Assembly: GCF_000473265.1 (NCBI RefSeq) | Contig: NZ_KI421511.1 | Location: 5,011,785-5,075,784 of the forward strand | DNA: 64,000 nt | Source of the DNA: Amycolatopsis thermoflava N1165 | Lineage (GTDB): Bacteria; Actinomycetota; Actinomycetes; Mycobacteriales; Pseudonocardiaceae | Direction: 5' to 3' | Position numbers and translations under genes: made by a program | The notes under the pieces: generated by a model | The model's input: the letters and a program-made list of their open reading frames with translations, nothing else | Databases searched by the model: none | What the model was told of the DNA's origin: nothing | Shown here: positions 1 through 64,000 of the stretch, one piece after another | Layout of the letters: the number at the start of each line of letters is the position of its first letter | Numbering within the stretch: the stretch's first letter is position 1

Positions 1-486
1 CTGGCCGCGCCCCCGGTCGCGCCGCCCCCGCCCGCCCCGCCGCGACGCGAACCGCCGCCGCGACGGGTCGAACCGGCCGCGCCCGCCCCCGTGGCAGCCA
101 CGGCCTCGGCGGCCTCCGGTGGCGGCAACCAGCAGTGGCCGATCCAGCCGTTGCCCGGCGAGCCGCCGCTGACCCTGTTCCGCGGCAAGGAAATGCGCGA
201 ACTGCCCGCGGGCAGCGAACTCGACCGCTTCGGCGGCCCGAACGGCAACCTGACCTACGCGGCCGGGACCCCGTTCGAGGAACGTTCGCTGGTGCCGGAG
301 TGGGTGACCCGCCCGTACCACGTGTACCGGGTGCAGCGGCCGATCGAGGCGCTCGCCGGCGTCGCGATCCCGTGGTTCAACCAGCCCGGCGGCGGCGCGG
401 CGTACCTGCTGCCCGCGTCGATCGAGGACCTGCTCGCCTCGGGCGACCTGATCGAGCTCGACCCGGGCGAACCGCCGATCGACTAG
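1..486 (+). CDS. TNT-domain NAD+ glycohydrolase toxin, C-terminal part (5' end outside window)
   Basis: The frame is open from base 1 and ends with TAG at 484-486, so only the C-terminus is present. After about 40 residues of Pro/Ala/Arg-rich linker comes a compact domain of about 115 residues resembling the tuberculosis necrotizing toxin fold (TNT, DUF4237). Visible family features are the block LDRFGGPNG, the arginine-bearing GTPFEERSL and the glutamine loop PWFNQPGGG. TNT enzymes cleave NAD+ and usually sit at the C-terminus of large exported proteins, which fits the proline-rich linker. No immunity gene can be recognised immediately downstream; the next gene is convergent and encodes a pentapeptide-repeat protein. 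The export domain lies outside the window. Confidence 0.8.
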   Translation: MAAPPVAPPPPAPPRREPPPRRVEPAAPAPVAATASAASGGGNQQWPIQPLPGEPPLTLFRGKEMRELPAGSELDRFGGPNGNLTYAAGTPFEERSLVPEWVTRPYHVYRVQRPIEALAGVAIPWFNQPGGGAAYLLPASIEDLLASGDLIELDPGEPPID

Positions 487-623
487 CCCCGCCCTGGCGC
501 ACGGCCTGTGCGCCGCGGCGCGCAGCGTGTCCGTTGAGGGCGGTGGCGGGCTCGGACCGCGACCCGCACCGCCACGCAGGCCTTTCCGAAACGCCCAGCT
601 CCGGCCCGGTGTGCGGCCCGGGG

Positions 624-1208
624 TCAGTCGACCACCAGGCCGTGCGCCGCGGCGAAGGCGACCGCCGTCTCCAGGTCGACCCGCGCGCCGCGCAGTTTCG
701 CCTGCACCAGGGCGTTCGCGTCGAGCTTGGCGCCACGCAAGTCGGCGCCGGTCAGGTCCGCGCCGCCCAACCGGGCGCCGCGGAAGTCGCTGTCCCGCAG
801 GTCGGCCTCGGTCAGGTTCGCGTCCACGAAACTGGCCTCCCGGAACCGCAACCCGGACAGCGACCGGCGCCGCAGGTTCGCCCGGCTGAAGTTCGCCAGC
901 GAGAAATCGCTGTCCCGCACCGACATCCCACGCAACCCACCGTCCACGAAGGACGATCCGAGCAACGAGCACGCGCTCCACGTGCTGTCCGCCAGCACCG
1001 TCCGGTCGAACACGCACGACCGGAACGCCGACGCCTGGTGCCGGGACTCCCCCAGGTCCGCGCCGGAGAAGTCGCACTCGTCGAACGTACAGCCCTGCGT
1101 GACGAGCCGGCGCAGGTCGGCGCCGCTGAAGTCACACCGGCTGAACTGCCGCTTCTCCCACGTCGTCCCAGGCAGCACGGCGTCCCGGTAGTCCTCGGCG
1201 ATCTCCAT
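624..1208 (-). CDS. Pentapeptide-repeat protein
   Basis: A protein of 194 residues built mainly from A(D/N)Lxx-type pentapeptides such as GADLR, FSGAD, ANLTE and GADLTGADL, which form a right-handed quadrilateral beta-helix. Some members of this family mimic DNA and protect gyrase from quinolones or toxins; most have no known role. There is no signal peptide or membrane segment. The start is the ATG at 1208, close behind the cupin gene that ends at 1221, so the two probably share a transcript. A link to gyrase protection cannot be inferred from sequence alone. Confidence 0.8.
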   Translation of the reverse strand: MEIAEDYRDAVLPGTTWEKRQFSRCDFSGADLRRLVTQGCTFDECDFSGADLGESRHQASAFRSCVFDRTVLADSTWSACSLLGSSFVDGGLRGMSVRDSDFSLANFSRANLRRRSLSGLRFREASFVDANLTEADLRDSDFRGARLGGADLTGADLRGAKLDANALVQAKLRGARVDLETAVAFAAAHGLVVD

Positions 1209-1220
1209 CCGGCGAGCTAA

Positions 1221-1667
1221 TCACACCCGCCACACCTGGCTGTCGACGTAGTGGTTGTCGTAGCGCTCCTGCGACTCCCGGATCTCCCGCGGGTCCGCCT
1301 CGCCGCGGTTGACCCGGTGCAGCAGCCGGTAGTAGTCGAACCGGTCCATCCCGGGCGTGAAGGTCACGAGCACGTCCGCGGGAGAACCGGCCGCGGGCGC
1401 GAAGGCGTGCGGCACCCGCGGCGGCACGGTGAGGAAGTCGCCTTCCCCGAGGGTGACCACCTCCTCGTCGAGCAGGACGTCCAAGCGGCCGCTCAGCACG
1501 AAGAAGACCTCGGTGGCCTTGGTGTGGAAGTGCGGCGGCGCGCCGGTGGCGCCGGGCTCGAACGTCGCCCGGTTGCTGGTCAGCGTGGCCGTGTCGGTGA
1601 GCAGCGTGATGCGGCTGCCCGGGGCGTCGGCGAGGACTTCGGCTTCGGTGGCGCGAATCAAGTTCAT
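1221..1667 (-). CDS. Cupin-domain protein
   Basis: A single-domain cupin of 148 residues. The first motif is PPHFHTKATEVFFVLSG, with the metal-binding HxH(x)E pattern, and the second is PPRVPHAFAP. This resembles small quercetin-dioxygenase-like or sugar-isomerase-like cupins; no substrate can be assigned. I chose the ATG at 1667 (MNLIRATE), because the frame runs further upstream only as an antisense shadow of the divergent LysR gene. It starts 70 bp from that LysR gene in the opposite direction, the usual arrangement of a LysR regulator and its target. Confidence 0.8.
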   Translation of the reverse strand: MNLIRATEAEVLADAPGSRITLLTDTATLTSNRATFEPGATGAPPHFHTKATEVFFVLSGRLDVLLDEEVVTLGEGDFLTVPPRVPHAFAPAAGSPADVLVTFTPGMDRFDYYRLLHRVNRGEADPREIRESQERYDNHYVDSQVWRV

Positions 1668-1723
1668 GCCTTCACTCTCGCCGTCCCGAACGCGCCGACC
1701 AACGACAAAACCGGGCGCGATCG

Positions 1724-1739
1724 ATAACCTGGGTGTTAT
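1724..1739 (+). promoter_or_regulatory. LysR-gene start dyad with leaderless -10 element
   Basis: ATAAC at 1724-1728 and GTTAT at 1735-1739 form a perfect inverted repeat that runs into the LysR start codon, a likely autoregulatory site in the cupin/LysR intergenic region. TAACCT at 1725-1730 fits the TANNNT -10 consensus and lies 7 nt before the ATG at 1738, suggesting a leaderless mRNA. Inferred from sequence only. Confidence 0.45.
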
Positions 1740-2562
1740 GGATGTGGAGCGGCGGGACATCGAGATCTTCCTCGTGCTCGCCGAGGAACTGCACTTCGGC
1801 CGCACAGCCGAGCTGCTGCGCGTCTCGCAGGCGCGGGTCAGCCAGACGATCCGCACGCTGGAACGGCGCATCGGCGCGCGGCTGTTCGACCGGACCAGCC
1901 GGCGGGTCGCCCTGACCGCCATCGGGCAGCGGCTGCGGGACGAGGTCGCGCCCGCCCACCGGCAGATCCAGGAGGCGTTCGAGCGGGCCAGAGCCGCCGG
2001 GCGCGAGCGGAACACCGTTCTGCGCCTGGGTTTCGCGGCGCCCGCGGTGGCCGACCTCATCGCGGACCGGCTGGAAACCGTGCGCGCACAGGGCTTCCAC
2101 GTGCAGGTCAAGGAAGCCGCGTTCGACTATCCCCTGCGGTCGCTGCGGGACGGCGACGTCGACGCCCTGGTCACGCTGCTGCCGGAACCGGGGGTGGTGA
2201 TGCACACCGAGCCGCTGGTGCTGGCCGTGGCCGCGAAACATCCCTTCGCCCGCAAGGAATCCGTGTCGCTGGAGGACCTGGCGCGCGACACCGTGCTCCG
2301 CGCCCTCTGGCCGCCACAGCTGCCGTGGACCACGCCCGCGGGCCGTCCCATCGAACTCGGCCCCGCGCCCGGGACGATCCAGGAACTGTTCCTCGCCGTC
2401 GAAGCCGGTGAGGGCATCAGCCCGCTCGCCGAGCACGCGACGCGGTACTTCGCGCGCCCGAACCTGGCGTTCGTGCCGTTCTCGGACGCGCCACCGGTGG
2501 AGTGGAGCCTGGTGTGGCGCGAGGAGACCGCGGCGGTCCGGGCCCTCAGCTCAACCCGGTGA
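1738..2562 (+). CDS. LysR-family transcriptional regulator
   Basis: A protein of 274 residues with an N-terminal winged helix-turn-helix (about residues 3-62; AEELHFGRTAELLRVSQ followed by the SQTIRTLERRIGARLFDR motif) and a C-terminal substrate-binding domain. The ATG at 1738 starts the family-typical MDVERRDIE; there is no clear Shine-Dalgarno sequence, which fits a leaderless transcript. Divergent from the cupin gene, its likely target. Its 3' end overlaps the end of the convergent Nudix gene by 17 bp. The effector is unknown. Confidence 0.88.
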   Translation: MDVERRDIEIFLVLAEELHFGRTAELLRVSQARVSQTIRTLERRIGARLFDRTSRRVALTAIGQRLRDEVAPAHRQIQEAFERARAAGRERNTVLRLGFAAPAVADLIADRLETVRAQGFHVQVKEAAFDYPLRSLRDGDVDALVTLLPEPGVVMHTEPLVLAVAAKHPFARKESVSLEDLARDTVLRALWPPQLPWTTPAGRPIELGPAPGTIQELFLAVEAGEGISPLAEHATRYFARPNLAFVPFSDAPPVEWSLVWREETAAVRALSSTR

Positions 2563-3013
2563 CCCGCCGGGCGATCTCGGCGTCCAGCACGCCCTGGTCC
2601 CGCAGCAGGGGCGTGCGGGGGTTCCACCACGCGATCGCGGAGACCTCGTCCTCCCGCGGCGTCACCGCGGGCTCGGTCGCGAACCCCGTCCGGTAGACCG
2701 CGGCGTACTCGCGGCGCGCCGGGTCGCTCAGCACGAACCGGGCCACGGCGGCGAACCGCAGCCCGGTCACGACGATCCCGGTCTCCTCGGCCAGTTCCCG
2801 GACCGCGGCGTGGTGCGACGTCTCCCCCGGTTCGATCATCCCGCCGGGCAGCTCCCACTGCCCGCGCCGCCGGTCGAACACGAGCAGCACACGCTCGTCC
2901 ACCTCGACGACCACCAGCGCGAGCGGCATCGGCACCGCGGGATCCGTCGACACCCCGAACCGCACGCTGACCAGGGTGTTCCCGCGCGCGTCGGTGATCG
3001 GCAGGCCGTTCAC
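2546..3013 (-). CDS. Nudix hydrolase
   Basis: A protein of 155 residues with a complete Nudix box: GGMIEPGE, then REL, then AEETGI, matching Gx5Ex7REUxEExGU. Nudix enzymes hydrolyse nucleoside diphosphate derivatives and often clean the nucleotide pool. The GTG start at 3013 overlaps the dnaE2 stop codon in a GTGA arrangement, so it is the distal, translationally coupled gene of the SOS mutagenesis operon. Removal of damaged nucleotides beside an error-prone polymerase is a reasonable inference, but the substrate cannot be read from the sequence. Confidence 0.88.
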   Translation of the reverse strand: MNGLPITDARGNTLVSVRFGVSTDPAVPMPLALVVVEVDERVLLVFDRRRGQWELPGGMIEPGETSHHAAVRELAEETGIVVTGLRFAAVARFVLSDPARREYAAVYRTGFATEPAVTPREDEVSAIAWWNPRTPLLRDQGVLDAEIARRVTGLS

Positions 3014-6000
3014 CGGAAGTCCCGCGACTTCGACGGCACCCGCATCGACAGGTGCTGCAACCGGTCCGCGCGCACGCTCACCACCCCGTCCGCCCGTTCG
3101 ACCACCCCGCGGATCAGCATCGCCGCGCTGCCCCGCGCCACCCGGTGGTACCGGCGCCACAACCCGGCGCTGCACACGACGTTGACCATCCCTGTCTCGT
3201 CCTCGATGTTCAGGAACGTGACCCCGCCCGCGGTCGCCGGGCGCTGGCGGTGCGTCACCGCTCCGCCGATCAGCACCCGGGCGCCGTCTTCGACGTCCAT
3301 CAGTTTTGCGGCGGGCACCACGCCCAGCGCGTCCAGCCGCTCGCGGATGAACTCCGTCGGGAAGCTGTCCGGCGACAGCCCGGTCGCCCACACGTCGGCG
3401 ACCGCCTCGTCGATGTGGTCCATGCCGGGCAGCGTCGGCGCGTGCGCCCCGGCCAGCGTGACCGGCAGCTTCTCCGGCCGTTCCTGCGCCACCGCCCCGG
3501 CCGCCCACAGCGCGCGCCGCCGGTCGCCGTCGATCTCGCCGAACCGGCCGAACGCCCCCGCCGTCGCCAACGCCTCGATCTGCGGCGTGGTCAGCCGCAC
3601 GCGCCGCGCCAGGTCGGCCATGTCGGCGAACGCCCCGCCCCGCTGCCGTTCCGCCACGATCTCCTCGGCGAGCTTCTGCCCGATCATCCGCACCGTGGCC
3701 AGCCCGATCCGCACCGCCAACCCGGACTCCCCGGGTTCGAGCGTCGCGTGCGGCAGGCTCGCGTTGATGTCCGGGCCGTGCACCGTGATGCCGTGCCGTC
3801 GGGCGTCGGCGACCAGCGACTGCGGCGAGTAGAACCCCATCGGCTGGGCCCGCAGCAGCGCCGCGCAGAACGCCGCCGGGTGGTAGCGCTTGAAGTAGGC
3901 GCTGGCGAACACCAGGTAGGCGAAGCTCAGCGCGTGGCTCTCCGGGAAGCCGAAGTTGGCGAACGCCATCAGCTTGTGGAAGATCCGCGCGATCAGCTCG
4001 TCGTCGAGGCCGTTGCGCCGGGCGCCGTCGTAGAACCGTTCCCGCAGCCGCTCCATCTTCCGCGTGGACCGCTTCGAGCCCATCGCGTGCCGCAGCTCGT
4101 CGGCCTCGGCGGCGGTGAAGTTCGCGACGTCCAGGGCGATCTGCATCATCTGCTCCTGGAACAGCGGCACCCCCAAGGTCTTGTCCAGCGCGTTGGACAG
4201 CAGCGGGTGGTCATGCTGCCACTTCTCCTTCTTCGTGGCGCGCCGGATGTAGGGGTGCACCGAGCCGCCCTGGATCGGGCCGGGCCGGATGAGCGCGACC
4301 TCGATCGCCAGGTCATAGAACGTCTTCGGCTTCAGCCGCGGCAGGGTCGCCATCTGCGCCCGGCTCTCCACCTGGAACACGCCGATCGCGTCCGCGCGCT
4401 GCAGCATCCGGTAGACCTCCTGGTCCTCCAGGTCCAGGTTCGCGAGGTCGACCTCGACGCCCTCGAACTCGCGCACCAGGTCGAGCATGTAGTGCACCGC
4501 GGAGAGCATGCCGAGGCCGAGCAGGTCGAACTTGACCAGACCGACGGAGGCGCAGTCGTCCTTCTCCCACTGCAGCACGCTGCGATCGGCCATGCGCGCC
4601 CACTCGATCGGGCACACCTCGCTCACCGGCCGGTTGCAGATCACCATGCCGCCGGAGTGGATGCCCAGGTGCCGCGGGAAGTCCTCCAGCGCGGCGGCCA
4701 CCTGCAGCACCGGCAGCGGGATGTCGTGATCGGTGTCGTCCTTGGTGTCGTGCAGCGGGCCCCAGCGGTCGATCTGCTTGCTCCACGCGTCCTGCTGGCC
4801 GGGCGAGTACCCGAAAGCCCTTGCCGCGTCCCGGATCGCGGACTTGGCGCGGTAGGTGATCACGTTCGCCACCTGCGCGGTGCGAGTGCGCCCGTACTTG
4901 CGGTAGACGTACTGGATCACCTCCTCGCGGCGGTCGGACTCGATGTCCAGGTCGATGTCCGGGTAGCCGTCCCGGTCCGGCGCGAGGAAGCGTTCGAACA
5001 GCAGTTTCCAGCGCACCGAGTCGACCTTGGTGATGCCGAGCGCGTAGCAGACCGCGGAGTTCGCCGCCGAGCCGCGGCCCTGGCACAGGATGTTGTTCTG
5101 ACGGCAGAACTCGACGATGTCCCAGACGATGAGGAAGTAGCCGGGGAAGCCCAGCTGCTCGATGATCCGCAGCTCGTGCTCGATCTGGTCCAGCGCCTCC
5201 GGCCGGTCGCGGTAGCGGTGCGCGGCGCCGCGGTAGACCTCCTCGCGCAGGAAGGACGCCTCGGTGTAGCCGGCGGGGACGTCGTAGGGCGGCAGCTCGG
5301 GCGCGACCAGCTTCAGATCGAAGGCGCACTCCAGCCCGAGCAGCGCGGCCCGCTGCACCGCGCCGGGGTAACGCGCGAACCGCTGCGCCATCTCCTCGCC
5401 GGAACGCAGGAACGACATGCCGGACGCGGGCAGCCACCCCGCCATGTCGTCGAGGCCGCGGCGGGCGCGGATCGCGGCCATCGCGCCGGCCAGCCGTCCC
5501 CGGTCCGGGGTGGCGTAGTGGGCGGCGGTGGTGGCCACGGTCGGCAGGCCCTGCTCGGCGGCCAGCGCGGCGAGGACGTCGTTGTGCACCCCGTCCTCGG
5601 GGTAGCCGTGGTCGGTCAGCTCGACGTACACCGAGCCGAACCGGTCGCGCAGCCGGTGCAGTTCGCGTCCGGCCGCCTCCGGGCCGCCACGCGCCAGCGC
5701 TTTCCGGACCGCGCCCTTGCGGCAGCCGGTGAGCACCACGACCTTGCCCGCGACCTCGCTCGCGACGGCGTCCAGGTCGTACACCGGGCGGCCCTTCTCC
5801 GCCCGGTCCGCCGACGCGGCGTGGTCGTGCCCGGCGAGCTGCCCCGCGGTGATCGCCCGGCACAGGGCGGCGTAACCGTCCTGCTGCTTGGCGAGCAGGA
5901 GCAGGTGCTCGCCCTCCGGGTCGGCGACGCCGTTCTGCGGGCCGGACAGGCCGAAGCTCAGCTCGGTGCCGAACACCGTGCGCACGCCCAGGTCGCGCGC

Positions 6001-6336
6001 CGCGTCGGCGAACCGCACCACGCCGTACATGCCGTCGTGGTCGGTGAGCGCGATCGCGTCGAGCCCCAGCCGCGCCGCCTCCTCGACCAGCTCCTCGGGG
6101 TGGCTCGCGCCGTCCAGGAAGCTGAAGTTGGAGTGGCAGTGCAGCTCGGCGTAGGGCACCCGGCGCCGCCCGCCCGCGTGGTCGTCCCCGCGCGGGGCCT
6201 CGACGGTGCTCGGCCGGACGTAGCCCTCCCGTTTCCGGCTCCAGGCGGGGCTGTCCCCGCCGTCGGCCGTCTCCGGTCTGCCCGCCAGCCTGCGCTCCAG
6301 CTCCTCCCAGGGGACGGGCGGGTTGTTGAAGCCCAT
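3010..6336 (-). CDS. dnaE2: Error-prone DNA polymerase III alpha subunit DnaE2
   Basis: A protein of 1108 residues, the usual DnaE2 length. The N-terminal PHP domain begins at about residue 62 with YAELHCHSNFSFLDG. The polymerase active site carries the acidic motif PDIDLDI near residue 460, and the OB-fold near the C-terminus reads GGVTFLNIEDETGMVNVV. DnaE2 performs translesion synthesis with the ImuA'-ImuB mutasome. The ATG at 6336 overlaps the stop of the preceding microprotein by one base (TGATG), so translation is coupled. The operon is driven from the LexA boxes near 9.33 kb. Confidence 0.96.
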   Translation of the reverse strand: MGFNNPPVPWEELERRLAGRPETADGGDSPAWSRKREGYVRPSTVEAPRGDDHAGGRRRVPYAELHCHSNFSFLDGASHPEELVEEAARLGLDAIALTDHDGMYGVVRFADAARDLGVRTVFGTELSFGLSGPQNGVADPEGEHLLLLAKQQDGYAALCRAITAGQLAGHDHAASADRAEKGRPVYDLDAVASEVAGKVVVLTGCRKGAVRKALARGGPEAAGRELHRLRDRFGSVYVELTDHGYPEDGVHNDVLAALAAEQGLPTVATTAAHYATPDRGRLAGAMAAIRARRGLDDMAGWLPASGMSFLRSGEEMAQRFARYPGAVQRAALLGLECAFDLKLVAPELPPYDVPAGYTEASFLREEVYRGAAHRYRDRPEALDQIEHELRIIEQLGFPGYFLIVWDIVEFCRQNNILCQGRGSAANSAVCYALGITKVDSVRWKLLFERFLAPDRDGYPDIDLDIESDRREEVIQYVYRKYGRTRTAQVANVITYRAKSAIRDAARAFGYSPGQQDAWSKQIDRWGPLHDTKDDTDHDIPLPVLQVAAALEDFPRHLGIHSGGMVICNRPVSEVCPIEWARMADRSVLQWEKDDCASVGLVKFDLLGLGMLSAVHYMLDLVREFEGVEVDLANLDLEDQEVYRMLQRADAIGVFQVESRAQMATLPRLKPKTFYDLAIEVALIRPGPIQGGSVHPYIRRATKKEKWQHDHPLLSNALDKTLGVPLFQEQMMQIALDVANFTAAEADELRHAMGSKRSTRKMERLRERFYDGARRNGLDDELIARIFHKLMAFANFGFPESHALSFAYLVFASAYFKRYHPAAFCAALLRAQPMGFYSPQSLVADARRHGITVHGPDINASLPHATLEPGESGLAVRIGLATVRMIGQKLAEEIVAERQRGGAFADMADLARRVRLTTPQIEALATAGAFGRFGEIDGDRRRALWAAGAVAQERPEKLPVTLAGAHAPTLPGMDHIDEAVADVWATGLSPDSFPTEFIRERLDALGVVPAAKLMDVEDGARVLIGGAVTHRQRPATAGGVTFLNIEDETGMVNVVCSAGLWRRYHRVARGSAAMLIRGVVERADGVVSVRADRLQHLSMRVPSKSRDFR

Positions 6337-6467
6337 CAGTCCACCGGGCGGCGCGGCACCGGGATCGGCAGCAGCATCTGCTCGTCCTCGACCGGGTCGA
6401 GCGACTCGACCACCTTGCGCGGCAGGGCCAGCCAGTGCTGCAGGTCCCGGAAGTACTCGTCGTCCAT
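6336..6467 (-). CDS. 43-residue microprotein between imuB and dnaE2
   Basis: A small acidic protein of 43 residues starting MDDEYFRDLQHW and ending PIPVPRRPVD. Its ATG at 6467 shares one base with the imuB stop (TGATG), and its own stop shares one base with the dnaE2 ATG (TGATG again), so it is tightly coupled to both. I do not recognise a family. It contains EQMLLPIP, faintly like a beta-clamp-binding motif (QxxLxx), beside an aromatic and acidic N-terminus. The exact fit between two mutasome genes argues that it is real and works with them; this is inference. Confidence 0.65.
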   Translation of the reverse strand: MDDEYFRDLQHWLALPRKVVESLDPVEDEQMLLPIPVPRRPVD

Positions 6468-8056
6468 CAGTCGTACACTCCCTCCACTGTCCAATGCGGA
6501 CTCGATCCGCCCACTCTCGTCAGCAGCACCGCCGTTTCCGGTTCCCCGGCCAGCACCGCCTGCACCCGGGTGCGCACCCCGTCGCCACCCGGCGTCCACC
6601 AGTGCGCGTCGACCAGCCACGGGCCGGCCCAGTCCAGGACCTCCCGCGGCGGGCCGTCGCCCACCGAAACCCGGTGCGGTGGCGCGGAAAGCTCCCGCCG
6701 CCGCGTGATGTGCACCTCCGCGCCCGAGGCGTCGAGGACGCGCGCGGGCAGCGGCTGCGCGTAGACCGTGGCCGGGGACGGCGCGGGCAGCCGGCCCGGC
6801 CACGGCACGTCCGGCGGGCTCTGCGGGGTCCGCGGGTCGCCCCACGGCACCAGCCGGACGCGCTCGGCCGGGCCGCGGCCGCCGTCGAGCACCGCGGTGA
6901 AGACGTTGTCCGGGCCGAGCAGGCCCTGCACCCGCACCAGCGCGCGGCCGGCCCGCTCGGTGGTCTCGTCGGACAGGCCGCGCAGGCCCTTCTGCCACAG
7001 CCCCAGCTGCAGCGAGTGCCCCTCGACGGTCTCCTCGGGCGCCAGCTGCAGCCGTTCCACCCCGGCGCTGGGCCGTTCGCCGGGCGCGGCGCGCAGCCAG
7101 CCCTCGAACTGCCAGCGCACGCGGTCCGCGATGCCCTGCGGCGTCAGCGGTTCCGCGCACCGCCACACGCGGCTCAGTTCCTCGCCGTTCTCGGTGGTGG
7201 CGTAGATGCCGAGGCGCGTGCAGGCCAGGCCGTGCCGGGCCAGGCCGCCGTGGAACCGCTCGGCGAGGGTGCGGGCCATGAAGGCCGCGGCGTCGACCCG
7301 GTCCAGCGGCGGGTCGAAGGCCTTGGTGACGGTGAGCTCGGGCGGCGGCCGTCGCCGGTGCGGTGGCCGTTCGTCGAGACCGCGTGCCAGCCGGTGCGCG
7401 ATCAGGCCCGCGCGGCCGAACCGTGCGGCGACGTCCCGTTCGGCGAGGTCGGCGAACGCGCCGAGCGTGCGCAAACCCAGGCGGCACAACAGGTCCACCA
7501 GCTCGGCGCGGTCGGCGGTCGGCTGGTCCAGCTCGTCGACCGGCAGGGGCGCGAGGAAGTCGGCGGCCCGGTCGCGGTCGACGATGCGGGACCGGTGGGC
7601 GGCCAGCGTCGCGGCGAACAAGCCGTCGGCGATCCCGATCTGGCACTCCACCTGGTGGGAGACGTGCTCGACGAGCAGTTCCGCGAGGCGCAGCTCGCCG
7701 CCGAAGTAGCCGGACGCGCCGTCGGCGGGCACCGCGACCAGGCCGGGGCGGACCACCTCGACCCCGACGACCAGCTCCTCCACGGCGGCCGCGACCGGCT
7801 CGAAGAGGCGCGCGTCGCGGTCCTCGTCCGGGCCGAAGACCTGGAGTTCCGGGCAGCGGGACTGCGCGTCCCGGCGGCGCATGCCGCGCCGGATGCCGGC
7901 CGCCCTGGCGACAGCGGTGCACGCGACGACGCGGTTGGCGTGGAACACCGCGGCAGGCAGGTGCAGGGGCGCGCCGTCGGCCAGGCACGCGGCGACCGCG
8001 GGCCAGTCCGGGCACCAGAGAACCAGCATGCGCGGCGGTTTGTCTACAGTGGACAT
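6467..8056 (-). CDS. imuB: Mutasome subunit ImuB (Y-family polymerase-like)
   Basis: A Y-family DNA polymerase-like protein of 529 residues. The N-terminus contains LVLWCPDWPAVAA, typical of ImuB. QLGLW at about residues 350-354 matches the beta-clamp-binding motif of mycobacterial ImuB in place and sequence. In the family ImuB has lost polymerase activity and acts as the hub that brings DnaE2 and ImuA' to the clamp. The ATG at 8056 has a strong AGGAG seven bases upstream. The frame continues open far upstream through repetitive DNA, but that extension has no ImuB-like content. Confidence 0.93.
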   Translation of the reverse strand: MSTVDKPPRMLVLWCPDWPAVAACLADGAPLHLPAAVFHANRVVACTAVARAAGIRRGMRRRDAQSRCPELQVFGPDEDRDARLFEPVAAAVEELVVGVEVVRPGLVAVPADGASGYFGGELRLAELLVEHVSHQVECQIGIADGLFAATLAAHRSRIVDRDRAADFLAPLPVDELDQPTADRAELVDLLCRLGLRTLGAFADLAERDVAARFGRAGLIAHRLARGLDERPPHRRRPPPELTVTKAFDPPLDRVDAAAFMARTLAERFHGGLARHGLACTRLGIYATTENGEELSRVWRCAEPLTPQGIADRVRWQFEGWLRAAPGERPSAGVERLQLAPEETVEGHSLQLGLWQKGLRGLSDETTERAGRALVRVQGLLGPDNVFTAVLDGGRGPAERVRLVPWGDPRTPQSPPDVPWPGRLPAPSPATVYAQPLPARVLDASGAEVHITRRRELSAPPHRVSVGDGPPREVLDWAGPWLVDAHWWTPGGDGVRTRVQAVLAGEPETAVLLTRVGGSSPHWTVEGVYD

Positions 8057-8583
8057 AGCGCGCTCCTCGCGCCGGGGCGTTGCGCCGGCTTGGGGTTTCG
8101 AGCTCGGGCCGCTCGCACGCCCGAGCGCGGAATTCGCGCACCACACTGCGGGACTCGCGCGCCGCGATCCGGCGCCCGCCCACCCGTGGGCAGGACTGGC
8201 GCGCCCGAGCGCGGAATTCGCGCCACCGAAGGCAGAACTCCCGGGCGGGAGTGCAGAACTCGCGCCACCGAAAGCAGGACTCGCGATCCGGCCGACCGGG
8301 GCCGCCCGGCGCACCTCCCGCGCCGGGCGACCCCGCGGCACACCCCGCCGGCCGCGCCACGGCAGGCCATCCCGCCGGCAGCCCCGCGGCACACCACCCC
8401 ACCGGCCGCGCCACAGCACACCACCCCACCGGCAGCCCCGCAGCACACCACCCCACCGGCCGCGCCACAGCACACCACCCCACCGGTGGCGCCGCGCCGC
8501 GCCACCGCCGTTCCCGAGCCGCCTGCGCGCCTCGGCCCGTGGCCCGAAGCAACGGCGCTCGTCCCCGGAAGATCGCCGCGCAT
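8044..8583 (-). CDS. Possible repeat-bearing ORF between imuA' and imuB
   Basis: A 179-residue frame whose ATG at 8583 overlaps the imuA' stop by one base (TGATG), the same coupling seen at the two downstream mutasome junctions. It ends 13 bases inside imuB. It encodes about six copies of a nine-residue unit (GGVVCCGAA) and then eight copies of a seven-residue unit (such as VLLSVAR). All three leftward frames are open here because of base composition, so openness alone is not evidence. In favour is that unit lengths are 21, 27, 24 and 42 nt, all multiples of three. It could equally be non-coding repetitive spacer. Confidence 0.3.
   Translation of the reverse strand: MRGDLPGTSAVASGHGPRRAGGSGTAVARRGATGGVVCCGAAGGVVCCGAAGGVVCCGAAGGVVCRGAAGGMACRGAAGGVCRGVARRGRCAGRPRSAGSRVLLSVARVLHSRPGVLPSVARIPRSGAPVLPTGGRAPDRGARVPQCGARIPRSGVRAARARNPKPAQRPGARSALCPL
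8119..8286. repeat. Degenerate 21-bp tandem array, eight units
   Basis: The 168 bp split exactly into eight 21-bp units. The clearest are 8119-8139 and 8203-8223, which are identical, followed by 8140-8160, 8224-8244, 8245-8265 and 8266-8286. 8161-8202 is a diverged double unit. A common core is GCGGAATTCGCGC or its variant GCAGAACTCGCGC. There are no spacers, so this is not CRISPR. Confidence 0.85.
8339..8497. repeat. 27-bp tandem array, six units
   Basis: Units begin CACACCACCCCACCGG at 8390, 8417, 8444 and 8471. 8363-8389 is a diverged 27-bp copy and 8339-8362 a 24-bp copy lacking three bases. Units 8390-8416 and 8444-8470 are identical, giving an alternating A-B pattern with a 54-bp super-period. 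It lies in the imuA'-imuB spacer. Confidence 0.85.
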
Positions 8584-9263
8584 CAGCCCACCTCCCTGGC
8601 CAGTTCGAGCACCGGCTCGGGTGCTGCTGCCGGGGCCCCCGCAGACCCCGGCAGCAGCAGATCCGCCCGCCGGGGCCGCGTCGCCGCGCCCCGGCCGGCA
8701 CCCTGGACACGGACCCGCCGCTCACGCAGGTACCCGTGCCCGCCTTCGAGACCGGCCCAGCGGCCGGCCACGCAGTTCAGCTCCACCTCGGCGCCTGGCC
8801 ACGGCCCGAGGGAGAGCAGCACGGCGCCCCGGTGCCGTGCCCGCGCCGAAAGGCGCCGTGCCTCCTGCGGCGCCGCGCCCCGAGCGGCGACCGCCACCAC
8901 GTCCACCCCGTCCAGCAGCGCGCCGGTGACCGCGGCGAACTCGGCCCCTGGCCGCGGCACCAGCGCGAGCCGGCTCACCTCGACCCCAAGTTCCGCGGCG
9001 GCCACCAGACCGAGGTCCGGCATCCCCACCGCCGCGGCCCACGATCCGGTCGCCGTCGCCTCGGCCAGCAGCGCCAGGAGCAACGACGTCGATCCGCGCA
9101 CCGCGATCGTGCTCCCGCGCCGCAGGCCCGCCGACGGCAGCAGGCGGCGCAACTCCGGCAGCACCGGCAGGACGCGCCCGGTCAGCTGGGCGTGCTCCGC
9201 CGCGGCGGCCACCCCGCTCGCCGTGCTCACCCCGGGCAGAGCTGCCAGTGTCGCGACCGACAT
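8583..9263 (-). CDS. imuA': Mutasome accessory protein ImuA'
   Basis: A protein of 226 residues distantly related to RecA/SulA-like ATPases: LRRGSTIAVRGSTSLLLALL sits where a P-loop would be but lacks the classical GxxxxGKT, as is usual for ImuA'. In mycobacteria ImuA' binds ImuB and is needed for SOS mutagenesis with DnaE2. The ATG at 9263 has GGGAGG about six bases upstream. It is first in the leftward mutasome operon, with two LexA boxes 65-111 bp upstream. The C-terminal 50 residues are rich in Arg, Ala and Pro. Confidence 0.82.
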   Translation of the reverse strand: MSVATLAALPGVSTASGVAAAAEHAQLTGRVLPVLPELRRLLPSAGLRRGSTIAVRGSTSLLLALLAEATATGSWAAAVGMPDLGLVAAAELGVEVSRLALVPRPGAEFAAVTGALLDGVDVVAVAARGAAPQEARRLSARARHRGAVLLSLGPWPGAEVELNCVAGRWAGLEGGHGYLRERRVRVQGAGRGAATRPRRADLLLPGSAGAPAAAPEPVLELAREVG

Positions 9264-9327
9264 GCCACCTCCCCACGACGCGCCTGCGAGAACCTGCGGA
9301 CGTCACCGTGGGGAAGCCGGCGACTGT

Positions 9328-9343
9328 TCGAACTGCTGTTCGA
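9328..9343 (-). promoter_or_regulatory. LexA (SOS) box 1 of imuA'
   Basis: TCGAAC at 9328-9333 and GTTCGA at 9338-9343 with four bases between are a perfect actinobacterial SOS box. It lies 65 bp upstream of the imuA' start and should repress the whole imuA'-imuB-dnaE2 operon until DNA damage. Confidence 0.9.
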
Positions 9344-9358
9344 TGCGCCTAGTTTGCC

Positions 9359-9374
9359 TCGAACACCTGTGCGA
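9359..9374 (-). promoter_or_regulatory. LexA (SOS) box 2 of imuA', one mismatch
   Basis: TCGAAC at 9359-9364, four bases, then GTGCGA at 9369-9374: one mismatch from a perfect SOS box. Its centre is 31 bp (about three helical turns) from that of box 1, and it ends two bases short of the map stop codon. Confidence 0.6.
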
Positions 9375-9376
9375 TG

Positions 9377-10165
9377 TCAAGCCGAGGCGCGGCCCTCCTC
9401 GTCACGCCGGGTGAGCACCAGCGGGCCGTCCTCGGTGATGGCGACCGTGTGCTCGGAGTGCGCCGTGCGGGAGCCGTCGGCCGACCGGATCGTCCAGCCG
9501 TCGGGGTCGTGGACGATGCGGTCGGTGGTGCGCGCGAACCACGGTTCGAGCGCGAGGGTCAGCCCGGGCCGGAGCTTCAGACCGCGGCCCGCCCGGCCCT
9601 TGTTGGGGACATGGAGGTCCTCGTGCATGGTGCGGCCGATGGCGTGACCACCGAACTCGGTGTTCACCGGGTAGCCGTACGCCTCGGCCACGGACCCGAT
9701 CGCCGCCGAGATGTCGCCGAGGCGGTTGCCGGGGCGGGCCGCCTCGATCGCGGCCTCCAGCGCCTCCTCGGTGGCGCGGATGATCCGCAGGTCCTCCTCG
9801 GCCGCGGTCCCGACGACGACCGTGCGCGCCGAGTCCGCCGCCCAGCCGTCGATGGTCACCGCGAGGTCCGCAGTGAGCACGTCGCCGTCACGCAGCGTGT
9901 AGTCGTGCGGCAGGCCGTGCAGGACGGCGTCGTTGACCGACAGGCAGATGACGTTGCGGAACGGGCCCTCGCCGAAGGACGGGGCGTAGTCCCAGTAGCA
10001 GGACTCGGCCCCGCGCCGCTTGATCATGCCGCGGACGTGGTGCTCCAGGTCCAGGAGGTTGACGCCCACGTCGGCGAGCCTGCCGACCTCGGTGAGCACC
10101 TCGGCCACGAAACGCCCGGTCACGTGCATGCGCTCGATCTCCGCAGGCGTCTTCAGTTCGATCAC
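9377..10165 (-). CDS. map: Methionine aminopeptidase, type I
   Basis: A protein of 262 residues with the pita-bread fold motifs of type I methionine aminopeptidases: metal ligands in LTADLAVTIDGWAADSART, the GHAIGRTMHE block, and the catalytic-domain glutamates in LALEPWF. It removes the initiator methionine from new proteins. The GTG at 10165 (VIELKTPAEIERM) has AAGAGG five bases upstream; the frame extends 23 codons further but without a ribosome site. Many actinobacteria carry two or more map genes. It is divergent from the PhzF-family gene. Confidence 0.93.
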   Translation of the reverse strand: MIELKTPAEIERMHVTGRFVAEVLTEVGRLADVGVNLLDLEHHVRGMIKRRGAESCYWDYAPSFGEGPFRNVICLSVNDAVLHGLPHDYTLRDGDVLTADLAVTIDGWAADSARTVVVGTAAEEDLRIIRATEEALEAAIEAARPGNRLGDISAAIGSVAEAYGYPVNTEFGGHAIGRTMHEDLHVPNKGRAGRGLKLRPGLTLALEPWFARTTDRIVHDPDGWTIRSADGSRTAHSEHTVAITEDGPLVLTRRDEEGRASA

Positions 10166-10185
10166 GGGTACCTCTTGTTCAGGGA

Positions 10186-10216
10186 ACGGTATTGTTTGGA
10201 CGGTATGATAATACCG
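10186..10216. promoter_or_regulatory. Operator-like dyad between map and PhzF gene
   Basis: CGGTAT at 10201-10206 and ATACCG at 10211-10216 form a perfect inverted repeat. A further ACGGTAT lies at 10186-10192, 14 bp from the second ACGGTAT at 10200-10206. TATGAT at 10204-10209 fits a rightward -10 element. This AT-rich patch in the 86-bp divergent region probably holds both promoters and a repressor site; the regulator is unknown. Confidence 0.45.
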
Positions 10217-10251
10217 ACCATCGCGCCCCTCCATCCGGCAGAATCGACCTC

Positions 10252-11082
10252 ATGACCGAGGTCCTCCGCTACACCGCGTTCAGCAGCGACCCCACCGGCG
10301 GCAACCCGGCCGGTGTCGTCCTCGACGCCACCGGGCTCACCGACAACGACATGCAGAAGATCGCCGCGGACGTCGGCTACTCGGAGACCGCCTTCGCCAT
10401 CCCGGACGGCCCCCGCCACTACCGCGTGCGCTACTTCAGCCCGCTGGCCGAGGTCGCCTTCTGCGGGCACGCCACCATCGCCACCGCGGTCGCGCTCGCC
10501 GAACGGACGGGCACCGGCGACCTGCTCTTCGACACCCCGGCCGGCCCGATCACGCTCCGGACCAGCGGCGGAGACGCGATCACCGCCGGCTTCACCAGCG
10601 TCCCCGCACGCTCCCGGCCCGCCACCGAGGACGAACTGAGCCAGACTCTGGACGCGCTCCGCTGGTCCCGCGACGACCTCGCCCCGGCCTGGCCGCCGCA
10701 CGTCGCCTTCGCGGGCAACGACCACCTCGTGCTCGCCGCCGCCACGCGGGACCGCCTGGCCCGCCTCGACTACGACTTCGACCGCCTCGCGGGCGTGATG
10801 CGCGAGCACGGCTGGACCACCGTGCACCTGTTCCACGCGCAAGACGAGAACGTCGTGCACGCCCGCGACCCGTTCCCGGTCGGCGGCGTCGTCGAGGACC
10901 CCGCGACGGGCGCGGCAGCCGCAGCCTTCGGCGGCTACCTGAAAGCCCTCGGCAAGGTCACCGAACCCCGGCGCCTCACGATCGTGCAGGGCGAGGACAT
11001 GGGGCGGCGCAGCGAACTGCTCGTCGACGTCCACCCCGGCGACGAGCGGGTGACGATCACCGGGACCGCCACCCGGCTCTAA
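10252..11082 (+). CDS. PhzF-family isomerase-like protein
   Basis: A protein of 276 residues with the diaminopimelate-epimerase-like two-lobed fold of PhzF. Visible motifs are FSSDPTGGNPAGVV at residues 8-21, YSETAF with the catalytic-type glutamate, FCGHATIATA, and EDPATGAAAAAFGGYL near the C-terminus. Family members isomerise small amine or enol substrates; most, like this one, are not part of phenazine clusters and have unknown substrates. The ATG at 10252 begins MTEVLRYTAF, which matches the family N-terminus; the Shine-Dalgarno sequence is weak. Confidence 0.88.
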   Translation: MTEVLRYTAFSSDPTGGNPAGVVLDATGLTDNDMQKIAADVGYSETAFAIPDGPRHYRVRYFSPLAEVAFCGHATIATAVALAERTGTGDLLFDTPAGPITLRTSGGDAITAGFTSVPARSRPATEDELSQTLDALRWSRDDLAPAWPPHVAFAGNDHLVLAAATRDRLARLDYDFDRLAGVMREHGWTTVHLFHAQDENVVHARDPFPVGGVVEDPATGAAAAAFGGYLKALGKVTEPRRLTIVQGEDMGRRSELLVDVHPGDERVTITGTATRL

Positions 11083-11086
11083 GCCG

Positions 11087-12646
11087 TCAGTGGGCGAAGT
11101 GGCGCGTGCCCGTCAGGTACAGCGTCACGCCGGCCTCCTCGGCCGCCGCGATCACCTCGGCGTCCCGCACCGAGCCACCGGGCTGGACGACGGCCTTCAC
11201 GCCGGCGTCGATCAGCACCTGCAGCCCGTCCGGGAACGGGAAGAACGCGTCGGACGCGGCCACCGCGCCCTTGACCCGGTCACCGGCGCGCTGCACGGCC
11301 AGCCGGGACGAGTCGACGCGGTTGACCTGCCCCATGCCGACGCCGACCGTCGCACCGCCGCTGGCCAGCAGGATCGCGTTCGACTTCACCGCGCGGATCG
11401 CCCGCCACGCGAACACCAGGTCCGCGAGCGTGTCGGCGTCGGCGGCCTCGCCGGTGGCCAGCGTCCAGTTCGCCGGCGAGTCGCCGGGCGCGTCGATCCG
11501 GTCGACGGTCTGCACGAGCACGCCGCCGGAGATCGGCCGGAACTCGATCGGGTCCGCGTCGGTGAGCGCGGGCAGCTTCAGCAGACGCACGTTCTTCTTG
11601 CGCTTGAGCACGTCCAGCGCCTCGTCCTCGAAGTCCGGCGCGAGCACGACCTCGGTGAACACCTCGGCGATCTGCTCGGCGGCCGCACGGGTGATCGGCC
11701 GGTTCGCCGCGATCACGCCGCCGTAGGCCGACACCGGGTCGCACGCGTGGGCCTTGCGGTGCGCCTCGGCGATGTCCAGGCCGACCGCGATGCCGCACGG
11801 GTTGGCGTGCTTGATGATCGCGACCGCGGGGCCCTCGAAGTCGTAGGCGGCCCGGCGCGCGGCGTCGGTGTCGACGTAGTTGTTGTAGGACATGGCCTTG
11901 CCGTGCAGCTGCTCGGCGTGCGCCAGCCCGCCGCGCCAGTGCCGGTAGACCGCGGCGCGCTGGTGCGGGTTCTCGCCGTAGCGCAGCACTTCGCCGCGCT
12001 CCCAGGTGGCGCCGGTGAAGTCGGGGAAGCCGGAGTCGTCGGCCGGGGCGTAGGCGTTGGCGAACCACGACGCGACCGCGATGTCGTAGCTGGCGGTGTG
12101 CGCGTACGCCTGGGCTGCCAGGCGCTTGCGGTCGGCCAGCGCGAAGCCGCCGGCGCGGACCTGCTCCAGCACCCAGTCGTAGCGGGCCGGGTCGACCACG
12201 ACGGCGACGTTGTTGTGGTTCTTCGCCGCGGCGCGGACCATCGCCGGACCGCCGATGTCGATGTTCTCCACGCAGTCCTCGGGGCTCGCGCCGGAGGCGA
12301 CGGTCTCCCGGAACGGGTAGAGGTTGACGACCAGCAGGTCGAACGGCGCGATGTCCAGCTCACGCAGCTGCTCGACGTGCTCGGGCCGGTCGCGGTCGGC
12401 CAGCAGGCCCGCGTGCACCCGCGGGTGCAGCGTCTTCACGCGCCCGTCGAACGACTCCGGGAACCCGGTGACCTGCTCGACCGGCGTGACCGGCACCCCG
12501 GCGTCGGCCAGCGCCTTCGCCGTGCCGCCGGTGGAAACGATCTCCACACCCGCCGCGTGCAGCGCGGTGCCCAGCTCCAGCAGGCCCGTCTTGTCCGAAA
12601 CGCCGATCAGCGCGCGCTTCACCGGACGCCGGTCTTCCACCGTCAC
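11087..12646 (-). CDS. purH: Bifunctional AICAR transformylase / IMP cyclohydrolase
   Basis: PurH, 519 residues, catalyses the last two steps of IMP synthesis. The N-terminal IMP cyclohydrolase (about 1-200) shows [25 protein letters not shown] and [12 protein letters not shown]. The C-terminal transformylase shows [24 protein letters not shown] and [10 protein letters not shown]. The GTG at 12646 overlaps the purN stop in a GTGA arrangement, so the two genes are coupled. A much longer upstream reading in this frame is only a shadow of purN and perM. Confidence 0.97.
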
Positions 12647-13275
12647 CGCAACCTCACCTTCCGTCCCTCGACCGTGGCACCGGCCCGGCCGAGTCGTTCC
12701 ACCACGTCCACGAGCAGCCGTCGTTCCACGACCTTGATCCGCTCGTGCAGCCTGTCCTCGTCGTCGTCCGGCTCGACCGCCACCGCCTCCTGGGCGATGA
12801 TCGGACCCGTGTCGACCCCGGCGTCCACGAAGTGCACCGTGCAGCCGGTCAGCTTGACGCCCAGCTCCAGCGCGTCGGCCACGGAGTGCATCCCCGGGAA
12901 CGACGGCAGCAGGGCCGGGTGGGTGTTGATCACGCGGTTCGGGAAGCGCGTGAGGAAGTTCGTCCCCAGGATCTTCAGGAAGCCGGCCGACACGACCAGG
13001 TCCGGCTCGTAGGCGGCGACCGCCTCGGTGAGGGCCTTGTCCCAGGCGTCGCGGTCCGGGTGGTCGCTCAGCCGGACGGTGAAGTACGGCACCCCGGCGC
13101 GCTCGGCGCGGGCCAGCGCCTCGACGCCCGTGCGGTCCGTGCCGACGGCGACGATCTTCGCCGGGAAGTCGATGCGCTCGGTCGCGTCCAGGAGCGACTG
13201 CAGCAGCGTGCCCGATCCGGAGGCGAGCACCACCAGCTTGACCGGGACGGGCAGTTCCAACCGGCTGGAGTTCAA
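12643..13275 (-). CDS. purN: Phosphoribosylglycinamide formyltransferase
   Basis: PurN, 210 residues, transfers a formyl group from 10-formyl-THF to GAR in purine synthesis. Visible are the substrate loop [17 protein letters not shown], the catalytic [12 protein letters not shown], and [13 protein letters not shown]. The TTG at 13275 is taken as start because AAGGAG stands six bases upstream; the alternative is an internal GTG ten codons later. It overlaps purH by four bases and follows perM on the same strand. Confidence 0.95.
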
Positions 13276-13311
13276 CGCCTCTCCTTCGCCCGTGCCTATG
13301 TCCCGACCAGA

Positions 13312-14721
13312 CTAACTGGGCTCGTCGGGCTTCCCGTCGGTGGGCGGTTGCTCCTCGCTGTCGTCCGGCTCGTCCTCGGGCTCCTCTTCGGAGTCCAATT
13401 CCGGGTCCTCCTCGGCAGGCTCTCCGGCCTCTTCCTCGGCCTCGGATTCCAGCTCTTCGAGCTCGGCGTCGAGGTTCTCCAATTCGGCCTCGATTTCGGG
13501 CTCCACCTCGGGTTCTTCCGGCTCGGGCGCGGGCTCGGGACGCGCGTGCGGGCCGGCGAACCAGGCGATCAGACCGCCGGGCACCGCGATCCAGCCGAAC
13601 GCGGCGACGGACACCAGCCCGACCGGGATGCTCACCGGGTCGAACGCGCCGCCGCCGAGCCTGCCGCCGGCGAGAGTGCCGAGCAACACACATCCGAACC
13701 CGACGAGCGCGCCCGCGATGCCGACGATCCGCAGCCGGGCGAACGGGTTCTCGTCGGCTCGGCGCAGCGACCAGCCGAGCAGCGCGCCGACCCCGGCCGG
13801 CAGCAGCATGAGGACCGGCCACCAGGGCGCCGCGTGCTCGGGAACGCCGGCCAGCACCGGCAGGCCGGGCACCGGACCCCCGGTGAACGAGAACGCGCCT
13901 GCCGAGAACGACCCGATCGAGAAGCCGGGACCGGTGACGAAGGCCAGGCCGCCGACGACCGCGTTGGGCAGGTACCCCAGCGACAGCAACAGCATCCCGG
14001 CGCCGCTGCCGAACCCCGGCGCGTTCGCCGCGAACAGCTGGCGGATCGTGCCCGAGGCGAGGACCAGCGCAACGGTGTGCACGAGCGCGCCGACCGCGAG
14101 CAGCCCGGCCAGGCCCAGCGCGCCGGCACGCAGCCCGCGCACCGCGAGCGGGTCCAGGTAGTCGCGGGCAGCTGCCGCGCCACCGGACTGCGACGCCGCG
14201 CCGGCCGCGGCGGCGACACCCGCGAGAACCGCGGGCACGGCGAACGCGGACAGCGGCTCGACGCGTACCCCGGCGCTGTCGTCGAACAACGCGATCCCCA
14301 GCCCGGCGAGGGCGTGCCCACTGGTCACCGCGGCGATCAACGGCACGGTGGCGCCGGGCTCGGCATAGCCGAGACGCCGCGTCGCAGTCGCCGCCGATCG
14401 GGCGACCAGCGCCAGCGCGCCGATCGTCGCCAGCAACGGCAGCACGCCGAGCGGGCGCCCGGCGATCTCCACGGGCACCTGGTAGGCGGCGAGCCAGCCC
14501 GGCCCGGCCGCACGCAGCACCCCGCCGATCGCGAACTCCCCCGCCGGGGCCATGGCCGTGACCAGCCCGAACAGGGCCGCGACCACGACGTACCCGGCGA
14601 CGATGGGACCGAGGACCGCCGCGGCGAACACCCTCGCCCGGACGACCGGTGAGCGCTCGCCCCGGTGTCCCGGGTCCGTCACCCCTTTCCCGGATCGGCG
14701 GTACGAGGTGAGCACCTGCAT
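13312..14721 (-). CDS. PerM-like polytopic membrane protein (DUF6350)
   Basis: A protein of 469 residues with about nine hydrophobic segments, followed by an extremely acidic tail of about 90 residues made almost only of Glu, Asp, Pro and Ser. Position next to purN and the DUF5336 gene matches M. tuberculosis PerM (Rv0955), a membrane protein that supports cell division and persistence. I chose the ATG at 14721 ([13 protein letters not shown]); the frame extends 30 codons further upstream, and the start is uncertain. The acidic tail is probably cytosolic and may recruit partners; that is inference. Confidence 0.78.
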
Positions 14722-14824
14722 GCTTCGCACCCTCGCACCAACACTGCTCCGCCCGGGTGAGCCACGCCGTTCCTCCCTCATGCGGGTTAAGCCACACGAC
14801 GGCGGTGTCACACGCGAACTGAAA

Positions 14825-14855
14825 AGCGCCCCTTCCCGGACCGGGAAGGGGCGCT
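14825..14855 (-). terminator. Intrinsic terminator of the DUF5336 gene
   Basis: AGCGCCCCTTCCCGG and its complement CCGGGAAGGGGCGCT form a near-perfect hairpin centred on 14840. On the leftward strand it is followed by TTTTC. It starts 13 bp after the DUF5336 stop and insulates that gene from perM. Confidence 0.85.
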
Positions 14856-14868
14856 CCTGCGCGGAAGA

Positions 14869-15561
14869 TCAACCCTGGGGGCTGCCACCGGGCGGGGTGC
14901 CGGGGTGCTGGCCCTGCTGGCCCTCGGGCTTGGCCGCCGGGTTGTAGAACTGGCCCTGCTGCGGGGCGTACACCGTGGACTGCTGCTGCGGCGGCGTCAC
15001 CGGCGGGCCGTACTGGGTGCCCGACGGGCCGCCCTTCTGCTCACCGGGGCCCTGGCCGAACTGGCCCGGCTGACCGTAGGGCTGGCCGTACTGCGGCTGC
15101 TGCGGCTGCGGCATCTTCAGCACACCCGCGTCGAACAGCAGCGCCGCGACCGCGACCAGCATCTGCAGGATGCCGAGGATCAGGATCACCGTGTAGATGC
15201 CCGGGGTCTCGGCCTGCTCCGGGATGTGCACGACCACCAGGATCGCGGTGAGCGCGCCGAGCACGCTGAACAGCACCGCGAACGGGAGCGTCCGCGGGCC
15301 CCTCGGCAGCACCGCCAGGCCGGCCAGCAGGCCGCCCACGAGCAGGAACAGGACCGGCTGGTCGGCGCCCTGCGCCTCCTCGGAGAAGCCGATGAAGTAG
15401 TTCACCAGGCCCAGCAGGGCGATGAACAGCGTCAGGATCATGCTCAGGTTCGCCGGCGACAGGCTCGGGCCCTGCTGCGCCGGGGGCTGCTGCTGGGGGA
15501 ACCCCGCCGGTCCCCGGGGGCTGGCCACCGCCGCCCTGCTGCGGGTATCCCGGTCCACCAC
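14869..15561 (-). CDS. DUF5336 membrane protein (Rv0954-like)
   Basis: A protein of 230 residues with four membrane segments (about residues 39-150; [18 protein letters not shown] is the first) and a Gln/Gly/Pro-rich C-terminal tail, like the 34-kDa antigen Rv0954 that lies between sucD and perM in mycobacteria. The GTG at 15561 is the best start in this frame, but its first 17 residues look unnatural. The family-like N-terminus [15 protein letters not shown] is encoded in another frame from an ATG at 15574 with AGGAG upstream. This implies a one-base indel near 15506-15525. Confidence 0.72.
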
Positions 15562-15773
15562 TGGGGAACGTCATCGCGCTTGCTCTCCTGTCTTCGCCCG
15601 AACCGGGGTGCCGATATGTCCGGGAACGATGCAACACGTCCCGGGGTTCCCGGTCACCCCATCCGGCTATCCGACGTGCCGGGGCGGCAAACGGTTGCGT
15701 CGAATTTCGGGGGCCGGGAAGCACGCAGGCCGGGCACCGCGAACGGTGCCCGGCCGGCGTGTGGACCGCTAGG

Positions 15774-16664
15774 TCAGTGCAGGTTCTCGTACAGCTCCCG
15801 GGCCAGCGCGGCGGTCTCGGACGGCGTCTTGCCGACCTTCACGCCCGCGGCCTCGAGGGCCTCCTTCTTCGCCTGCGCGGTGCCGGCCGAGCCGGACACG
15901 ATCGCGCCCGCGTGACCCATCGTCTTGCCCTCGGGGGCGGTGAAGCCCGCGACGTAGCCGACGACCGGCTTGGTCACGTTCTCCTTGATGTAGGCCGCGG
16001 CCCGCTCCTCGGCGTCGCCACCGATCTCACCGATCATGACGATGACCTCGGTCTCCGGGTCGGCCTGGAAGGCCTCCAGAGCGTCGATGTGCGTGGTGCC
16101 GATGACCGGGTCGCCACCGATGCCGACGGCGGTGGAGAAGCCGATGTCACGCAGCTCGTACATCATCTGGTAGGTCAGCGTGCCCGACTTCGACACCAGC
16201 CCGATCTTGCCAGGGCCGGTGATGTTGGCCGGGATGATGCCCGCGTTGGACTTGCCCGGCGAGATGACGCCCGGGCAGTTCGGGCCGATGATGCGGGTCT
16301 TGTTGCCCTTGGCGACCGCGTGGGCCCAGAAGTAGGCCGAGTCGTGCACCGGGATGCCCTCGGTGATCACCACGGCGAGCGGGATCTCGGCGTCGATGGC
16401 CTCGATGACCGCGTCCTTGGCGAACTTCGGCGGCACGAAGATGACCGACACGTCGGCGCCGGTCTCCTTCATGGCCTCCTCGACCGTGCCGAACACGGTG
16501 AGGTCCTTGCCCGCGATGGTGACGGTCTGGCCCGCCTTGCGGGCGTTCACGCCGCCGACGATGTTCGAGCCGGCCTGCAGCATCTTGGTCGCGTGCTTGG
16601 TGCCCTCGGACCCGGTGATGCCCTGAACGATGATCTTGCTGCTGGAATCGAGGAAGATCGACAT
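15774..16664 (-). CDS. sucD: Succinyl-CoA ligase, alpha subunit
   Basis: A protein of 296 residues. The CoA-binding Rossmann domain begins [21 protein letters not shown], and the phosphohistidine loop is [20 protein letters not shown] near residue 245. With SucC it converts succinyl-CoA to succinate with substrate-level phosphorylation in the TCA cycle. The ATG at 16664 follows the sucC stop by 5 bp, so the two are one operon. A longer reading in the same frame overlaps sucC and was discarded. Confidence 0.97.
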
Positions 16665-16669
16665 GTCTC

Positions 16670-17839
16670 TTACGCTCCTGCCGCGGCCAGCTCGGCAGCC
16701 TTGTCCGCTGCGTTGTCCATGGTGTCCACCTGCGTGACCAGCGGGTGGTTGGCCTCGTTGAGGATCCGGCGGCCTTCCTCGACGTTGTTGCCGTCGAGCC
16801 GGACCACGAGCGGCTTGGTGGCCTCGTCGCCCAGGATCTTGAGGGCCTCGACGATGCCGGTCGCGACCGCGTCGCACGCGGTGATGCCACCGAAGACGTT
16901 GACGAACACCGACTTGACGGCCGGGTCGTTCAGGATGACGTCCAGGCCGGCGGCCATGACCTCGGCCGAGGCGCCACCGCCGATGTCGAGGAAGTTGGCG
17001 GGCTTGACGCCGCCGTGCTTCTCACCGGCGTAGGCGACCACGTCCAGGGTGGACATGACCAGGCCCGCGCCGTTGCCGATGATGCCGACCTCGCCGTCGA
17101 GCTTGACGTAGTTGAGGTCCTTCGCCTTGGCCTTGGCCTCCAGCGGGTCCTCGGTCTGCTTGTCGACGAGCTCTTCCTGCTTCGGCTGGCGGAAGGCGGC
17201 GTTCTCGTCCAGGGTGACCTTGCCGTCGAGGGCGACGATCTTGTCCTGCGGGTCGCGGACCAGCGGGTTGACCTCGACCAGGGTGGCGTCCTCGGCCACG
17301 AAGGTCTCCCACAGCTTGACGACCACGTCGGCCGCCTGGTCGCGGATGGCCTCGGGGAAGTTGCCCTGGGTCAGGATCTCCAGCGCCTTGGCCTTGTCGA
17401 CACCGGCGATCGCGTCGACCGGCACCTTGGCGAGCGCCTCGGGCCGCTCCACGGCCAGCTGCTCGATCTCCATGCCGCCCTCGGCGGACGCCATGGCCAG
17501 GAAGGTGCGGTTGGCGCGGTCCAGCAGGAAGGAGAAGTAGTACTCCTCCGCGATGTCGGACGCCTCGGTCACCAGCACGCGGTGCGTGATGTGGCCCTTG
17601 ATGTCGAGGCCGAGGATGGCTTCGGCCTTCTCCTTGGCCTCGGCCGGGTCCTTGGCGAGCTTCACGCCACCGGCCTTGCCGCGGCCACCGGTCTTCACCT
17701 GGGCCTTGACGACGACCTGTCCACCGATCTTCTCGGCGGCGGCCTGGGCTTCTTCCGGGGTGCTCGCTACGGCGCCGGGCAGTACCGGCACGCCGTGGGC
17801 GGCGAAGAGGTCCTTCGCCTGGTATTCGTAGAGGTCCAC
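16670..17839 (-). CDS. sucC: Succinyl-CoA ligase, beta subunit
   Basis: A protein of 389 residues with an ATP-grasp domain: [17 protein letters not shown] at the N-terminus, [18 protein letters not shown] for nucleotide binding, and [17 protein letters not shown] for subunit and nucleotide contact. The GTG at 17839 has GGAG eight bases upstream and begins the conserved DLYEYQAK. It is first in the sucCD operon. The 155 bp upstream contain a possible -10 (TAGGGT on the leftward strand) and a 17-codon ORF that I did not accept. Confidence 0.97.
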
Positions 17840-17994
17840 TACTCCAGTCTCCTGACGACACACACCGCCTGAGTCACCGGTCGTCTCGCGAGGGGCGATC
17901 CGCAGGCGGGTGCTTGTTGCAAACCATGCTGCCGGACGGAGACGACCCTAGCGACCTGGGCTTTGGCTCGGGGCGGCGCATCCGGTGAACTCGG

Positions 17995-19536
17995 TCACCG
18001 TATGGATCCAGAGCGTGGTTTCGGGGTGTGAATCGAGCCACGCGCGGCCAGAACGGCGGCGATGACCAGGGCGAGTGCGCAGCCCAGCGCGAGCCACCAG
18101 CCCAGCCCGGCGTGCGCGCCGGCGATCTCATCACCCACGAGTGGCAACTCCGCGGCACGCAGCCCGGCGACGCAGGCGGCGCCGGCGAGCAGCGCCGCGG
18201 CGCGGGCGGGACGGCAACGCGGGGCGAGGACGCACGCGCCGAGCACGGTGAGCAGCGCGACCAGCAGGCCCCACGAGGGGGTGCCGAAGCTCGACCACAG
18301 GGCGGGCTCAACGTAGTCCGGCGCGAGGATCGAGGGCGTGCCGAAGGCGCCGATGGCGAGTATCCCCGCGGCGACCAGCGGGGTGAGCAGGTCCGCGCCG
18401 GGCAGGGCGGGGCCGTCGCCGAACGCGGTGGCCGGGTCGGTCGTCTCGTCGCGTTCGACCATGCCCGCGACGACGGAGCAGCAGGCGGTGATGGCCGACC
18501 CGACGATCGCGAGCGCGGTCCAGAGCACGCCGGGTCCCGGGGTGAGGCCGGCGCCCAGCTCGGTGGCGGTGACGGCCATGGTCAGGACGGCGGTGCCGGC
18601 GAGCGGGATCGTGACCCAGGCGACCGAGAGGGCGGGCCGGGCGTAGGCGGCCGGGCCGGCGGTGAACATGACGAGGCCCAGCAGGCCGACCAGCAGCCCC
18701 GCGACGAGCAGTGCGGAGCGGGAGGGGCTCTGCGGGCCGTTGAGGGTCTCGGTGATGACCACCTGGGGCGTGAGGGCGCCGGCGATGGCCGCGGCGGCGG
18801 TGAGCACGGCGAGGACGCCGGTGACGATCCGCAGGCGGCGGATGCCGGGCAGGGTGATCTCGCCCGCCTCGTCGTCCTGGGCGGCGTCCGGGGTGGTGGC
18901 GGTGGGCAGGAACGCGGCGGCGATCATCCCGGCCGCCCCGACGAGCACGAGGATCGGCCCCGCCGCGAGGCGCACCCCGGGCAGGCTGAGCCCGGAGACG
19001 AGGTTCGGCAACCCGACGACGGCGGCGGTGACGCCGAGCCCGAGCAACCCACCCCGGGCGACGGCCGTGCCCGAGCCGGCGAGCAACACGGTGGCGACGG
19101 GCAGCGCGAAGGCGAGCAGCAGACTGCCGGCGAGGACGAGGCCCGGGCTCTCGAACGCGCTGCCCGCGGGCAGGAACGCGTCGGTCGAGGTGAAGGGCGC
19201 CATCATGACCCCGACGCCCGCGACGACCGCGGCGAACATCCCGAAGATCAGCCCCGCGCGGCTCACGTCGGCCGCCTCGGGCCAGGCGCCCTCGGAGGCA
19301 GCGGGCTGGTCAGCCGGGGTGGCACGGGTGGCGGCTCGGCCAGGGCTGGCGGCGGGGGCGCGGCCACGGCGGGCACCAGCAGCCCCGGCAGAACCACCGC
19401 CCGAGACAGAAGCCCGACCAGAGTCATCGTCAGGCGCAAAGGCCTGATCAGCGGCGTCGGCGGGGGTGACGGCTCCGCCAGAGTCGGCGGCGGGGGCGCG
19501 GGCAACGGCGGGCACCAGCAGCCCCGGCAGAACCAC
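17995..19536 (-). CDS. Polytopic membrane protein, C-terminal part of a frame-broken gene
   Basis: A 513-residue frame with about 100 residues of Ala/Asp/Gly/Ser repeat at the start, then roughly ten hydrophobic segments. No family recognised. The repeat segment (PADAADQAFAPDDDSGRAS) is the continuation of the same repeat at the end of the neighbouring upstream frame 19448-20464, one base out of phase. The two frames therefore look like one original gene of about 820 residues split by a single-base insertion in a tandem repeat. Whether this half is translated alone from the GTG/ATG-type start near 19536 is unknown. Confidence 0.6.
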   Translation of the reverse strand: MVLPGLLVPAVARAPAADSGGAVTPADAADQAFAPDDDSGRASVSGGGSAGAAGARRGRAPAASPGRAATRATPADQPAASEGAWPEAADVSRAGLIFGMFAAVVAGVGVMMAPFTSTDAFLPAGSAFESPGLVLAGSLLLAFALPVATVLLAGSGTAVARGGLLGLGVTAAVVGLPNLVSGLSLPGVRLAAGPILVLVGAAGMIAAAFLPTATTPDAAQDDEAGEITLPGIRRLRIVTGVLAVLTAAAAIAGALTPQVVITETLNGPQSPSRSALLVAGLLVGLLGLVMFTAGPAAYARPALSVAWVTIPLAGTAVLTMAVTATELGAGLTPGPGVLWTALAIVGSAITACCSVVAGMVERDETTDPATAFGDGPALPGADLLTPLVAAGILAIGAFGTPSILAPDYVEPALWSSFGTPSWGLLVALLTVLGACVLAPRCRPARAAALLAGAACVAGLRAAELPLVGDEIAGAHAGLGWWLALGCALALVIAAVLAARGSIHTPKPRSGSIR

Positions 19537-19640
19537 CGCCCGAGGCAGAAGCCCGACCAGAGTCGTCGTCAGGGGCAGAGGCCTGGTCAGCGGCGTCGGC
19601 GGGGGTGGCGGCTCGGCCCGGGCTGGCGGCGGGGGCGCGG
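19327..19640. repeat. About 138-bp tandem repeat in the membrane protein gene
   Basis: The segment starting near 19327 recurs near 19466 and again near 19604. The landmark GGGCACCAGC at 19371 recurs at 19510, a spacing of 139 bp, while the next boundary spacing is 138 bp. The extra base shifts the leftward reading frame between the two copies. Each unit encodes about 46 Ala/Asp/Gly/Ser-rich residues. Confidence 0.8.
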
Positions 19641-20464
19641 CCAGAGCTGCCGATCCGGGCGGTGTATTCGGTGTTCGGCTTCACAGCAGGGATTGCGCCG
19701 GCGCGGTCGTTCGCGTCTCCCGCGCTGACTGCGTCCGGCTCACCAGCCGCCTTCTCGTCAGCACTGTCACCAGCCGGCTCGTCGATCGAGCGCGACTCGC
19801 CCTCGCCGCCTGCGGCTCCCCCGTTCACTGCGGCAGCACCGCCGGGTGCGTCACCGTCGGCGGTCCGGGCGATGCTGCCGGGATCGGCCACGGGATCGGT
19901 GCTGGGGCCGCCCGGGCCAGGGCCTCCGGCTCGGGCGGCGGCGGCCTCGGCTGCGGCGGAGGCCCTCGGCGTCCACGGGGTGTCCGCCTTCGGGGCAGCG
20001 GCTCGTGTTGCCATCACCCCCGCGGCGATCGCCGCCAGGTGGCCGGCCAGCAGGAGCCACAGGCCGGGCGCGGTGCCGGGGTCGGCCAGTGAGTGCAGCC
20101 GGAACAGCTCCGGACGCGCGGCGCGGACCGGGTCCGTCAGCAGGATCAGGTCGAGCACCAGCCGCCCGGGGGCGAGCGCCGCCACGGCGGCCAGCACTCC
20201 CGCCGCCGTCTGGTGGCGTCCCTTCAGCGCCAGCACCGCGACCACGGCCATCGGCGCGACGGCGAGCACCACCAGCAACGGCACGCTGTGGAAACCCCGC
20301 GCCACGCCGTTCACAACGGGCACGGCGGCACCCACGGCGAGCAGCACGGCCGAGACCGCACCCACCACGTAGGCCGCGACTGACGGGGAGCGGCCCGCGG
20401 CGGCCGTGTCGGGGATGGCGTCGAGCTGCACGGCAGCCGCGCCGCCGGTGCTGTCAGTGTCCAT
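19448..20464 (-). CDS. Polytopic membrane protein, N-terminal part of a frame-broken gene
   Basis: A 338-residue frame from the ATG at 20464: about 30 soluble residues, four hydrophobic segments (residues about 30-150), then a long low-complexity linker of Ala, Gly, Asp, Ser and Pro. After the repeat PADAADQASAPDDDSGRAS the frame slips into an Arg/Pro-rich tail (CPRPRRRLWRSRHPRRRR) that looks like out-of-frame reading. The natural continuation is in the frame 17995-19536. Function unknown; leftward orientation toward sucCD. Confidence 0.6.
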   Translation of the reverse strand: MDTDSTGGAAAVQLDAIPDTAAAGRSPSVAAYVVGAVSAVLLAVGAAVPVVNGVARGFHSVPLLVVLAVAPMAVVAVLALKGRHQTAAGVLAAVAALAPGRLVLDLILLTDPVRAARPELFRLHSLADPGTAPGLWLLLAGHLAAIAAGVMATRAAAPKADTPWTPRASAAAEAAAARAGGPGPGGPSTDPVADPGSIARTADGDAPGGAAAVNGGAAGGEGESRSIDEPAGDSADEKAAGEPDAVSAGDANDRAGAIPAVKPNTEYTARIGSSGRAPAASPGRAATPADAADQASAPDDDSGRASASGGGSAGAAGARRCPRPRRRLWRSRHPRRRR

Positions 20465-20939
20465 GTGTTCTCACGTCGTCGAGGGTCGGAGGAGCGGTCG
20501 GGACGGCCGGCCTCGGCGTCCGAGAGCCGCGGCGCACCGCAGCCTGTGCCTGACACCGGCGCCCGGCACCACCGCCTCACAGACGAGCGCGGGCCCGCGC
20601 GGTCTCGCTACCGACACCGGCGCCGACGCTAGCAAGCCTCCGAGGTTGCCCCCGGAACCCCACGAACTAACAAACCGTGTCGGACGTCACACCAACGGCG
20701 GAATATCCCCTCTACCCAGTGTCATCGCCGCTGCTGGACGGCCGGCCCGCGCCCCACGTTCGGCCCAGACGGCGGCCGGTTCTTGCCGACGACCACATCC
20801 CTTCGTTACTGTCCCCCGGTCCCCATCACGGTCAGGTCACGATGTGGGCGACGGGCAGCCAACCCCCCGAACGGTTGCCCACCGGGATCCCCCGCCCGGC
20901 GCCTACGGTCTGACCCCCCGAGCAACGGAAGGCCCTGAC
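20465..20939. other. 475-bp intergenic region with M23 peptidase promoter
   Basis: A divergent region between the membrane protein gene and the M23 peptidase gene. TTGCCG at 20783-20788 and TACTGT at 20807-20812, 18 bp apart, form a plausible rightward promoter. It would give a leader of about 120 nt with a short GC hairpin (GGGCAGCC with GGTTGCCC near 20850-20880). I looked for the ydaO/c-di-AMP riboswitch often found before actinobacterial wall hydrolases and did not find its conserved blocks. Confidence 0.4.
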
Positions 20940-21755
20940 TTGGCTCGATACCGCTCCCCCGGCGGCCAAGCTCCTTCCCCGGAACTCGACGACGACGCTC
21001 AGGACGGCGCCGTCGTCCGGGTCCGGGGCGCCCACCGGCTCCCCGCGCCTTCGTCGGCGCTGCGCGGCCGGGTCGTCGTCGCCGCTGTCGCGGCCGGCGC
21101 GTTCGCCGCTGCCGCCGCAGGACAGACCCTCCAGGCCGTGCAGACCTCCGACGCCGGTGTGACCCCGCTGGCCAACGCCGAGGACGCCAGCGCGTCGTTC
21201 GCCGTCGGTGGTGACGCTCCCACCGGCGCTCCCGAGATCCTTCCCGCGGCCAACTTCACGGACGCGTCGGCCGAGGTGCAGCGCCTCACCGACAGCGAGA
21301 ACGTCACGATGGCCCGCCAGGCCCGGGACGCCGAAGCCGCCCGCGCCGCCGCCGAAGAGGCCGCCCGCCCGAAGACCTGCCTGCCCGCGAAGGGCACGTA
21401 CACCTCCGGCTTCGGCGCCCGCTGGGGCACCAGCCACTACGGCATCGACATCGCCAACTCGATCGGCACCCCGATCTACGCCGCCTCCGACGGCACCGTG
21501 ATCGAGGCCGGCCCGGCCAGCGGCTTCGGCCTGTGGGTGAAGATCCAGCTGGACGACGGCACCGTGCAGGTGTACGGCCACATGAACAGCTACTCGGTGC
21601 GCGAGGGCCAGAAGGTCAAGTGCGGCCAAAAGATCGCCGAGATCGGCAACCGCGGCCAGAGCACCGGCCCGCACCTGCACTTCGAGGTGTGGCTCAACGG
21701 CACCAAGAAGGTCGACCCGCGCACCTGGCTCGCCGCCCGCGGCGTCTACCTGTGA
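20940..21755 (+). CDS. M23-family metallopeptidase, membrane-anchored
   Basis: A protein of 271 residues. A short cytosolic part, a single hydrophobic segment (VVVAAVAAGAFAAAAAG, about residues 41-57), a short coiled stretch rich in Ala/Glu/Arg, then an M23 peptidase domain with the zinc and catalytic motifs SHYGIDIAN and GPHLHFEVW. It should cut peptidoglycan cross-bridges outside the membrane. The TTG at 20940 is chosen because GGAAGG stands seven bases upstream; reading further upstream in this frame is not protein-like. Position next to uvrD1 matches Rv0950c. Confidence 0.88.
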   Translation: MARYRSPGGQAPSPELDDDAQDGAVVRVRGAHRLPAPSSALRGRVVVAAVAAGAFAAAAAGQTLQAVQTSDAGVTPLANAEDASASFAVGGDAPTGAPEILPAANFTDASAEVQRLTDSENVTMARQARDAEAARAAAEEAARPKTCLPAKGTYTSGFGARWGTSHYGIDIANSIGTPIYAASDGTVIEAGPASGFGLWVKIQLDDGTVQVYGHMNSYSVREGQKVKCGQKIAEIGNRGQSTGPHLHFEVWLNGTKKVDPRTWLAARGVYL

Positions 21756-21774
21756 CGGCCCCTCCCGTGCTCGT

Positions 21775-22026
21775 TCACGGGGCGTCCGGCCGCACGAAAT
21801 AGGCCACCGCGACCTGCCAGACCCCGCACAGCCGCCGCGAAGTGCGCCGGCACAGGACGCACCGGCCGTCCGGCCCGCCGTGCCGCTCCAGCAGCGCCTG
21901 CCAGGCTCCGAGGACGACGAGAGCCTCCGCGGCCGGTAGTGCACCGTCGCGAGCCGCACGCGCGACCATGCGCTCGACGCGTTCCAGGACGCCCGCCCGC
22001 ACGTACGGGAACCACTGCCTGCCCAC
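21775..22026 (-). CDS. SOS-box-controlled 83-residue protein with CxxC-x7-C
   Basis: The GTG at 22026 has GGGAGG seven bases upstream; the nearby ATG at 22031 is too close to that ribosome site and gives an unnatural frame. The product is 83 residues: an amphipathic helical N-terminal half (VLERVERMVARAARDG, AEALVVLGAWQALLERHG) and a C-terminal part with Cys56, Cys59 and Cys67 (CVLC..., LCGVWQVAVAY). No membrane segment. I do not recognise a family. A perfect LexA box ends 20 bp upstream of the start, so expression should be DNA-damage-induced. It lies downstream of uvrD1 on the same strand. Confidence 0.75.
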   Translation of the reverse strand: MGRQWFPYVRAGVLERVERMVARAARDGALPAAEALVVLGAWQALLERHGGPDGRCVLCRRTSRRLCGVWQVAVAYFVRPDAP

Positions 22027-22045
22027 ACCATGACCTCCCGAGGGT

Positions 22046-22061
22046 TCGAACTTTCGTTCGA
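22046..22061 (-). promoter_or_regulatory. Perfect LexA (SOS) box before the 83-residue gene
   Basis: TCGAAC at 22046-22051, TTTC, then GTTCGA at 22056-22061: a perfect palindromic SOS box. It lies 20 bp from the GTG start of the leftward small gene. No rightward gene begins nearby, so the small gene is the evident target. Confidence 0.9.
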
Positions 22062-22384
22062 GACAGTTGTATCGGAGGGGTCTGACAGTTTTGGCGTGCT
22101 CGGGCAGCGGGGCTCGACGTTCGCTCGAACGGGTTAACGGTCCGGGCGCACGCTCGAGTTGCGGGTGGTCAGGCAGGCATAGGCAGCCGGTTGTGGTGGT
22201 TGCCGGGGAGCGGGACGCCACCGCGGCGCAGAGGGCCCAACAGCATGGATCGCAGGCCGCGGTCGGCAGCAAGCACCGCACAAGCAACCAACAGCTTGGC
22301 AGCCAGCGAACGGCACATCACGGCGGCAAAGAAGACCGCCACGGCGGCGGCCGGCGCACGGCACGCCACCGCGGCGAACAGGAC
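22062..22384. other. Intergenic stretch downstream of uvrD1, nothing recognised
   Basis: 323 bp between the SOS box and the uvrD1 stop. It contains low-complexity GCGGCC/CACGG-type sequence and a 66-codon leftward open frame (22169-22369) with a hydrophobic middle but no ribosome site. I do not accept that as a gene. No clear terminator hairpin with a T tract was seen. Confidence 0.4.
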
Positions 22385-24790
22385 CTACAGCTTCACCATC
22401 GGCACGCTGCCGATCAGCATCAGCTTCACCTTGCCCGCACTGCCGAAATCGATCGTCGCCGTGGCGCGGGGGCCCTCGCCGGACGCCTCGACCACCGTGC
22501 CGAGCCCGTACTTGTCGTGGTTGACCCGGTCGCCCACCTCGAGCTTCAGCGCGACCGTGTTCTGCCAGCCCTTGAACGGCGTCGACCGCATGCCGCGGGC
22601 CGCGATGCCTGCCTGCGCGGAATCCTCGCCGAAGCGCGAGCGGCGGCCCCAGGTGGTCGCGGCGCGCGGGGACCCGAACGACGACTCGGCGGCGGACGAC
22701 GGCTCCTCGCGGCGCCAGTCGAGCAGCTCGGACGGCACCTCGTCGAAGAACCGGGACGCCGGGTTCGTCATCGGCTGCCCCCACGCCGACCGGGTGATCG
22801 CCCGGCTCAGGTACAGCCGCTGCCGCGCCCGCGTGATCGCCACGTACGCCAGCCGCCGCTCCTCCGCCAGCTCGGCGGGCTCGCCCAGCGCACGCAGGTG
22901 CGGGAACACCCCGTCCTCCCAGCCGGTGCAGAACACGACCGGGTACTCCAGCCCCTTGGCGGTGTGCACGGTCATCAGCGTGACCACGCCGGAGTCCTCT
23001 TCCTCGCCGTCCTCGTCCGGCGTCGGCACCGAGTCGGCGTCCGCGACGAGCGACACCCGCTCCAGGAACGCCGCCAGCGAGCCCGGCTCGGGCACCCCGT
23101 CGTCGTCCTCGGCAAGCGGCGCCATCTCGGCCGCCTGCTCCGTGAACTCGCGGGCGACGGTGACGAGCTCGGTCAGGTTGTCCACGCGCGAGGCGTCCTG
23201 CGGGTCGTCGGACTCCTCCAGCTCGGCCCGGTACCCGGTGCGCTCGAGCACCGCTTCGAGCACGTCCGCGACCTCGGCGCCGCTGTCGACCAGCTCGATC
23301 AGCCCGTCGAGCAGCTCGACGAACCCGGCGATCGCCTTGGCCGAGCGCGGGTTGAGCAGCGCCACCCGGCCCGCCGCGGCGTCGCGCAGCGCGGCCGCGA
23401 AGGAGATCCGCTCGCGCTCGGCGTGCGTCGCCACGCACGCCTCGGCCCGGTCGCCGATGCCCCGCTTGGGCACGTTCAGGATGCGGCGCAGGCTGACCGT
23501 GTCCTCCGGGTTGGCCAGCACCCGCAGGTAGGCCAGCGCGTCCCGGACCTCGCGGCGCTCGTAGAACCGGACGCCGCCGACCACCCGGTAGGGCAGGCCG
23601 AGCCGGATGAAGATCTCCTCGAACACGCGGGACTGGTTGTTGGTGCGGTAGAAGACCGCGACGTCGGAGTACTTCGCCTGCCCCTGGTCGACCAGCGCGT
23701 CGATCTCGCCCGCGACGAACGCCGCCTCGTCGTGCTCGTTGTCGGCGACGTACACGCCGATCTTCTCGCCGTCGCCCGAGTCGGTCCACAGCCGCTTGTC
23801 CCGGCGGTTGGGGTTTCGCGCGATGACCGCGTTGGCCGCGGACAGGATGGTCTGGGTGGAGCGGTAGTTCTGCTCCAGCAGGATCGTGCGGGCGTCCGGG
23901 AAGTCCCGCTCGAACTCCTCGATGTTGCGGATCGTGGCGCCGCGGAAGGCGTAGATCGACTGGTCGGCGTCACCGACCACGCACAGCTCCGCCGGCTCGA
24001 CGCCGGACTCGCTCGTCGACGTGCCGACCAGCTCCCGCACCAGCGTGTACTGGGCGTGGTTGGTGTCCTGGTACTCGTCGACCAGCACGTGCCGGAACCG
24101 GCGGCGGTAGTGCTCGGCCACGTCCGGGAAGGCCTGGAACAGCTCGACGGTGCGCATGATCAGGTCGTCGAAGTCGAACGCGTTGGCCAGCCGCAGCCGC
24201 CGCTGGTACTCGGCGTAGACCTCGGCGACGCGGCGCTCCAGGTCGTTGGACGCCTTCGCCGCGGCGTCCTCCGGATCGGTCAGCTCGTTCTTGTGGTTGG
24301 AGATGTGCACGGCCAGCGCGCGGGCCGGGTAGCGCTTGGGGTCGACGTCCAGGTCGCGCGCAACGAGCGTGACCAGCCGCCGCGTGTCGTCGGCGTCGTA
24401 GATCGAGAAGTTCGACGACATGTCCAGCGTCTTGGCCTCGCGGCGCAGCAACCGCACGCACATCGAGTGGAACGTGGAGACCCACATCGCGTTGGCCCGC
24501 CTGCCGACGAGGTCGCTGACGCGCTCGCGCATCTCGGCCGCGGCCTTGTTGGTGAACGTGATCGCCATGATCTCGCCGGGGTGCACGCCGCGTTCGGCCA
24601 GCAGGTAGGCGATCCGGCGGGTCAGCACCCGGGTCTTGCCCGACCCGGCGCCCGCGACGACCAGCAGCGGCGCGCCCGCGTGCGTGACCGCCTCCCGCTG
24701 CGCGGGGTTGAGGTCGGCGAGCAGGTCGGCGTGGCGGCCCGGCGCTGGGCGCGCGGGCGGCTCGGCGGGGAGGTCGAACAGGGTGCTCAT
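22385..24790 (-). CDS. pcrA: ATP-dependent DNA helicase UvrD1/PcrA
   Basis: A superfamily 1A helicase of 801 residues: motif I VVAGAGSGKTRVLTRR, motif Ia ITFTNKAAAEMR, motif II LVDEYQDTN, motif III GDADQSIYAFRGA, motif IV LEQNYRST, motif V TVHTAKGLEYPVVF and motif VI YVAITRARQRLYLS. The C-terminal Tudor-like domain begins near residue 740 (VGDRVNHDKYGLGTVVE) and in relatives binds RNA polymerase and Ku. It unwinds DNA in nucleotide excision repair. Matches M. tuberculosis uvrD1 (Rv0949) in content and neighbours. No LexA box seen upstream. Confidence 0.96.
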   Translation of the reverse strand: MSTLFDLPAEPPARPAPGRHADLLADLNPAQREAVTHAGAPLLVVAGAGSGKTRVLTRRIAYLLAERGVHPGEIMAITFTNKAAAEMRERVSDLVGRRANAMWVSTFHSMCVRLLRREAKTLDMSSNFSIYDADDTRRLVTLVARDLDVDPKRYPARALAVHISNHKNELTDPEDAAAKASNDLERRVAEVYAEYQRRLRLANAFDFDDLIMRTVELFQAFPDVAEHYRRRFRHVLVDEYQDTNHAQYTLVRELVGTSTSESGVEPAELCVVGDADQSIYAFRGATIRNIEEFERDFPDARTILLEQNYRSTQTILSAANAVIARNPNRRDKRLWTDSGDGEKIGVYVADNEHDEAAFVAGEIDALVDQGQAKYSDVAVFYRTNNQSRVFEEIFIRLGLPYRVVGGVRFYERREVRDALAYLRVLANPEDTVSLRRILNVPKRGIGDRAEACVATHAERERISFAAALRDAAAGRVALLNPRSAKAIAGFVELLDGLIELVDSGAEVADVLEAVLERTGYRAELEESDDPQDASRVDNLTELVTVAREFTEQAAEMAPLAEDDDGVPEPGSLAAFLERVSLVADADSVPTPDEDGEEEDSGVVTLMTVHTAKGLEYPVVFCTGWEDGVFPHLRALGEPAELAEERRLAYVAITRARQRLYLSRAITRSAWGQPMTNPASRFFDEVPSELLDWRREEPSSAAESSFGSPRAATTWGRRSRFGEDSAQAGIAARGMRSTPFKGWQNTVALKLEVGDRVNHDKYGLGTVVEASGEGPRATATIDFGSAGKVKLMLIGSVPMVKL

Positions 24791-24900
24791 CGGTTCTCCA
24801 CGCTACTCGGGGGCACTGACGGTTTACCGCGCCGGACGTACCGCCAGGTGTCGTCGGCGGACGGACGCGCGCCCGCTCGCCGCGGCGGAGGATCGACGGC

Positions 24901-25287
24901 ATGGACGCACCATCGAACCGGATCCGCGCCGGGGACCAGGACCGGGAGCGCGTGGCGACCCGGCTGCAGGAAGCGAGCGGCGAGGGCAGGCTGACCCTAG
25001 GCGAAGCGGAAGATCGCCTCGCCGCCGCCTACGCCGCGACCTACGTCGACGAACTGTCCGCGCTCACGCGGGACCTACCGGAACCAACGCCGCCGCGCCC
25101 CTCCCGCTTCCCCGTGCCCCTGCGGGTGCACGCCGCGGCGGTGGCCGTGCTGTCCGCGCTGCTCATCGCGCGGTTCGTGGTGTCCGGCGCGGAGTTCTTC
25201 TGGCCGGTGTTCCCGTTGTTCTGGCTCGGCGTGAGCCTGGTCGCACACGCGGCCGTCCGCGCACGGGGGCGAGTTGTGCCATACTGA
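24901..25287 (+). CDS. DUF1707 and 2TM-domain protein
   Basis: A protein of 128 residues. The N-terminal DUF1707 domain (about 7-60) has the typical AGDQDRERVATRLQEA and GRLTLGEAEDRL; in many actinobacterial proteins it precedes membrane segments. Two hydrophobic helices follow (about 75-122). Function unknown. The start ATG at 24901 is divergent from uvrD1. Its stop lies 5 bp before the attenuator leader peptide, so the promoter of the next gene overlaps its last codons. Confidence 0.8.
   Translation: MDAPSNRIRAGDQDRERVATRLQEASGEGRLTLGEAEDRLAAAYAATYVDELSALTRDLPEPTPPRPSRFPVPLRVHAAAVAVLSALLIARFVVSGAEFFWPVFPLFWLGVSLVAHAAVRARGRVVPY
25280..25285 (+). promoter_or_regulatory. -10 element of the chorismate mutase leader transcript
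   Basis: CATACT at 25280-25285 is one base from TATACT and stands six bases before the GTG that opens the leader peptide, which would make the leader mRNA leaderless. No convincing -35 hexamer is visible. It lies across the stop codon of the preceding gene. Confidence 0.5.
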
Positions 25288-25291
25288 TCTC

Positions 25292-25354
25292 GTGCAGCAC
25301 CACGCGTACCGATTTTTCTACGGGACCCGGACTCCGGCTCCCGTGATCGCGTAG
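25292..25354 (+). CDS. Attenuator leader peptide with YRFFY regulatory codons
   Basis: A 20-residue ORF from GTG at 25292 to TAG at 25352-25354. Codons 6-10 (25307-25321) are Tyr-Arg-Phe-Phe-Tyr, the expected stalling signature for Phe and Tyr. The peptide ends GTRTPAPVIA. It lies 101 bp before chorismate mutase, with a pairing segment (25329-25337) just after the aromatic codons and a terminator at 25379-25411. Ribosome stalling on the aromatic codons leaves that segment free to form an antiterminator. It is too short for automatic gene finders. Confidence 0.85.
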   Translation: MQHHAYRFFYGTRTPAPVIA

Positions 25355-25392
25355 GTGCCCACACCAAACCGTCACCACAAGCCCCGGAGTCC
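25329..25392 (+). promoter_or_regulatory. Antiterminator pairing of the Phe/Tyr attenuator
   Basis: GGACTCCGG at 25329-25337, within the leader ORF, is exactly complementary to CCGGAGTCC at 25384-25392, which is the 5' arm of the terminator. A ribosome stalled at 25307-25321 leaves the first segment free, so this 9-bp helix forms and blocks termination. A ribosome reaching the stop at 25354 covers it and the terminator folds. Confidence 0.8.
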
Positions 25393-25411
25393 ACGGACCC
25401 GGGGCTTTCGT
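25379..25411 (+). terminator. Attenuator terminator before chorismate mutase
   Basis: AAGCCCCGG at 25379-25387 pairs with CCGGGGCTT at 25399-25407, extended inside by GTC/GAC around a CACG loop, then TTCGT. Its position between the leader peptide and the structural gene, and its mutually exclusive pairing with 25329-25337, make it a regulated terminator. Confidence 0.8.
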
Positions 25412-25455
25412 CGGCTTCGGGGCCGTGCGGGTCCGGGAACCGACCGGAGGGCCCG

Positions 25456-25761
25456 ATGAACGCACAGACGAACGAGAAAGCCACCCCGCCGGAGACCTCC
25501 GGCGAACCCGTCGCCTCGGCCGAGGAGATCGCCGAGCTGCGCAAGGAGATCGACTGGCTCGACTCCGAGATCCTGCGGCTCGTCAAGCGCCGGGTCGAGG
25601 TCTCCCAGACGATCGGCGCCGCGCGGATGGCCGCGGGCGGCACCCGGATCGTCTACAACCGCGAGATGGACGTGCTCGCCCGTTACCGCGAACTCGGCCC
25701 GGACGGCCGCCAGCTCGCGATGGCGTTGCTGAACCTGGGGCGCGGCCGGCTCGGCCGCTGA
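25456..25761 (+). CDS. Chorismate mutase, AroQ-delta type
   Basis: A protein of 101 residues with the all-helical AroQ fold: ELRKEIDWLDSEILRLVKRRVEVSQTIGAARM, where the first-helix Arg, the Lys/Arg of helix 2 and the late Arg residues form the active site. It converts chorismate to prephenate, the committed step to Phe and Tyr. The C-terminal LGRGRLGR resembles the tail by which the M. tuberculosis enzyme (Rv0948c) is activated on DAHP synthase. Expression is set by the Phe/Tyr attenuator directly upstream. The ATG at 25456 has GGAGG nearby. Confidence 0.92.
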   Translation: MNAQTNEKATPPETSGEPVASAEEIAELRKEIDWLDSEILRLVKRRVEVSQTIGAARMAAGGTRIVYNREMDVLARYRELGPDGRQLAMALLNLGRGRLGR

Positions 25762-25825
25762 AAATCGTCCGATTTCCGGGGCTTCCCGGAGGCCCGGCGG
25801 CTCGGCGGACGGGCACACTGGAGAC

Positions 25826-26131
25826 ATGATTAACGTCATCGCGGTCATCATCGCGATCGCCAGTGTGCTCGCCTCGCTAGCCCATGTGGGTTACCTGGCG
25901 CTGCTGAACAACGCGGCGAACAAGCGGGCCGGCGGCGCGCCGGTCGCGCAGTACGTCCGCAGCCGGTGGGCGCTCGCCGGCGGGACGACCGCCGCGTCGC
26001 TCCTCGCGTGGCTGTTCACCTCGGGCAACGCCGGGATGGACATCCTCGCGATCATCGTCGCCGCGGGCAGCGGCGCCGTCGCCACCAAGGCGCTGCAGTC
26101 GACCCAGGCACGCTACCGAAGCGGTGGGTGA
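25826..26131 (+). CDS. Small membrane protein
   Basis: A protein of 101 residues with three hydrophobic segments (INVIAVIIAIASVLASLAH at the N-terminus, one at about 50-65 and one at about 72-88) and a short basic tail. Not recognised. It stands alone between chorismate mutase and the next membrane protein; 64 bp separate it from chorismate mutase, so a shared transcript is possible. Confidence 0.6.
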   Translation: MINVIAVIIAIASVLASLAHVGYLALLNNAANKRAGGAPVAQYVRSRWALAGGTTAASLLAWLFTSGNAGMDILAIIVAAGSGAVATKALQSTQARYRSGG

Positions 26132-26359
26132 CGGGAGCGCCGACGCCCCAACAGAGTGAACTTGCGGGATCACGCTTTGACGACCGGCGTGGGCTCTTAC
26201 TCTTTAGGGCGTGGGATGCCCCAGATTCGGCTCCGCGCGCCCGGCGACAGGCCGTGCGCGTGCAGATGAACGTGCACCCGCACATGCACGCCCTGCTCCA
26301 TTCGGTCGAATCGGCCCCCTTCCGGCGTCAGATGACGCAGAGGGCGGTGTCCACACGGC

Positions 26360-27550
26360 ATGACAAGCGGGGCCGATTTCACGGAAAGCTCTCGTTCCCG
26401 GACCGGCCGGCACCGCCGTGGTGCCGGAACCTGGACCCCGGTCGTCCCGGCGCACCGGCAGGCCGGCCGCCGCGCGCCGGAGCCGTTCCGGCCGATGCCG
26501 GTGAACCCGGTCCGCGCCGAGCCGTTCGACGCCCCCGCCCGCGGCTCGCTGCCGCTGACCGAGCGCATCTCCACCACTGACGTCTTCCCCGCCGCGCACG
26601 GCGAGCTGCCCCTGCCCGAGCCGGTCGCCCTGCCCGAGCAGTCCGCGCCGCCTGCCGCGAAGCCGTCGCAGCGGCCCCAGCGGACCAAGGTCAAGCTCAC
26701 CCCGCCACGCCGCCGCGAGGCCGAGGACACCGACGTGCGCGTGTACGAGGCCGCTCCGGTGACCGGCCTCGGCTCCTTCGACCTCGGCAACGTGCCCGCG
26801 TCGGTCACCCCGCCGCGGAGCTGGCGCAAGGCCGCCTGGTTCGCCACCGCCTCGTCGGGCGGCGTCGTCGTCGCGCTGATGTTCGCCGGCTCGGCGTTCG
26901 TCGCGAAACCGGCGCCGGACCAGGCGGGGGGCGCGTGGGTGCCCGGTCTCGGCGGCGGGGTGCCCACCCTCTCCGGCGAGCAGATCGCCCCGCCCAGCTC
27001 CGGCGGCGACGGGAGCGACACGTCCAGCACGTCCCGCGACGACATCCCGGACACCGGCGCGACGAGTGTCCGGCCGACCGAGAGCGCGGGCGTGCGCGCG
27101 CCGTCGGGCTCGACCACGGTCCGCGACACCTCGGCGACCGGCGGCCCGGCGAGCGGCACGACCACCGCGACGCCGACCACCAGCAGCGTGCCGCCCAAGC
27201 CGGCGCCCTCCCCCGCGCCCTACGAGGCGGACCCGTACCGGTTCACCATGTACCCGGACGAGGACCCGAAGACGCTGGCCAGCACTTCGCAGACCTACCT
27301 CGACACGGTCACCGAGAACCCCGAGGCCGCCGCGAGCCTGACCGACGGCGAGCTGAAGCAGGAAGGCCCGCAGGGGCTGGAGCGCAAGTACGCCGAGGTG
27401 GCGTACTTCCAGGTCAAGCACATCCGCGTGCACCAGTACGACGGCAAGACGGTGTGCACCGTGCAGACCGTCTACAAGGACGGCCGCGAGGTCACCGAGG
27501 AGCGCACGCTGGAGTTCTCCGGCGACAAGATCACCAGTGACGGTGCCTGA
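26360..27550 (+). CDS. Single-pass membrane protein with extracellular NTF2-like-sized domain
   Basis: A protein of 396 residues. About 155 cytosolic residues rich in Arg and Pro, one membrane helix (AAWFATASSGGVVVALMFAGSAF, about 158-178, split here only for description), a Ser/Thr/Pro-rich linker, and a folded C-terminal part of about 90 residues (YEADPYRFTMYPDEDP to the end). It shares its plan with the next gene and both precede Ser/Thr kinases, so a role in envelope signalling is possible. No family assigned. A weak promoter (TTGACG 26177-26182, TACTCT 26198-26203) lies upstream. An internal ATG at 26495 is an alternative start. Confidence 0.65.
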   Translation: MTSGADFTESSRSRTGRHRRGAGTWTPVVPAHRQAGRRAPEPFRPMPVNPVRAEPFDAPARGSLPLTERISTTDVFPAAHGELPLPEPVALPEQSAPPAAKPSQRPQRTKVKLTPPRRREAEDTDVRVYEAAPVTGLGSFDLGNVPASVTPPRSWRKAAWFATASSGGVVVALMFAGSAFVAKPAPDQAGGAWVPGLGGGVPTLSGEQIAPPSSGGDGSDTSSTSRDDIPDTGATSVRPTESAGVRAPSGSTTVRDTSATGGPASGTTTATPTTSSVPPKPAPSPAPYEADPYRFTMYPDEDPKTLASTSQTYLDTVTENPEAAASLTDGELKQEGPQGLERKYAEVAYFQVKHIRVHQYDGKTVCTVQTVYKDGREVTEERTLEFSGDKITSDGA

Positions 27551-27712
27551 CCACCGGACTGCGCCAGGTGGGTGACGGTAACTGCCGTTCGTCGTTCCCC
27601 GGTGCCCCTCCACCGATCGGGGGTTGGCCGGTAACGCGGTACGGGGGTTCGCTGATTAACAGCTAGACAGCCCCGGCCAGTCCCCGAGACGGAAGATCCA
27701 GACGACAGGTCC

Positions 27713-28555
27713 ATGAGAGTCGCACACGAACGGCGTCGCGCCACCCGCACGCCGGACGCACTCCACGTCGAGGAGCTGATCTCCCCCGAGATCCTCGACA
27801 ACGAGATGGTCGACCGCGAGTACCTCACACAGGTGTTCCGCGAGCCGCGGAAGTACCTGCCGCCGCCGCGCGTCCGCCCCAGGACCGAGCCGCAGCGGGA
27901 GCCGGAGAGCCGCGGCGCGAAGCTCGCCAAGCTCACCGGGCTCACCATGGCGGGCACACTGCTCGTGGGCGCGGTCGTGGCGTCGTCGGTGCTCACCCGC
28001 GGCCGGGACCAGTCGGCCGCGCCGGTCAGCCCGGCCCCGCCGCAGATCACCGGTGCGGCCGCGCTGGGCGGCTTCGCCGTCGGCGGCACGCCGGGGGGCA
28101 AGCAGGGCAGCAACACCGTCGGTCACGCCCAGGCGACCAGCACCCCGCTCGCGCAGGTGCCGGTGGCCCAGACACAGCCCGCGGAGACCGCCGTGCCCCA
28201 GACGGCCGAGGGCTCCGCGACCGCGACGACCACCGCACCCACGCTGACCGACGCGGAGAGGCTTGCGGTGGTCAACGAGTTCTACCGGCGGGTCGACTCC
28301 GCACCGGAGAAGGCGCTGGACCTGCTCAGCCCGGCGCTGGCCGGTGAGGAGGCGGGCGACCTGGTGCGGGCGTGGAGCACCATGCGTCAGGTCGAGGTGG
28401 TCGAGGCGCGCGTGCAGCCGGATGGGTCCGTGCTCGCCGTGGTGCTGATGCGCCGTGACGACGGCACCCGGCTCCGCGTGACGCAGCAGCTGGGTCTCGA
28501 CCAGGCCGGACACAGCATTTCCGAAGCGGTCCTGCTGGCCGCCGAGGAGCTGTAG
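27713..28555 (+). CDS. Single-pass membrane protein, same plan as upstream gene
   Basis: A protein of 280 residues: about 75 charged cytosolic residues, one membrane helix (LAKLTGLTMAGTLLVGAVV, about 77-95), a Gly/Thr/Pro-rich linker, then a domain of about 100 residues (LTDAERLAVVNEFYRRVDS to the end) that looks like a small alpha/beta fold of NTF2-like size. Function unknown. Upstream of two kinase genes on the same strand; the cytosolic part could be a kinase substrate, but no phosphosite can be proven. Confidence 0.68.
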   Translation: MRVAHERRRATRTPDALHVEELISPEILDNEMVDREYLTQVFREPRKYLPPPRVRPRTEPQREPESRGAKLAKLTGLTMAGTLLVGAVVASSVLTRGRDQSAAPVSPAPPQITGAAALGGFAVGGTPGGKQGSNTVGHAQATSTPLAQVPVAQTQPAETAVPQTAEGSATATTTAPTLTDAERLAVVNEFYRRVDSAPEKALDLLSPALAGEEAGDLVRAWSTMRQVEVVEARVQPDGSVLAVVLMRRDDGTRLRVTQQLGLDQAGHSISEAVLLAAEEL

Positions 28556-28738
28556 CGGACGCCATACCAGGCGTGGTCGGGCCGCCCCATACAGTGCCGG
28601 ATGCATGCGCGCAGAGTGAGCACCCTAGCCTTGATTGACGGATCTGGCCCAACCCCCGGCCCACGGGCCGAGCTACGTGCATAGGCTTCCAGGCGTGCGG
28701 CACTGTCGCGCCCTGAAACAGCCCCCGAAGGAGGTCGC

Positions 28739-30277
28739 GTGAGCGACGAGGGTCGCCTGGTCGCCGGCCGGTACCGGATCGAGCGGCGAATCGGCACCGG
28801 CGCCATGGGTGCGGTGTGGCAGGCGCACGACGACGTACTCGGCCGTTCGGTCGCGATCAAGCAGTTGCTTCTGCAACCGGGGCTGGACCAGCACGAGGCC
28901 GAGGACGCCAAGCAGCGCACGATGCGCGAGGGCCGCATCGCCGCCCGGCTGCACCACCCGAACGCGATCTCCGTCTTCGACGTCGTCACCGACGACAACG
29001 GCCACCCGTGCCTGGTGATGGAGTACCTGCCGTCGACGAGCCTCGCCGAGCTGCTGCGCGACCGGAAGACGCTGCCGCCGCGCGAGGTCGCGCGCATCGG
29101 CGCCCAGATCGCGGCCGCGCTCAAGGAGGCGCACGCGGTCGGGATCGTGCACCGGGACATCAAGCCCGGCAACATCCTGCTCGCCGACAACGGCGTGGTG
29201 AAGATCACCGACTTCGGCATCTCGCGGGCCAAGGACGACGTCACGGTCACCAAGACCGGCATGATCGCGGGCACCCCCGCCTACCTGGCGCCGGAGGTCG
29301 CGATCGGTGGCGATCCGGGCCCGGAGGCGGACGTCTTCTCGCTGGGCTCCACGCTGTACGCGGCGTGCGAGGGTCAGCCGCCGTTCGGTTTGAGCGAGAA
29401 CACCCTGAGCCTGCTGCACGCGGTCGCCGCGGGGCAGATCAACCCGCCGCGGCAGTCCGGTCCGCTCGCCAGCGTGCTGGCCGTGCTGCTGCACCCGGAG
29501 GTCCAGCACCGCCCGACCGCCGCGGAGGCCGAGGAGCTGCTCGCGGCCGTGGCGCGCGGTGAGACACCGCTGGGCGGGAATTCGGACGAGACGCAGTTCT
29601 CGCCGTCCGGCGGAGCGCTCGCCGGTGGCGCGCTCGCGGCCGGGGCGCTGGGCGCAGCGGCAGGCGCGGGCGCCACGCGGGCCTTCCGCGGCGACGAGCT
29701 CGGCGCGCACTCCGGCACACTGGCCGGCGGCGCGAGCGACCAGTTCTACGACGAGTACGACGACTACTCGGACGACCCGTACGCCGCCACCGCCGCGTAC
29801 CCGACGGACGACTACGACCGCCAGGGCGCGACGCGCGCGGTGCCCGCCGGGTACGACGGCTACGACGACGAGCCCCGGGCCGCCGCGGCGGACGACGAGG
29901 ACGAGAAGCCGGGCAGGTGGAAGGTGCCGGCCGCGATCGGCGCCGTCGTGGTGGCCGGTCTCGTGGCGCTCGGCATCTGGCTGTTCACGCCGGCGAACAA
30001 CAACACCACGAACACCACCGAGACCAGCCCGCCGGTGCTCCCGCCGCCGGTGACCAGCTCGTCGGTGGAGACGACGGAGAGCTCGACGCCGACCGCGACG
30101 CGGTCGAGCCAGGCCAACGAGCCGACGAAGTCCTCCCCCTCGCGGCGCAGCTCCAGCGAGGAGACTTCGGCGAGCAAACCCAGCTCCAGCAAGAGCCCGA
30201 CCTCCTCGTCGTCCTCGTCGAGCAGGACCCCCACGAGCACGCCGGAGGAGACCCCGACGTCCGGGGCCAACGGCTGA
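28739..30277 (+). CDS. Transmembrane serine/threonine protein kinase
   Basis: A protein of 512 residues. The kinase domain (about 10-270) is complete: Gly-rich loop GTGAMGAVW, VAIKQ lysine, HRDIKPGN catalytic loop near residue 138, DFGIS magnesium loop, and AGTPAYLAPE. A long acidic Tyr/Asp-rich juxtamembrane segment follows, then one membrane helix (AIGAVVVAGLVALGIWLF, about 400-417) and a Ser/Thr-rich extracellular tail of about 90 residues without PASTA repeats. GTG start at 28739. It lies 80 bp before a pseudokinase gene. Confidence 0.93.
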   Translation: MSDEGRLVAGRYRIERRIGTGAMGAVWQAHDDVLGRSVAIKQLLLQPGLDQHEAEDAKQRTMREGRIAARLHHPNAISVFDVVTDDNGHPCLVMEYLPSTSLAELLRDRKTLPPREVARIGAQIAAALKEAHAVGIVHRDIKPGNILLADNGVVKITDFGISRAKDDVTVTKTGMIAGTPAYLAPEVAIGGDPGPEADVFSLGSTLYAACEGQPPFGLSENTLSLLHAVAAGQINPPRQSGPLASVLAVLLHPEVQHRPTAAEAEELLAAVARGETPLGGNSDETQFSPSGGALAGGALAAGALGAAAGAGATRAFRGDELGAHSGTLAGGASDQFYDEYDDYSDDPYAATAAYPTDDYDRQGATRAVPAGYDGYDDEPRAAAADDEDEKPGRWKVPAAIGAVVVAGLVALGIWLFTPANNNTTNTTETSPPVLPPPVTSSSVETTESSTPTATRSSQANEPTKSSPSRRSSSEETSASKPSSSKSPTSSSSSSSRTPTSTPEETPTSGANG

Positions 30278-30357
30278 GTCGACTGCCGGAAACGTTCAGG
30301 ATCGGTCAGTAGGGTGGTGGGTGACTATCCGACAGGCCGGGACGACGAGAGGGTGTT

Positions 30358-31302
30358 GTGGGTACTGAGGGCGCACTCGTCGGCGGCCGGTACCGGTTGG
30401 ACCAACCGATCGGTCGTGGCCGCGCCGGAATCGTGTGGCTGGCGTACGACACGCAGCTGAACCGCACGGTGGCGGCCAAGAAGATGCCGGTCGCGCCGGG
30501 GCACAGCGAGCAGTCGATCGCCGCGGCGCTGGAAGAGGGCCGCGCCGCGATGCGGATCCAGCACGCCTGTGCGATCGGGGTCTACGACGTGCTCCGCGAC
30601 GGGCCGGACCCGTGGGTGGTCATGGAGTACGTGCCCTCCCGCAACATGGCGGACTTCCTCGCCGAGTACGGGACGCTCACGCCCGACCAGACCGCGTTCC
30701 TGGGCATCCAGCTCGCCTCCGCGCTGGCCGCGGCGCACCGGGCCGGCGTGGTGCACCGCGGGCTGGAGCCGGGCAACGTGCTGCTCGCCGACGACGGTGG
30801 CGTCAAGGTCACCGACATCGGGTTCACCGGCGCCGGCTTCAACCCCGCCTACCGGGCGCCGGAACTCTCGCGGGGCGCGACCGCCGCGCCGGCCACCGAC
30901 GCGTTCTCGCTCGGCGCCACCCTCTACACGGCTGTCGAAGGCGTGCCGCCCTACGGCGACCACGGCGGCGGGCCGCTGCGCCAGCCGGAGAAGGCCGGTG
31001 TGCTCGCGCCCGCGTTGATGAAGCTGCTGCGCGAGGACCCACTGAGCCGGCCCACACTCGGCGACAGCATCACCTCGTTCCAGGCGATCACGCAGGGACG
31101 GCAGACGGCGTTCATCCCGCCCACCGCGCCCGCGCTGCCGACGGTGCCCGCGTTCCGGCCGCCGTCGCCGCCGCCTCCTCCGCCGAAGCAACCATTGGTG
31201 CGGATCTCGCCGGTCCGGGCGCGGCAGTTGATCCTCGCGACCATGGCTGTGCTGGTTGCGGCTGCTATTGGGATCGGGGTTACGCAGCTTCTTTTTCTTT
31301 GA
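30358..31302 (+). CDS. Tail-anchored pseudokinase
   Basis: A protein of 314 residues with a Ser/Thr-kinase fold but degenerate catalytic loop. Where active kinases have HRDxKxxN it has HRGLEPGN near residue 131, so the catalytic Asp and the Lys are gone. DFG is DIG, and the VAAKK lysine is kept. The activation segment is short and lacks phosphorylatable Thr in the usual place. A proline run follows, and then a membrane helix at the very C-terminus (LILATMAVLVAAAIGIG) with almost nothing outside. Probably a partner or substrate of the active kinase upstream. The last codons become T-ending. Confidence 0.85.
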   Translation: MGTEGALVGGRYRLDQPIGRGRAGIVWLAYDTQLNRTVAAKKMPVAPGHSEQSIAAALEEGRAAMRIQHACAIGVYDVLRDGPDPWVVMEYVPSRNMADFLAEYGTLTPDQTAFLGIQLASALAAAHRAGVVHRGLEPGNVLLADDGGVKVTDIGFTGAGFNPAYRAPELSRGATAAPATDAFSLGATLYTAVEGVPPYGDHGGGPLRQPEKAGVLAPALMKLLREDPLSRPTLGDSITSFQAITQGRQTAFIPPTAPALPTVPAFRPPSPPPPPPKQPLVRISPVRARQLILATMAVLVAAAIGIGVTQLLFL

Positions 31303-31305
31303 GGT

Positions 31306-31519
31306 GGCGCTACGCGGGTTTCTACTGCACCGGCTTCGCTTCGCTACGCCCGGATTGAGAGGGCCCCTTCCGAACCCGATCTTTCAGTGTTCGGTTGCCG
31401 AGACACCGCGTCAAGGCGGGAAAGCGTGCCTTGACCCGGTGGCTCGGCAACCGATTTGGCTGGGGATCGGGTTGCGGGAGAGGGGTGGCTCGGGGGGTTG
31501 GCGCGTTGCGTTGCCGGGT
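31306..31519 (+). repeat. Dispersed foldback repeat, copy 1
   Basis: About 214 bp almost identical to 58970-59177. It contains nested inverted repeats: AACCCGATC 31373-31381 with GATCGGGTT 31465-31473, CGGTTGCCGAG 31392-31402 with CTCGGCAACCG 31443-31453, and GTCAAGGC with GCCTTGAC inside. It lies between a rightward gene (stop 31302) and the leftward LysR gene (stop 31546). Not protein-coding by appearance. Confidence 0.9.
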
Positions 31520-31545
31520 GGCGGTTTGTGTGTTGGGTGGCGCTT

Positions 31546-32424
31546 TTATGCGGCGACGTCGGTTTTGATGTCCTTGAGCACCTGCAACAGGTGGCGGACG
31601 GCGGGCTGGTCGCGTGAGCGGGTGGCCACGGCGGCGTGGATCGGGCGGATCGGCTCCGGGTTGCGGATCCGGCGGATCACCGCGCCGGGCTGGGGTGCGC
31701 CCAGGCCCAGCACCGGGACCAGGCTGATGCCGAGACCGGCCGCGACGAAGCCCTGCGCGGTCGCGTAGTCCTCGCACTCCATCACGAAGTTCGGCACGAA
31801 ACCGGCGGCCCCGCAGGCGGCCATCAGCACGTCCCGGCAGGGGCCGGGCACGCCCTCGTTGCTGATCCACGGCTCGTCGGCCAGGTCGCCCAGGTCCACG
31901 ACCCGCTTGCGGGCCAGCGGGTGGCTCGTCGGCAGCGCCACGCGGTACGGGTCGTCGAACAGGTGGCACAGCTCGACACCCGGCTTCGAGTACGAGCCCG
32001 AGAACACCACGATCGCCACGTCGGCGTCACCGTTCTCCACCTGCGGCAACGCCTCGCCGGGCTCCAGGAGCCGCAGGTCCAGCTTCACGCCTGGGTAGTC
32101 GCGGCGGATGGCCGCCACCGCGGGCGGCACCAGCGACGCTCCGGCCGTCGCGAAATAACGGATCGCCAGGCTGCCCGTGCGGCCCGCCTTCAGGTCGGCC
32201 AGCTCGGACTCGGCCTTGGACAGCTGCGCGAACACGACCTCGGCATGCTGGGACAACAACGCGCCCGCGGGTGTGGGTCGCACTCCGCGGCCGACCCGCT
32301 CCAGCAGCGCCGTGCCTGCCTCACGCTCCAAAGTGGACAACTGCTGGCTGATCGCGGACGGGGTGTAGCCGAGGTTCCGGGCGGCCGCGCTGATCGACCC
32401 GCTGGAAACCACGGCCCGCAGCAC
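31546..32424 (-). CDS. LysR-family regulator with early amber codon
   Basis: A LysR regulator of 292 residues as readable from the GTG at 32424: HTH SGSISAAARNLGYTPSAISQQLSTLE and a type-2 periplasmic-binding-like effector domain. The natural start is the ATG at 32448 (MLDVRRL), but codon 8 is TAG at 32425-32427, so translation must restart at the GTG directly after it or the gene is dead. CAG to TAG would be a single transition. It is divergent from the EamA exporter gene, its likely target. Either a recent null mutation, a sequencing error, or a shortened but working protein missing seven residues of helix 1. Confidence 0.75.
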   Translation of the reverse strand: MLRAVVSSGSISAAARNLGYTPSAISQQLSTLEREAGTALLERVGRGVRPTPAGALLSQHAEVVFAQLSKAESELADLKAGRTGSLAIRYFATAGASLVPPAVAAIRRDYPGVKLDLRLLEPGEALPQVENGDADVAIVVFSGSYSKPGVELCHLFDDPYRVALPTSHPLARKRVVDLGDLADEPWISNEGVPGPCRDVLMAACGAAGFVPNFVMECEDYATAQGFVAAGLGISLVPVLGLGAPQPGAVIRRIRNPEPIRPIHAAVATRSRDQPAVRHLLQVLKDIKTDVAA

Positions 32425-32495
32425 CTACAGCCGGCGGACGTCGAGCATCCCCCGAGGATACAGTTCTGCTAACAGCACCGTGTAGGGATTTTCGC

Positions 32496-33452
32496 TTGTC
32501 CTTACAGATCACCGGCGCGATCGTGAAGGCCGTGGCCGAAACGAAAACCTTGCTGCGCCTGGCCGCGCTGGCACTCATGTGGGGATCGAGCTTCCTGTGG
32601 ATCAAGATCGGGCTGCAGGCGTTCACGCCGGTCCAGATCGTGCTCATCCGCACCGTCCTGGGCAGCGCCGTCCTCGTCGGGCTCTGCTACGCCGCTCGTG
32701 ACCGCCTGCCGGCCGGACGACGGATCTGGAAGCACCTGCTCGTCGCCGCCCTGTTCCACAACGCGCTGCCGTTCCTGCTGTTCGCGATCGGCGAGCAGAC
32801 CGTCAGCTCGGGTGTGACCGGCGTGCTGAACGCGACCACGCCGCTGTGGACGCTGCTCATGGCCATGCTGATGGGCGTCGAACGCCGGCTCGACCCGCCG
32901 AAGCTCGTCGGCCTGCTCGCCGGGCTCGCCGGCACCGTGCTGATCTTCGCGCCGTGGCAGGAATCCGGCCTGCTCAGCTGGGGTGCGCTGGCCTGCGTCG
33001 CCGCCGCGGTGAGCTACGGGTTCGTCTTCGTCTACGAGGGCAAACACCTGTCCGGCACCGGCTCGTCGCCGGTTGCGCTGGCGGGCGCGCAGATGACCGC
33101 GGCGAGCGGGTTCACGCTGCTCGCGATGCCCGCCGGTGGCACCACGCCGGTGCACCTGTCCGCGGGTCCGGTGATCGCCGTGGTGATCCTCGGGGTGTTC
33201 TCCACCGGCGTCGCGTTCGCGCTGAGCTATCGCCTGCTGGCGACCGAAGGCGCGGTCGCCGCATCCACCGTCGGCTACCTGATGCCCATCGTGTCGCTGG
33301 CGCTCGGCGCGGTCTTCCTCGGCGAGGACCTCAACCCGCGGATCCTCGCCGGAGTCGCCGTCGTGCTCGCCGGAGTCGCCCTGACCCGCGTGCGGCGCCG
33401 GGTCCTCGTTCAGACCAGCCTGCGGTCCGAGGCCCAGCGCGAAAGCTCGTAG
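32496..33452 (+). CDS. EamA/DMT-family transporter
   Basis: A protein of up to 318 residues with ten predicted membrane helices in two EamA repeats (ALALMWGSSFLWIKIGLQAF begins the first; LACVAAAVSYGFVFVYEGKH the second). Exporters of this family move amino acids or other small metabolites. Start uncertain: TTG at 32496 gives the longest frame without a clear ribosome site, and GTG at 32523 or 32532 would keep all helices. The last 43 bp overlap the 3' end of the convergent response regulator gene. Confidence 0.85.
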   Translation: MSLQITGAIVKAVAETKTLLRLAALALMWGSSFLWIKIGLQAFTPVQIVLIRTVLGSAVLVGLCYAARDRLPAGRRIWKHLLVAALFHNALPFLLFAIGEQTVSSGVTGVLNATTPLWTLLMAMLMGVERRLDPPKLVGLLAGLAGTVLIFAPWQESGLLSWGALACVAAAVSYGFVFVYEGKHLSGTGSSPVALAGAQMTAASGFTLLAMPAGGTTPVHLSAGPVIAVVILGVFSTGVAFALSYRLLATEGAVAASTVGYLMPIVSLALGAVFLGEDLNPRILAGVAVVLAGVALTRVRRRVLVQTSLRSEAQRESS

Positions 33453-34084
33453 CGGTTGGACAGCTGGGTCTTGCGCAGGACGCTGGACACGTGCGTCTCG
33501 ACCGTCTTCACCGAGATGAACAGCTCCGACGCGATCTCCTTGTACGCGTAGCCCCGCGCGAGCAGGCGCAGCACGTCCCGCTCGCGCGGGGTCAGCAGGT
33601 CCAGCTCGGGGTCGCTGATCGGCGCCGAGCCCGGGCGGTCGGCGAACGCGTCCAGCACGAACCCGGCCAGCCGCGGCGAGAACACCGCATCGCCCTCGGC
33701 GACCCGCGCGATGGCCCGCACCAGCTCCTTCGACGAGATCGTCTTGGTGACGTACCCGCGGGCGCCGGCGCGGATGACCGCGATGACGTCCTCGGCCGCG
33801 TCCGACACCGACAGCGCCAGGAACACGACGTCGGGCAGGTCGGTGCGGACCCGGCGGAGCACCTCCGCGCCACCGCCGTCCGGCATGTGCACGTCGAGCA
33901 GCACGACCTGCGGCTTCGTCCGGGCGATGCCGGCGACCGCCTCGGCGACCGAACCCGCCTCGCCGACCACCCGCACCTCGTCGGTGATCGAGTCCAGTTC
34001 GGTACGCACCCCGGCCCGGAACAGCGCGTGGTCGTCGACCAGGAACACGCTGATCGGGGCCTTCGGCTGCGGTGTCTCGCTCAA
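33410..34084 (-). CDS. NarL/LuxR-family response regulator (LiaR-like)
   Basis: A protein of 224 residues. The receiver domain has VFLVDDHALFRAG and the phosphoacceptor Asp in VVLLDVHMPDGGG (near residue 62). The C-terminal HTH shows LTPRERDVLRLLARGYAYKEIA and SVKTVETHVSSVLRKT. TTG start at 34084 overlaps the histidine kinase stop (TTGA) and has GGAGGG five bases upstream. It pairs with the PspC-domain kinase directly upstream; together with the next divergent gene it resembles a LiaFSR envelope-stress system. Confidence 0.93.
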   Translation of the reverse strand: MSETPQPKAPISVFLVDDHALFRAGVRTELDSITDEVRVVGEAGSVAEAVAGIARTKPQVVLLDVHMPDGGGAEVLRRVRTDLPDVVFLALSVSDAAEDVIAVIRAGARGYVTKTISSKELVRAIARVAEGDAVFSPRLAGFVLDAFADRPGSAPISDPELDLLTPRERDVLRLLARGYAYKEIASELFISVKTVETHVSSVLRKTQLSNRYELSRWASDRRLV

Positions 34085-35430
34085 CGCGTCCCTCCAGAAT
34101 CGGCCTTCACCGGCATCTCCAGCTGCACTTCGGTCCCATCTCCCGGCGCCGTGCGCAGCCGTACCGTGCCGCCGTTGCGCTCCATCCTCCCCCGGATCGA
34201 GTCGGCGAGGCCATGCCGGTCCTCCGACACGGTCTCCGGGTCGAAACCCTTGCCCCGGTCCCGCACGAACACGGTGACCGCGGTGGGCTCCACCTCGGCG
34301 TAGACGCTCACCTCGTCGACCCCGGCGTGCTTGGCCGCGTTGACCATCGCCTCGCGAGCCGCGAGCACCAGCGCGGTGAGCCGGTCGTCCAGCTGCGCCT
34401 CCCCCACCACGACCTGCGACACCGAGATCGCGAAGGTGTCCTCCACCTCGCCGCAAGCGTTTGCGATCGCCTGGGAGAAGGCCACCGACCGGTCCTCGCC
34501 CTTCTTCTCCGGCGTCCCGTAGCCGGACGGGCCGTAGAGCCAGCCGCGCAGCTCGCGCTCCTGGCTGCGGGCCAGCCGCGCGACCTCCTTCGGCGACTCC
34601 GACTGCTTCTGGATCAGCGCCAGGGTCTGCAGCACCGAGTCGTGCAGGTGCGCGGCGATCTCGGCGCGCTCCTCGGTGCGGATGCGGGCCCGGCGCTCCT
34701 CCCCCAGGTCGCGGCCCATCCGCAGCCAGAACGGCACGGTCAGCACCGCCACCCCGACCAGCGTCGCGAGCACGGCGAGCAGCGCGAACTGCACCTGATC
34801 GAGCGATCCGCTGCGCAGCACGACGACACCGATGCCGGTGATCACCAGCGCGACACCGGCGAGGATCCGGATCGCGGCCGACCACCCGCCGCCGCCGAGC
34901 ACCATGCCCGCGACGCCGGACCGCGCGCCGTCCCGCCAGCGGCGGCGCTGCGACTCGTCGGCCTCCCGCCACACGACCGCGGCGCCGACCAGGGCCAGCG
35001 CCAGTGGCACCGCGACCCACCCGTTGATCGCGCCGGTGATCGCCCCACCCGCGACGAGCAGCCCGACGCCCAGGATGAGCAGACCGATGGCCTGCTGCTT
35101 CTCCCTCGGCGTGGCCGGGGCCTCGGTCTCCTCGCGCCGCCGCTGCGGCACGAACACCCACAACAGCCCGTAGGCCACCATCCCGGCCCCGCCGAACGCG
35201 GCCAGGATCGCGAACGTGGCGCGCACCCACAGCACCTTGATGCCGAGGTGGTCGGCCAGGCCCGAGGCGACACCCGCCACCACGCGGCTCGACCGGCGCC
35301 GGTACATCTTGGGCCGCTCGTCGACCTCCGCCAGCGTGCTCCCGGCAGCAGGCACGACCGCGCCCTCGCCCGGTGGGCGCGGGAGCGGCATGCCGGTCTC
35401 GGTGCGCGGCTTCTCCTGCACGTGATCCAT
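34081..35430 (-). CDS. PspC-domain sensor histidine kinase (LiaS-like)
   Basis: A protein of 449 residues. N-terminal PspC domain (MYRRRSSRVVAGVASGLADH, about 42-95), further membrane helices, then a HisKA_3 dimerisation domain with the phospho-His in IAAHLHDSVLQTLALIQ, and a HATPase with VLAAREAMVNAAKHAG and DRGKGFDPE. The PspC domain fused to a NarL-type kinase suggests sensing of membrane or wall stress. ATG at 35430 begins MDHVQEKP; coupled to the response regulator by a 4-bp overlap. Divergent from a second PspC gene. Confidence 0.92.
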   Translation of the reverse strand: MDHVQEKPRTETGMPLPRPPGEGAVVPAAGSTLAEVDERPKMYRRRSSRVVAGVASGLADHLGIKVLWVRATFAILAAFGGAGMVAYGLLWVFVPQRRREETEAPATPREKQQAIGLLILGVGLLVAGGAITGAINGWVAVPLALALVGAAVVWREADESQRRRWRDGARSGVAGMVLGGGGWSAAIRILAGVALVITGIGVVVLRSGSLDQVQFALLAVLATLVGVAVLTVPFWLRMGRDLGEERRARIRTEERAEIAAHLHDSVLQTLALIQKQSESPKEVARLARSQERELRGWLYGPSGYGTPEKKGEDRSVAFSQAIANACGEVEDTFAISVSQVVVGEAQLDDRLTALVLAAREAMVNAAKHAGVDEVSVYAEVEPTAVTVFVRDRGKGFDPETVSEDRHGLADSIRGRMERNGGTVRLRTAPGDGTEVQLEMPVKADSGGTR

Positions 35431-35555
35431 GGTTCTGCCATGGTCACACGGCCGCAACCACGATTCATCGGGGAAAACCCCGGGGATCGCGGCCGCCGCA
35501 AACTCAGGGTCGTTCCCCGATGTGCGCGCGGGACCGCTGACGCATGCTGGGCACC

Positions 35556-36806
35556 ATGAACGACACGGCAGAGGCTCCGAAACCGCAAGGCCTGGGCGGT
35601 TTCGAGGAGACCGTGAAGGACTTCTGGGCCAGCCGGCCGCGCCGTCCCGCCAGGGGCGGCAAGATCGGCGGCGTCGCGGCGGCCATCGGCAACCGGTACG
35701 GCATCGACCCGGTGATCGTGCGGGTGGCGTTCGTGACGGCGACCGTGTTCGGCGGCGTCGGCGCTTCGCTGTACCTGCTGTGCTGGCTGCTGTTCCCGGC
35801 CGAGGGCGACGAGGTGTCACCCATCGAGTCGCTGTTCGGGCAGGGCCGCAGCTCGATGTCCAAACACATCACGATCGTGCTGGCCATCCTGTTCTTCCCG
35901 CTGTCCAGCTGGGCGTTCGCCGGCGGCTGGTTCGACGGGGGCGGCATCATCGGCGCGGCGATGATGGTCACCGCGCTGTACCTGCTGCACCGCGGCCGCG
36001 GGCACGTCAACCGGCCGGCGCCGGTGACCCGCGTGGCCACCGAGGTCGGCCCCGCCGCGTTCTCGATGAGCGCGCCGGGCACCACGGAGCGGGCCGAGTC
36101 CGGGTGGGATCCGCTGGGCGCGGACCCGATGGCGTGGGACCTGCCGGACCCGGTTCCGCCTCCGGCGCCGGCCCCGCCGCCACCGCCGCGGGCGCCGCGG
36201 CGGACGAGCAAGATCGGTGTCGCGACCTTCGGCATCGCGCTGCTGGTCGCCGGGATCGGCGCGGCGATCGGTTCGTCCGGCGACGCGTGGTTCTCGCCGC
36301 AGCACGTCATCGGGCTGGTGCTCGGGGTGCTGGGCGTCGGGATGGTGGCAGGCGCGTTCGCCGGTGGCGGCCGCAAGCTGGCCATCCTGGCGGTGCCGCT
36401 GTCGATCGCGGGTGTCGCGCTGACCACGGTCCCCGTCGCCGACTACTCCGGCGGGCTGGGCGACCTGCGGGCCACGCCGGTGAGCGCGGCCGAGGTGCTG
36501 CCGAGCTACCAGCGCACGGCCGGGACCGTGGACCTGGACCTGACCAGGCTGCCCGCCGACGTGCCGGTGACGACCGAGGTGCACCTCGGCGCGGGCGACA
36601 CGACGATCCGCGTGCCCGCGACGGCGGACGTCACGTACTCCTGCGAGTCGCAGGCCGGTGACGTGAGCTGCTTCGGCCGCGAAAGCAACGGGGTCGGGAT
36701 CGCCCCGATCACCGGAGTGGACTACGGGATCGACGGTCCGGGCGGGCTGCAGCTGACGCTGAAGGCCGACCAGGGCGTCGGGAGCTTGGAGGTGCGCCGT
36801 GGCTGA
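35556..36806 (+). CDS. PspC-domain membrane protein with LiaF-like C-terminus
   Basis: A protein of 416 residues. PspC domain near residues 25-85 (RGGKIGGVAAAIGNRYGIDP), several more membrane helices around a Pro-rich linker, and a C-terminal extracellular beta-rich part (VDLDLTRLPADVPVTTEVHL to LEVRRG) resembling the cell-wall-active-antibiotic-response domain of LiaF. Divergent from the kinase/regulator pair by 125 bp. Most likely it holds the kinase inactive until envelope stress, as LiaF does; this is by analogy. The ATG at 35556 is preferred over 35544. Confidence 0.82.
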   Translation: MNDTAEAPKPQGLGGFEETVKDFWASRPRRPARGGKIGGVAAAIGNRYGIDPVIVRVAFVTATVFGGVGASLYLLCWLLFPAEGDEVSPIESLFGQGRSSMSKHITIVLAILFFPLSSWAFAGGWFDGGGIIGAAMMVTALYLLHRGRGHVNRPAPVTRVATEVGPAAFSMSAPGTTERAESGWDPLGADPMAWDLPDPVPPPAPAPPPPPRAPRRTSKIGVATFGIALLVAGIGAAIGSSGDAWFSPQHVIGLVLGVLGVGMVAGAFAGGGRKLAILAVPLSIAGVALTTVPVADYSGGLGDLRATPVSAAEVLPSYQRTAGTVDLDLTRLPADVPVTTEVHLGAGDTTIRVPATADVTYSCESQAGDVSCFGRESNGVGIAPITGVDYGIDGPGGLQLTLKADQGVGSLEVRRG

Positions 36807-37038
36807 GAACCCCTACGCCCACGACACGGAGACGCCGGCGCCGCCGGAGCGGCGACGCGGGGTGGACGTCGTCACGCTGATCCTCGGCATCGCGACGCTC
36901 CTGGTGTCGGCCTACGTCCTGTCCGACGGCGCCACGTGGCTGCCCTCCTTCGACCTGAAGTGGGTGCTCGCCGGCGGCGCGGTGCTCGTCGGGGTGCTGA
37001 TGCTGGGCGCGTCGATGCGGGGAGGCCGGCGGGACTGA
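36799..37038 (+). CDS. Small two-helix membrane protein
   Basis: A protein of 79 residues with two hydrophobic helices (VDVVTLILGIATLLVSAYVL and WVLAGGAVLVGVLMLGASM). GTG start at 36799 overlaps the end of the PspC/LiaF-like gene by 8 bp, so it is co-translated with it and belongs to the same envelope-stress operon. Followed by a strong terminator. Function unknown. Confidence 0.78.
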   Translation: MAENPYAHDTETPAPPERRRGVDVVTLILGIATLLVSAYVLSDGATWLPSFDLKWVLAGGAVLVGVLMLGASMRGGRRD

Positions 37039-37061
37039 CGCCGGAGACTGCCAGGCCAGAA

Positions 37062-37095
37062 GGGAGCCGCGGATGTGTCCGCGGCTCCCTTTTTT
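37062..37095 (+). terminator. Strong intrinsic terminator of the PspC operon
   Basis: GGGAGCCGCGGA 37062-37073, loop TGTG, TCCGCGGCTCCC 37078-37089, then six Ts. The last T is the first base of the complementary stop codon of the convergent gene. Confidence 0.97.
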
Positions 37096-37859
37096 CAGGC
37101 CATGATCCAGAATTCGGTCACGATCAGGGCGAGGCCCACCAGGACCAGCGCGCAGGCGGCGGCTCCGAGCAGGCGGTGGCGACGGCCCCGGCCTGCACGC
37201 AGCTCGCCCTCCGGTTTCGCGGCGATGATGAAATCGCTGCCGTCCTCCGGCTTCCCGATGACCAGCGAGCCCGTCACGTCGCGCGCTTCGCCGAGGACGT
37301 AGAGCCAGGTGCCGGGCCGGATGATCCACTCCTCGTAGTGGAAGCCGAGGGTGCCCCGGCCCCGCGGCCACTCGAGACCGAGGAACTCGACCGTCTCGGC
37401 CCGGAAATCGGTCTGGTAGGAATCGACCGGCTTTTCCACGGCTTCCGGCCGGGCGCCGTCCACGACCAGCTCGATCGGGCGGCGCTGCGGATCGACGAGC
37501 ACGAAACTCGGCGGCGCCTGCCCTTCGGCGACCGTGTCCCAGCGCACCCGACGGTGCCCCTTGCGGGTGCGGTAGTACCAGCGCCGCCGGACGCGGTAGC
37601 TGTACCAGACGCACGGGGTCTTGCTGAGCTCCGACGTCAGCAGTCCGCCGGCACCCGGCTGAGCGCCGCCGATCACCTCGGTGATCTTGCGGAAGCCGCC
37701 CTCGGGTCGCGGCCGCGGGACCATCCGCCGCATCTGCTCCAGTTGCGCGACCGTGAGGGTGGGCGTGGCGGTCATGGCCCGGATCTGCGCGCCCGCCTTG
37801 CGCGCGCGGCGGAACAGGAACACCGCCACGACGATCAACGCGATGCCGGCCAGCGACAC
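37095..37859 (-). CDS. GIDE-like domain membrane protein
   Basis: A protein of 254 residues: N-terminal membrane helix (LAGIALIVVAVFLF), a middle domain of about 180 residues including KTPCVWYSYRVRRRWYYR and GTWLYVLGEARDV, and a C-terminal helix (LLGAAACALVLVGLALIVT). This matches the plan of bacterial proteins with the GIDE domain, named after mitochondrial MUL1 E3 ligases but without a RING finger here. Function unknown. GTG at 37859, 23 bp after guaA on the same strand, so probably co-transcribed. Confidence 0.72.
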   Translation of the reverse strand: MSLAGIALIVVAVFLFRRARKAGAQIRAMTATPTLTVAQLEQMRRMVPRPRPEGGFRKITEVIGGAQPGAGGLLTSELSKTPCVWYSYRVRRRWYYRTRKGHRRVRWDTVAEGQAPPSFVLVDPQRRPIELVVDGARPEAVEKPVDSYQTDFRAETVEFLGLEWPRGRGTLGFHYEEWIIRPGTWLYVLGEARDVTGSLVIGKPEDGSDFIIAAKPEGELRAGRGRRHRLLGAAACALVLVGLALIVTEFWIMA

Positions 37860-37882
37860 GCCGCCCCCAGGTCAGTCCCGGA

Positions 37883-39442
<1,560 letters not shown>

Positions 39443-39848
39443 CGGACCTCCATCAGGACGACGTGTGTCTTCCATCGTCCCAGGTGGGCTGGGTCACGTG
39501 CGCCCGGGGACGTGGTAACGACGAAGGCCCCGGACGCGTGGCCCGGGGCCTGTCTGACGTATGGATGGCCGGCACGGCGGTCGCCTCTCGGCGAAAGGTC
39601 CGAACAGGGCTCCGGCTCACACCGGTATTCCCTGACGGCGAAACAGGTGAGGCCCGGGGGACACGGACCGCACCGACCAGCACGTACAACGGGGGCGGTG
39701 CGCCGGGTATTCCGCCCCGGGCACCGGAACCACCTCCAGCGCGCAATCCGGCTCGGGAACCTCCCCGCTGATCACCCGATCGGGGCGATGCTCGCGGCAC
39801 GCGTGGAACGTGAAACGACCTTTCCTCCGGCGCTCTAAGTTGGTCCGC
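39443..39848. other. Divergent region guaA / aldehyde dehydrogenase with GC hairpin
   Basis: 406 bp without a gene. AGGCCCCGG 39525-39533 and CCGGGGCCT 39543-39551 form a hairpin; on the guaA strand it is followed by TTCGTCGTTACC, similar to the tail of other terminators in this window, so it could attenuate guaA. No convincing leader peptide or purine riboswitch was found. The right part presumably holds the aldehyde dehydrogenase promoter. Confidence 0.4.
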
Positions 39849-41294
39849 ATGGACACCATCACGCCGGAACCGCGGCCGGCCTGGATCGCCGGCTGGGCGG
39901 AGCAGGGGACGGCCACCCTGGACGTGCACCACCCCTTCGACGGCAGCGACGTGGCGACCGTCGCCGTGCCGGGGCCGGATCAGGTCGAGCGTGCGGTGGC
40001 CGCCGCGGTCGCCGTCGCGCCGGTGCTTCGCCGGACACCGGCCCACGTCAGGGCCGCCGCGCTGGAACACACCTCGCAACAACTCGCCGCGCGCGCCGAG
40101 GAGCTCGCCGAACTCATCACCGCCGAGAACGGCAAACCCCTGAAGTGGGCGGAAGCCGAGGTGCGCCGCGCGGTGTCGGTCTTCCGCATCGCCGCCGAGG
40201 AGGCCCGCCGCTTCTCCGGCGACCTCCAGCGCCTGGACACCGACGCCGCGGGCGAGAACCGCCTCGCCATGGTCCGCCGCGTGCCCCGCGGCCCCGTCCT
40301 CGGCATCGCGCCGTTCAACTTCCCGCTCAACCTCGTCGCCCACAAGGTCGCTCCCGCGCTGGCCGTCGGCGCGCCGATCATCGTCAAACCCGCCCCGCGC
40401 ACCCCGCTGTCCGCGCTGGTCCTCGGCGAGATCCTGGCCGAGACCGACCTCCCGGAGGGCGCGTTCTCGGTCCTCCCGCTGGGCAACGAGGACACCGCGA
40501 AACTGGTCGCGGACCCGCGACTGCCGGTCGTGTCGTTCACCGGCTCCGGCCCGGTCGGCTGGTCGCTGGCCGACGCCGCCCCGCGCAAGCACGTCGTCCT
40601 GGAACTGGGCGGCAACGCGGCCGCGGTCGTGCTCGGCGACTGGACGGACCTGACCGGCGCCGCGCAGCGCATCGCGACCTTCGGCAACTACCAGGCCGGC
40701 CAGTCGTGCATCGCGGTGCAGCGGGTCATCGTCGAACGCTCGGTGGCCGACGAGTTCATCCCCGCGCTCGCCGAAGCCATCGCCGCGCAGCGGACCGGTG
40801 ACCCGTACGACTCCACGGTGGACGTCGGCCCGGTCGTCGACGAGGCGGCCGCGGAACGGATCGTCGCCTGGGTCGACGAGGCCGTCGCCGCCGGCGCGAA
40901 GCTGCTGGCCGGCGGGTCGCGCCAGGGCGCGACCGTCGAACCCACGCTGCTCACCAGCGTGCCCGCCGAGACGAAGGCGTGGTCCGAGGAGATCTTCGGC
41001 CCGGTCCTCGCCGTGTCCGTGGTCGAGAACGCCGACGAGGCCTTCGCCGCGGTCAACGCCTCCGCCTACGGGTTGCAGGCCGGCGTCTTCACCCGCGACG
41101 TCCGCCTCGCGTTCCGCGCCTCCGCCGAGCTCGAGGTCGGCGGCGTGATCATCGGCGACGTGCCGTCCTACCGCGCGGACCAGATGCCCTACGGCGGTGT
41201 GAAGGGCTCCGGGGTGGGCCGCGAAGGCGTGCTCGCCGCCATGCACGACCTCACCGAGGAGCGGGTCACCGTGTTCGCCGGGATCGACCTGTAG
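39849..41294 (+). CDS. NAD(P)-dependent aldehyde dehydrogenase
   Basis: A protein of 481 residues with the ALDH fold: cofactor loop APFNFPLNLVAHK, FTGSGPVGW, general-base glutamate in LELGGNAAAVVL, and the catalytic Cys in YQAGQSCIAVQRV, plus EEIFGPVLAV. It is closest by eye to succinate-semialdehyde or glyceraldehyde-type dehydrogenases of broad range; the substrate is unknown. ATG at 39849 begins MDTITPE. The 3' end overlaps the convergent GMC oxidoreductase by 29 bp. Confidence 0.9.
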   Translation: MDTITPEPRPAWIAGWAEQGTATLDVHHPFDGSDVATVAVPGPDQVERAVAAAVAVAPVLRRTPAHVRAAALEHTSQQLAARAEELAELITAENGKPLKWAEAEVRRAVSVFRIAAEEARRFSGDLQRLDTDAAGENRLAMVRRVPRGPVLGIAPFNFPLNLVAHKVAPALAVGAPIIVKPAPRTPLSALVLGEILAETDLPEGAFSVLPLGNEDTAKLVADPRLPVVSFTGSGPVGWSLADAAPRKHVVLELGGNAAAVVLGDWTDLTGAAQRIATFGNYQAGQSCIAVQRVIVERSVADEFIPALAEAIAAQRTGDPYDSTVDVGPVVDEAAAERIVAWVDEAVAAGAKLLAGGSRQGATVEPTLLTSVPAETKAWSEEIFGPVLAVSVVENADEAFAAVNASAYGLQAGVFTRDVRLAFRASAELEVGGVIIGDVPSYRADQMPYGGVKGSGVGREGVLAAMHDLTEERVTVFAGIDL

Positions 41295-42999
41295 ACACCA
41301 GCGGCAGTCGGAGGGCGGCCGGCGCGTCGGCCGGGACCGCCGGGTCCTTCGGCGGGACCGGCTTGATCCGCCGGTAGCCCTTCGACTGGTCCGGCCGCTT
41401 GTCGGCCTCGCCCTTGTTGGGCCAGAACGAAAACGCCCGCTCCGCCTGCGCGGTGATGGTCAGCGACGGGTTCACGCCCAGGTTGGCCGTGATCGCGGTG
41501 CCGTCCACGATGGACAGTCCGGGGTAGCCGAACACCCGGTGGTACGGGTCGATCACGCCGTCCTCGGCGCTGGTGCCGATCGGCGCGCCGCCGATGAAGT
41601 GGGCGGTGAGCGGGATGTCGAACACCTCGCCCCACGTGCCGCCCGCGGTGCCGTCGATGTGCTTCGCGGTCAGCTCGTTGGCCTGGTGCCCGGCCGGGAT
41701 GAACGTCGGGTTCGGCTCGCCGTGCCCCTGCTTGGACGTGTACTTGCGCCGCCCGAACAGGCCCCGCTTGGTGTAGGTGGTGATCGAGTTGTCGAGGCTC
41801 TGCATCACCAGCAGGATCACGGTCCGCTCGCTCCACCGGTAGCCGTTGAGCAGCTTCGCGCTCTGCACCGGGTGCTTGACCAGGAACCGCACCGCCTGCA
41901 GCCAGCGTGGCGTCGGCACCGAGCCGTCGGTCGCGATCGTCTGCAGCAGGCTCATCGCGTTGCTGCCCTTGCCGTAGCGCACCGGCTCGATGTGCGTCGA
42001 CTCGTCCGGGTGGAACGACGACGTGATCGCCACGCCGCGGCTGAAGTCGCGCTCCGGGTCCACGGTCGGGCGGCCCGCGCCGATGATGGCTTCGGAATTG
42101 GTGCGGGTCAGCTCGCCCAGGCGCGACGACAGGCGGGGCAGCGTGCCCTGGTCGCGCATCTCGTGCAGCAGCCGCTGCGTGCCCCAGGTGCCCGCGGCGA
42201 GCACGACCTGGCCCGCGGTGAGCGTGGTGCGGAAACGCTTCGACCTGGTGCCGGTCTTGCGGACGTCGACCTCGAACGAGCCGTCCCCGCGCGGGCGGAC
42301 GGCGGTGACCGTGGTGAGCGGGATGACCTGCGCGCCGCCCTGTTCGGCGAGGTAGAGGTAGTTCTTGACCAGCGTGTTCTTCGCGCCGACGCGGCAGCCG
42401 GTCATGCACGAGCCGCACTCGGTGCAGCCCGTCCGCTCCGGCCCGGCCCCGCCGAAGTACGGGTCCGGCACGCGCTCGCCCGGCTTGTCGAAGAACACCC
42501 CGACCGGCGTCGGGTGGTAGCTGTCGGCGACGCCCATGTCGGCGGCGACCTTCTGGATGACCTCGTCCGACGGCGTGACGCTCGGGTTCGTGACCACCCC
42601 GAGCATCCGGCTCGCCTGGTCGTAGTACGGCGCGAGCTCGGACTCCCAGTCGGTGATGTGCGCCCACTGCTTGTCCTGGTAGAACGGCTTGAGCGGCCGG
42701 TACAACGTGTTGGCGTAGACCAGCGACCCGCCGCCGACACCGGCGCCGGCCAGGATCATCACGTCGCGGAGCAGGTGGATCCGCTGGATGCCGAAGCAGC
42801 CGAGCGCGGGCGCCCACAGGTACCGCTTGAGGTCCCAGGACGTCTTGGCGAACTCGTCGTCGGCGAACCGGCGGCCCGCCTCGACGACGGCCACCCGGTA
42901 GCCCTTTTCGGTCAGCCGGAGCGCGGCGACGCTGCCGCCGAACCCCGATCCGACCACGATGACGTCATAGTCAGCCGCATTGCTGTTACGCGTGGTCAC
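41266..42999 (-). CDS. GMC-family oxidoreductase, ChoD-like
   Basis: A flavoprotein of 577 residues: FAD motif VIVVGSGFGGSVAALRL at the N-terminus, GAGVGGGSLVYANTLY, and the C-terminal LSIVDGTAITANLGVNPSLTI. A cysteine cluster CTECGSCMTGC near residue 200 looks ferredoxin-like and is typical of the ChoD subgroup (M. tuberculosis Rv3409c, annotated as cholesterol oxidase but with disputed activity). Probably oxidises a sterol-like or other hydrophobic alcohol. Neighbours guaA and guaB3/guaB2 are the same as in mycobacteria. Confidence 0.88.
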   Translation of the reverse strand: MTTRNSNAADYDVIVVGSGFGGSVAALRLTEKGYRVAVVEAGRRFADDEFAKTSWDLKRYLWAPALGCFGIQRIHLLRDVMILAGAGVGGGSLVYANTLYRPLKPFYQDKQWAHITDWESELAPYYDQASRMLGVVTNPSVTPSDEVIQKVAADMGVADSYHPTPVGVFFDKPGERVPDPYFGGAGPERTGCTECGSCMTGCRVGAKNTLVKNYLYLAEQGGAQVIPLTTVTAVRPRGDGSFEVDVRKTGTRSKRFRTTLTAGQVVLAAGTWGTQRLLHEMRDQGTLPRLSSRLGELTRTNSEAIIGAGRPTVDPERDFSRGVAITSSFHPDESTHIEPVRYGKGSNAMSLLQTIATDGSVPTPRWLQAVRFLVKHPVQSAKLLNGYRWSERTVILLVMQSLDNSITTYTKRGLFGRRKYTSKQGHGEPNPTFIPAGHQANELTAKHIDGTAGGTWGEVFDIPLTAHFIGGAPIGTSAEDGVIDPYHRVFGYPGLSIVDGTAITANLGVNPSLTITAQAERAFSFWPNKGEADKRPDQSKGYRRIKPVPPKDPAVPADAPAALRLPLVSTGRSRRTR

Positions 43000-43142
43000 A
43001 GGTAAAGCGTAACCACCACCACAGGGTTCTGACCAGTAGTAAGTTACCGATCAGTTCGGGCAACCTCTTCGCCGCGCGTAACGTATTTCCCCCATCGGAG
43101 TGATTATCGTTGTAAATCACATCACAAATCTGGGGAGATGCC

Positions 43143-45755
43143 TTGTCGTTGCCGCCCTCGCTCGACCGGGTCCGCCGGCTGATCACCGACGGCTCCTGCG
43201 CCGTGCTGTCGCTGGATGTCTTCGACACCATCCTGTGGCGGCGCACGCCCAGGCCCACCGACGTGTTCGCCGTGCTGGGGGCGCGGCTCGTGCGGGACGG
43301 CCGGTGCCCGGACTGGGTCACGCCCGCCGCGTTCCGGCGCATGCGGATCGTCGCGGAACAGCGGGCGCGCCAGAGCGAGGAGGCGCTGGGCACCGAGGTG
43401 TCGCTGTTCGACATCTGGCAGCACATGCCGATGCGGATCTTCGGCGCCGAGCTGCCCGAGCTGGTCCGCGCCGAGGTGACCTGCGAGCGCGACTTCACGG
43501 TGCCCGACCTGGACATCGCCGAGCTGGTCGAACTGGCCGCGAAGCACCACGTGCCGACCGTGCTGGTGTCGGACACCTACTTCACCGAGGAGCACCTCAC
43601 CGAACTGCTCGACCGCCCCGGCCTCGGCGCGCTGCGCGAAGCCCGGGTCTTCCGCTCGCACCAGCACGGGCTCGACAAGGCGTCCGGGCTGTGGGAGATC
43701 GTCCTGGACAACCTCGGCGTGCACCCCGAGCAGGTCGTGCACATCGGGGACAACGCGGTCGCCGACATCGAGGTGCCGCAGGAGCTGGGTGTCCGGACCG
43801 TCTACTACGAGCGGCTCGACGAGGAGTTCCTCGCCGTGCTGGAGCGGGAGCGCGAGCCGCTCGGCCTGGAGGACCCGCTCGGCGAGCACCTCGACACCGA
43901 TCAGGGCGACTACGGCATCACCAGCCTGCGCGCGAAGACGCTCCAGCGGGTGGACCAGGCGGCCCAAACCCCGGTCCGCACGGCCTGGCGGTACGGCGCT
44001 GCGGTGCTCGGCCCCGTGCTGACCGGGTTCGCCGAGTGGGTCGCGCTGCGCGCCCACCAGTCCGGGATCCCGGTGCTGTGGTGCCCGATGCGCGAGGGCA
44101 CCCTGCTCTCGGCGCTGATCAACAACGCCGCGCAGGCCCGCGGCTGGAACGTCGAGGCCCGGCCGGTCTGGTTGTCCCGGCACGTCACCTCGCTGGCCGC
44201 GCTCGACCCGGCCGACCCGGACTCGCTGCGGCAGTTCATCCAGCAGCGCCACGGGCTCACCGTCCGCCAGCTGATGCAGGCCCTGCACCTGCGCCCCGGT
44301 GACGTGCCGCCGCTGGCCGAGGCCCTGGACACCGTCCTGGACAACGACCGGGAGATCGACCTGGTCACCGACGTGCTCACCGAAACCGCCCACCTGCGCA
44401 ACCGGCTGGCCGTCACGGTCACCCGCATCCGCGAGCGGGTGCTGGGCGAGCTGCGCCGGGCCGGGATGCTCGACGCGCCCGAGCCCGCGCTGGTCGACCT
44501 GGGCTGGGGCGGGACCATCCAGTACTACCTGGGGCGGCTGCTCGACGTGGCCGGCGCGCAGGTCCGCCCGGCCGGCTTCTACCTCGCCACCGACGACCGG
44601 TCGGTGCGCGTGTACCGGGCCGGGCTGCGCATCGAGAGCTACCTCAGCCAGGGCGGGCAGCCGCCCGAGATCGCCCGGACCATCAGCCGCAGCCCCGAGG
44701 TGCTGGAGCAGTCGGTGAACGACTTCTGCGGCTCGCTGCTGGACTTCGCCGACGACGGCTCCCCCGTGCTCGGCCCGGCCTCCGACGGCGAGGCCCAGCT
44801 GGCGCAACGGCGCGCGGTCCAGGACGGCATCCGCGAGTTCCAGACCCAGTGGTACCGCTACGCCGACGGCGGCTGGCCGGACCTGACCGGCACCGCGCGG
44901 CACCGGCTGGCGAACATCCTGGTGTCCGCGCTGAAGGCGCCGACAGCCGCCGAAGCCGCGGTGTTCGGCAACTGGGCGCACGAGGACAACTTCGGGTCCG
45001 CGCTGATCACCCGGGTCGTGCCGGAGGACCTGCTGCCCGCGATCCCCTACCTCTCCCCCGCCGACCTGGCCGATCTGGAGATGCGCGACGCGTTCTGGCC
45101 CGCACTGCTCGCGGCCTCGGACACCCGGCTGGCCGCGGGCGCTCGCGCGCTGGCCGACAGACAGGTGGACGCGGACCTGTTCGAGCCGTCCGACGATCCG
45201 GCCGAGACCAGGTTGAGTTTCCGCACCGGCGACGGCGAATGGCACGACGGCCCGCGCCGCCGGGTGCGGATCAACCACAACGGGCTTTCGTTCGCGCGCC
45301 TGGACTTCCGCTCCGCCGACGTCACCGACGTGGCTCTCGCGGTGCCGGGGCGGCCCGCGCTGGTGCGGATCGACTGGGTCGAGGTCAAGGCGATCGTGCC
45401 CGGTCAGAGCGTGCCGCGGGTGGAGCGCTGGGAACACCCCGCCGACTTCGCCGGGCTGATCCACGCCGCGTGCCGGTGGCTGGGCGGCACGCTGTTCGAG
45501 TTCGAGGCCGACGAGGGCGCGGTGTGGTTCCCGGTCGCCGCCCGGTTCGGCGCGCCGGTGACGTCCGGGCAGGTGACGGTCGCCTTCGCGGTGCTGCCGA
45601 AGTCCCGGACCGGGCTCGGCGCCCACCCGCCGTCAGCGCCCCGGCTGACGCGGATGCGCAGCCGGGTGCGGGAGGAGATCCGCACGCACGGACCGGTCGG
45701 CCTGGCCACGTCGGCGGCGCGCATCGCCGTGCGGCAGCTGCGGAGCGGCAAGTGA
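43143..45755 (+). CDS. Large HAD-superfamily protein (COG5610-like)
   Basis: A protein of 870 residues. The N-terminal HAD domain (about 1-230) has motif I LSLDVFDTILWR, motif II VLVSDTYF and motif IV HIGDNAVADIEVPQ. Large C-terminal regions of unknown fold follow. Similar proteins occur in surface-polysaccharide gene clusters. TTG at 43143 with GGGGAG five bases upstream; the preceding 143 bp are unusually AT-rich for this genome. First gene of a tight three-gene operon with a methyltransferase and a membrane protein. Substrate unknown. Confidence 0.82.
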   Translation: MSLPPSLDRVRRLITDGSCAVLSLDVFDTILWRRTPRPTDVFAVLGARLVRDGRCPDWVTPAAFRRMRIVAEQRARQSEEALGTEVSLFDIWQHMPMRIFGAELPELVRAEVTCERDFTVPDLDIAELVELAAKHHVPTVLVSDTYFTEEHLTELLDRPGLGALREARVFRSHQHGLDKASGLWEIVLDNLGVHPEQVVHIGDNAVADIEVPQELGVRTVYYERLDEEFLAVLEREREPLGLEDPLGEHLDTDQGDYGITSLRAKTLQRVDQAAQTPVRTAWRYGAAVLGPVLTGFAEWVALRAHQSGIPVLWCPMREGTLLSALINNAAQARGWNVEARPVWLSRHVTSLAALDPADPDSLRQFIQQRHGLTVRQLMQALHLRPGDVPPLAEALDTVLDNDREIDLVTDVLTETAHLRNRLAVTVTRIRERVLGELRRAGMLDAPEPALVDLGWGGTIQYYLGRLLDVAGAQVRPAGFYLATDDRSVRVYRAGLRIESYLSQGGQPPEIARTISRSPEVLEQSVNDFCGSLLDFADDGSPVLGPASDGEAQLAQRRAVQDGIREFQTQWYRYADGGWPDLTGTARHRLANILVSALKAPTAAEAAVFGNWAHEDNFGSALITRVVPEDLLPAIPYLSPADLADLEMRDAFWPALLAASDTRLAAGARALADRQVDADLFEPSDDPAETRLSFRTGDGEWHDGPRRRVRINHNGLSFARLDFRSADVTDVALAVPGRPALVRIDWVEVKAIVPGQSVPRVERWEHPADFAGLIHAACRWLGGTLFEFEADEGAVWFPVAARFGAPVTSGQVTVAFAVLPKSRTGLGAHPPSAPRLTRMRSRVREEIRTHGPVGLATSAARIAVRQLRSGK

Positions 45756-46747
45756 ACGACTACGGCACCCGCACCGATCCGCACGCCCAGGCCCGCGCGG
45801 CCCGGCAGACACCCCTGCTGCTGCACTCGCTGTCCTGCTTCCGGGAGGTCTTCGAGGTCGTCTACGCGCACCGGCCGATCTCCACGGTGGTCGAGGTCGG
45901 CGTCGAGTCCGGCCAGGTCAGCGGCATCTACACGGAACTCGGCGCCCGCGCGGTGTACTGCGTCGACCCGGCCCCGACCGAGTCGCTGCGCGCGGCGATC
46001 GCCGGGAACCCGGCGCTGCACCTGGTCGAGGAACGCTCGCCGGACGTGCTGCCGCACCTGCCGGTCGCGGACCTCTACGTGCTGGACGGCGACCACAACT
46101 ACGCGACCGTGCGCGCAGAGCTGGCCTGGGTGCTGGCGAACGCGCCGGACGCGGTCGCGGTGCTGCACGACGTGCTGTGGCCGTGTTCGCGGCGGGACCA
46201 GTACTACCTGCCGTCCCGGCTGCGCCCCGAGGACCGGCATCCGTCCAGTTCGGAGGGGCCGACCGTGTGGCACGACGAGCTGACCCGCGCCGGGTTCGTC
46301 GGCCTCGGCGCGTTCACGTGCGCGCAGGAGGCCGGCGGCGAGCGCAACGGCGTGCTCACCGCGGTCGAGGACGCACTGACCGAGGGCTGGCAGCTCGCGA
46401 TCATCCCGGCGATCTTCGGCGTCGGCGTGGTCACCCGGGACGAGGCGCTGCTCGACGCGCTGCGGCCCTACCGCGACTCGCGGCTCCTCTACACCTTGGA
46501 GAACAACCGCATCGCCCTCTACACCCGCTTGCTGCAGCTGCAGTTCGACGCGGTGGCGCACGCGGAGAACGCGGACTCGATGGCGGAGACGATCGCCGCG
46601 CAGCGGCGTGAGCTCGACCGGCTCGCGACGGAGGCCGCGGACCTGCGTGCCGAGGCCGACGAGCTGCGCAGGCAGAACGAACGGCTGCGGGCGCAGCTCG
46701 ACGAGCGTCCGGCGACGCTGGCCGACCGCGTCCTGCGACGGCAGTGA
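45752..46747 (+). CDS. Class I SAM-dependent methyltransferase with coiled-coil tail
   Basis: A protein of 331 residues. Methyltransferase core with the SAM loop TVVEVGVESGQVSGIYTELG (about 45-64), VYCVDPAP and LYVLDGDHNYATV, as in the Methyltransf_24 family acting on sugars or small molecules. The last 60 residues form a coiled coil (RRELDRLATEAADLRAEADE...). GTG at 45752 overlaps the HAD gene stop (GTGA), and its own stop is overlapped the same way by the next gene. A part in glycan modification is inferred from context. Confidence 0.85.
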   Translation: MNDYGTRTDPHAQARAARQTPLLLHSLSCFREVFEVVYAHRPISTVVEVGVESGQVSGIYTELGARAVYCVDPAPTESLRAAIAGNPALHLVEERSPDVLPHLPVADLYVLDGDHNYATVRAELAWVLANAPDAVAVLHDVLWPCSRRDQYYLPSRLRPEDRHPSSSEGPTVWHDELTRAGFVGLGAFTCAQEAGGERNGVLTAVEDALTEGWQLAIIPAIFGVGVVTRDEALLDALRPYRDSRLLYTLENNRIALYTRLLQLQFDAVAHAENADSMAETIAAQRRELDRLATEAADLRAEADELRRQNERLRAQLDERPATLADRVLRRQ

Positions 46748-48096
46748 ACCGGACCCGCACCGCGACGATCGCGGCGAGCGTGGCCTGGGTGCTGGCGGCG
46801 ACCTGGCTGCAGCTCATGCGGGGCCCCGGGCTGCGTGCCTACGACGTGGTGTGGGCGGAGGACGGCGGCGTCTTCCTGAACCAGGCGATGCGGCATTCCT
46901 TGTGGCACAACCTGGTCACGCCGCACGCCGGGTACCTGCAGGTGATCGCGAAGCTGATCGCGCAGCCGGCCGCGGCGCTGCCGCTCGCGTGGGCGGCGGC
47001 CGCACTGGCCGCGGGCGCGGCGCTGGTGGTCGCGTTGATCTCACTGCTGGTGTGGTTCCACAGTGGACGGGTTCTGCGGTCGCCGTGGGCGCGGGTGCTG
47101 GTGACCGTGGTCGTGCCGCTGCTGCCGCAGGCCGGGTTCGAGGTGAACGCGGCGGTCAACGACCTGCACTGGTACCTGGCGTACGCGGCGTTCTGGGTGC
47201 TCCTGGCGCCTCCGCGGTCGGCGGCCGGGCAGGTGGGTTCGGCGGCGGTGGTGGCGCTCGCGGCGCTGTCCGATCCGCTGACCGCGCTGGTGCTGCCGGC
47301 GGCGATCGTCGGGATCGTGCGGTCGCCGCGGCGGCTGCTCGCGTGCGTCACGCCCGCGGTGATGCTGGTGGCGCTGGCCGTGCAGGGCTGGGTGCACCTG
47401 ACCCGCGCGGCCGGGTACCGGGCGAGCGAGACGGTGCTGGGCGAGCTGCCGTCGATCTACGGGCTGCGGGTGCTGCTGAGCGCGCTGACCGGGGACCGGT
47501 TGCTGGGGCCGCTGTACCAGTGGGCCGGGCTCGTGCTGGTCGCTGTCGTCGGTGCGGTGGCCGCGCTCGTGGCGGGTTTGCTGCTGTGGCGCGCGGACCG
47601 GGTGGCGCGACAGGTCGCGGCGGTCGGTCTGGTGTGCTCGGTGGCGTACCTGGTGGTGCCGGTCGGGTTGCGTGGCACGGGCGGGTTCCTGGAGCGCGCG
47701 GAGTTCTCGCTGAACGGGTCGCGCTACACGATCGTGCCGCTGCTGTTGTTGTGGGTCGCGGTGGCGGCGTTGCTGGACCGGCTGCGGCCGCGGACGGTCG
47801 TCGGCGGGGCGGTCGCGGTGTTCCTCGGCGTGCAGGTGCTGAGCGACTGGGCGGCTCCGAGCGTGCGCACGGGCGGGCCGTCGTGGCGTGCTTCGGTGGC
47901 CGACGCGCGGGCTGCGTGCGCAACGCCCATCCGTCCGCCGCAGCCGGTGCCGCTGGTGGCGGAGGAAGACGGCCGCTACGCCGTGCCGATCGTCCCGGGA
48001 CCGGGCGACGTCACGATCGTCGTCGCGCCGGTGCCGCCGCCCGGCGAGCCGCTGCTGTTCGCGGTGGTGGCGCCGTGCGCGGAGGTGCGGGGCTGA
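46744..48096 (+). CDS. Polytopic membrane protein, GT-C glycosyltransferase-like
   Basis: A protein of 450 residues with about ten membrane helices. The first outside loop carries YDVVWAEDGGVFLNQA, the acidic motif seen in many GT-C type glycosyltransferases that use lipid-linked sugars. The C-terminal 65 residues are a soluble, Pro-rich domain. GTG at 46744 overlaps the methyltransferase stop (GTGA). The enzyme activity is inferred; no exact family could be named. Confidence 0.72.
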   Translation: MNRTRTATIAASVAWVLAATWLQLMRGPGLRAYDVVWAEDGGVFLNQAMRHSLWHNLVTPHAGYLQVIAKLIAQPAAALPLAWAAAALAAGAALVVALISLLVWFHSGRVLRSPWARVLVTVVVPLLPQAGFEVNAAVNDLHWYLAYAAFWVLLAPPRSAAGQVGSAAVVALAALSDPLTALVLPAAIVGIVRSPRRLLACVTPAVMLVALAVQGWVHLTRAAGYRASETVLGELPSIYGLRVLLSALTGDRLLGPLYQWAGLVLVAVVGAVAALVAGLLLWRADRVARQVAAVGLVCSVAYLVVPVGLRGTGGFLERAEFSLNGSRYTIVPLLLLWVAVAALLDRLRPRTVVGGAVAVFLGVQVLSDWAAPSVRTGGPSWRASVADARAACATPIRPPQPVPLVAEEDGRYAVPIVPGPGDVTIVVAPVPPPGEPLLFAVVAPCAEVRG

Positions 48097-48097
48097 C

Positions 48098-48415
48098 TCA
48101 GCCGGCGTTGGCGAGCACCGCGTCCACGAGCCCGGGGAACCTCTTCTCCAGCTCGGCGGTGCGCAGCGTGTTCATGCGCTGCCTGCCCTCGTCGTACTGG
48201 CGGATCAGGCCGCCCTTGCGCAGGGCCCGGAAGTGGTGGCTGAGCGTGGACGCGGCGACCGGCAGGCCGAAGGTGCCGCAGGGGCGGTCGCCCTCGGCCT
48301 GGAGCAGGCGGATGATCGCCCGTCGGGTGGGGTCGGCGAGCGCGTGCAGCACGTCGTCGACGGTGATCTCGTCGAGCTCCGGGTGCGCGATGCCGGACCA
48401 GCGGCCGAGTGGCAC
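48098..48415 (-). CDS. ArsR-family transcriptional regulator
   Basis: A protein of 105 residues with the winged helix of ArsR/SmtB proteins: VDDVLHALADPTRRAIIRLL, then ASTLSHHFRALRKGGLIRQY as the recognition helix. No metal-binding cysteine cluster (a single Cys at GDRPCGTF), so the signal may not be a metal. ATG at 48415. Divergent from a secreted protein gene with two dyads between them; ends 1 bp from the stop of the convergent membrane protein gene. Confidence 0.9.
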   Translation of the reverse strand: MPLGRWSGIAHPELDEITVDDVLHALADPTRRAIIRLLQAEGDRPCGTFGLPVAASTLSHHFRALRKGGLIRQYDEGRQRMNTLRTAELEKRFPGLVDAVLANAG

Positions 48416-48447
48416 GGGCTTGTCCTCCTGAAGATGTTCTCAGCTCT

Positions 48448-48503
48448 CTTCGACACTTAACGAAGACTCTACTGCTCCGGAGGACTATTCGAGACACGTC
48501 GAA
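48448..48503. promoter_or_regulatory. Two operator-like dyads for the ArsR regulator
   Basis: CTTCG 48448-48452 with CGAAG 48461-48465, and TTCGA 48488-48492 with TCGAA 48499-48503. Both share the half-site TTCGA, are about 39 bp apart, and lie between the ArsR gene and the divergent secreted-protein gene, one near each start. Confidence 0.55.
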
Positions 48504-48529
48504 AACAGACAGACTGGGAGGAACCGATC

Positions 48530-49285
48530 ATGCGTGCACGTCTGCTCACCGGCCTGACGGCCGCCGCCCTCGCCTTCACCATCGCCCCGGCCGCGGCTGC
48601 CGAGACGCACCCGCACCCGACGCCCTACGGCCCGCAGCGGCCGTACGAGCCCGACGTGGCGGGGCCGGTGAACATCGACACCGGCACCGCGGTGTACGCC
48701 CCGGATGGCGGTTCGCGGTTCGGCGTGACCATCACGTTCGACGCCCGGCGCTCGACGACGACCGGCGTGGAGCCGGCCGCCCCGCGCGAGTTCGTGTTCC
48801 TGTTCGACCGGTCGGTGCGCTTCAACCCGCACCTGTTCCCGACGTGCGACCGGTCGGTGATCGAGACGCAGGGCGCGGCGGCGTGCCCGGACGGTTCCCT
48901 GGTCGGCTCCGGGCGGGCGGAGTTCTACCGCGGCGGGGCGGGCGAGGTGCTGGTCTTCAACACCACGTTCGACCACGGCAGGCGCGGCGTGCTGATCCAC
49001 ATCCCGGTCAGCGGGGCCATCCTGGAGAACACGCTGGAGCGCGTGGTGGGCGACTACCGCGACGACTACGGCTGGGGGCTGAACGAGATCGTGCCGCCGA
49101 ACGACACGCCGCCGCAGGACCGGCCGAGCACGTCGGCGTTCGCCGTGACGTTCGGCGCGGTCCACAACGGACACAGCTTCGTGCAGAGCTTTGCGAAGCC
49201 GGGGTCCGAAGTGGCGGCCGGCGTGTGGAGCGAGTACGTCACCGGCCAGACGACGCTCGTCGAGGGCACGCTGACGCGGCCGTGA
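48530..49285 (+). CDS. Secreted protein of unknown function
   Basis: A protein of 251 residues with a Sec signal peptide (RARLLTGLTAAALAFTIAPAAAAE, cleavage after AAA near residue 24 by eye). The mature part has DTGTAVYAPDGGSRFGVTITF and two cysteines (TCDRS and ACPDG) that could form a disulphide. No family recognised. ATG at 48530 with GGAGG upstream. Divergent from the ArsR gene, which probably represses it. Confidence 0.75.
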   Translation: MRARLLTGLTAAALAFTIAPAAAAETHPHPTPYGPQRPYEPDVAGPVNIDTGTAVYAPDGGSRFGVTITFDARRSTTTGVEPAAPREFVFLFDRSVRFNPHLFPTCDRSVIETQGAAACPDGSLVGSGRAEFYRGGAGEVLVFNTTFDHGRRGVLIHIPVSGAILENTLERVVGDYRDDYGWGLNEIVPPNDTPPQDRPSTSAFAVTFGAVHNGHSFVQSFAKPGSEVAAGVWSEYVTGQTTLVEGTLTRP

Positions 49286-49306
49286 CGCGCAGGGGACCAG
49301 CGACCG

Positions 49307-50440
49307 TCAGCCGCGCACCGACAGGCCCACCCGCTGGAACTCCTTGAGGTCCGAGTAGCCCGTCTTGGCCATCGCCCTGCGGAGGGCTCCGAACAGGTTG
49401 ATCGAGCCCTCCGCGTCGGACGACGGGCCGAACAACAGCGTCTTCAGGTCCACCTCGATGTCCGGCCCGGCGGCGACCCGCGAGCGCGGCAGGTTCGGGT
49501 GCGCGGCCGCCGCGGTCCAGTACAGGCCGTGGCCGGGCGCCTCGGACGCCGCGGCCAGCGGGGCGCCCACCACCACGGCGTCGGCGCCGCAGGCGATCGC
49601 CTTCGCGATGTCGCCCGAGCTGGTCATCCCGCCGTCCGCCAGCACGTGCACGTACCGGCCGCCGGTCTCGTCGAGGTAGTCACGCCGGGCAGCGGCCGCG
49701 TCGATGATCGCCGTCGCCATCGGCACCCCGATGCCCAGCACGCGGTCGGTGCTCGTCACGCCCGGCGTGTACCCGTGGCCGACGATCACGCCCGCCGCGC
49801 CGGTGCGCATCAGGTGCATCGCGGTGCGGTAGTCGGACACGCCACCGGCGATCACCGGCACGTCCAGGCCACCGATGAAGTCCTTGAGGTCCAGCGGGTC
49901 GGCGTCGTCGTGGGCGACGTGCTCCGCGGAGATGATCGTGCCCTGCACGACCAGGATCTCGACCCCGGCCGCGATCAGGTGCGGCGTCAGCTCGGCCGCG
50001 CGCTGCGGGCTCACCCGCGCCGCAACGGTCACGCCCGACTCGCGCACCCGGCGGATCGCCTCGGTCAGCAGCTCCGGCAGCACCGGCGCGGAGTGCAGCT
50101 CCTGCAGGGTGCGGACCAGCGCGGTGCGGTCCTCGTCCTTCGCGGCGTCCACCAGGCGAAGCAGCGCCTGCTCGGCGTTGGCGTGCCGGGCCCACAGGCC
50201 CTCGGCGTTCAGCACGCCCAGCCCGCCCAGCTTGCCGATCTCGACCGCCGTGTCCGGCGACACCACCGCGTCCGTCGGGTGGGTGACCAGCGGGATGTCG
50301 AACCGGTAGGCGTCGATCTGCCACGCGGTGGACACGATCGCCGACGACCGGGTCCGCCGGGACGGGACGATCTCCACGTCATCGAGGTCGTACGCCCGCC
50401 GCGCGGTGCGTCCCATGCCGATCTCGACCAGATCGCGCAC
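49307..50440 (-). CDS. guaB3: GuaB3 family IMP dehydrogenase-related protein
   Basis: A TIM-barrel protein of 377 residues related to IMP dehydrogenase, starting VRDLVEIGMGRTARRAYDLDDVEIVPS. There are no CBS domains, and I do not see the GSICTT catalytic cysteine loop present in the neighbouring guaB2 product. [27 protein letters not shown] is the phosphate-binding part. GuaB3 proteins accompany guaB2 in actinobacteria; some later-studied relatives reduce GMP or act in purine salvage. GTG at 50440, 75 bp after guaB2. Confidence 0.88.
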   Translation of the reverse strand: MRDLVEIGMGRTARRAYDLDDVEIVPSRRTRSSAIVSTAWQIDAYRFDIPLVTHPTDAVVSPDTAVEIGKLGGLGVLNAEGLWARHANAEQALLRLVDAAKDEDRTALVRTLQELHSAPVLPELLTEAIRRVRESGVTVAARVSPQRAAELTPHLIAAGVEILVVQGTIISAEHVAHDDADPLDLKDFIGGLDVPVIAGGVSDYRTAMHLMRTGAAGVIVGHGYTPGVTSTDRVLGIGVPMATAIIDAAAARRDYLDETGGRYVHVLADGGMTSSGDIAKAIACGADAVVVGAPLAAASEAPGHGLYWTAAAAHPNLPRSRVAAGPDIEVDLKTLLFGPSSDAEGSINLFGALRRAMAKTGYSDLKEFQRVGLSVRG

Positions 50441-50515
50441 GTCAGGTCCCTTCTCGCCGCCAGTAGTTGACGGCCCATTGTCGCTAGGCCATCGGTGTGA
50501 CCCGCGCGCAGGGGG

Positions 50516-52581
<2,066 letters not shown>

Positions 52582-52594
52582 CTGTTTCCACGAG

Positions 52595-52622
52595 AAGGCC
52601 CGGCCGCGGGAGGCCGGGCCTT
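52595..52622 (+). terminator. Terminator of the DUF5319 gene
   Basis: AAGGCCCGGC 52595-52604 pairs with GCCGGGCCTT 52613-52622, followed by CGCC. It stands 13 bp after the DUF5319 stop. Confidence 0.75.
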
Positions 52623-52657
52623 CGCCATGTCCGGGGCAGGACGCCGAAAATGGCGAA

Positions 52658-52681
52658 GACCCGGCCGCTCTCGGCCGGGTC
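52658..52681 (-). terminator. Terminator of the sigD-rsdA operon
   Basis: GACCCGGCCG 52658-52667 and CGGCCGGGTC 52672-52681 form a tight hairpin. On the leftward strand it is followed by TTCGCCATTTTCGG. It starts 15 bp beyond the rsdA stop. Confidence 0.78.
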
Positions 52682-52696
52682 CTCTCACGAGACGGA

Positions 52697-53623
52697 TCAG
52701 TTCGAGCTGGTGCCGGTGTCCACACCGGCCGGCGCCTGGCCGGCGCCCGAGTCCGGCGTGTCGTAGCGCACCGTGCTGCCCGAGGTGCCGTCGCCGGGTG
52801 GCGTCGTGCTGCTCTCGGTCGTCGGGGACGGCGAGGTCGTGCTGCTCTCCGACGGGGTCGGCGTCGTGGTCTGCTGCGGGCTCGTCGTGGTCGACGAGGA
52901 CGGCGACTTCGTCGAGCTTGGCGGCGGCAGCGCGGCCGAGGTCGGCAGGGAGGTCGGCGATTCCGGCGTGGTGGTGCCCGAGTCCGGCAGCATCGAGGCG
53001 AGCTGCTGGTGCTCCGCCATCAGCTGGCTGAGGTTCTCCTCCTCGGTGACCTGGCTCAGCTTCGCGGCGGCCTCGGCGAGCGCCTGCTGCGCCTCGGCGA
53101 TGCGGCCCTGCGAGAGGGCGATGCTGGCCTGCTGCAGGTCGATGCGGGCCGCGGAGGCGGCCTCGACCGACCGCGCGTGGTCGGCGTAGAGCACCTTGGT
53201 CAGGCCCCACAGCGTGTCGCCGGGCTGCGCGTCCCGCGCGGCGATGCTGGTGCCGGTGAACCCGATGGCGAGGACGGCGGCGGCCGTGGCGACCGGCACG
53301 AGCAGGCGGCGACGGCGCGCCCGCTGCCCGTGGCGGCGGGCCAGCGCGGCCGTCTTGATCGTCGTGACGGCGGTGTCGGTGTCGATGAGCTCGGCGAGCG
53401 GCTCGCTGTCGATGTCCCGTCGCCAGGACAGCAGCAGGGCGTTGAGTTCCTGGTCACCCAGGTCGTCGGCGATGCCGGGGTCGGACCCGCCGAGCGAGTC
53501 CAGCAGACCGTCGTCCGCGCGGATCGCGGTGAGGTCCGCCTCGAACTCCGCCCGCGACGAACTCAGGGTCGACTCGAACTCGAGCTCGTCGAGCTCACGT
53601 CTGACGTCTTCGCGATCGGTCAC
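52697..53623 (-). CDS. rsdA: Anti-sigma-D factor RsdA
   Basis: A protein of 308 residues. An N-terminal cytosolic part with the sigma-D-binding region (DQELNALLLSWRRDIDSEP, about 57-75), one membrane helix (LLVPVATAAAVLAIGF, about 106-121), a helical extracellular part (residues about 150-210), and a Ser/Thr/Pro-rich tail of about 90 residues. It holds SigD inactive. The GTG at 53623 directly follows the sigD stop (TGA GTG). Matches the Rv3413c-Rv3414c order. Confidence 0.9.
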   Translation of the reverse strand: MTDREDVRRELDELEFESTLSSSRAEFEADLTAIRADDGLLDSLGGSDPGIADDLGDQELNALLLSWRRDIDSEPLAELIDTDTAVTTIKTAALARRHGQRARRRRLLVPVATAAAVLAIGFTGTSIAARDAQPGDTLWGLTKVLYADHARSVEAASAARIDLQQASIALSQGRIAEAQQALAEAAAKLSQVTEEENLSQLMAEHQQLASMLPDSGTTTPESPTSLPTSAALPPPSSTKSPSSSTTTSPQQTTTPTPSESSTTSPSPTTESSTTPPGDGTSGSTVRYDTPDSGAGQAPAGVDTGTSSN

Positions 53624-54196
53624 TCAGGCCACCTCCTCGGACGCCAGCGCCTTGCGGAGCCGGGCCAGCGCGCGGTGCTGCGCGACGCGGACGGCACCCG
53701 GCGTCGAGCCGACCGCTTCCGCGGTCTCCTCGGCGGACAGGCCCACGACCACGCGCAGAACCACGATCTCCCGCTGCTTGTCGGGCAGAACCCGGAGCAG
53801 CTGTGCCATGCGCTCGTTCAACTCCCCCTGCAAGGCGCGCTGTTCCGGCCCGATGTCGCCCTCGATCTCGTCGGGGATCTCGGCGACGGGCTCGGCCCGG
53901 TTGCGCGCGGCGGCCCGATGCGCGTCGGCCACCTTGTGCTGGGCGATGCCGTACACAAAGGCCAGGAACGGGCGCCCTTGGTCACGGTACGAAGGCAACG
54001 CCGTGAGCACTGCTAGACACACCTCCTGGGCAACGTCGTCTGCCGAAGCGAACGACCGCTCCTGTCGTCCGACCCGGGCACGGCAATACCGCACCACCAG
54101 GGGACGGATAGCGGCCAGCAGCCGCTCCACCGCCTGGGGATCCCCCTCGACAGCGGCGGCGACTGGCTCATCCAGCCCGTCCCCCACATTGGCCAT
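53624..54196 (-). CDS. sigD: RNA polymerase sigma factor SigD (ECF)
   Basis: A protein of 190 residues with sigma-2 (VRYCRARVGRQERSFASADD, then VAQEVCLAVLTALPSYRDQG) and sigma-4 (LPDKQREIVVLRVVVGLSAE, then ETAEAVGSTPGAVRVAQHRA) regions. In mycobacteria SigD acts in late growth and nutrient limitation. ATG at 54196 is preferred; a TTG at 54205 would add three residues. Followed without gap by its anti-sigma factor. Confidence 0.93.
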   Translation of the reverse strand: MANVGDGLDEPVAAAVEGDPQAVERLLAAIRPLVVRYCRARVGRQERSFASADDVAQEVCLAVLTALPSYRDQGRPFLAFVYGIAQHKVADAHRAAARNRAEPVAEIPDEIEGDIGPEQRALQGELNERMAQLLRVLPDKQREIVVLRVVVGLSAEETAEAVGSTPGAVRVAQHRALARLRKALASEEVA

Positions 54197-54449
54197 CGCA
54201 GACAACAGTCCCAGCGTTACGTGTAGGCGTGCAAAATTAACGGCGCGGCAATCCCCACATCGCTCACACCGGTGAGGCCTACGGTACCTGGCGACGCCGG
54301 TGTCGCGTATGCGTGGTCGGCTCTACAGCCGCGCCGGCCTCGCCGAACCGAGGCCGCCCAGTATCGCACGGATGTGGTTCGCAGGGGGGCGATCGAGCGA
54401 AGCGGCGCGCGGAAACACGAAAATTTCTCGCTGAATCCGCGCGTCCGCG

Positions 54450-55046
54450 TCAGGAGACCAGACCCCGGCGGAAGCCGTGCGCCACGGCCTGCGCACGGTC
54501 CCGCACGCCGAGCTTCCGGAACAGCCGGCGCGCGTGGGTCTTCACGGTGTCCTCGGAGAGGTACAGCTCACGGCCGATCTGGCCGTTGCTCTTGCCCTGG
54601 CTCATGCCGCGCAGCACCTGCAGCTCGCGCTCGGTGAGCTGCACGCCGGGGTCGGCGGGCTGGCGGGGCGCGGGCACCGAGGTGCTGGCGAGGGTGTGCG
54701 CGAGCGCGGCGACCAGCTCCGGCCGGGACGCGTCCCAGCGCAGGTAGCCGCGGGCCCCGCCGGCGATGGCGGCGGCGATGCTGCCGGCGTCGTCCGGCGC
54801 GCCGAAGACGATCACGTTGGCCTGAGGGTTGGCGGACACCAGCCGCCGAGTCGCCTCCACCCCGGCCGGCATCGCGCGCTGGGTGCCGACGAGCACGACG
54901 TCGACCGGCTGCCGCGAGTACCGGGCCAGCAACTCGTCACCGTGCGCTACACAGTCGATGCGACTGACACCGGGGACAGCAGACATCACGCGGGTGAGCC
55001 CTTCGCGGACACTGCGTCGGTCGTCGCAGATCAAGACCGTCGTCAC
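54450..55046 (-). CDS. BldM-like atypical response regulator
   Basis: A protein of 198 residues with a receiver-like domain (TTVLICDDRRSVREGL) and a LuxR-type HTH (LTERELQVLRGMSQGKSNGQ, SEDTVKTHARRLFRKLG) that closely resembles Streptomyces BldM, as does its place near sigD, guaB and groE. The phosphoacceptor position reads VVLVGTQRAMP: the usual Asp is Gly, so it cannot be phosphorylated in the normal way. GTG at 55046 with GGAAGG upstream. Likely a developmental or stationary-phase regulator. Confidence 0.85.
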   Translation of the reverse strand: MTTVLICDDRRSVREGLTRVMSAVPGVSRIDCVAHGDELLARYSRQPVDVVLVGTQRAMPAGVEATRRLVSANPQANVIVFGAPDDAGSIAAAIAGGARGYLRWDASRPELVAALAHTLASTSVPAPRQPADPGVQLTERELQVLRGMSQGKSNGQIGRELYLSEDTVKTHARRLFRKLGVRDRAQAVAHGFRRGLVS

Positions 55047-55187
55047 GGGTGTTCCTTCCTGCAGCCGGGTGACATTCCATATCCCCTATCGGACGCTTGA
55101 GGCCGTACCTTGACACGATCCGGTGGCTTTTTTTGGAACTTCTTCGCCCGGATGTCGGTATGGCCGGCGGGAGCCCCGCACCCGGGG

Positions 55188-56024
55188 TCAGACCGGTACC
55201 CACGGAGAACCATGCGCCAGCCGCCTCCCTCCGGGATCGGAGCCCAGTAACACTGCGTGTAACACCGCGGCCGTCCGCGATCGGTGGCGGTCCGCGTCGG
55301 CGGGCCACAGATCGGCCGCGATCAGCCCGGCGGGCCAGCTGAGCGAGGACAGCTCGTACTTGTCCGCGTCCGCCAGCGCGCCCGAGACGAGCTCCCCGGC
55401 TCTTCGCTTCTGCCCGATGGTGCCCAGCGCCGCGGCGAGCACCAGTTGGGACTTGACCGTGTGCCGGATCGATCCGGCAGCGGTGGCTTCGTCGAGAGCG
55501 ACCTCGGCCGGCCCGACCGCGGCCTGCGCGTCGCCCGAGGCGAGCGCGAGTTCCGCGGTGACCCAGCCGAGCCGGGTCCGGGTCCGCCAGTTGTCCACCG
55601 CGCCCGCGGCTCGGTCCAGGACGCGTCGCGACGCGGTGAGCCGCCCGGTGCCCAGATGGTCGGCGGCCAGCCCGAGGAGCGCGTCCGCGAGCGCGCCGCG
55701 AGCGTCCAGGCCGTCCGGGTCCGGCTCCGACACGGCCATGACGGCCTGGCGCAGCGCGGCGCCGTCGAGCCCGCGGGCGACGGCGTGGCCGCCGAGCTGA
55801 CGGCGGTGCGAGGCGAGGGTGGCCAGCGCCAGTGCGGCGACCACCTGGTCCCGGTCGCGGGCGAGCTCGTCGAGCAGGGTGGTGGCAGCCGCGTAGCGGC
55901 CCTGTGCGCCGAGCACGATCGCGCCGAGCAGGCGCCGCCTGGGCGGGCCAGCGGCGGCGAGCACGTCCGGCGGCGGCGCCGGACGGTCGCCGAAGGCCGC
56001 TCGTCGGAGTTCGATCTCGTGCAC
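55188..56024 (-). CDS. TPR-like helical protein (Rv3415c-like)
   Basis: A protein of 278 residues made of paired amphipathic helices (LLGAIVLGAQGRYAAATTLL, VTAELALASGDAQAAVGPAE), which suggests a TPR-type scaffold. It occupies the place of Rv3415c between sigD and whiB3. GTG at 56024 follows the MerR gene stop by 1 bp, so the two are translationally coupled. Function unknown. Confidence 0.75.
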   Translation of the reverse strand: MHEIELRRAAFGDRPAPPPDVLAAAGPPRRRLLGAIVLGAQGRYAAATTLLDELARDRDQVVAALALATLASHRRQLGGHAVARGLDGAALRQAVMAVSEPDPDGLDARGALADALLGLAADHLGTGRLTASRRVLDRAAGAVDNWRTRTRLGWVTAELALASGDAQAAVGPAEVALDEATAAGSIRHTVKSQLVLAAALGTIGQKRRAGELVSGALADADKYELSSLSWPAGLIAADLWPADADRHRSRTAAVLHAVLLGSDPGGRRLAHGSPWVPV

Positions 56025-56025
56025 G

Positions 56026-56970
56026 TTACTTCCCTACCAGGACGTACTCGATCCGGTCAGCCGCCGTCCGCAGTCCAGACAGCTGTTCGACGCGATCCGG
56101 CAGCTCCGGGGCGCGCCAGCCGGGGCCGGCGGCGAACAGGCGGCTGCGCAGCCCGCCGCGGGACACTTCGGGGAACAGCTCCGGATCGGCGTTGCCCGCG
56201 CGGTCGGCCCAGAGCACCACGGCCGCGGGTGAGCTGCGCCGGACAGCCGCGGACAACGCGGGACCGGGCAGTGGCAGCCCGAAGAGCTGCGAGCCGATGC
56301 GCCGCGCGGCGAGGCCCGCGGCCAGCACGTGCAGCGACAACGCGTCCTGCTCGCCCGGAACGCGGCTGAGCAGGACCGGGCGCTGGTTGCGCGGGTGGTC
56401 GAGCACCGGCGTGGCGCGCACTACGGCGGCCAGCACGCACTCGCTCAGCATCGCCTGCACCTCGACCCCGGCCGGGGTGCCCGGCCAGCCGGCCCCGCAG
56501 GCGTCGAGGACCGGGGCGATCACGCCCTCCCATGCGTCGAGGACGCCGACGCTGCCGATCGCGTCGTCGAGAGTCTGCTGCACCGCGCGGCCGTCGAGCG
56601 CGACCGCGGCCGCACGCAGCCGGCGGGCGGCCGCGCCGTTCTGCGCGGCGCTGAGCTGCTCGGCCGGCGGCGGCAGCGGCTGGGCCGCGATCTCCGGGGC
56701 GGCGCCGAACGACTTCGGCATCTGCTGGAGCGCGTAGCGAGCGGCCTCCGCGGTCGAAGCGCCGCGCAGCAGCGCGCGCTGCATCAGTTCGAGCCGGCCG
56801 ATGTCGGCGGCGCAGTAGCGGCGGTGCTTGCCGTCGGTGTGCCTGCTCGGGCCGAGGCCGTAGCGGCGGTCCCAGGTGCGCAGGGTCGAGGGCGCGACCC
56901 CGAGCCGCCGGGCGACGGCGGCCACGGGCATCGTCGGCTCGGCCTGACCGGCACCCCTGGGACGGCTCAC
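56026..56970 (-). CDS. MerR-family regulator with degenerate B12-binding-like domain
   Basis: A protein of 314 residues. MerR HTH (MPVAAVARRLGVAPSTLRTW, DRRYGLGPSRHTDGKHRRYC) at about 14-70, then a helical part and a Rossmann-like domain (about 185-290) in the CarH/LitR arrangement. The cobalamin ligand motif GxxHxxG is not visible: the equivalent stretch reads PGEQDALSLHVLA. So the domain is probably not a light sensor. Start taken at GTG 56970; a TTG at 57006 is possible. Divergent from whiB3. Confidence 0.78.
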   Translation of the reverse strand: MSRPRGAGQAEPTMPVAAVARRLGVAPSTLRTWDRRYGLGPSRHTDGKHRRYCAADIGRLELMQRALLRGASTAEAARYALQQMPKSFGAAPEIAAQPLPPPAEQLSAAQNGAAARRLRAAAVALDGRAVQQTLDDAIGSVGVLDAWEGVIAPVLDACGAGWPGTPAGVEVQAMLSECVLAAVVRATPVLDHPRNQRPVLLSRVPGEQDALSLHVLAAGLAARRIGSQLFGLPLPGPALSAAVRRSSPAAVVLWADRAGNADPELFPEVSRGGLRSRLFAAGPGWRAPELPDRVEQLSGLRTAADRIEYVLVGK

Positions 56971-57093
56971 CCGACCCAATATCCCGGTACCACTCGAACG
57001 GGGCAACCTGAATCGGTTTCGTCATTTCCCCTGTTTACGGCCCTGATCTCACGCATCCGGGGGAAACCTAACGGCTGAATCAGCGGGATTCCC

Positions 57094-57122
57094 TTGAACA
57101 ACTATTGGCGCGCTTCTAACGT
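57094..57122 (+). promoter_or_regulatory. Promoter of whiB3
   Basis: TTGAAC 57094-57099, 17-bp spacer, TAACGT 57117-57122: a good housekeeping-type promoter, with a leader of about 70 nt before whiB3. Confidence 0.7.
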
Positions 57123-57199
57123 TACCGCCGTTGCGCCATTCGGAGTAATCGCCGGGCGGCTAAGCAGGGGTGGCACGACCGAATCGGAGGGCGGTCACG

Positions 57200-57502
57200 A
57201 TGGCAGACACGCGTAGGCTCCCGGGCCCGAACGCCGATATCTGGGATTGGCAGCTGCGGGGGTCGTGCAGGGGGATGGACAGCGGCGCGTTCTTCCACCC
57301 GGATGGCGAGCGGGGGCCGGCGCGAGCGCGCCGGGAGGCCCGGGCGAAGGCGATCTGCCAGTCCTGCCCGGTCCTGCAACTGTGCCGGGAACACGCGCTC
57401 GCGGTGCACGAGCCGTACGGGATCTGGGGCGGGCTGTCGGAAGCCGAGCGGGAGACGATCATCCGCACCGGGAAACCGCAGCTGACCCTTTCCGGCCAGT
57501 AG
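57200..57502 (+). CDS. whiB3: WhiB-family iron-sulphur regulator, WhiB3-like
   Basis: A protein of 100 residues with the four WhiB cysteines (GSCRG, CQSCP, LCREH) that bind a [4Fe-4S] cluster, the turn GIWGGLSEAER and a short tail. The N-terminus LPGPNADIWDWQLRG and CRGMDSGAFFHPDGERG match WhiB3, a redox-sensing regulator that binds the main sigma factor. ATG at 57200 with GGAGGG nine bases before; a strong promoter and terminator flank the gene. Confidence 0.95.
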   Translation: MADTRRLPGPNADIWDWQLRGSCRGMDSGAFFHPDGERGPARARREARAKAICQSCPVLQLCREHALAVHEPYGIWGGLSEAERETIIRTGKPQLTLSGQ

Positions 57503-57519
57503 CCGGAACGGAAAAGGCG

Positions 57520-57564
57520 GACGGCACCCGGGTGAACGCCCGTCAGCCGGGTGCCGTCTTTTTT
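57520..57564. terminator. Terminator between whiB3 and TetR gene
   Basis: GACGGCACCCGG 57520-57531 and CCGGGTGCCGTC 57547-57558 with a 15-nt loop, followed rightward by TTTTTT and leftward by CGCCTTTTCC. It works best for whiB3; the stop codon of the convergent TetR gene (57543) lies in the loop. Confidence 0.92.
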
Positions 57565-58151
57565 CCCAGAAATCGCGGCCACGCGGACATCGCCGTGTCG
57601 ATGACCGCTTCCAGGTCGGCGAGTTCGGCGCCATCTCGCGCTTGAATCGACATCCCGTGCAGAATCGTGCCGTAGAACCGGACGATTCCCTCGATGTCGG
57701 CGTCTTCGGGCAGGTCCCCCTCCGCGACCGCGCGCCGCAAGCGGGCCGCCACTCCGATCAGGTTGTTCCGCCGCTTCGCCGCGAGGAATTCGCGGACCGG
57801 CCGGTTCTGCTCCGTGCAGTTGAGCGCGGCCAGCACGACCATGCACCCGCGCGGGTGCCCCTCCTCGACGTACCCGCGGGCACTCTCCCGCAACCAGGCC
57901 TCGACGGCGTCGCGCGCGGTCTCCCCCTCCGGCGGCCGGTGCCCGAACCGCTCGCGGTAGCGCTCGATCGCCTCCCGGAACAACGCCTCCTTCCCGCCGA
58001 AGGCCGCGTACAGGCTCGGTGAGCCGATCTTCATGGCGGCGGTCAGGTCGGACAGCGACGTGCCCTCGTAGCCGCGCTCCCAGAAGACGTACATCGCCTC
58101 ATCCAGGGCCGCGTCCCGGTCGAAGGCCCTCGGACGGCCGCGTGGTGACAT
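57543..58151 (-). CDS. TetR-family transcriptional regulator
   Basis: A protein of 202 residues: HTH RDAALDEAMYVFWERGYEGT, SLSDLTAAMKIGSPSLYAAF, then a ligand domain. Starts MSPRGRPRAFDRD. TAGAAT on the leftward strand (58164-58159) is a -10 element seven bases before the ATG at 58151, so a leaderless mRNA starting here is preferred over the ATG at 58160. Divergent from an SDR gene with two operator-like 22-bp dyads between; it should repress itself and the SDR. Confidence 0.92.
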   Translation of the reverse strand: MSPRGRPRAFDRDAALDEAMYVFWERGYEGTSLSDLTAAMKIGSPSLYAAFGGKEALFREAIERYRERFGHRPPEGETARDAVEAWLRESARGYVEEGHPRGCMVVLAALNCTEQNRPVREFLAAKRRNNLIGVAARLRRAVAEGDLPEDADIEGIVRFYGTILHGMSIQARDGAELADLEAVIDTAMSAWPRFLGKKTAPG

Positions 58152-58159
58152 GGTTCGCA

Positions 58160-58214
58160 TTCTATAGCGGTCGGCACAGAAGTCGCCCTAACTTCTGTGC
58201 CGATCACTACAGAA
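58160..58214. promoter_or_regulatory. Paired TetR operators
   Basis: Two 22-bp TTCT...AGAA dyads, 58160-58181 and 58193-58214, are arranged head to head, so CGGCACAGAAGT 58172-58183 and ACTTCTGTGCCG 58191-58202 are a perfect 12-bp inverted repeat. The first overlaps the TetR -10 element; the second lies just before the SDR ribosome site. Confidence 0.8.
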
Positions 58215-58225
58215 ATGGAGGGCTC

Positions 58226-58966
58226 ATGGGTTCGCTGGACGGCAAGGTCGCACTCGTGACCGGGGGCAGCAGGGGCATCGGGGCGGCGATCGCCCGGAAG
58301 CTGGCGGCAGAAGGGGCGCACGTCGCGGTCACCTACGAGAAGTCCGCCTCGCGGGCGGCCGAGGTGGTGGCCTCGATCGAGAGCCTCGGCCGGAAGGGGC
58401 TGGCGCTGCAGGCCGACAGCGCGGACGCCGAGGCGCTGACCGCGGCGGTGAACCAGGCCGCCGAAGCGCTGGGCGGGCTGGACGTGCTGGTCAACAACGC
58501 CGGGATCTTCCCGCGCGGGACGATCGAGGAGATGAGCCTCGCCGACTTCGACCGGACGCTGGCGGTCAACGTGCGGGCGGTGTTCGTCGCGACCAAGGCC
58601 GCGGTGCGGCATCTGCCGGCCGGTGGCCGGATCATCACGATCGGCAGCACGCTCGGCGAGCGGGTGGCGCGGCCGGGGATGAGCGCCTACGCGGCGTCTA
58701 AGGCCGCCGTGGTGGGGATGAGCCGGGCGTTCGCGCGTGATCTGGGGTCGCGCGGGATCACTTCGGTGGTGGTTCAGCCGGGGCCGACCGACACGGACAT
58801 GAACCCGGCGGACGGGCCGCGGGCGGCGAGCACTCTCGCGCTCTCGGCTGTTGGGCGGCATGCTTCGCCGGAGGACTTGGCCGCGACCGTTGCGCATGTC
58901 GCCGGGGCTGGTGGGGCGTTCATCACCGGGTCGGTGATCACTGTTGATGGTGGGGTCAATGCTTGA
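58226..58966 (+). CDS. Short-chain dehydrogenase/reductase
   Basis: A classical SDR of 246 residues: cofactor motif TGGSRGIG (about 12-19), NNAG, catalytic Ser in ITIGST, and YAASK with Tyr and Lys. Similar to 3-oxoacyl-ACP reductase-like SDRs; substrate unknown. ATG at 58226 with GGAGGG close before. Controlled by the divergent TetR. The last 20 codons shift to T-ending forms just before the foldback repeat. Confidence 0.92.
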   Translation: MGSLDGKVALVTGGSRGIGAAIARKLAAEGAHVAVTYEKSASRAAEVVASIESLGRKGLALQADSADAEALTAAVNQAAEALGGLDVLVNNAGIFPRGTIEEMSLADFDRTLAVNVRAVFVATKAAVRHLPAGGRIITIGSTLGERVARPGMSAYAASKAAVVGMSRAFARDLGSRGITSVVVQPGPTDTDMNPADGPRAASTLALSAVGRHASPEDLAATVAHVAGAGGAFITGSVITVDGGVNA

Positions 58967-58969
58967 GTA

Positions 58970-59177
58970 GGCGCTACGCGGGTTTCTCAATCGCCGGCTT
59001 CGCTTCGCTACGCCCCGATTGAGCCCTCTCGAACCCGATCTTTCAGTGTTCGGTTGCCGAGACACCGCGTCAAGGCGGGAAAGCGTGCCTTGACCCGGTG
59101 GCTCGGCAACCGATTTGGCTGGGGATCGGGTTGCGGGAGGGGGGTGGCTCGGGGGTTGGCGCGTTGCGTTGCCGGGT
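58970..59177 (+). repeat. Dispersed foldback repeat, copy 2
   Basis: Almost identical to 31306-31519 and in the same orientation, with the same nested inverted repeats around CGGTTGCCGAG / CTCGGCAACCG. It lies four bases after the SDR stop, between that gene and the leftward groEL1, again at a convergent junction. The main differences are a few bases missing before the outer arm. Confidence 0.9.
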
Positions 59178-59198
59178 CGCCGTCGGGTGAGAAGAAGG

Positions 59199-59227
59199 AA
59201 GGGCCCCCGCCTTTGGCGGGGGCCCTT
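59199..59227 (-). terminator. Terminator of the groES-groEL1 operon
   Basis: AAGGGCCCCCGCC 59199-59211, loop TTT, GGCGGGGGCCCTT 59215-59227. On the leftward strand it is followed by CCTTCTTC. It begins 15 bp beyond the groEL1 stop. Confidence 0.88.
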
Positions 59228-59242
59228 TGGTGCTTGTTGTTG

Positions 59243-60920
<1,678 letters not shown>

Positions 60921-60936
60921 CACCGCAGCGCCTGTG

Positions 60937-61230
60937 TCAGTTGACGACAGCCAGCACGTCGCGAGCGGACAGGATCAGGTAGTCCTCACCGTTGTACTTG
61001 ACCTCGGTGCCGCCGTACTTCGAGTAGATGACGACGTCGCCGACGTTGACGTCGACCGGGATGCGGTTCCCCTTGTCGTCGACGCGGCCCGGGCCAACGG
61101 CCAGAACCTTGCCCTCCTGGGGCTTCTCCTTGGCGGTGTCGGGGATGACGAGGCCGGACGCGGTCGTCTCCTCGGCCTCGCTCGTCTGGACAACGATCTT
61201 GTCCTCGAGCGGTTTGATGTTCACGCTCAC
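60937..61230 (-). CDS. groES: Co-chaperonin GroES
   Basis: A protein of 97 residues: [15 protein letters not shown], mobile loop [19 protein letters not shown], roof and [17 protein letters not shown] near the end. It caps GroEL. GTG at 61230 has GGAGG eight bases before; a second GTG-type codon five residues upstream is in frame but lacks spacing. Preceded by a CIRCE operator at 61337-61363. Confidence 0.97.
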
Positions 61231-61336
61231 CGGGTTGACCTCCACGGGTCGTCGAAAGCGTTGGCAGGTACTTACTTGGTTTCGGCGCCTACCACCCCCG
61301 CCGTCGCGGGTGCCGGGGCGTGTGCGGTGCCTTCGA

Positions 61337-61363
61337 TTAGCACTCTAGCCACGGGAGTGCTAG
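61337..61363. promoter_or_regulatory. CIRCE element (HrcA operator) of groES-groEL1
   Basis: TTAGCACTC 61337-61345, nine bases, GAGTGCTAG 61355-61363: CIRCE with one mismatch in the last base. It lies about 107 bp upstream of groES and should bind HrcA, giving heat-shock control. The rest of 61231-61336 is the groES leader. Confidence 0.95.
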
Positions 61364-61509
61364 CCGCGCAAGGAGGGTCCCCCGGTGTGGCTGCCACCCC
61401 TTGTCAAGGCGCTTGACCGGGCACTTTGCCATCCCCGTCGCGGCGGCGGCCGGCGCCCCGGCGACACGTCGTCACGTAGCGATATCGGCATCTCACTCGT
61501 TGAGCGGTG

Positions 61510-61536
61510 TTGACTTCCGGCCCCGCTGCCTACCTT
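61510..61536 (+). promoter_or_regulatory. Possible promoter of the Cys-rich peptide
   Basis: TTGACT 61510-61515 and TACCTT 61531-61536, 15 bp apart (slightly short), 41 bp before the peptide ATG. The stretch 61364-61509 shows nothing else that I recognise. Confidence 0.45.
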
Positions 61537-61576
61537 GGGAAACGGCCCGGACACGACTGGAAGGAATGGTGTTCCC

Positions 61577-61642
61577 ATGGGTGGTTGCAGCTGTTGCAGC
61601 TCGTGCAGTGGCCCCGGATGCGGCTGCTGCGGAGGCTGCTAG
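61577..61642 (+). CDS. 21-residue Cys-rich peptide (eight Cys)
   Basis: ATG at 61577 to TAG at 61640-61642 encodes 21 residues, almost all Gly, Cys and Ser: it begins MGGCSCCSSC and ends GCGCCGGC. AAGGA stands 11 bases upstream, a possible promoter lies at 61510-61536, and a strong terminator starts 16 bp after the stop, so the whole looks like a one-gene transcription unit. It may bind metal ions (Cu, Zn) as a mini-metallothionein, or be a secreted or stress-linked peptide; there is no downstream gene for it to attenuate. Family unknown to me. Confidence 0.6.
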   Translation: MGGCSCCSSCSGPGCGCCGGC

Positions 61643-61658
61643 CACCGGCCTTGACCTG

Positions 61659-61698
61659 AACGGCCCCGGGACCCCGACGGCGCGGTCCCGGGGCCGTT
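61659..61698. terminator. Bidirectional terminator
   Basis: AACGGCCCCGGGACC 61659-61673 pairs with GGTCCCGGGGCCGTT 61684-61698 over 15 bp. It lies between the Cys-rich peptide (stop 61642) and the convergent quinone oxidoreductase gene (stop 61699), serving both. Confidence 0.82.
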
Positions 61699-62550
61699 CT
61701 ACGGAACCAGCACGATCTTCCCGCGCACCCGCCCGCTCTCGCTCAGCTCGTGCGCCTTCGCGGCGTCCGCCAGCGGCAGGATCTGCGAGACGTGGATCCG
61801 CACGTCCGCGGCCCTCGCCAGCTCCGCGGCCGACGGCTGCACGTAGAACCGCCGGTAGCGCGGGTCGTCCGCCCCGTCGTCGCCCTGGGCGTCGATCAGC
61901 ACGCCGTCCCGCTTCAGCACCCGCAGCGACCGCGAGCCGTACTCGCCGCCGACCAGGTCGAACACCACGTCCACATCGGACACCGCCGTGGTGAAGTCGA
62001 CCGCGGTGTGGTCGATCAGCTCGTCCGCGCCGAGTGCGCGCAGGAACTCGTGGTTGACCGCCCGCGCGGTGCCGATCACGTGCGCGCCCCTGGCCTTCGC
62101 CACCTGCACCGCCACGTGCCCGACCCCGCCGGCCGCGGCGTGGATCAGGACGCGCTGACCAGCACGAACATCGGCCAGCGCCTGGGACGCGGTCAGCACC
62201 GCCGTCGGCAGCGCGGCGGCGTCGACGTGGTCCAGGGACGCCGGCTTCGGGGCCAGCGCGTCGCGGGGCACAGCCACGTACTCGGCGTAGGCGCCCCATC
62301 GCGACATCACCAACCCGAACACCTCATCGCCGGTCTCCTCGACCACGCCCGAGAAGTCCAGGCCGAGCCGGAACGGCGGCACGATCCCGAACCCCTCCAC
62401 CAGCCCCCGCCGGAGCTTCCAGTCGGCCGCGTTCACCCCCACCGCGCGCACCCGCACCAGCACCTCGCCCGGCCCGGGCACCGGCCGCGGCACGTCGACG
62501 ACTTCCAGGACCTCGGGGCCGCCAAGGGCCCGCACATCAACAGCTTTCAC
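61699..62550 (-). CDS. NADP-dependent quinone oxidoreductase-like alcohol dehydrogenase
   Basis: A medium-chain reductase of 283 residues without zinc ligands: PGPGEVLVRVRAVGVNAADW, cofactor motif IHAAAGGVGHVAVQVAKARG, and VFDLVGGEYGSRSL. Such enzymes reduce quinones or enones. GTG at 62550 (VKAVDVRAL) is the family-typical start; a GTG-type codon further up would overlap the HxlR gene. Divergent from an HxlR regulator, which very often controls such a reductase. Confidence 0.9.
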   Translation of the reverse strand: MKAVDVRALGGPEVLEVVDVPRPVPGPGEVLVRVRAVGVNAADWKLRRGLVEGFGIVPPFRLGLDFSGVVEETGDEVFGLVMSRWGAYAEYVAVPRDALAPKPASLDHVDAAALPTAVLTASQALADVRAGQRVLIHAAAGGVGHVAVQVAKARGAHVIGTARAVNHEFLRALGADELIDHTAVDFTTAVSDVDVVFDLVGGEYGSRSLRVLKRDGVLIDAQGDDGADDPRYRRFYVQPSAAELARAADVRIHVSQILPLADAAKAHELSESGRVRGKIVLVP

Positions 62551-62572
62551 ACCGAAGATCCTCGACCGCGGT

Positions 62573-62608
62573 GGTATCAGTTGTGAAGAAGGCACCTTCC
62601 TGATATCC
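62573..62608. promoter_or_regulatory. HxlR operator candidate
   Basis: GGTATCAG 62573-62580 faces CTGATATC 62600-62607 as an imperfect inverted repeat in the 67-bp gap between the reductase and HxlR genes. Confidence 0.4.
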
Positions 62609-62617
62609 AGGTACCCC

Positions 62618-63001
62618 ATGGATACCGTCCAGTCCTACCTGCGCGCCTGCCCCGCCCGCACGGTGCTCGACGCGCTGGCCAACAAGTGGACGCTGCTGGT
62701 GCTGAGCTTCCTGCGCCGCAGCGACGGCCCCGTGCGCTTCAACGAGTTGCGCCGCCAACTGGAGGGCATCACCCAGAAGTCGCTCACCCAGACGCTGCGC
62801 GCGCTCGAGCGCGACGGCCTGGTCGACCGGGCCGTCTACCCGACCGTGCCGCCGCGCGTCGAGTACTCGCTCACCGCACTCGGCACGCAGGTCGGCGACA
62901 TGTTCAACGTGCTGGGCGAGTGGGCCGAGGAGCACGTCGGCGAGATCCTCGCGGCGCGGGAGGCCTTCGACAACCGCCCCGCGCCGGAACCGGTGCGCTG
63001 A
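62618..63001 (+). CDS. HxlR-family transcriptional regulator
   Basis: A protein of 127 residues with the HxlR winged helix: CPARTVLDALANKWTLLVLS, FNELRRQLEGITQKSLTQTL and RALERDGLVDRAVYPTVPPR. The N-terminal Cys in RACPA is the conserved redox- or electrophile-sensing cysteine of the family, which fits control of the divergent quinone oxidoreductase. ATG at 62618. Confidence 0.92.
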   Translation: MDTVQSYLRACPARTVLDALANKWTLLVLSFLRRSDGPVRFNELRRQLEGITQKSLTQTLRALERDGLVDRAVYPTVPPRVEYSLTALGTQVGDMFNVLGEWAEEHVGEILAAREAFDNRPAPEPVR

Positions 63002-63081
63002 CCGGAACCGCTGTCACCCACAAGGCGTCGTACGCCCCGTGGCGCACCGAGGTGGTGCAGCGGATCCAGGAGAGCGTGCCG

Positions 63082-63654
63082 ATGACGTACCCACCGCAGC
63101 CGGGCCAGTCCTACGGGCCGCGGCCCGGCGCCTACGGCCAGGGCGGCTACCCGCAGCAGCAGGGCCCGTTCCCGCCCGGCGGTGGGTACCCGCCGCCCCG
63201 GCCGCCGAAGAAGACCGGCCTGTGGATCGGGCTCACCGCGGGTGTCCTGGTGGTCGTCGCGTTCCTCGTCACGGCGTTCGCCGCACCTGGCTTCCTGCTC
63301 GGCGATGATGAGAACGGCACCGTAGCCGACCGCGCGCCGGACGCCGGCGACAGCCCGGCCGCGAACCTGGTGGACGAGATCGGCCGGCGATTCCTCGCGC
63401 ACGACGAGAACGGTCTGAACCAGCTGGCGTGCTCCGGCGCGGAGGTCGCGATCGAGGGGTACACCCGGGAAGCCGAGATGTACCAGGCGTTCACGCTCAA
63501 CGGCCCGGTCCAGGAGACCGCAGGCACCGCGACCGCCACGGCACACGTGGTGCTCGAGGCCGAAGGCAGGCGGGTCGAGGGGGACCTGGTCATCTCGCTC
63601 GCCGACGAGAACGGCTCCTGGTGCCTGAAAGACCTGGAAGAGGCGCGCAAGTGA
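63082..63654 (+). CDS. Membrane protein with Pro/Gly/Gln-rich N-terminus
   Basis: A protein of 190 residues: about 45 cytosolic residues rich in Pro, Gly, Tyr and Gln (YPPQPGQSYGPRPGAYGQGG), one membrane helix (LWIGLTAGVLVVVAFLVTAF), and an outside domain of about 110 residues with two Cys (LACSGAEVAIEG, SWCLKDL), of NTF2-like size. Common plan in actinobacteria, function unknown. ATG at 63082 with AGGAG nine bases before. Confidence 0.75.
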   Translation: MTYPPQPGQSYGPRPGAYGQGGYPQQQGPFPPGGGYPPPRPPKKTGLWIGLTAGVLVVVAFLVTAFAAPGFLLGDDENGTVADRAPDAGDSPAANLVDEIGRRFLAHDENGLNQLACSGAEVAIEGYTREAEMYQAFTLNGPVQETAGTATATAHVVLEAEGRRVEGDLVISLADENGSWCLKDLEEARK

Positions 63655-63682
63655 TCGGGTAGTTCCCAACCCCCTTGCCACT

Positions 63683-63702
63683 GTGTAGTTTCCTGACTAC
63701 AC
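63683..63702. promoter_or_regulatory. 20-bp palindrome before the amidase-like gene
   Basis: GTGTAGT 63683-63689 and ACTACAC 63696-63702 with six bases between are a perfect inverted repeat, 18 bp before the ATG at 63721. Likely a repressor site over the promoter; the regulator is unknown. Confidence 0.5.
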
Positions 63703-63720
63703 CAGCCTGGGAGGGGCAGC

Positions 63721-64000
63721 ATGTCGATCACCCGTCGCAACGCTTTGCGCGCGATCGCCGCCGGCACGGCAGGCGTGGCCGTGGTCGCCGCGCCCGGCGC
63801 TTCGGCCGCCACGACCTCGGCCCGTCAGCGTGCGTTCGCCGCCGCGGCGGCGGAGTTCGGGGTCCCGGAACCCGTGCTGCTCGGCGTGTCGTACCTGAAG
63901 TCCCGCTGGGACTCGCACGGCGGCGCGCCGAGCACCGGCGCCGGTTTCGGCCCGATGCACCTGACCGACCTGCGCGCGGTCGCCGCCGGAGGCAGCCATC
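63721..64000 (+). CDS. Tat-exported amidase-like peptidoglycan protein, N-terminal part (3' end outside window)
   Basis: The first 93 residues of a gene that runs off the window. Twin-arginine signal (ITRRNALRAIAAGTAG) with a cleavage site near ASA-A, then EFGVPEPVLLGVSYLKSRWD and GFGPMHLTDL, which match the N-terminal lysozyme-like region of actinobacterial N-acetylmuramoyl-L-alanine amidases. ATG at 63721 with GGGAGG six bases before. The catalytic amidase domain would lie beyond the end of the window. Confidence 0.7.
   Translation, partial: MSITRRNALRAIAAGTAGVAVVAAPGASAATTSARQRAFAAAAAEFGVPEPVLLGVSYLKSRWDSHGGAPSTGAGFGPMHLTDLRAVAAGGSH

Follow-up and report, generated by a model that had tools for sequence, protein, structure and literature searches.

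The question raised by this locus is whether the short open reading frame (ORF) with clustered Phe and Tyr codons, located just upstream of a chorismate mutase gene of Amycolatopsis thermoflava N1165, serves as the leader of an attenuator. Carbon is committed to Phe and Tyr by chorismate mutase, and both amino acids are precursors of many actinomycete natural products. A ribosome-mediated attenuator had been proposed here in a first-pass annotation of the window, by which we mean the whole stretch of 64,000 nucleotides that was analysed. Our analysis points to a ribosome-mediated transcription attenuator that would sense charged tRNA-Phe and, more weakly, charged tRNA-Tyr, a reading to which we give a probability of about 0.82. 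In the counts below, the family is the Pseudonocardiaceae, the order the Mycobacteriales and the class the Actinomycetes.

The target gene (25456-25761, + strand) encodes a 101-aa chorismate mutase of the CM_2 (AroQ) type, recognised by the NCBIfam profiles NF005894 (122.3 bits, cut-off 73) and TIGR01808 (102.7 bits, cut-off 52.15), by Pfam CM_2 and by comparison with PDB entry 2qbv (E 3e-29). Judged by similarity, it is a homologue, and probably the orthologue, of the intracellular Rv0948c, whose structure has been solved. Its Shine-Dalgarno sequence, GGAGGG at 25446-25451 (+ strand), lies outside both hairpins described below. Downstream of the gene, positions 25826-26131 encode another 101-aa protein, probably a membrane protein, with no Pfam or NCBIfam match. 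The source genome holds a second CM_2 domain within a 382-aa frame (G000:C1:2861532-2861765, locus L001), no other being found there, and a second chorismate mutase, 54% identical, was seen in genome G003 (L022).

The leader ORF, MQHHAYRFFYGTRTPAPVIA, spans 20 codons on the + strand (25292-25354), from a GTG at 25292-25294 to a TAG at 25352-25354. The sensor codons Tyr-Arg-Phe-Phe-Tyr (TAC CGA TTT TTC TAC) were found at 25307-25321, and the bases of this leaderless 20-residue leader agree with the first-pass annotation. Among the 758 ATG/GTG ORFs of 8-40 codons in the 64-kb window (both strands, nested starts counted separately), it is the only one with at least four aromatic residues in five. 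A -10 box of the nAnnnT type, CATACT (25280-25285, + strand), is located 6 nt 5' of the GTG, as in a leaderless promoter, and belongs to the 3'-terminal part of the DUF1707 ORF that precedes the leader (24901-25287). Such a box was present 6-7 nt 5' of the chosen start in 116/122 leader rows, compared with 57/1005 control ATG/GTG codons, the first figure being optimistic because the start was picked partly by the box. The 122 rows include the window locus twice (as itself and as L004), a further row of the 123, L175, having given no start; they hold F-x-Y-G at F 121, Y 116 and G 122. The gene of a Phe/Tyr-branch enzyme is preceded, in other words, by a short translatable ORF with codons for the products of the pathway.

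Three helices can be drawn downstream of the promoter. Hairpin 1:2, the protector (25319-25345, + strand), lies inside the leader ORF, with arms GGGACCCGG (25322-25330) and CCGGCTCCC (25334-25342) and a folding energy of -16.5 kcal/mol. The terminator hairpin 3:4 with its short U-tract (25379-25408, + strand) folds at -22.0 kcal/mol, its stem covering 25379-25407 and its T-run 25406-25408; both hairpins also show the covariation described below. The antiterminator 2:3 would be formed by region 2, GGACTCCGG at 25329-25337, and region 3, CCGGAGTCC at 25384-25392 (both + strand), which are supported by the sequence and by swap tests. The exact complementarity of these 9-nt arms, and the sharing of bases between terminator and antiterminator arm, had both been claimed previously and were confirmed, region 3 being common to the 5' arm of the terminator. 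Helices 1:2, 2:3 and 3:4 share bases and are mutually exclusive, as attenuation requires. Leader ORF, sensor codons, -10 box, the three exclusive helices and the target gene are all shown by comparison of sequences.

Taken as a single sequence, the leader region was more stably folded than 199/200 of its dinucleotide-shuffled versions (z -3.2). The 9-nt complementarity of 2:3 was not significant alone, 61/1000 shuffles reaching 9 in such GC-rich DNA, and a simple terminator scan did not flag hairpin 3:4 of the window. Because this complementarity is not rare and the scan was negative, the case for an attenuator rests on comparison between genomes. The same sensor might indeed act through another output, controlling Rho-dependent termination or the point at which translation of chorismate mutase begins, and not through an intrinsic terminator. 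The U-tract of the window, with only three T, and the absence of a scan call are in favour of such an output, as are candidate cys leaders of Mycobacterium without obvious terminators, mentioned in PMC1262725. Across loci, the stem is strong and covarying and is among the best conserved parts of the element, and the 8 nt past its 3' arm hold a mean of 3.7 T (121/122 loci) against a background of 1.2. The position of the Shine-Dalgarno sequence, outside the hairpin, also speaks against this other output, which we consider unlikely. Transcription attenuation through an intrinsic terminator is the reading followed below.

Chorismate mutase was detected in 19/19 genomes of the genus and in 149/150 genomes of the family sample. 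With a strict motif, the leader was found in 138/172 loci, a set in which some genomes are counted twice and which extends to three loci from outside the family; a fuzzy-pattern scan (171/172 loci) was too permissive and was set aside. Variants accounted for 25 of the 34 misses (FFYGPGTPAPV, FYYG, YFAHG, YFARG, YFSYG or a frame-changed tail), the remaining nine having forms such as FRYG, FPYG, FSYG, FLYG or FAHG. In some loci of the family genera g42 and g5 (L150, L152-L155, L162, L164, L170 and L173), the middle Phe codon is gone, giving FRYG, FPYG, FSYG, FLYG or FAHG, and the hairpins are kept. To judge from the codons left, the sensor may be weaker there.

A covariance model built from 76 sequences, R1, matched all the family chorismate mutase loci searched (54/54 and 100/100, that is 154/154, 72 of which had been used to build it) at E 1e-9 or better. 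In the source genome it gave one real match, two weaker ones being reverse-strand readings of the same place. In 122/122 loci of alignments A1 and A3 the element was followed on the same strand, within 620 nt, by chorismate mutase, the family loci among these having been fetched via chorismate mutase itself. When the order was searched with R1, 344/397 genomes and 73/85 genera matched at E 0.01 or better, a threshold which admits chance matches, since weak second matches reach about 7e-5; the best E was 1e-7 or less in 305/397 genomes. Outside the family, 35 loci from 12 families of the order were examined, all fetched because they matched (32 via R1 at E 1.2e-8 or better, and L047-L049 via a DNA pattern), and chorismate mutase was downstream in 35/35, the gene being identified in the R1-fetched set by tblastn in 31/32 and by HMM in L206. 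Leaders from these other families mostly carry F-x-Y-G, the exceptions seen being EFYG (L217), FYFG (L235 and L250) and FYVG (L240). Among 17 weak-match loci (L218-L234), 15 were without chorismate mutase in the locus and L231 was the source locus read on the reverse strand. The last of the 17, L219 (genome G296, family f8; E 3.6e-4), is near a chorismate mutase and may be a diverged true element hardly reached by R1.

An exact-pattern scan of named genomes, yielding at least 120 stretches, placed chorismate mutase within 600 nt in 77/80 and 39/40 loci, and its four misses had only 126-213 nt of downstream DNA each. Amycolatopsis, Lentzea, Saccharothrix, Prauserella, Kibdelosporangium and relatives were among the matches listed, which also included two under the label Rhodococcus and single ones under Nocardia and Mycobacteroides. 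Close relatives without the leader ORF, or without the pairing, had been named beforehand as the observation that would count against the element; both features persist across the genus and the family and in much of the order, and in the loci examined leader, aromatic codons, both hairpins and the 2:3 complementarity always stood before chorismate mutase. The range of the element is much wider than had been supposed.

Covariation was analyzed in two alignments, A1, a free MAFFT alignment of 76 rows, and A3, an order-wide alignment of 87 rows which was fitted to the model and so leans towards the structure. A3 drops 12 partial or reverse-strand rows of the 100-row alignment A2, and also L116. 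Helices 1:2 and 3:4 consisted of 94.4% standard pairs in A3, with 140 double-changed cells compared with a shuffle mean of 35.8 (0/500 shuffles reached 140), a covariation score of 0.201 compared with 0.079 (0/500 as high) and 12 pairs changed on both sides (1/500 as high); helices slid out of register on A3 gave at most 13 double-changed cells. A1 contained 46 double-changed cells against 11.5 in shuffles (0/500), the shuffles in both alignments leaving relatedness in. Chance pairing, which was also considered, is ruled out by this covariation, though the single-sequence test was weak.

Part of this structure is coding, which allows RNA and peptide to be compared. Five kinds of standard pair occur at alignment columns 13-31, a position within the coding hairpin (AU 31, UG 24, CG 12, UA 12, GC 1), alongside leader residues varying among Y, T, N, I and P at +4 and between A and V at +8. 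In L021, AP is changed to TS with the pairing kept, and in nine loci (L016, L136, L138, L156, L165, L166, L168, L169 and L172) the frame past FFYG differs and the RNA still matches the model. These changes weigh against the idea of a nascent-peptide arrest, in which the conserved FFYGxRTPAPV would itself stall the ribosome. Residues past FFYG are well conserved over the 122 rows, as an arrest peptide would demand (R 102 at +5, P 109 at +7, V 111 at +10), but pairing is maintained where residues or frame change, so that the RNA is conserved more than the peptide, as in classical attenuation, and peptide arrest seems very improbable to us. On these alignments, conservation of the peptide tail is best explained as a consequence of its RNA, a clear case of RNA pairing conserved within a coding region while the peptide drifts. 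That the hairpin is simply the ordinary terminator of the upstream DUF1707 gene, next to a chance short ORF, is scarcely credible: this gene does end at 25287, just 5', and such a gene lies within 400 nt in 11/122 loci, but in 72/122 loci (the genes looked for being pcrA and DUF1707-like genes) a divergent pcrA starts at most 400 nt 5' of the leader with no DUF1707-like gene found, so that a terminator there is unlikely to serve an upstream gene, and the ORF, the aromatic codons and the -10 spacing are conserved.

The antiterminator required separate tests, its arms being almost invariant in A1 (98.2% paired, compared with 98.0% in shuffles of the 2:3 pairs). This pairing is kept although nothing else would oblige the 1:2 loop to match the bulged A of hairpin 3:4. 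Within the family, exchanging arms between loci was powerless, as the arms hardly vary (546/1000 permutations were as good). Outside the family, cognate 2:3 arms paired at -15.0 kcal/mol compared with -12.9 ± 0.4 kcal/mol for swapped arms, with 0/1000 permutations as good. At the level of 13 clades, 14/20000 permutations were as good; cognate arms were weaker than swapped ones in four of the 13 (f5, f7, f9, f12), and f2 was a tie. A search for compensatory changes between the arms had been named as a check in the first-pass annotation: cognate arms do pair better outside the family, whereas within it there is almost no variation to compensate.

Folding of partial transcripts was then modelled with the edge of the ribosome footprint assumed at 12 nt past the start of the A-site codon. 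For transcripts ending at 25393-25402, a ribosome at either Phe codon gave a modelled 2:3 probability of about 0.85, and in the model without ribosome 1:2 formed at 0.85-0.96 and 2:3 at 0.09 at most. With the ribosome at the stop codon, neither 1:2 nor 2:3 formed (probability of 2:3 at most 0.09), and at the Tyr codon the probability of 2:3 was 0.5, falling to 0 by 25402. The higher values at the Phe codons predict Phe as the stronger signal. Stalling at Tyr and Phe codons alike had been expected to allow read-through; in the model this is favoured at the Phe codons and is weaker at Tyr, where the ribosome would cover part of the antiterminator. In the full-length transcript the terminator is the thermodynamically favoured structure whatever the modelled state, so that antitermination would have to be kinetic, acting in the few nucleotides before.

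We infer from this arrangement that the leader is translated, that the ribosome can stall on it, that transcription terminates near 25408-25411 and that the gene responds to starvation, as follows. RNA polymerase would start at the GTG, and a ribosome would translate the leaderless ORF at once. When Phe and Tyr are plentiful, the ribosome would get to the stop codon and cover region 2; if there is no translation, region 1 would pair with region 2. In both situations region 3 would be left free for region 4, and transcription would end at the terminator. When charged tRNA-Phe is short, the ribosome would wait at the Phe codons (25313-25318), covering the start of region 1 and freeing region 2, which would pair with region 3 on its emergence; the terminator would be delayed and the polymerase would read into chorismate mutase. 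This enzyme is the branch point to Phe and Tyr, and it would probably be made mainly when Phe or Tyr is short.

To look beyond the order, the class was searched with another model, R2, which matched 103/394 genomes at E 1e-5. True and chance matches are mixed in this figure: among 20 fetched loci, seven (L293, L295-L300; one with E 1.1e-10) were without such a leader or gene. R2 therefore also catches chance terminators, and 103/394 should not be read as the number of true elements. A leader like MLTQTTFLFTYGNRPTGCHGRAA was present in genus g124 (family f33), which is probably Streptomyces; the exact pattern occurred in 127/199 genomes, with one control match, and chorismate mutase was downstream in 20/20 exact-pattern loci. 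The chorismate mutase leaders of this genus differ in form from that of the window, with FTYGxRP and mostly an ending in GCHGRAA (L261-L265, L268, L271, L273, L274, L277, L280, L453-L472), and this type is absent among the leaders listed for S. lividans in PMC8079986. Chorismate mutase was also found at L291, L292 and L294 (families f46 and f36) and, by HMM, at L258 (f50). In family f31, an element of similar architecture precedes a DAHP synthase of type I-beta look in 11/11 fetched loci (L279, L281-L290), one of which was tested by family search for this assignment. All 11 of these leaders hold Trp besides Phe and Tyr, for example MQRNFWRFYGYRPDTPVACRALR and MRTAWSFWYGDGPVRTDRLHALR.

DAHP synthase also has a leader in the source genome, where the type I enzyme (Pfam PF00793; G000:C1:8084332-8085429, minus strand) is preceded, near 8085.5 kb and outside the window, by a leaderless leader of its own, MQRYFWFSGPALGGPAGGLAAR (L302, L303). 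This leader contains Tyr, Phe and Trp codons, with a TAGGGT 7 nt 5' of its GTG. A like leader, with Trp in each, was found at 29/30 family loci fetched (L320 was without), the type I enzyme itself being present in 45/70 family genomes; leaders that come from the same clade cannot be counted as independent. No aromatic-run leader was found at the type II DAHP synthase of the source genome (L301). In many loci the DAHP synthase leader is followed by a GAGCCGG...CCGGCTC hairpin; as a T-run is mostly absent, the output of this leader may be different from that of the chorismate mutase element. Among chorismate mutase leaders, Trp occurs in only 5/122, in two of which it is confined to a frame-changed tail past the sensor, and in 1/100 exact-pattern leaders among the matches listed. 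For each enzyme, then, the leader carries sensor codons that match the products further down the pathway. Actinomycetes could accordingly possess a two-tier aromatic attenuation, with Trp, Phe and Tyr read before DAHP synthase and only Phe and Tyr before chorismate mutase, a single RNA architecture having come to precede one gene or the other according to lineage, with sensor codons altered to suit the respective products. We regard this scheme as having even odds.

Rfam 15 includes T-box and amino-acid leader families. Its scan of positions 24000-27000 gave three matches, all at E 0.56 or worse and below the gathering score, none on the strand and at the place of the element; one, mir-4872 (E 0.56), is a chance-level match on the opposite strand. 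Scanning the element in four relatives gave no match at the gathering score. No description of a chorismate mutase leader element was found by searches of open-licence papers, and chorismate terms were absent from PMC13236596, PMC4633059 and PMC4128351.

Several known systems resemble the element. In E. coli, the pheA leader (pheL) is likewise a leader peptide before a chorismate mutase activity, regulated by charged tRNA-Phe according to PMC11802643; the pheA target is a fused chorismate mutase-prephenate dehydratase, whereas a free chorismate mutase is found here and, unlike pheL, its leader is leaderless with F-F-Y codons. An actinobacterial case is C. glutamicum aroR-aroF, a leader with Phe-Tyr-Phe before an aromatic-pathway gene (Neshat et al. 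2014, as cited in PMC11802643; also PMC4046766), whose target is DAHP synthase and not chorismate mutase. Phe was reported there as the effective signal, according to PMC11802643, the preference also seen in our model. Three genomes of genus g98 (f8), presumed to be Corynebacterium, gave no R1 match. The leaders of S. lividans TK24 (leuL, trpL, ilvL and others) are likewise mostly leaderless, with codons for pathway products followed by hairpins, and none of the eight listed in PMC8079986 is for Phe or Tyr. A 2005 survey of Actinobacteria described trp, leu/ilv and cys leaders and noted the lack of conserved structures for other amino acid pathways (PMC1262725). In the same text, mutation of leader codons of the S. 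coelicolor ilvB candidate is reported to be without effect, so that mere resemblance to an attenuator has already been deceptive in this group. PMC1173090 contains a table of attenuators predicted for tyrA operons.

Taken as a whole, the widespread chorismate mutase element appears to be new, ribosome-mediated attenuation being a kind of mechanism already known. If our reading is true, it would represent a level of primary-metabolism control that has been overlooked, shared by the majority of the genomes sampled in the order and by a Streptomyces-like genus, and the chorismate mutase switch would offer a simple engineering handle.
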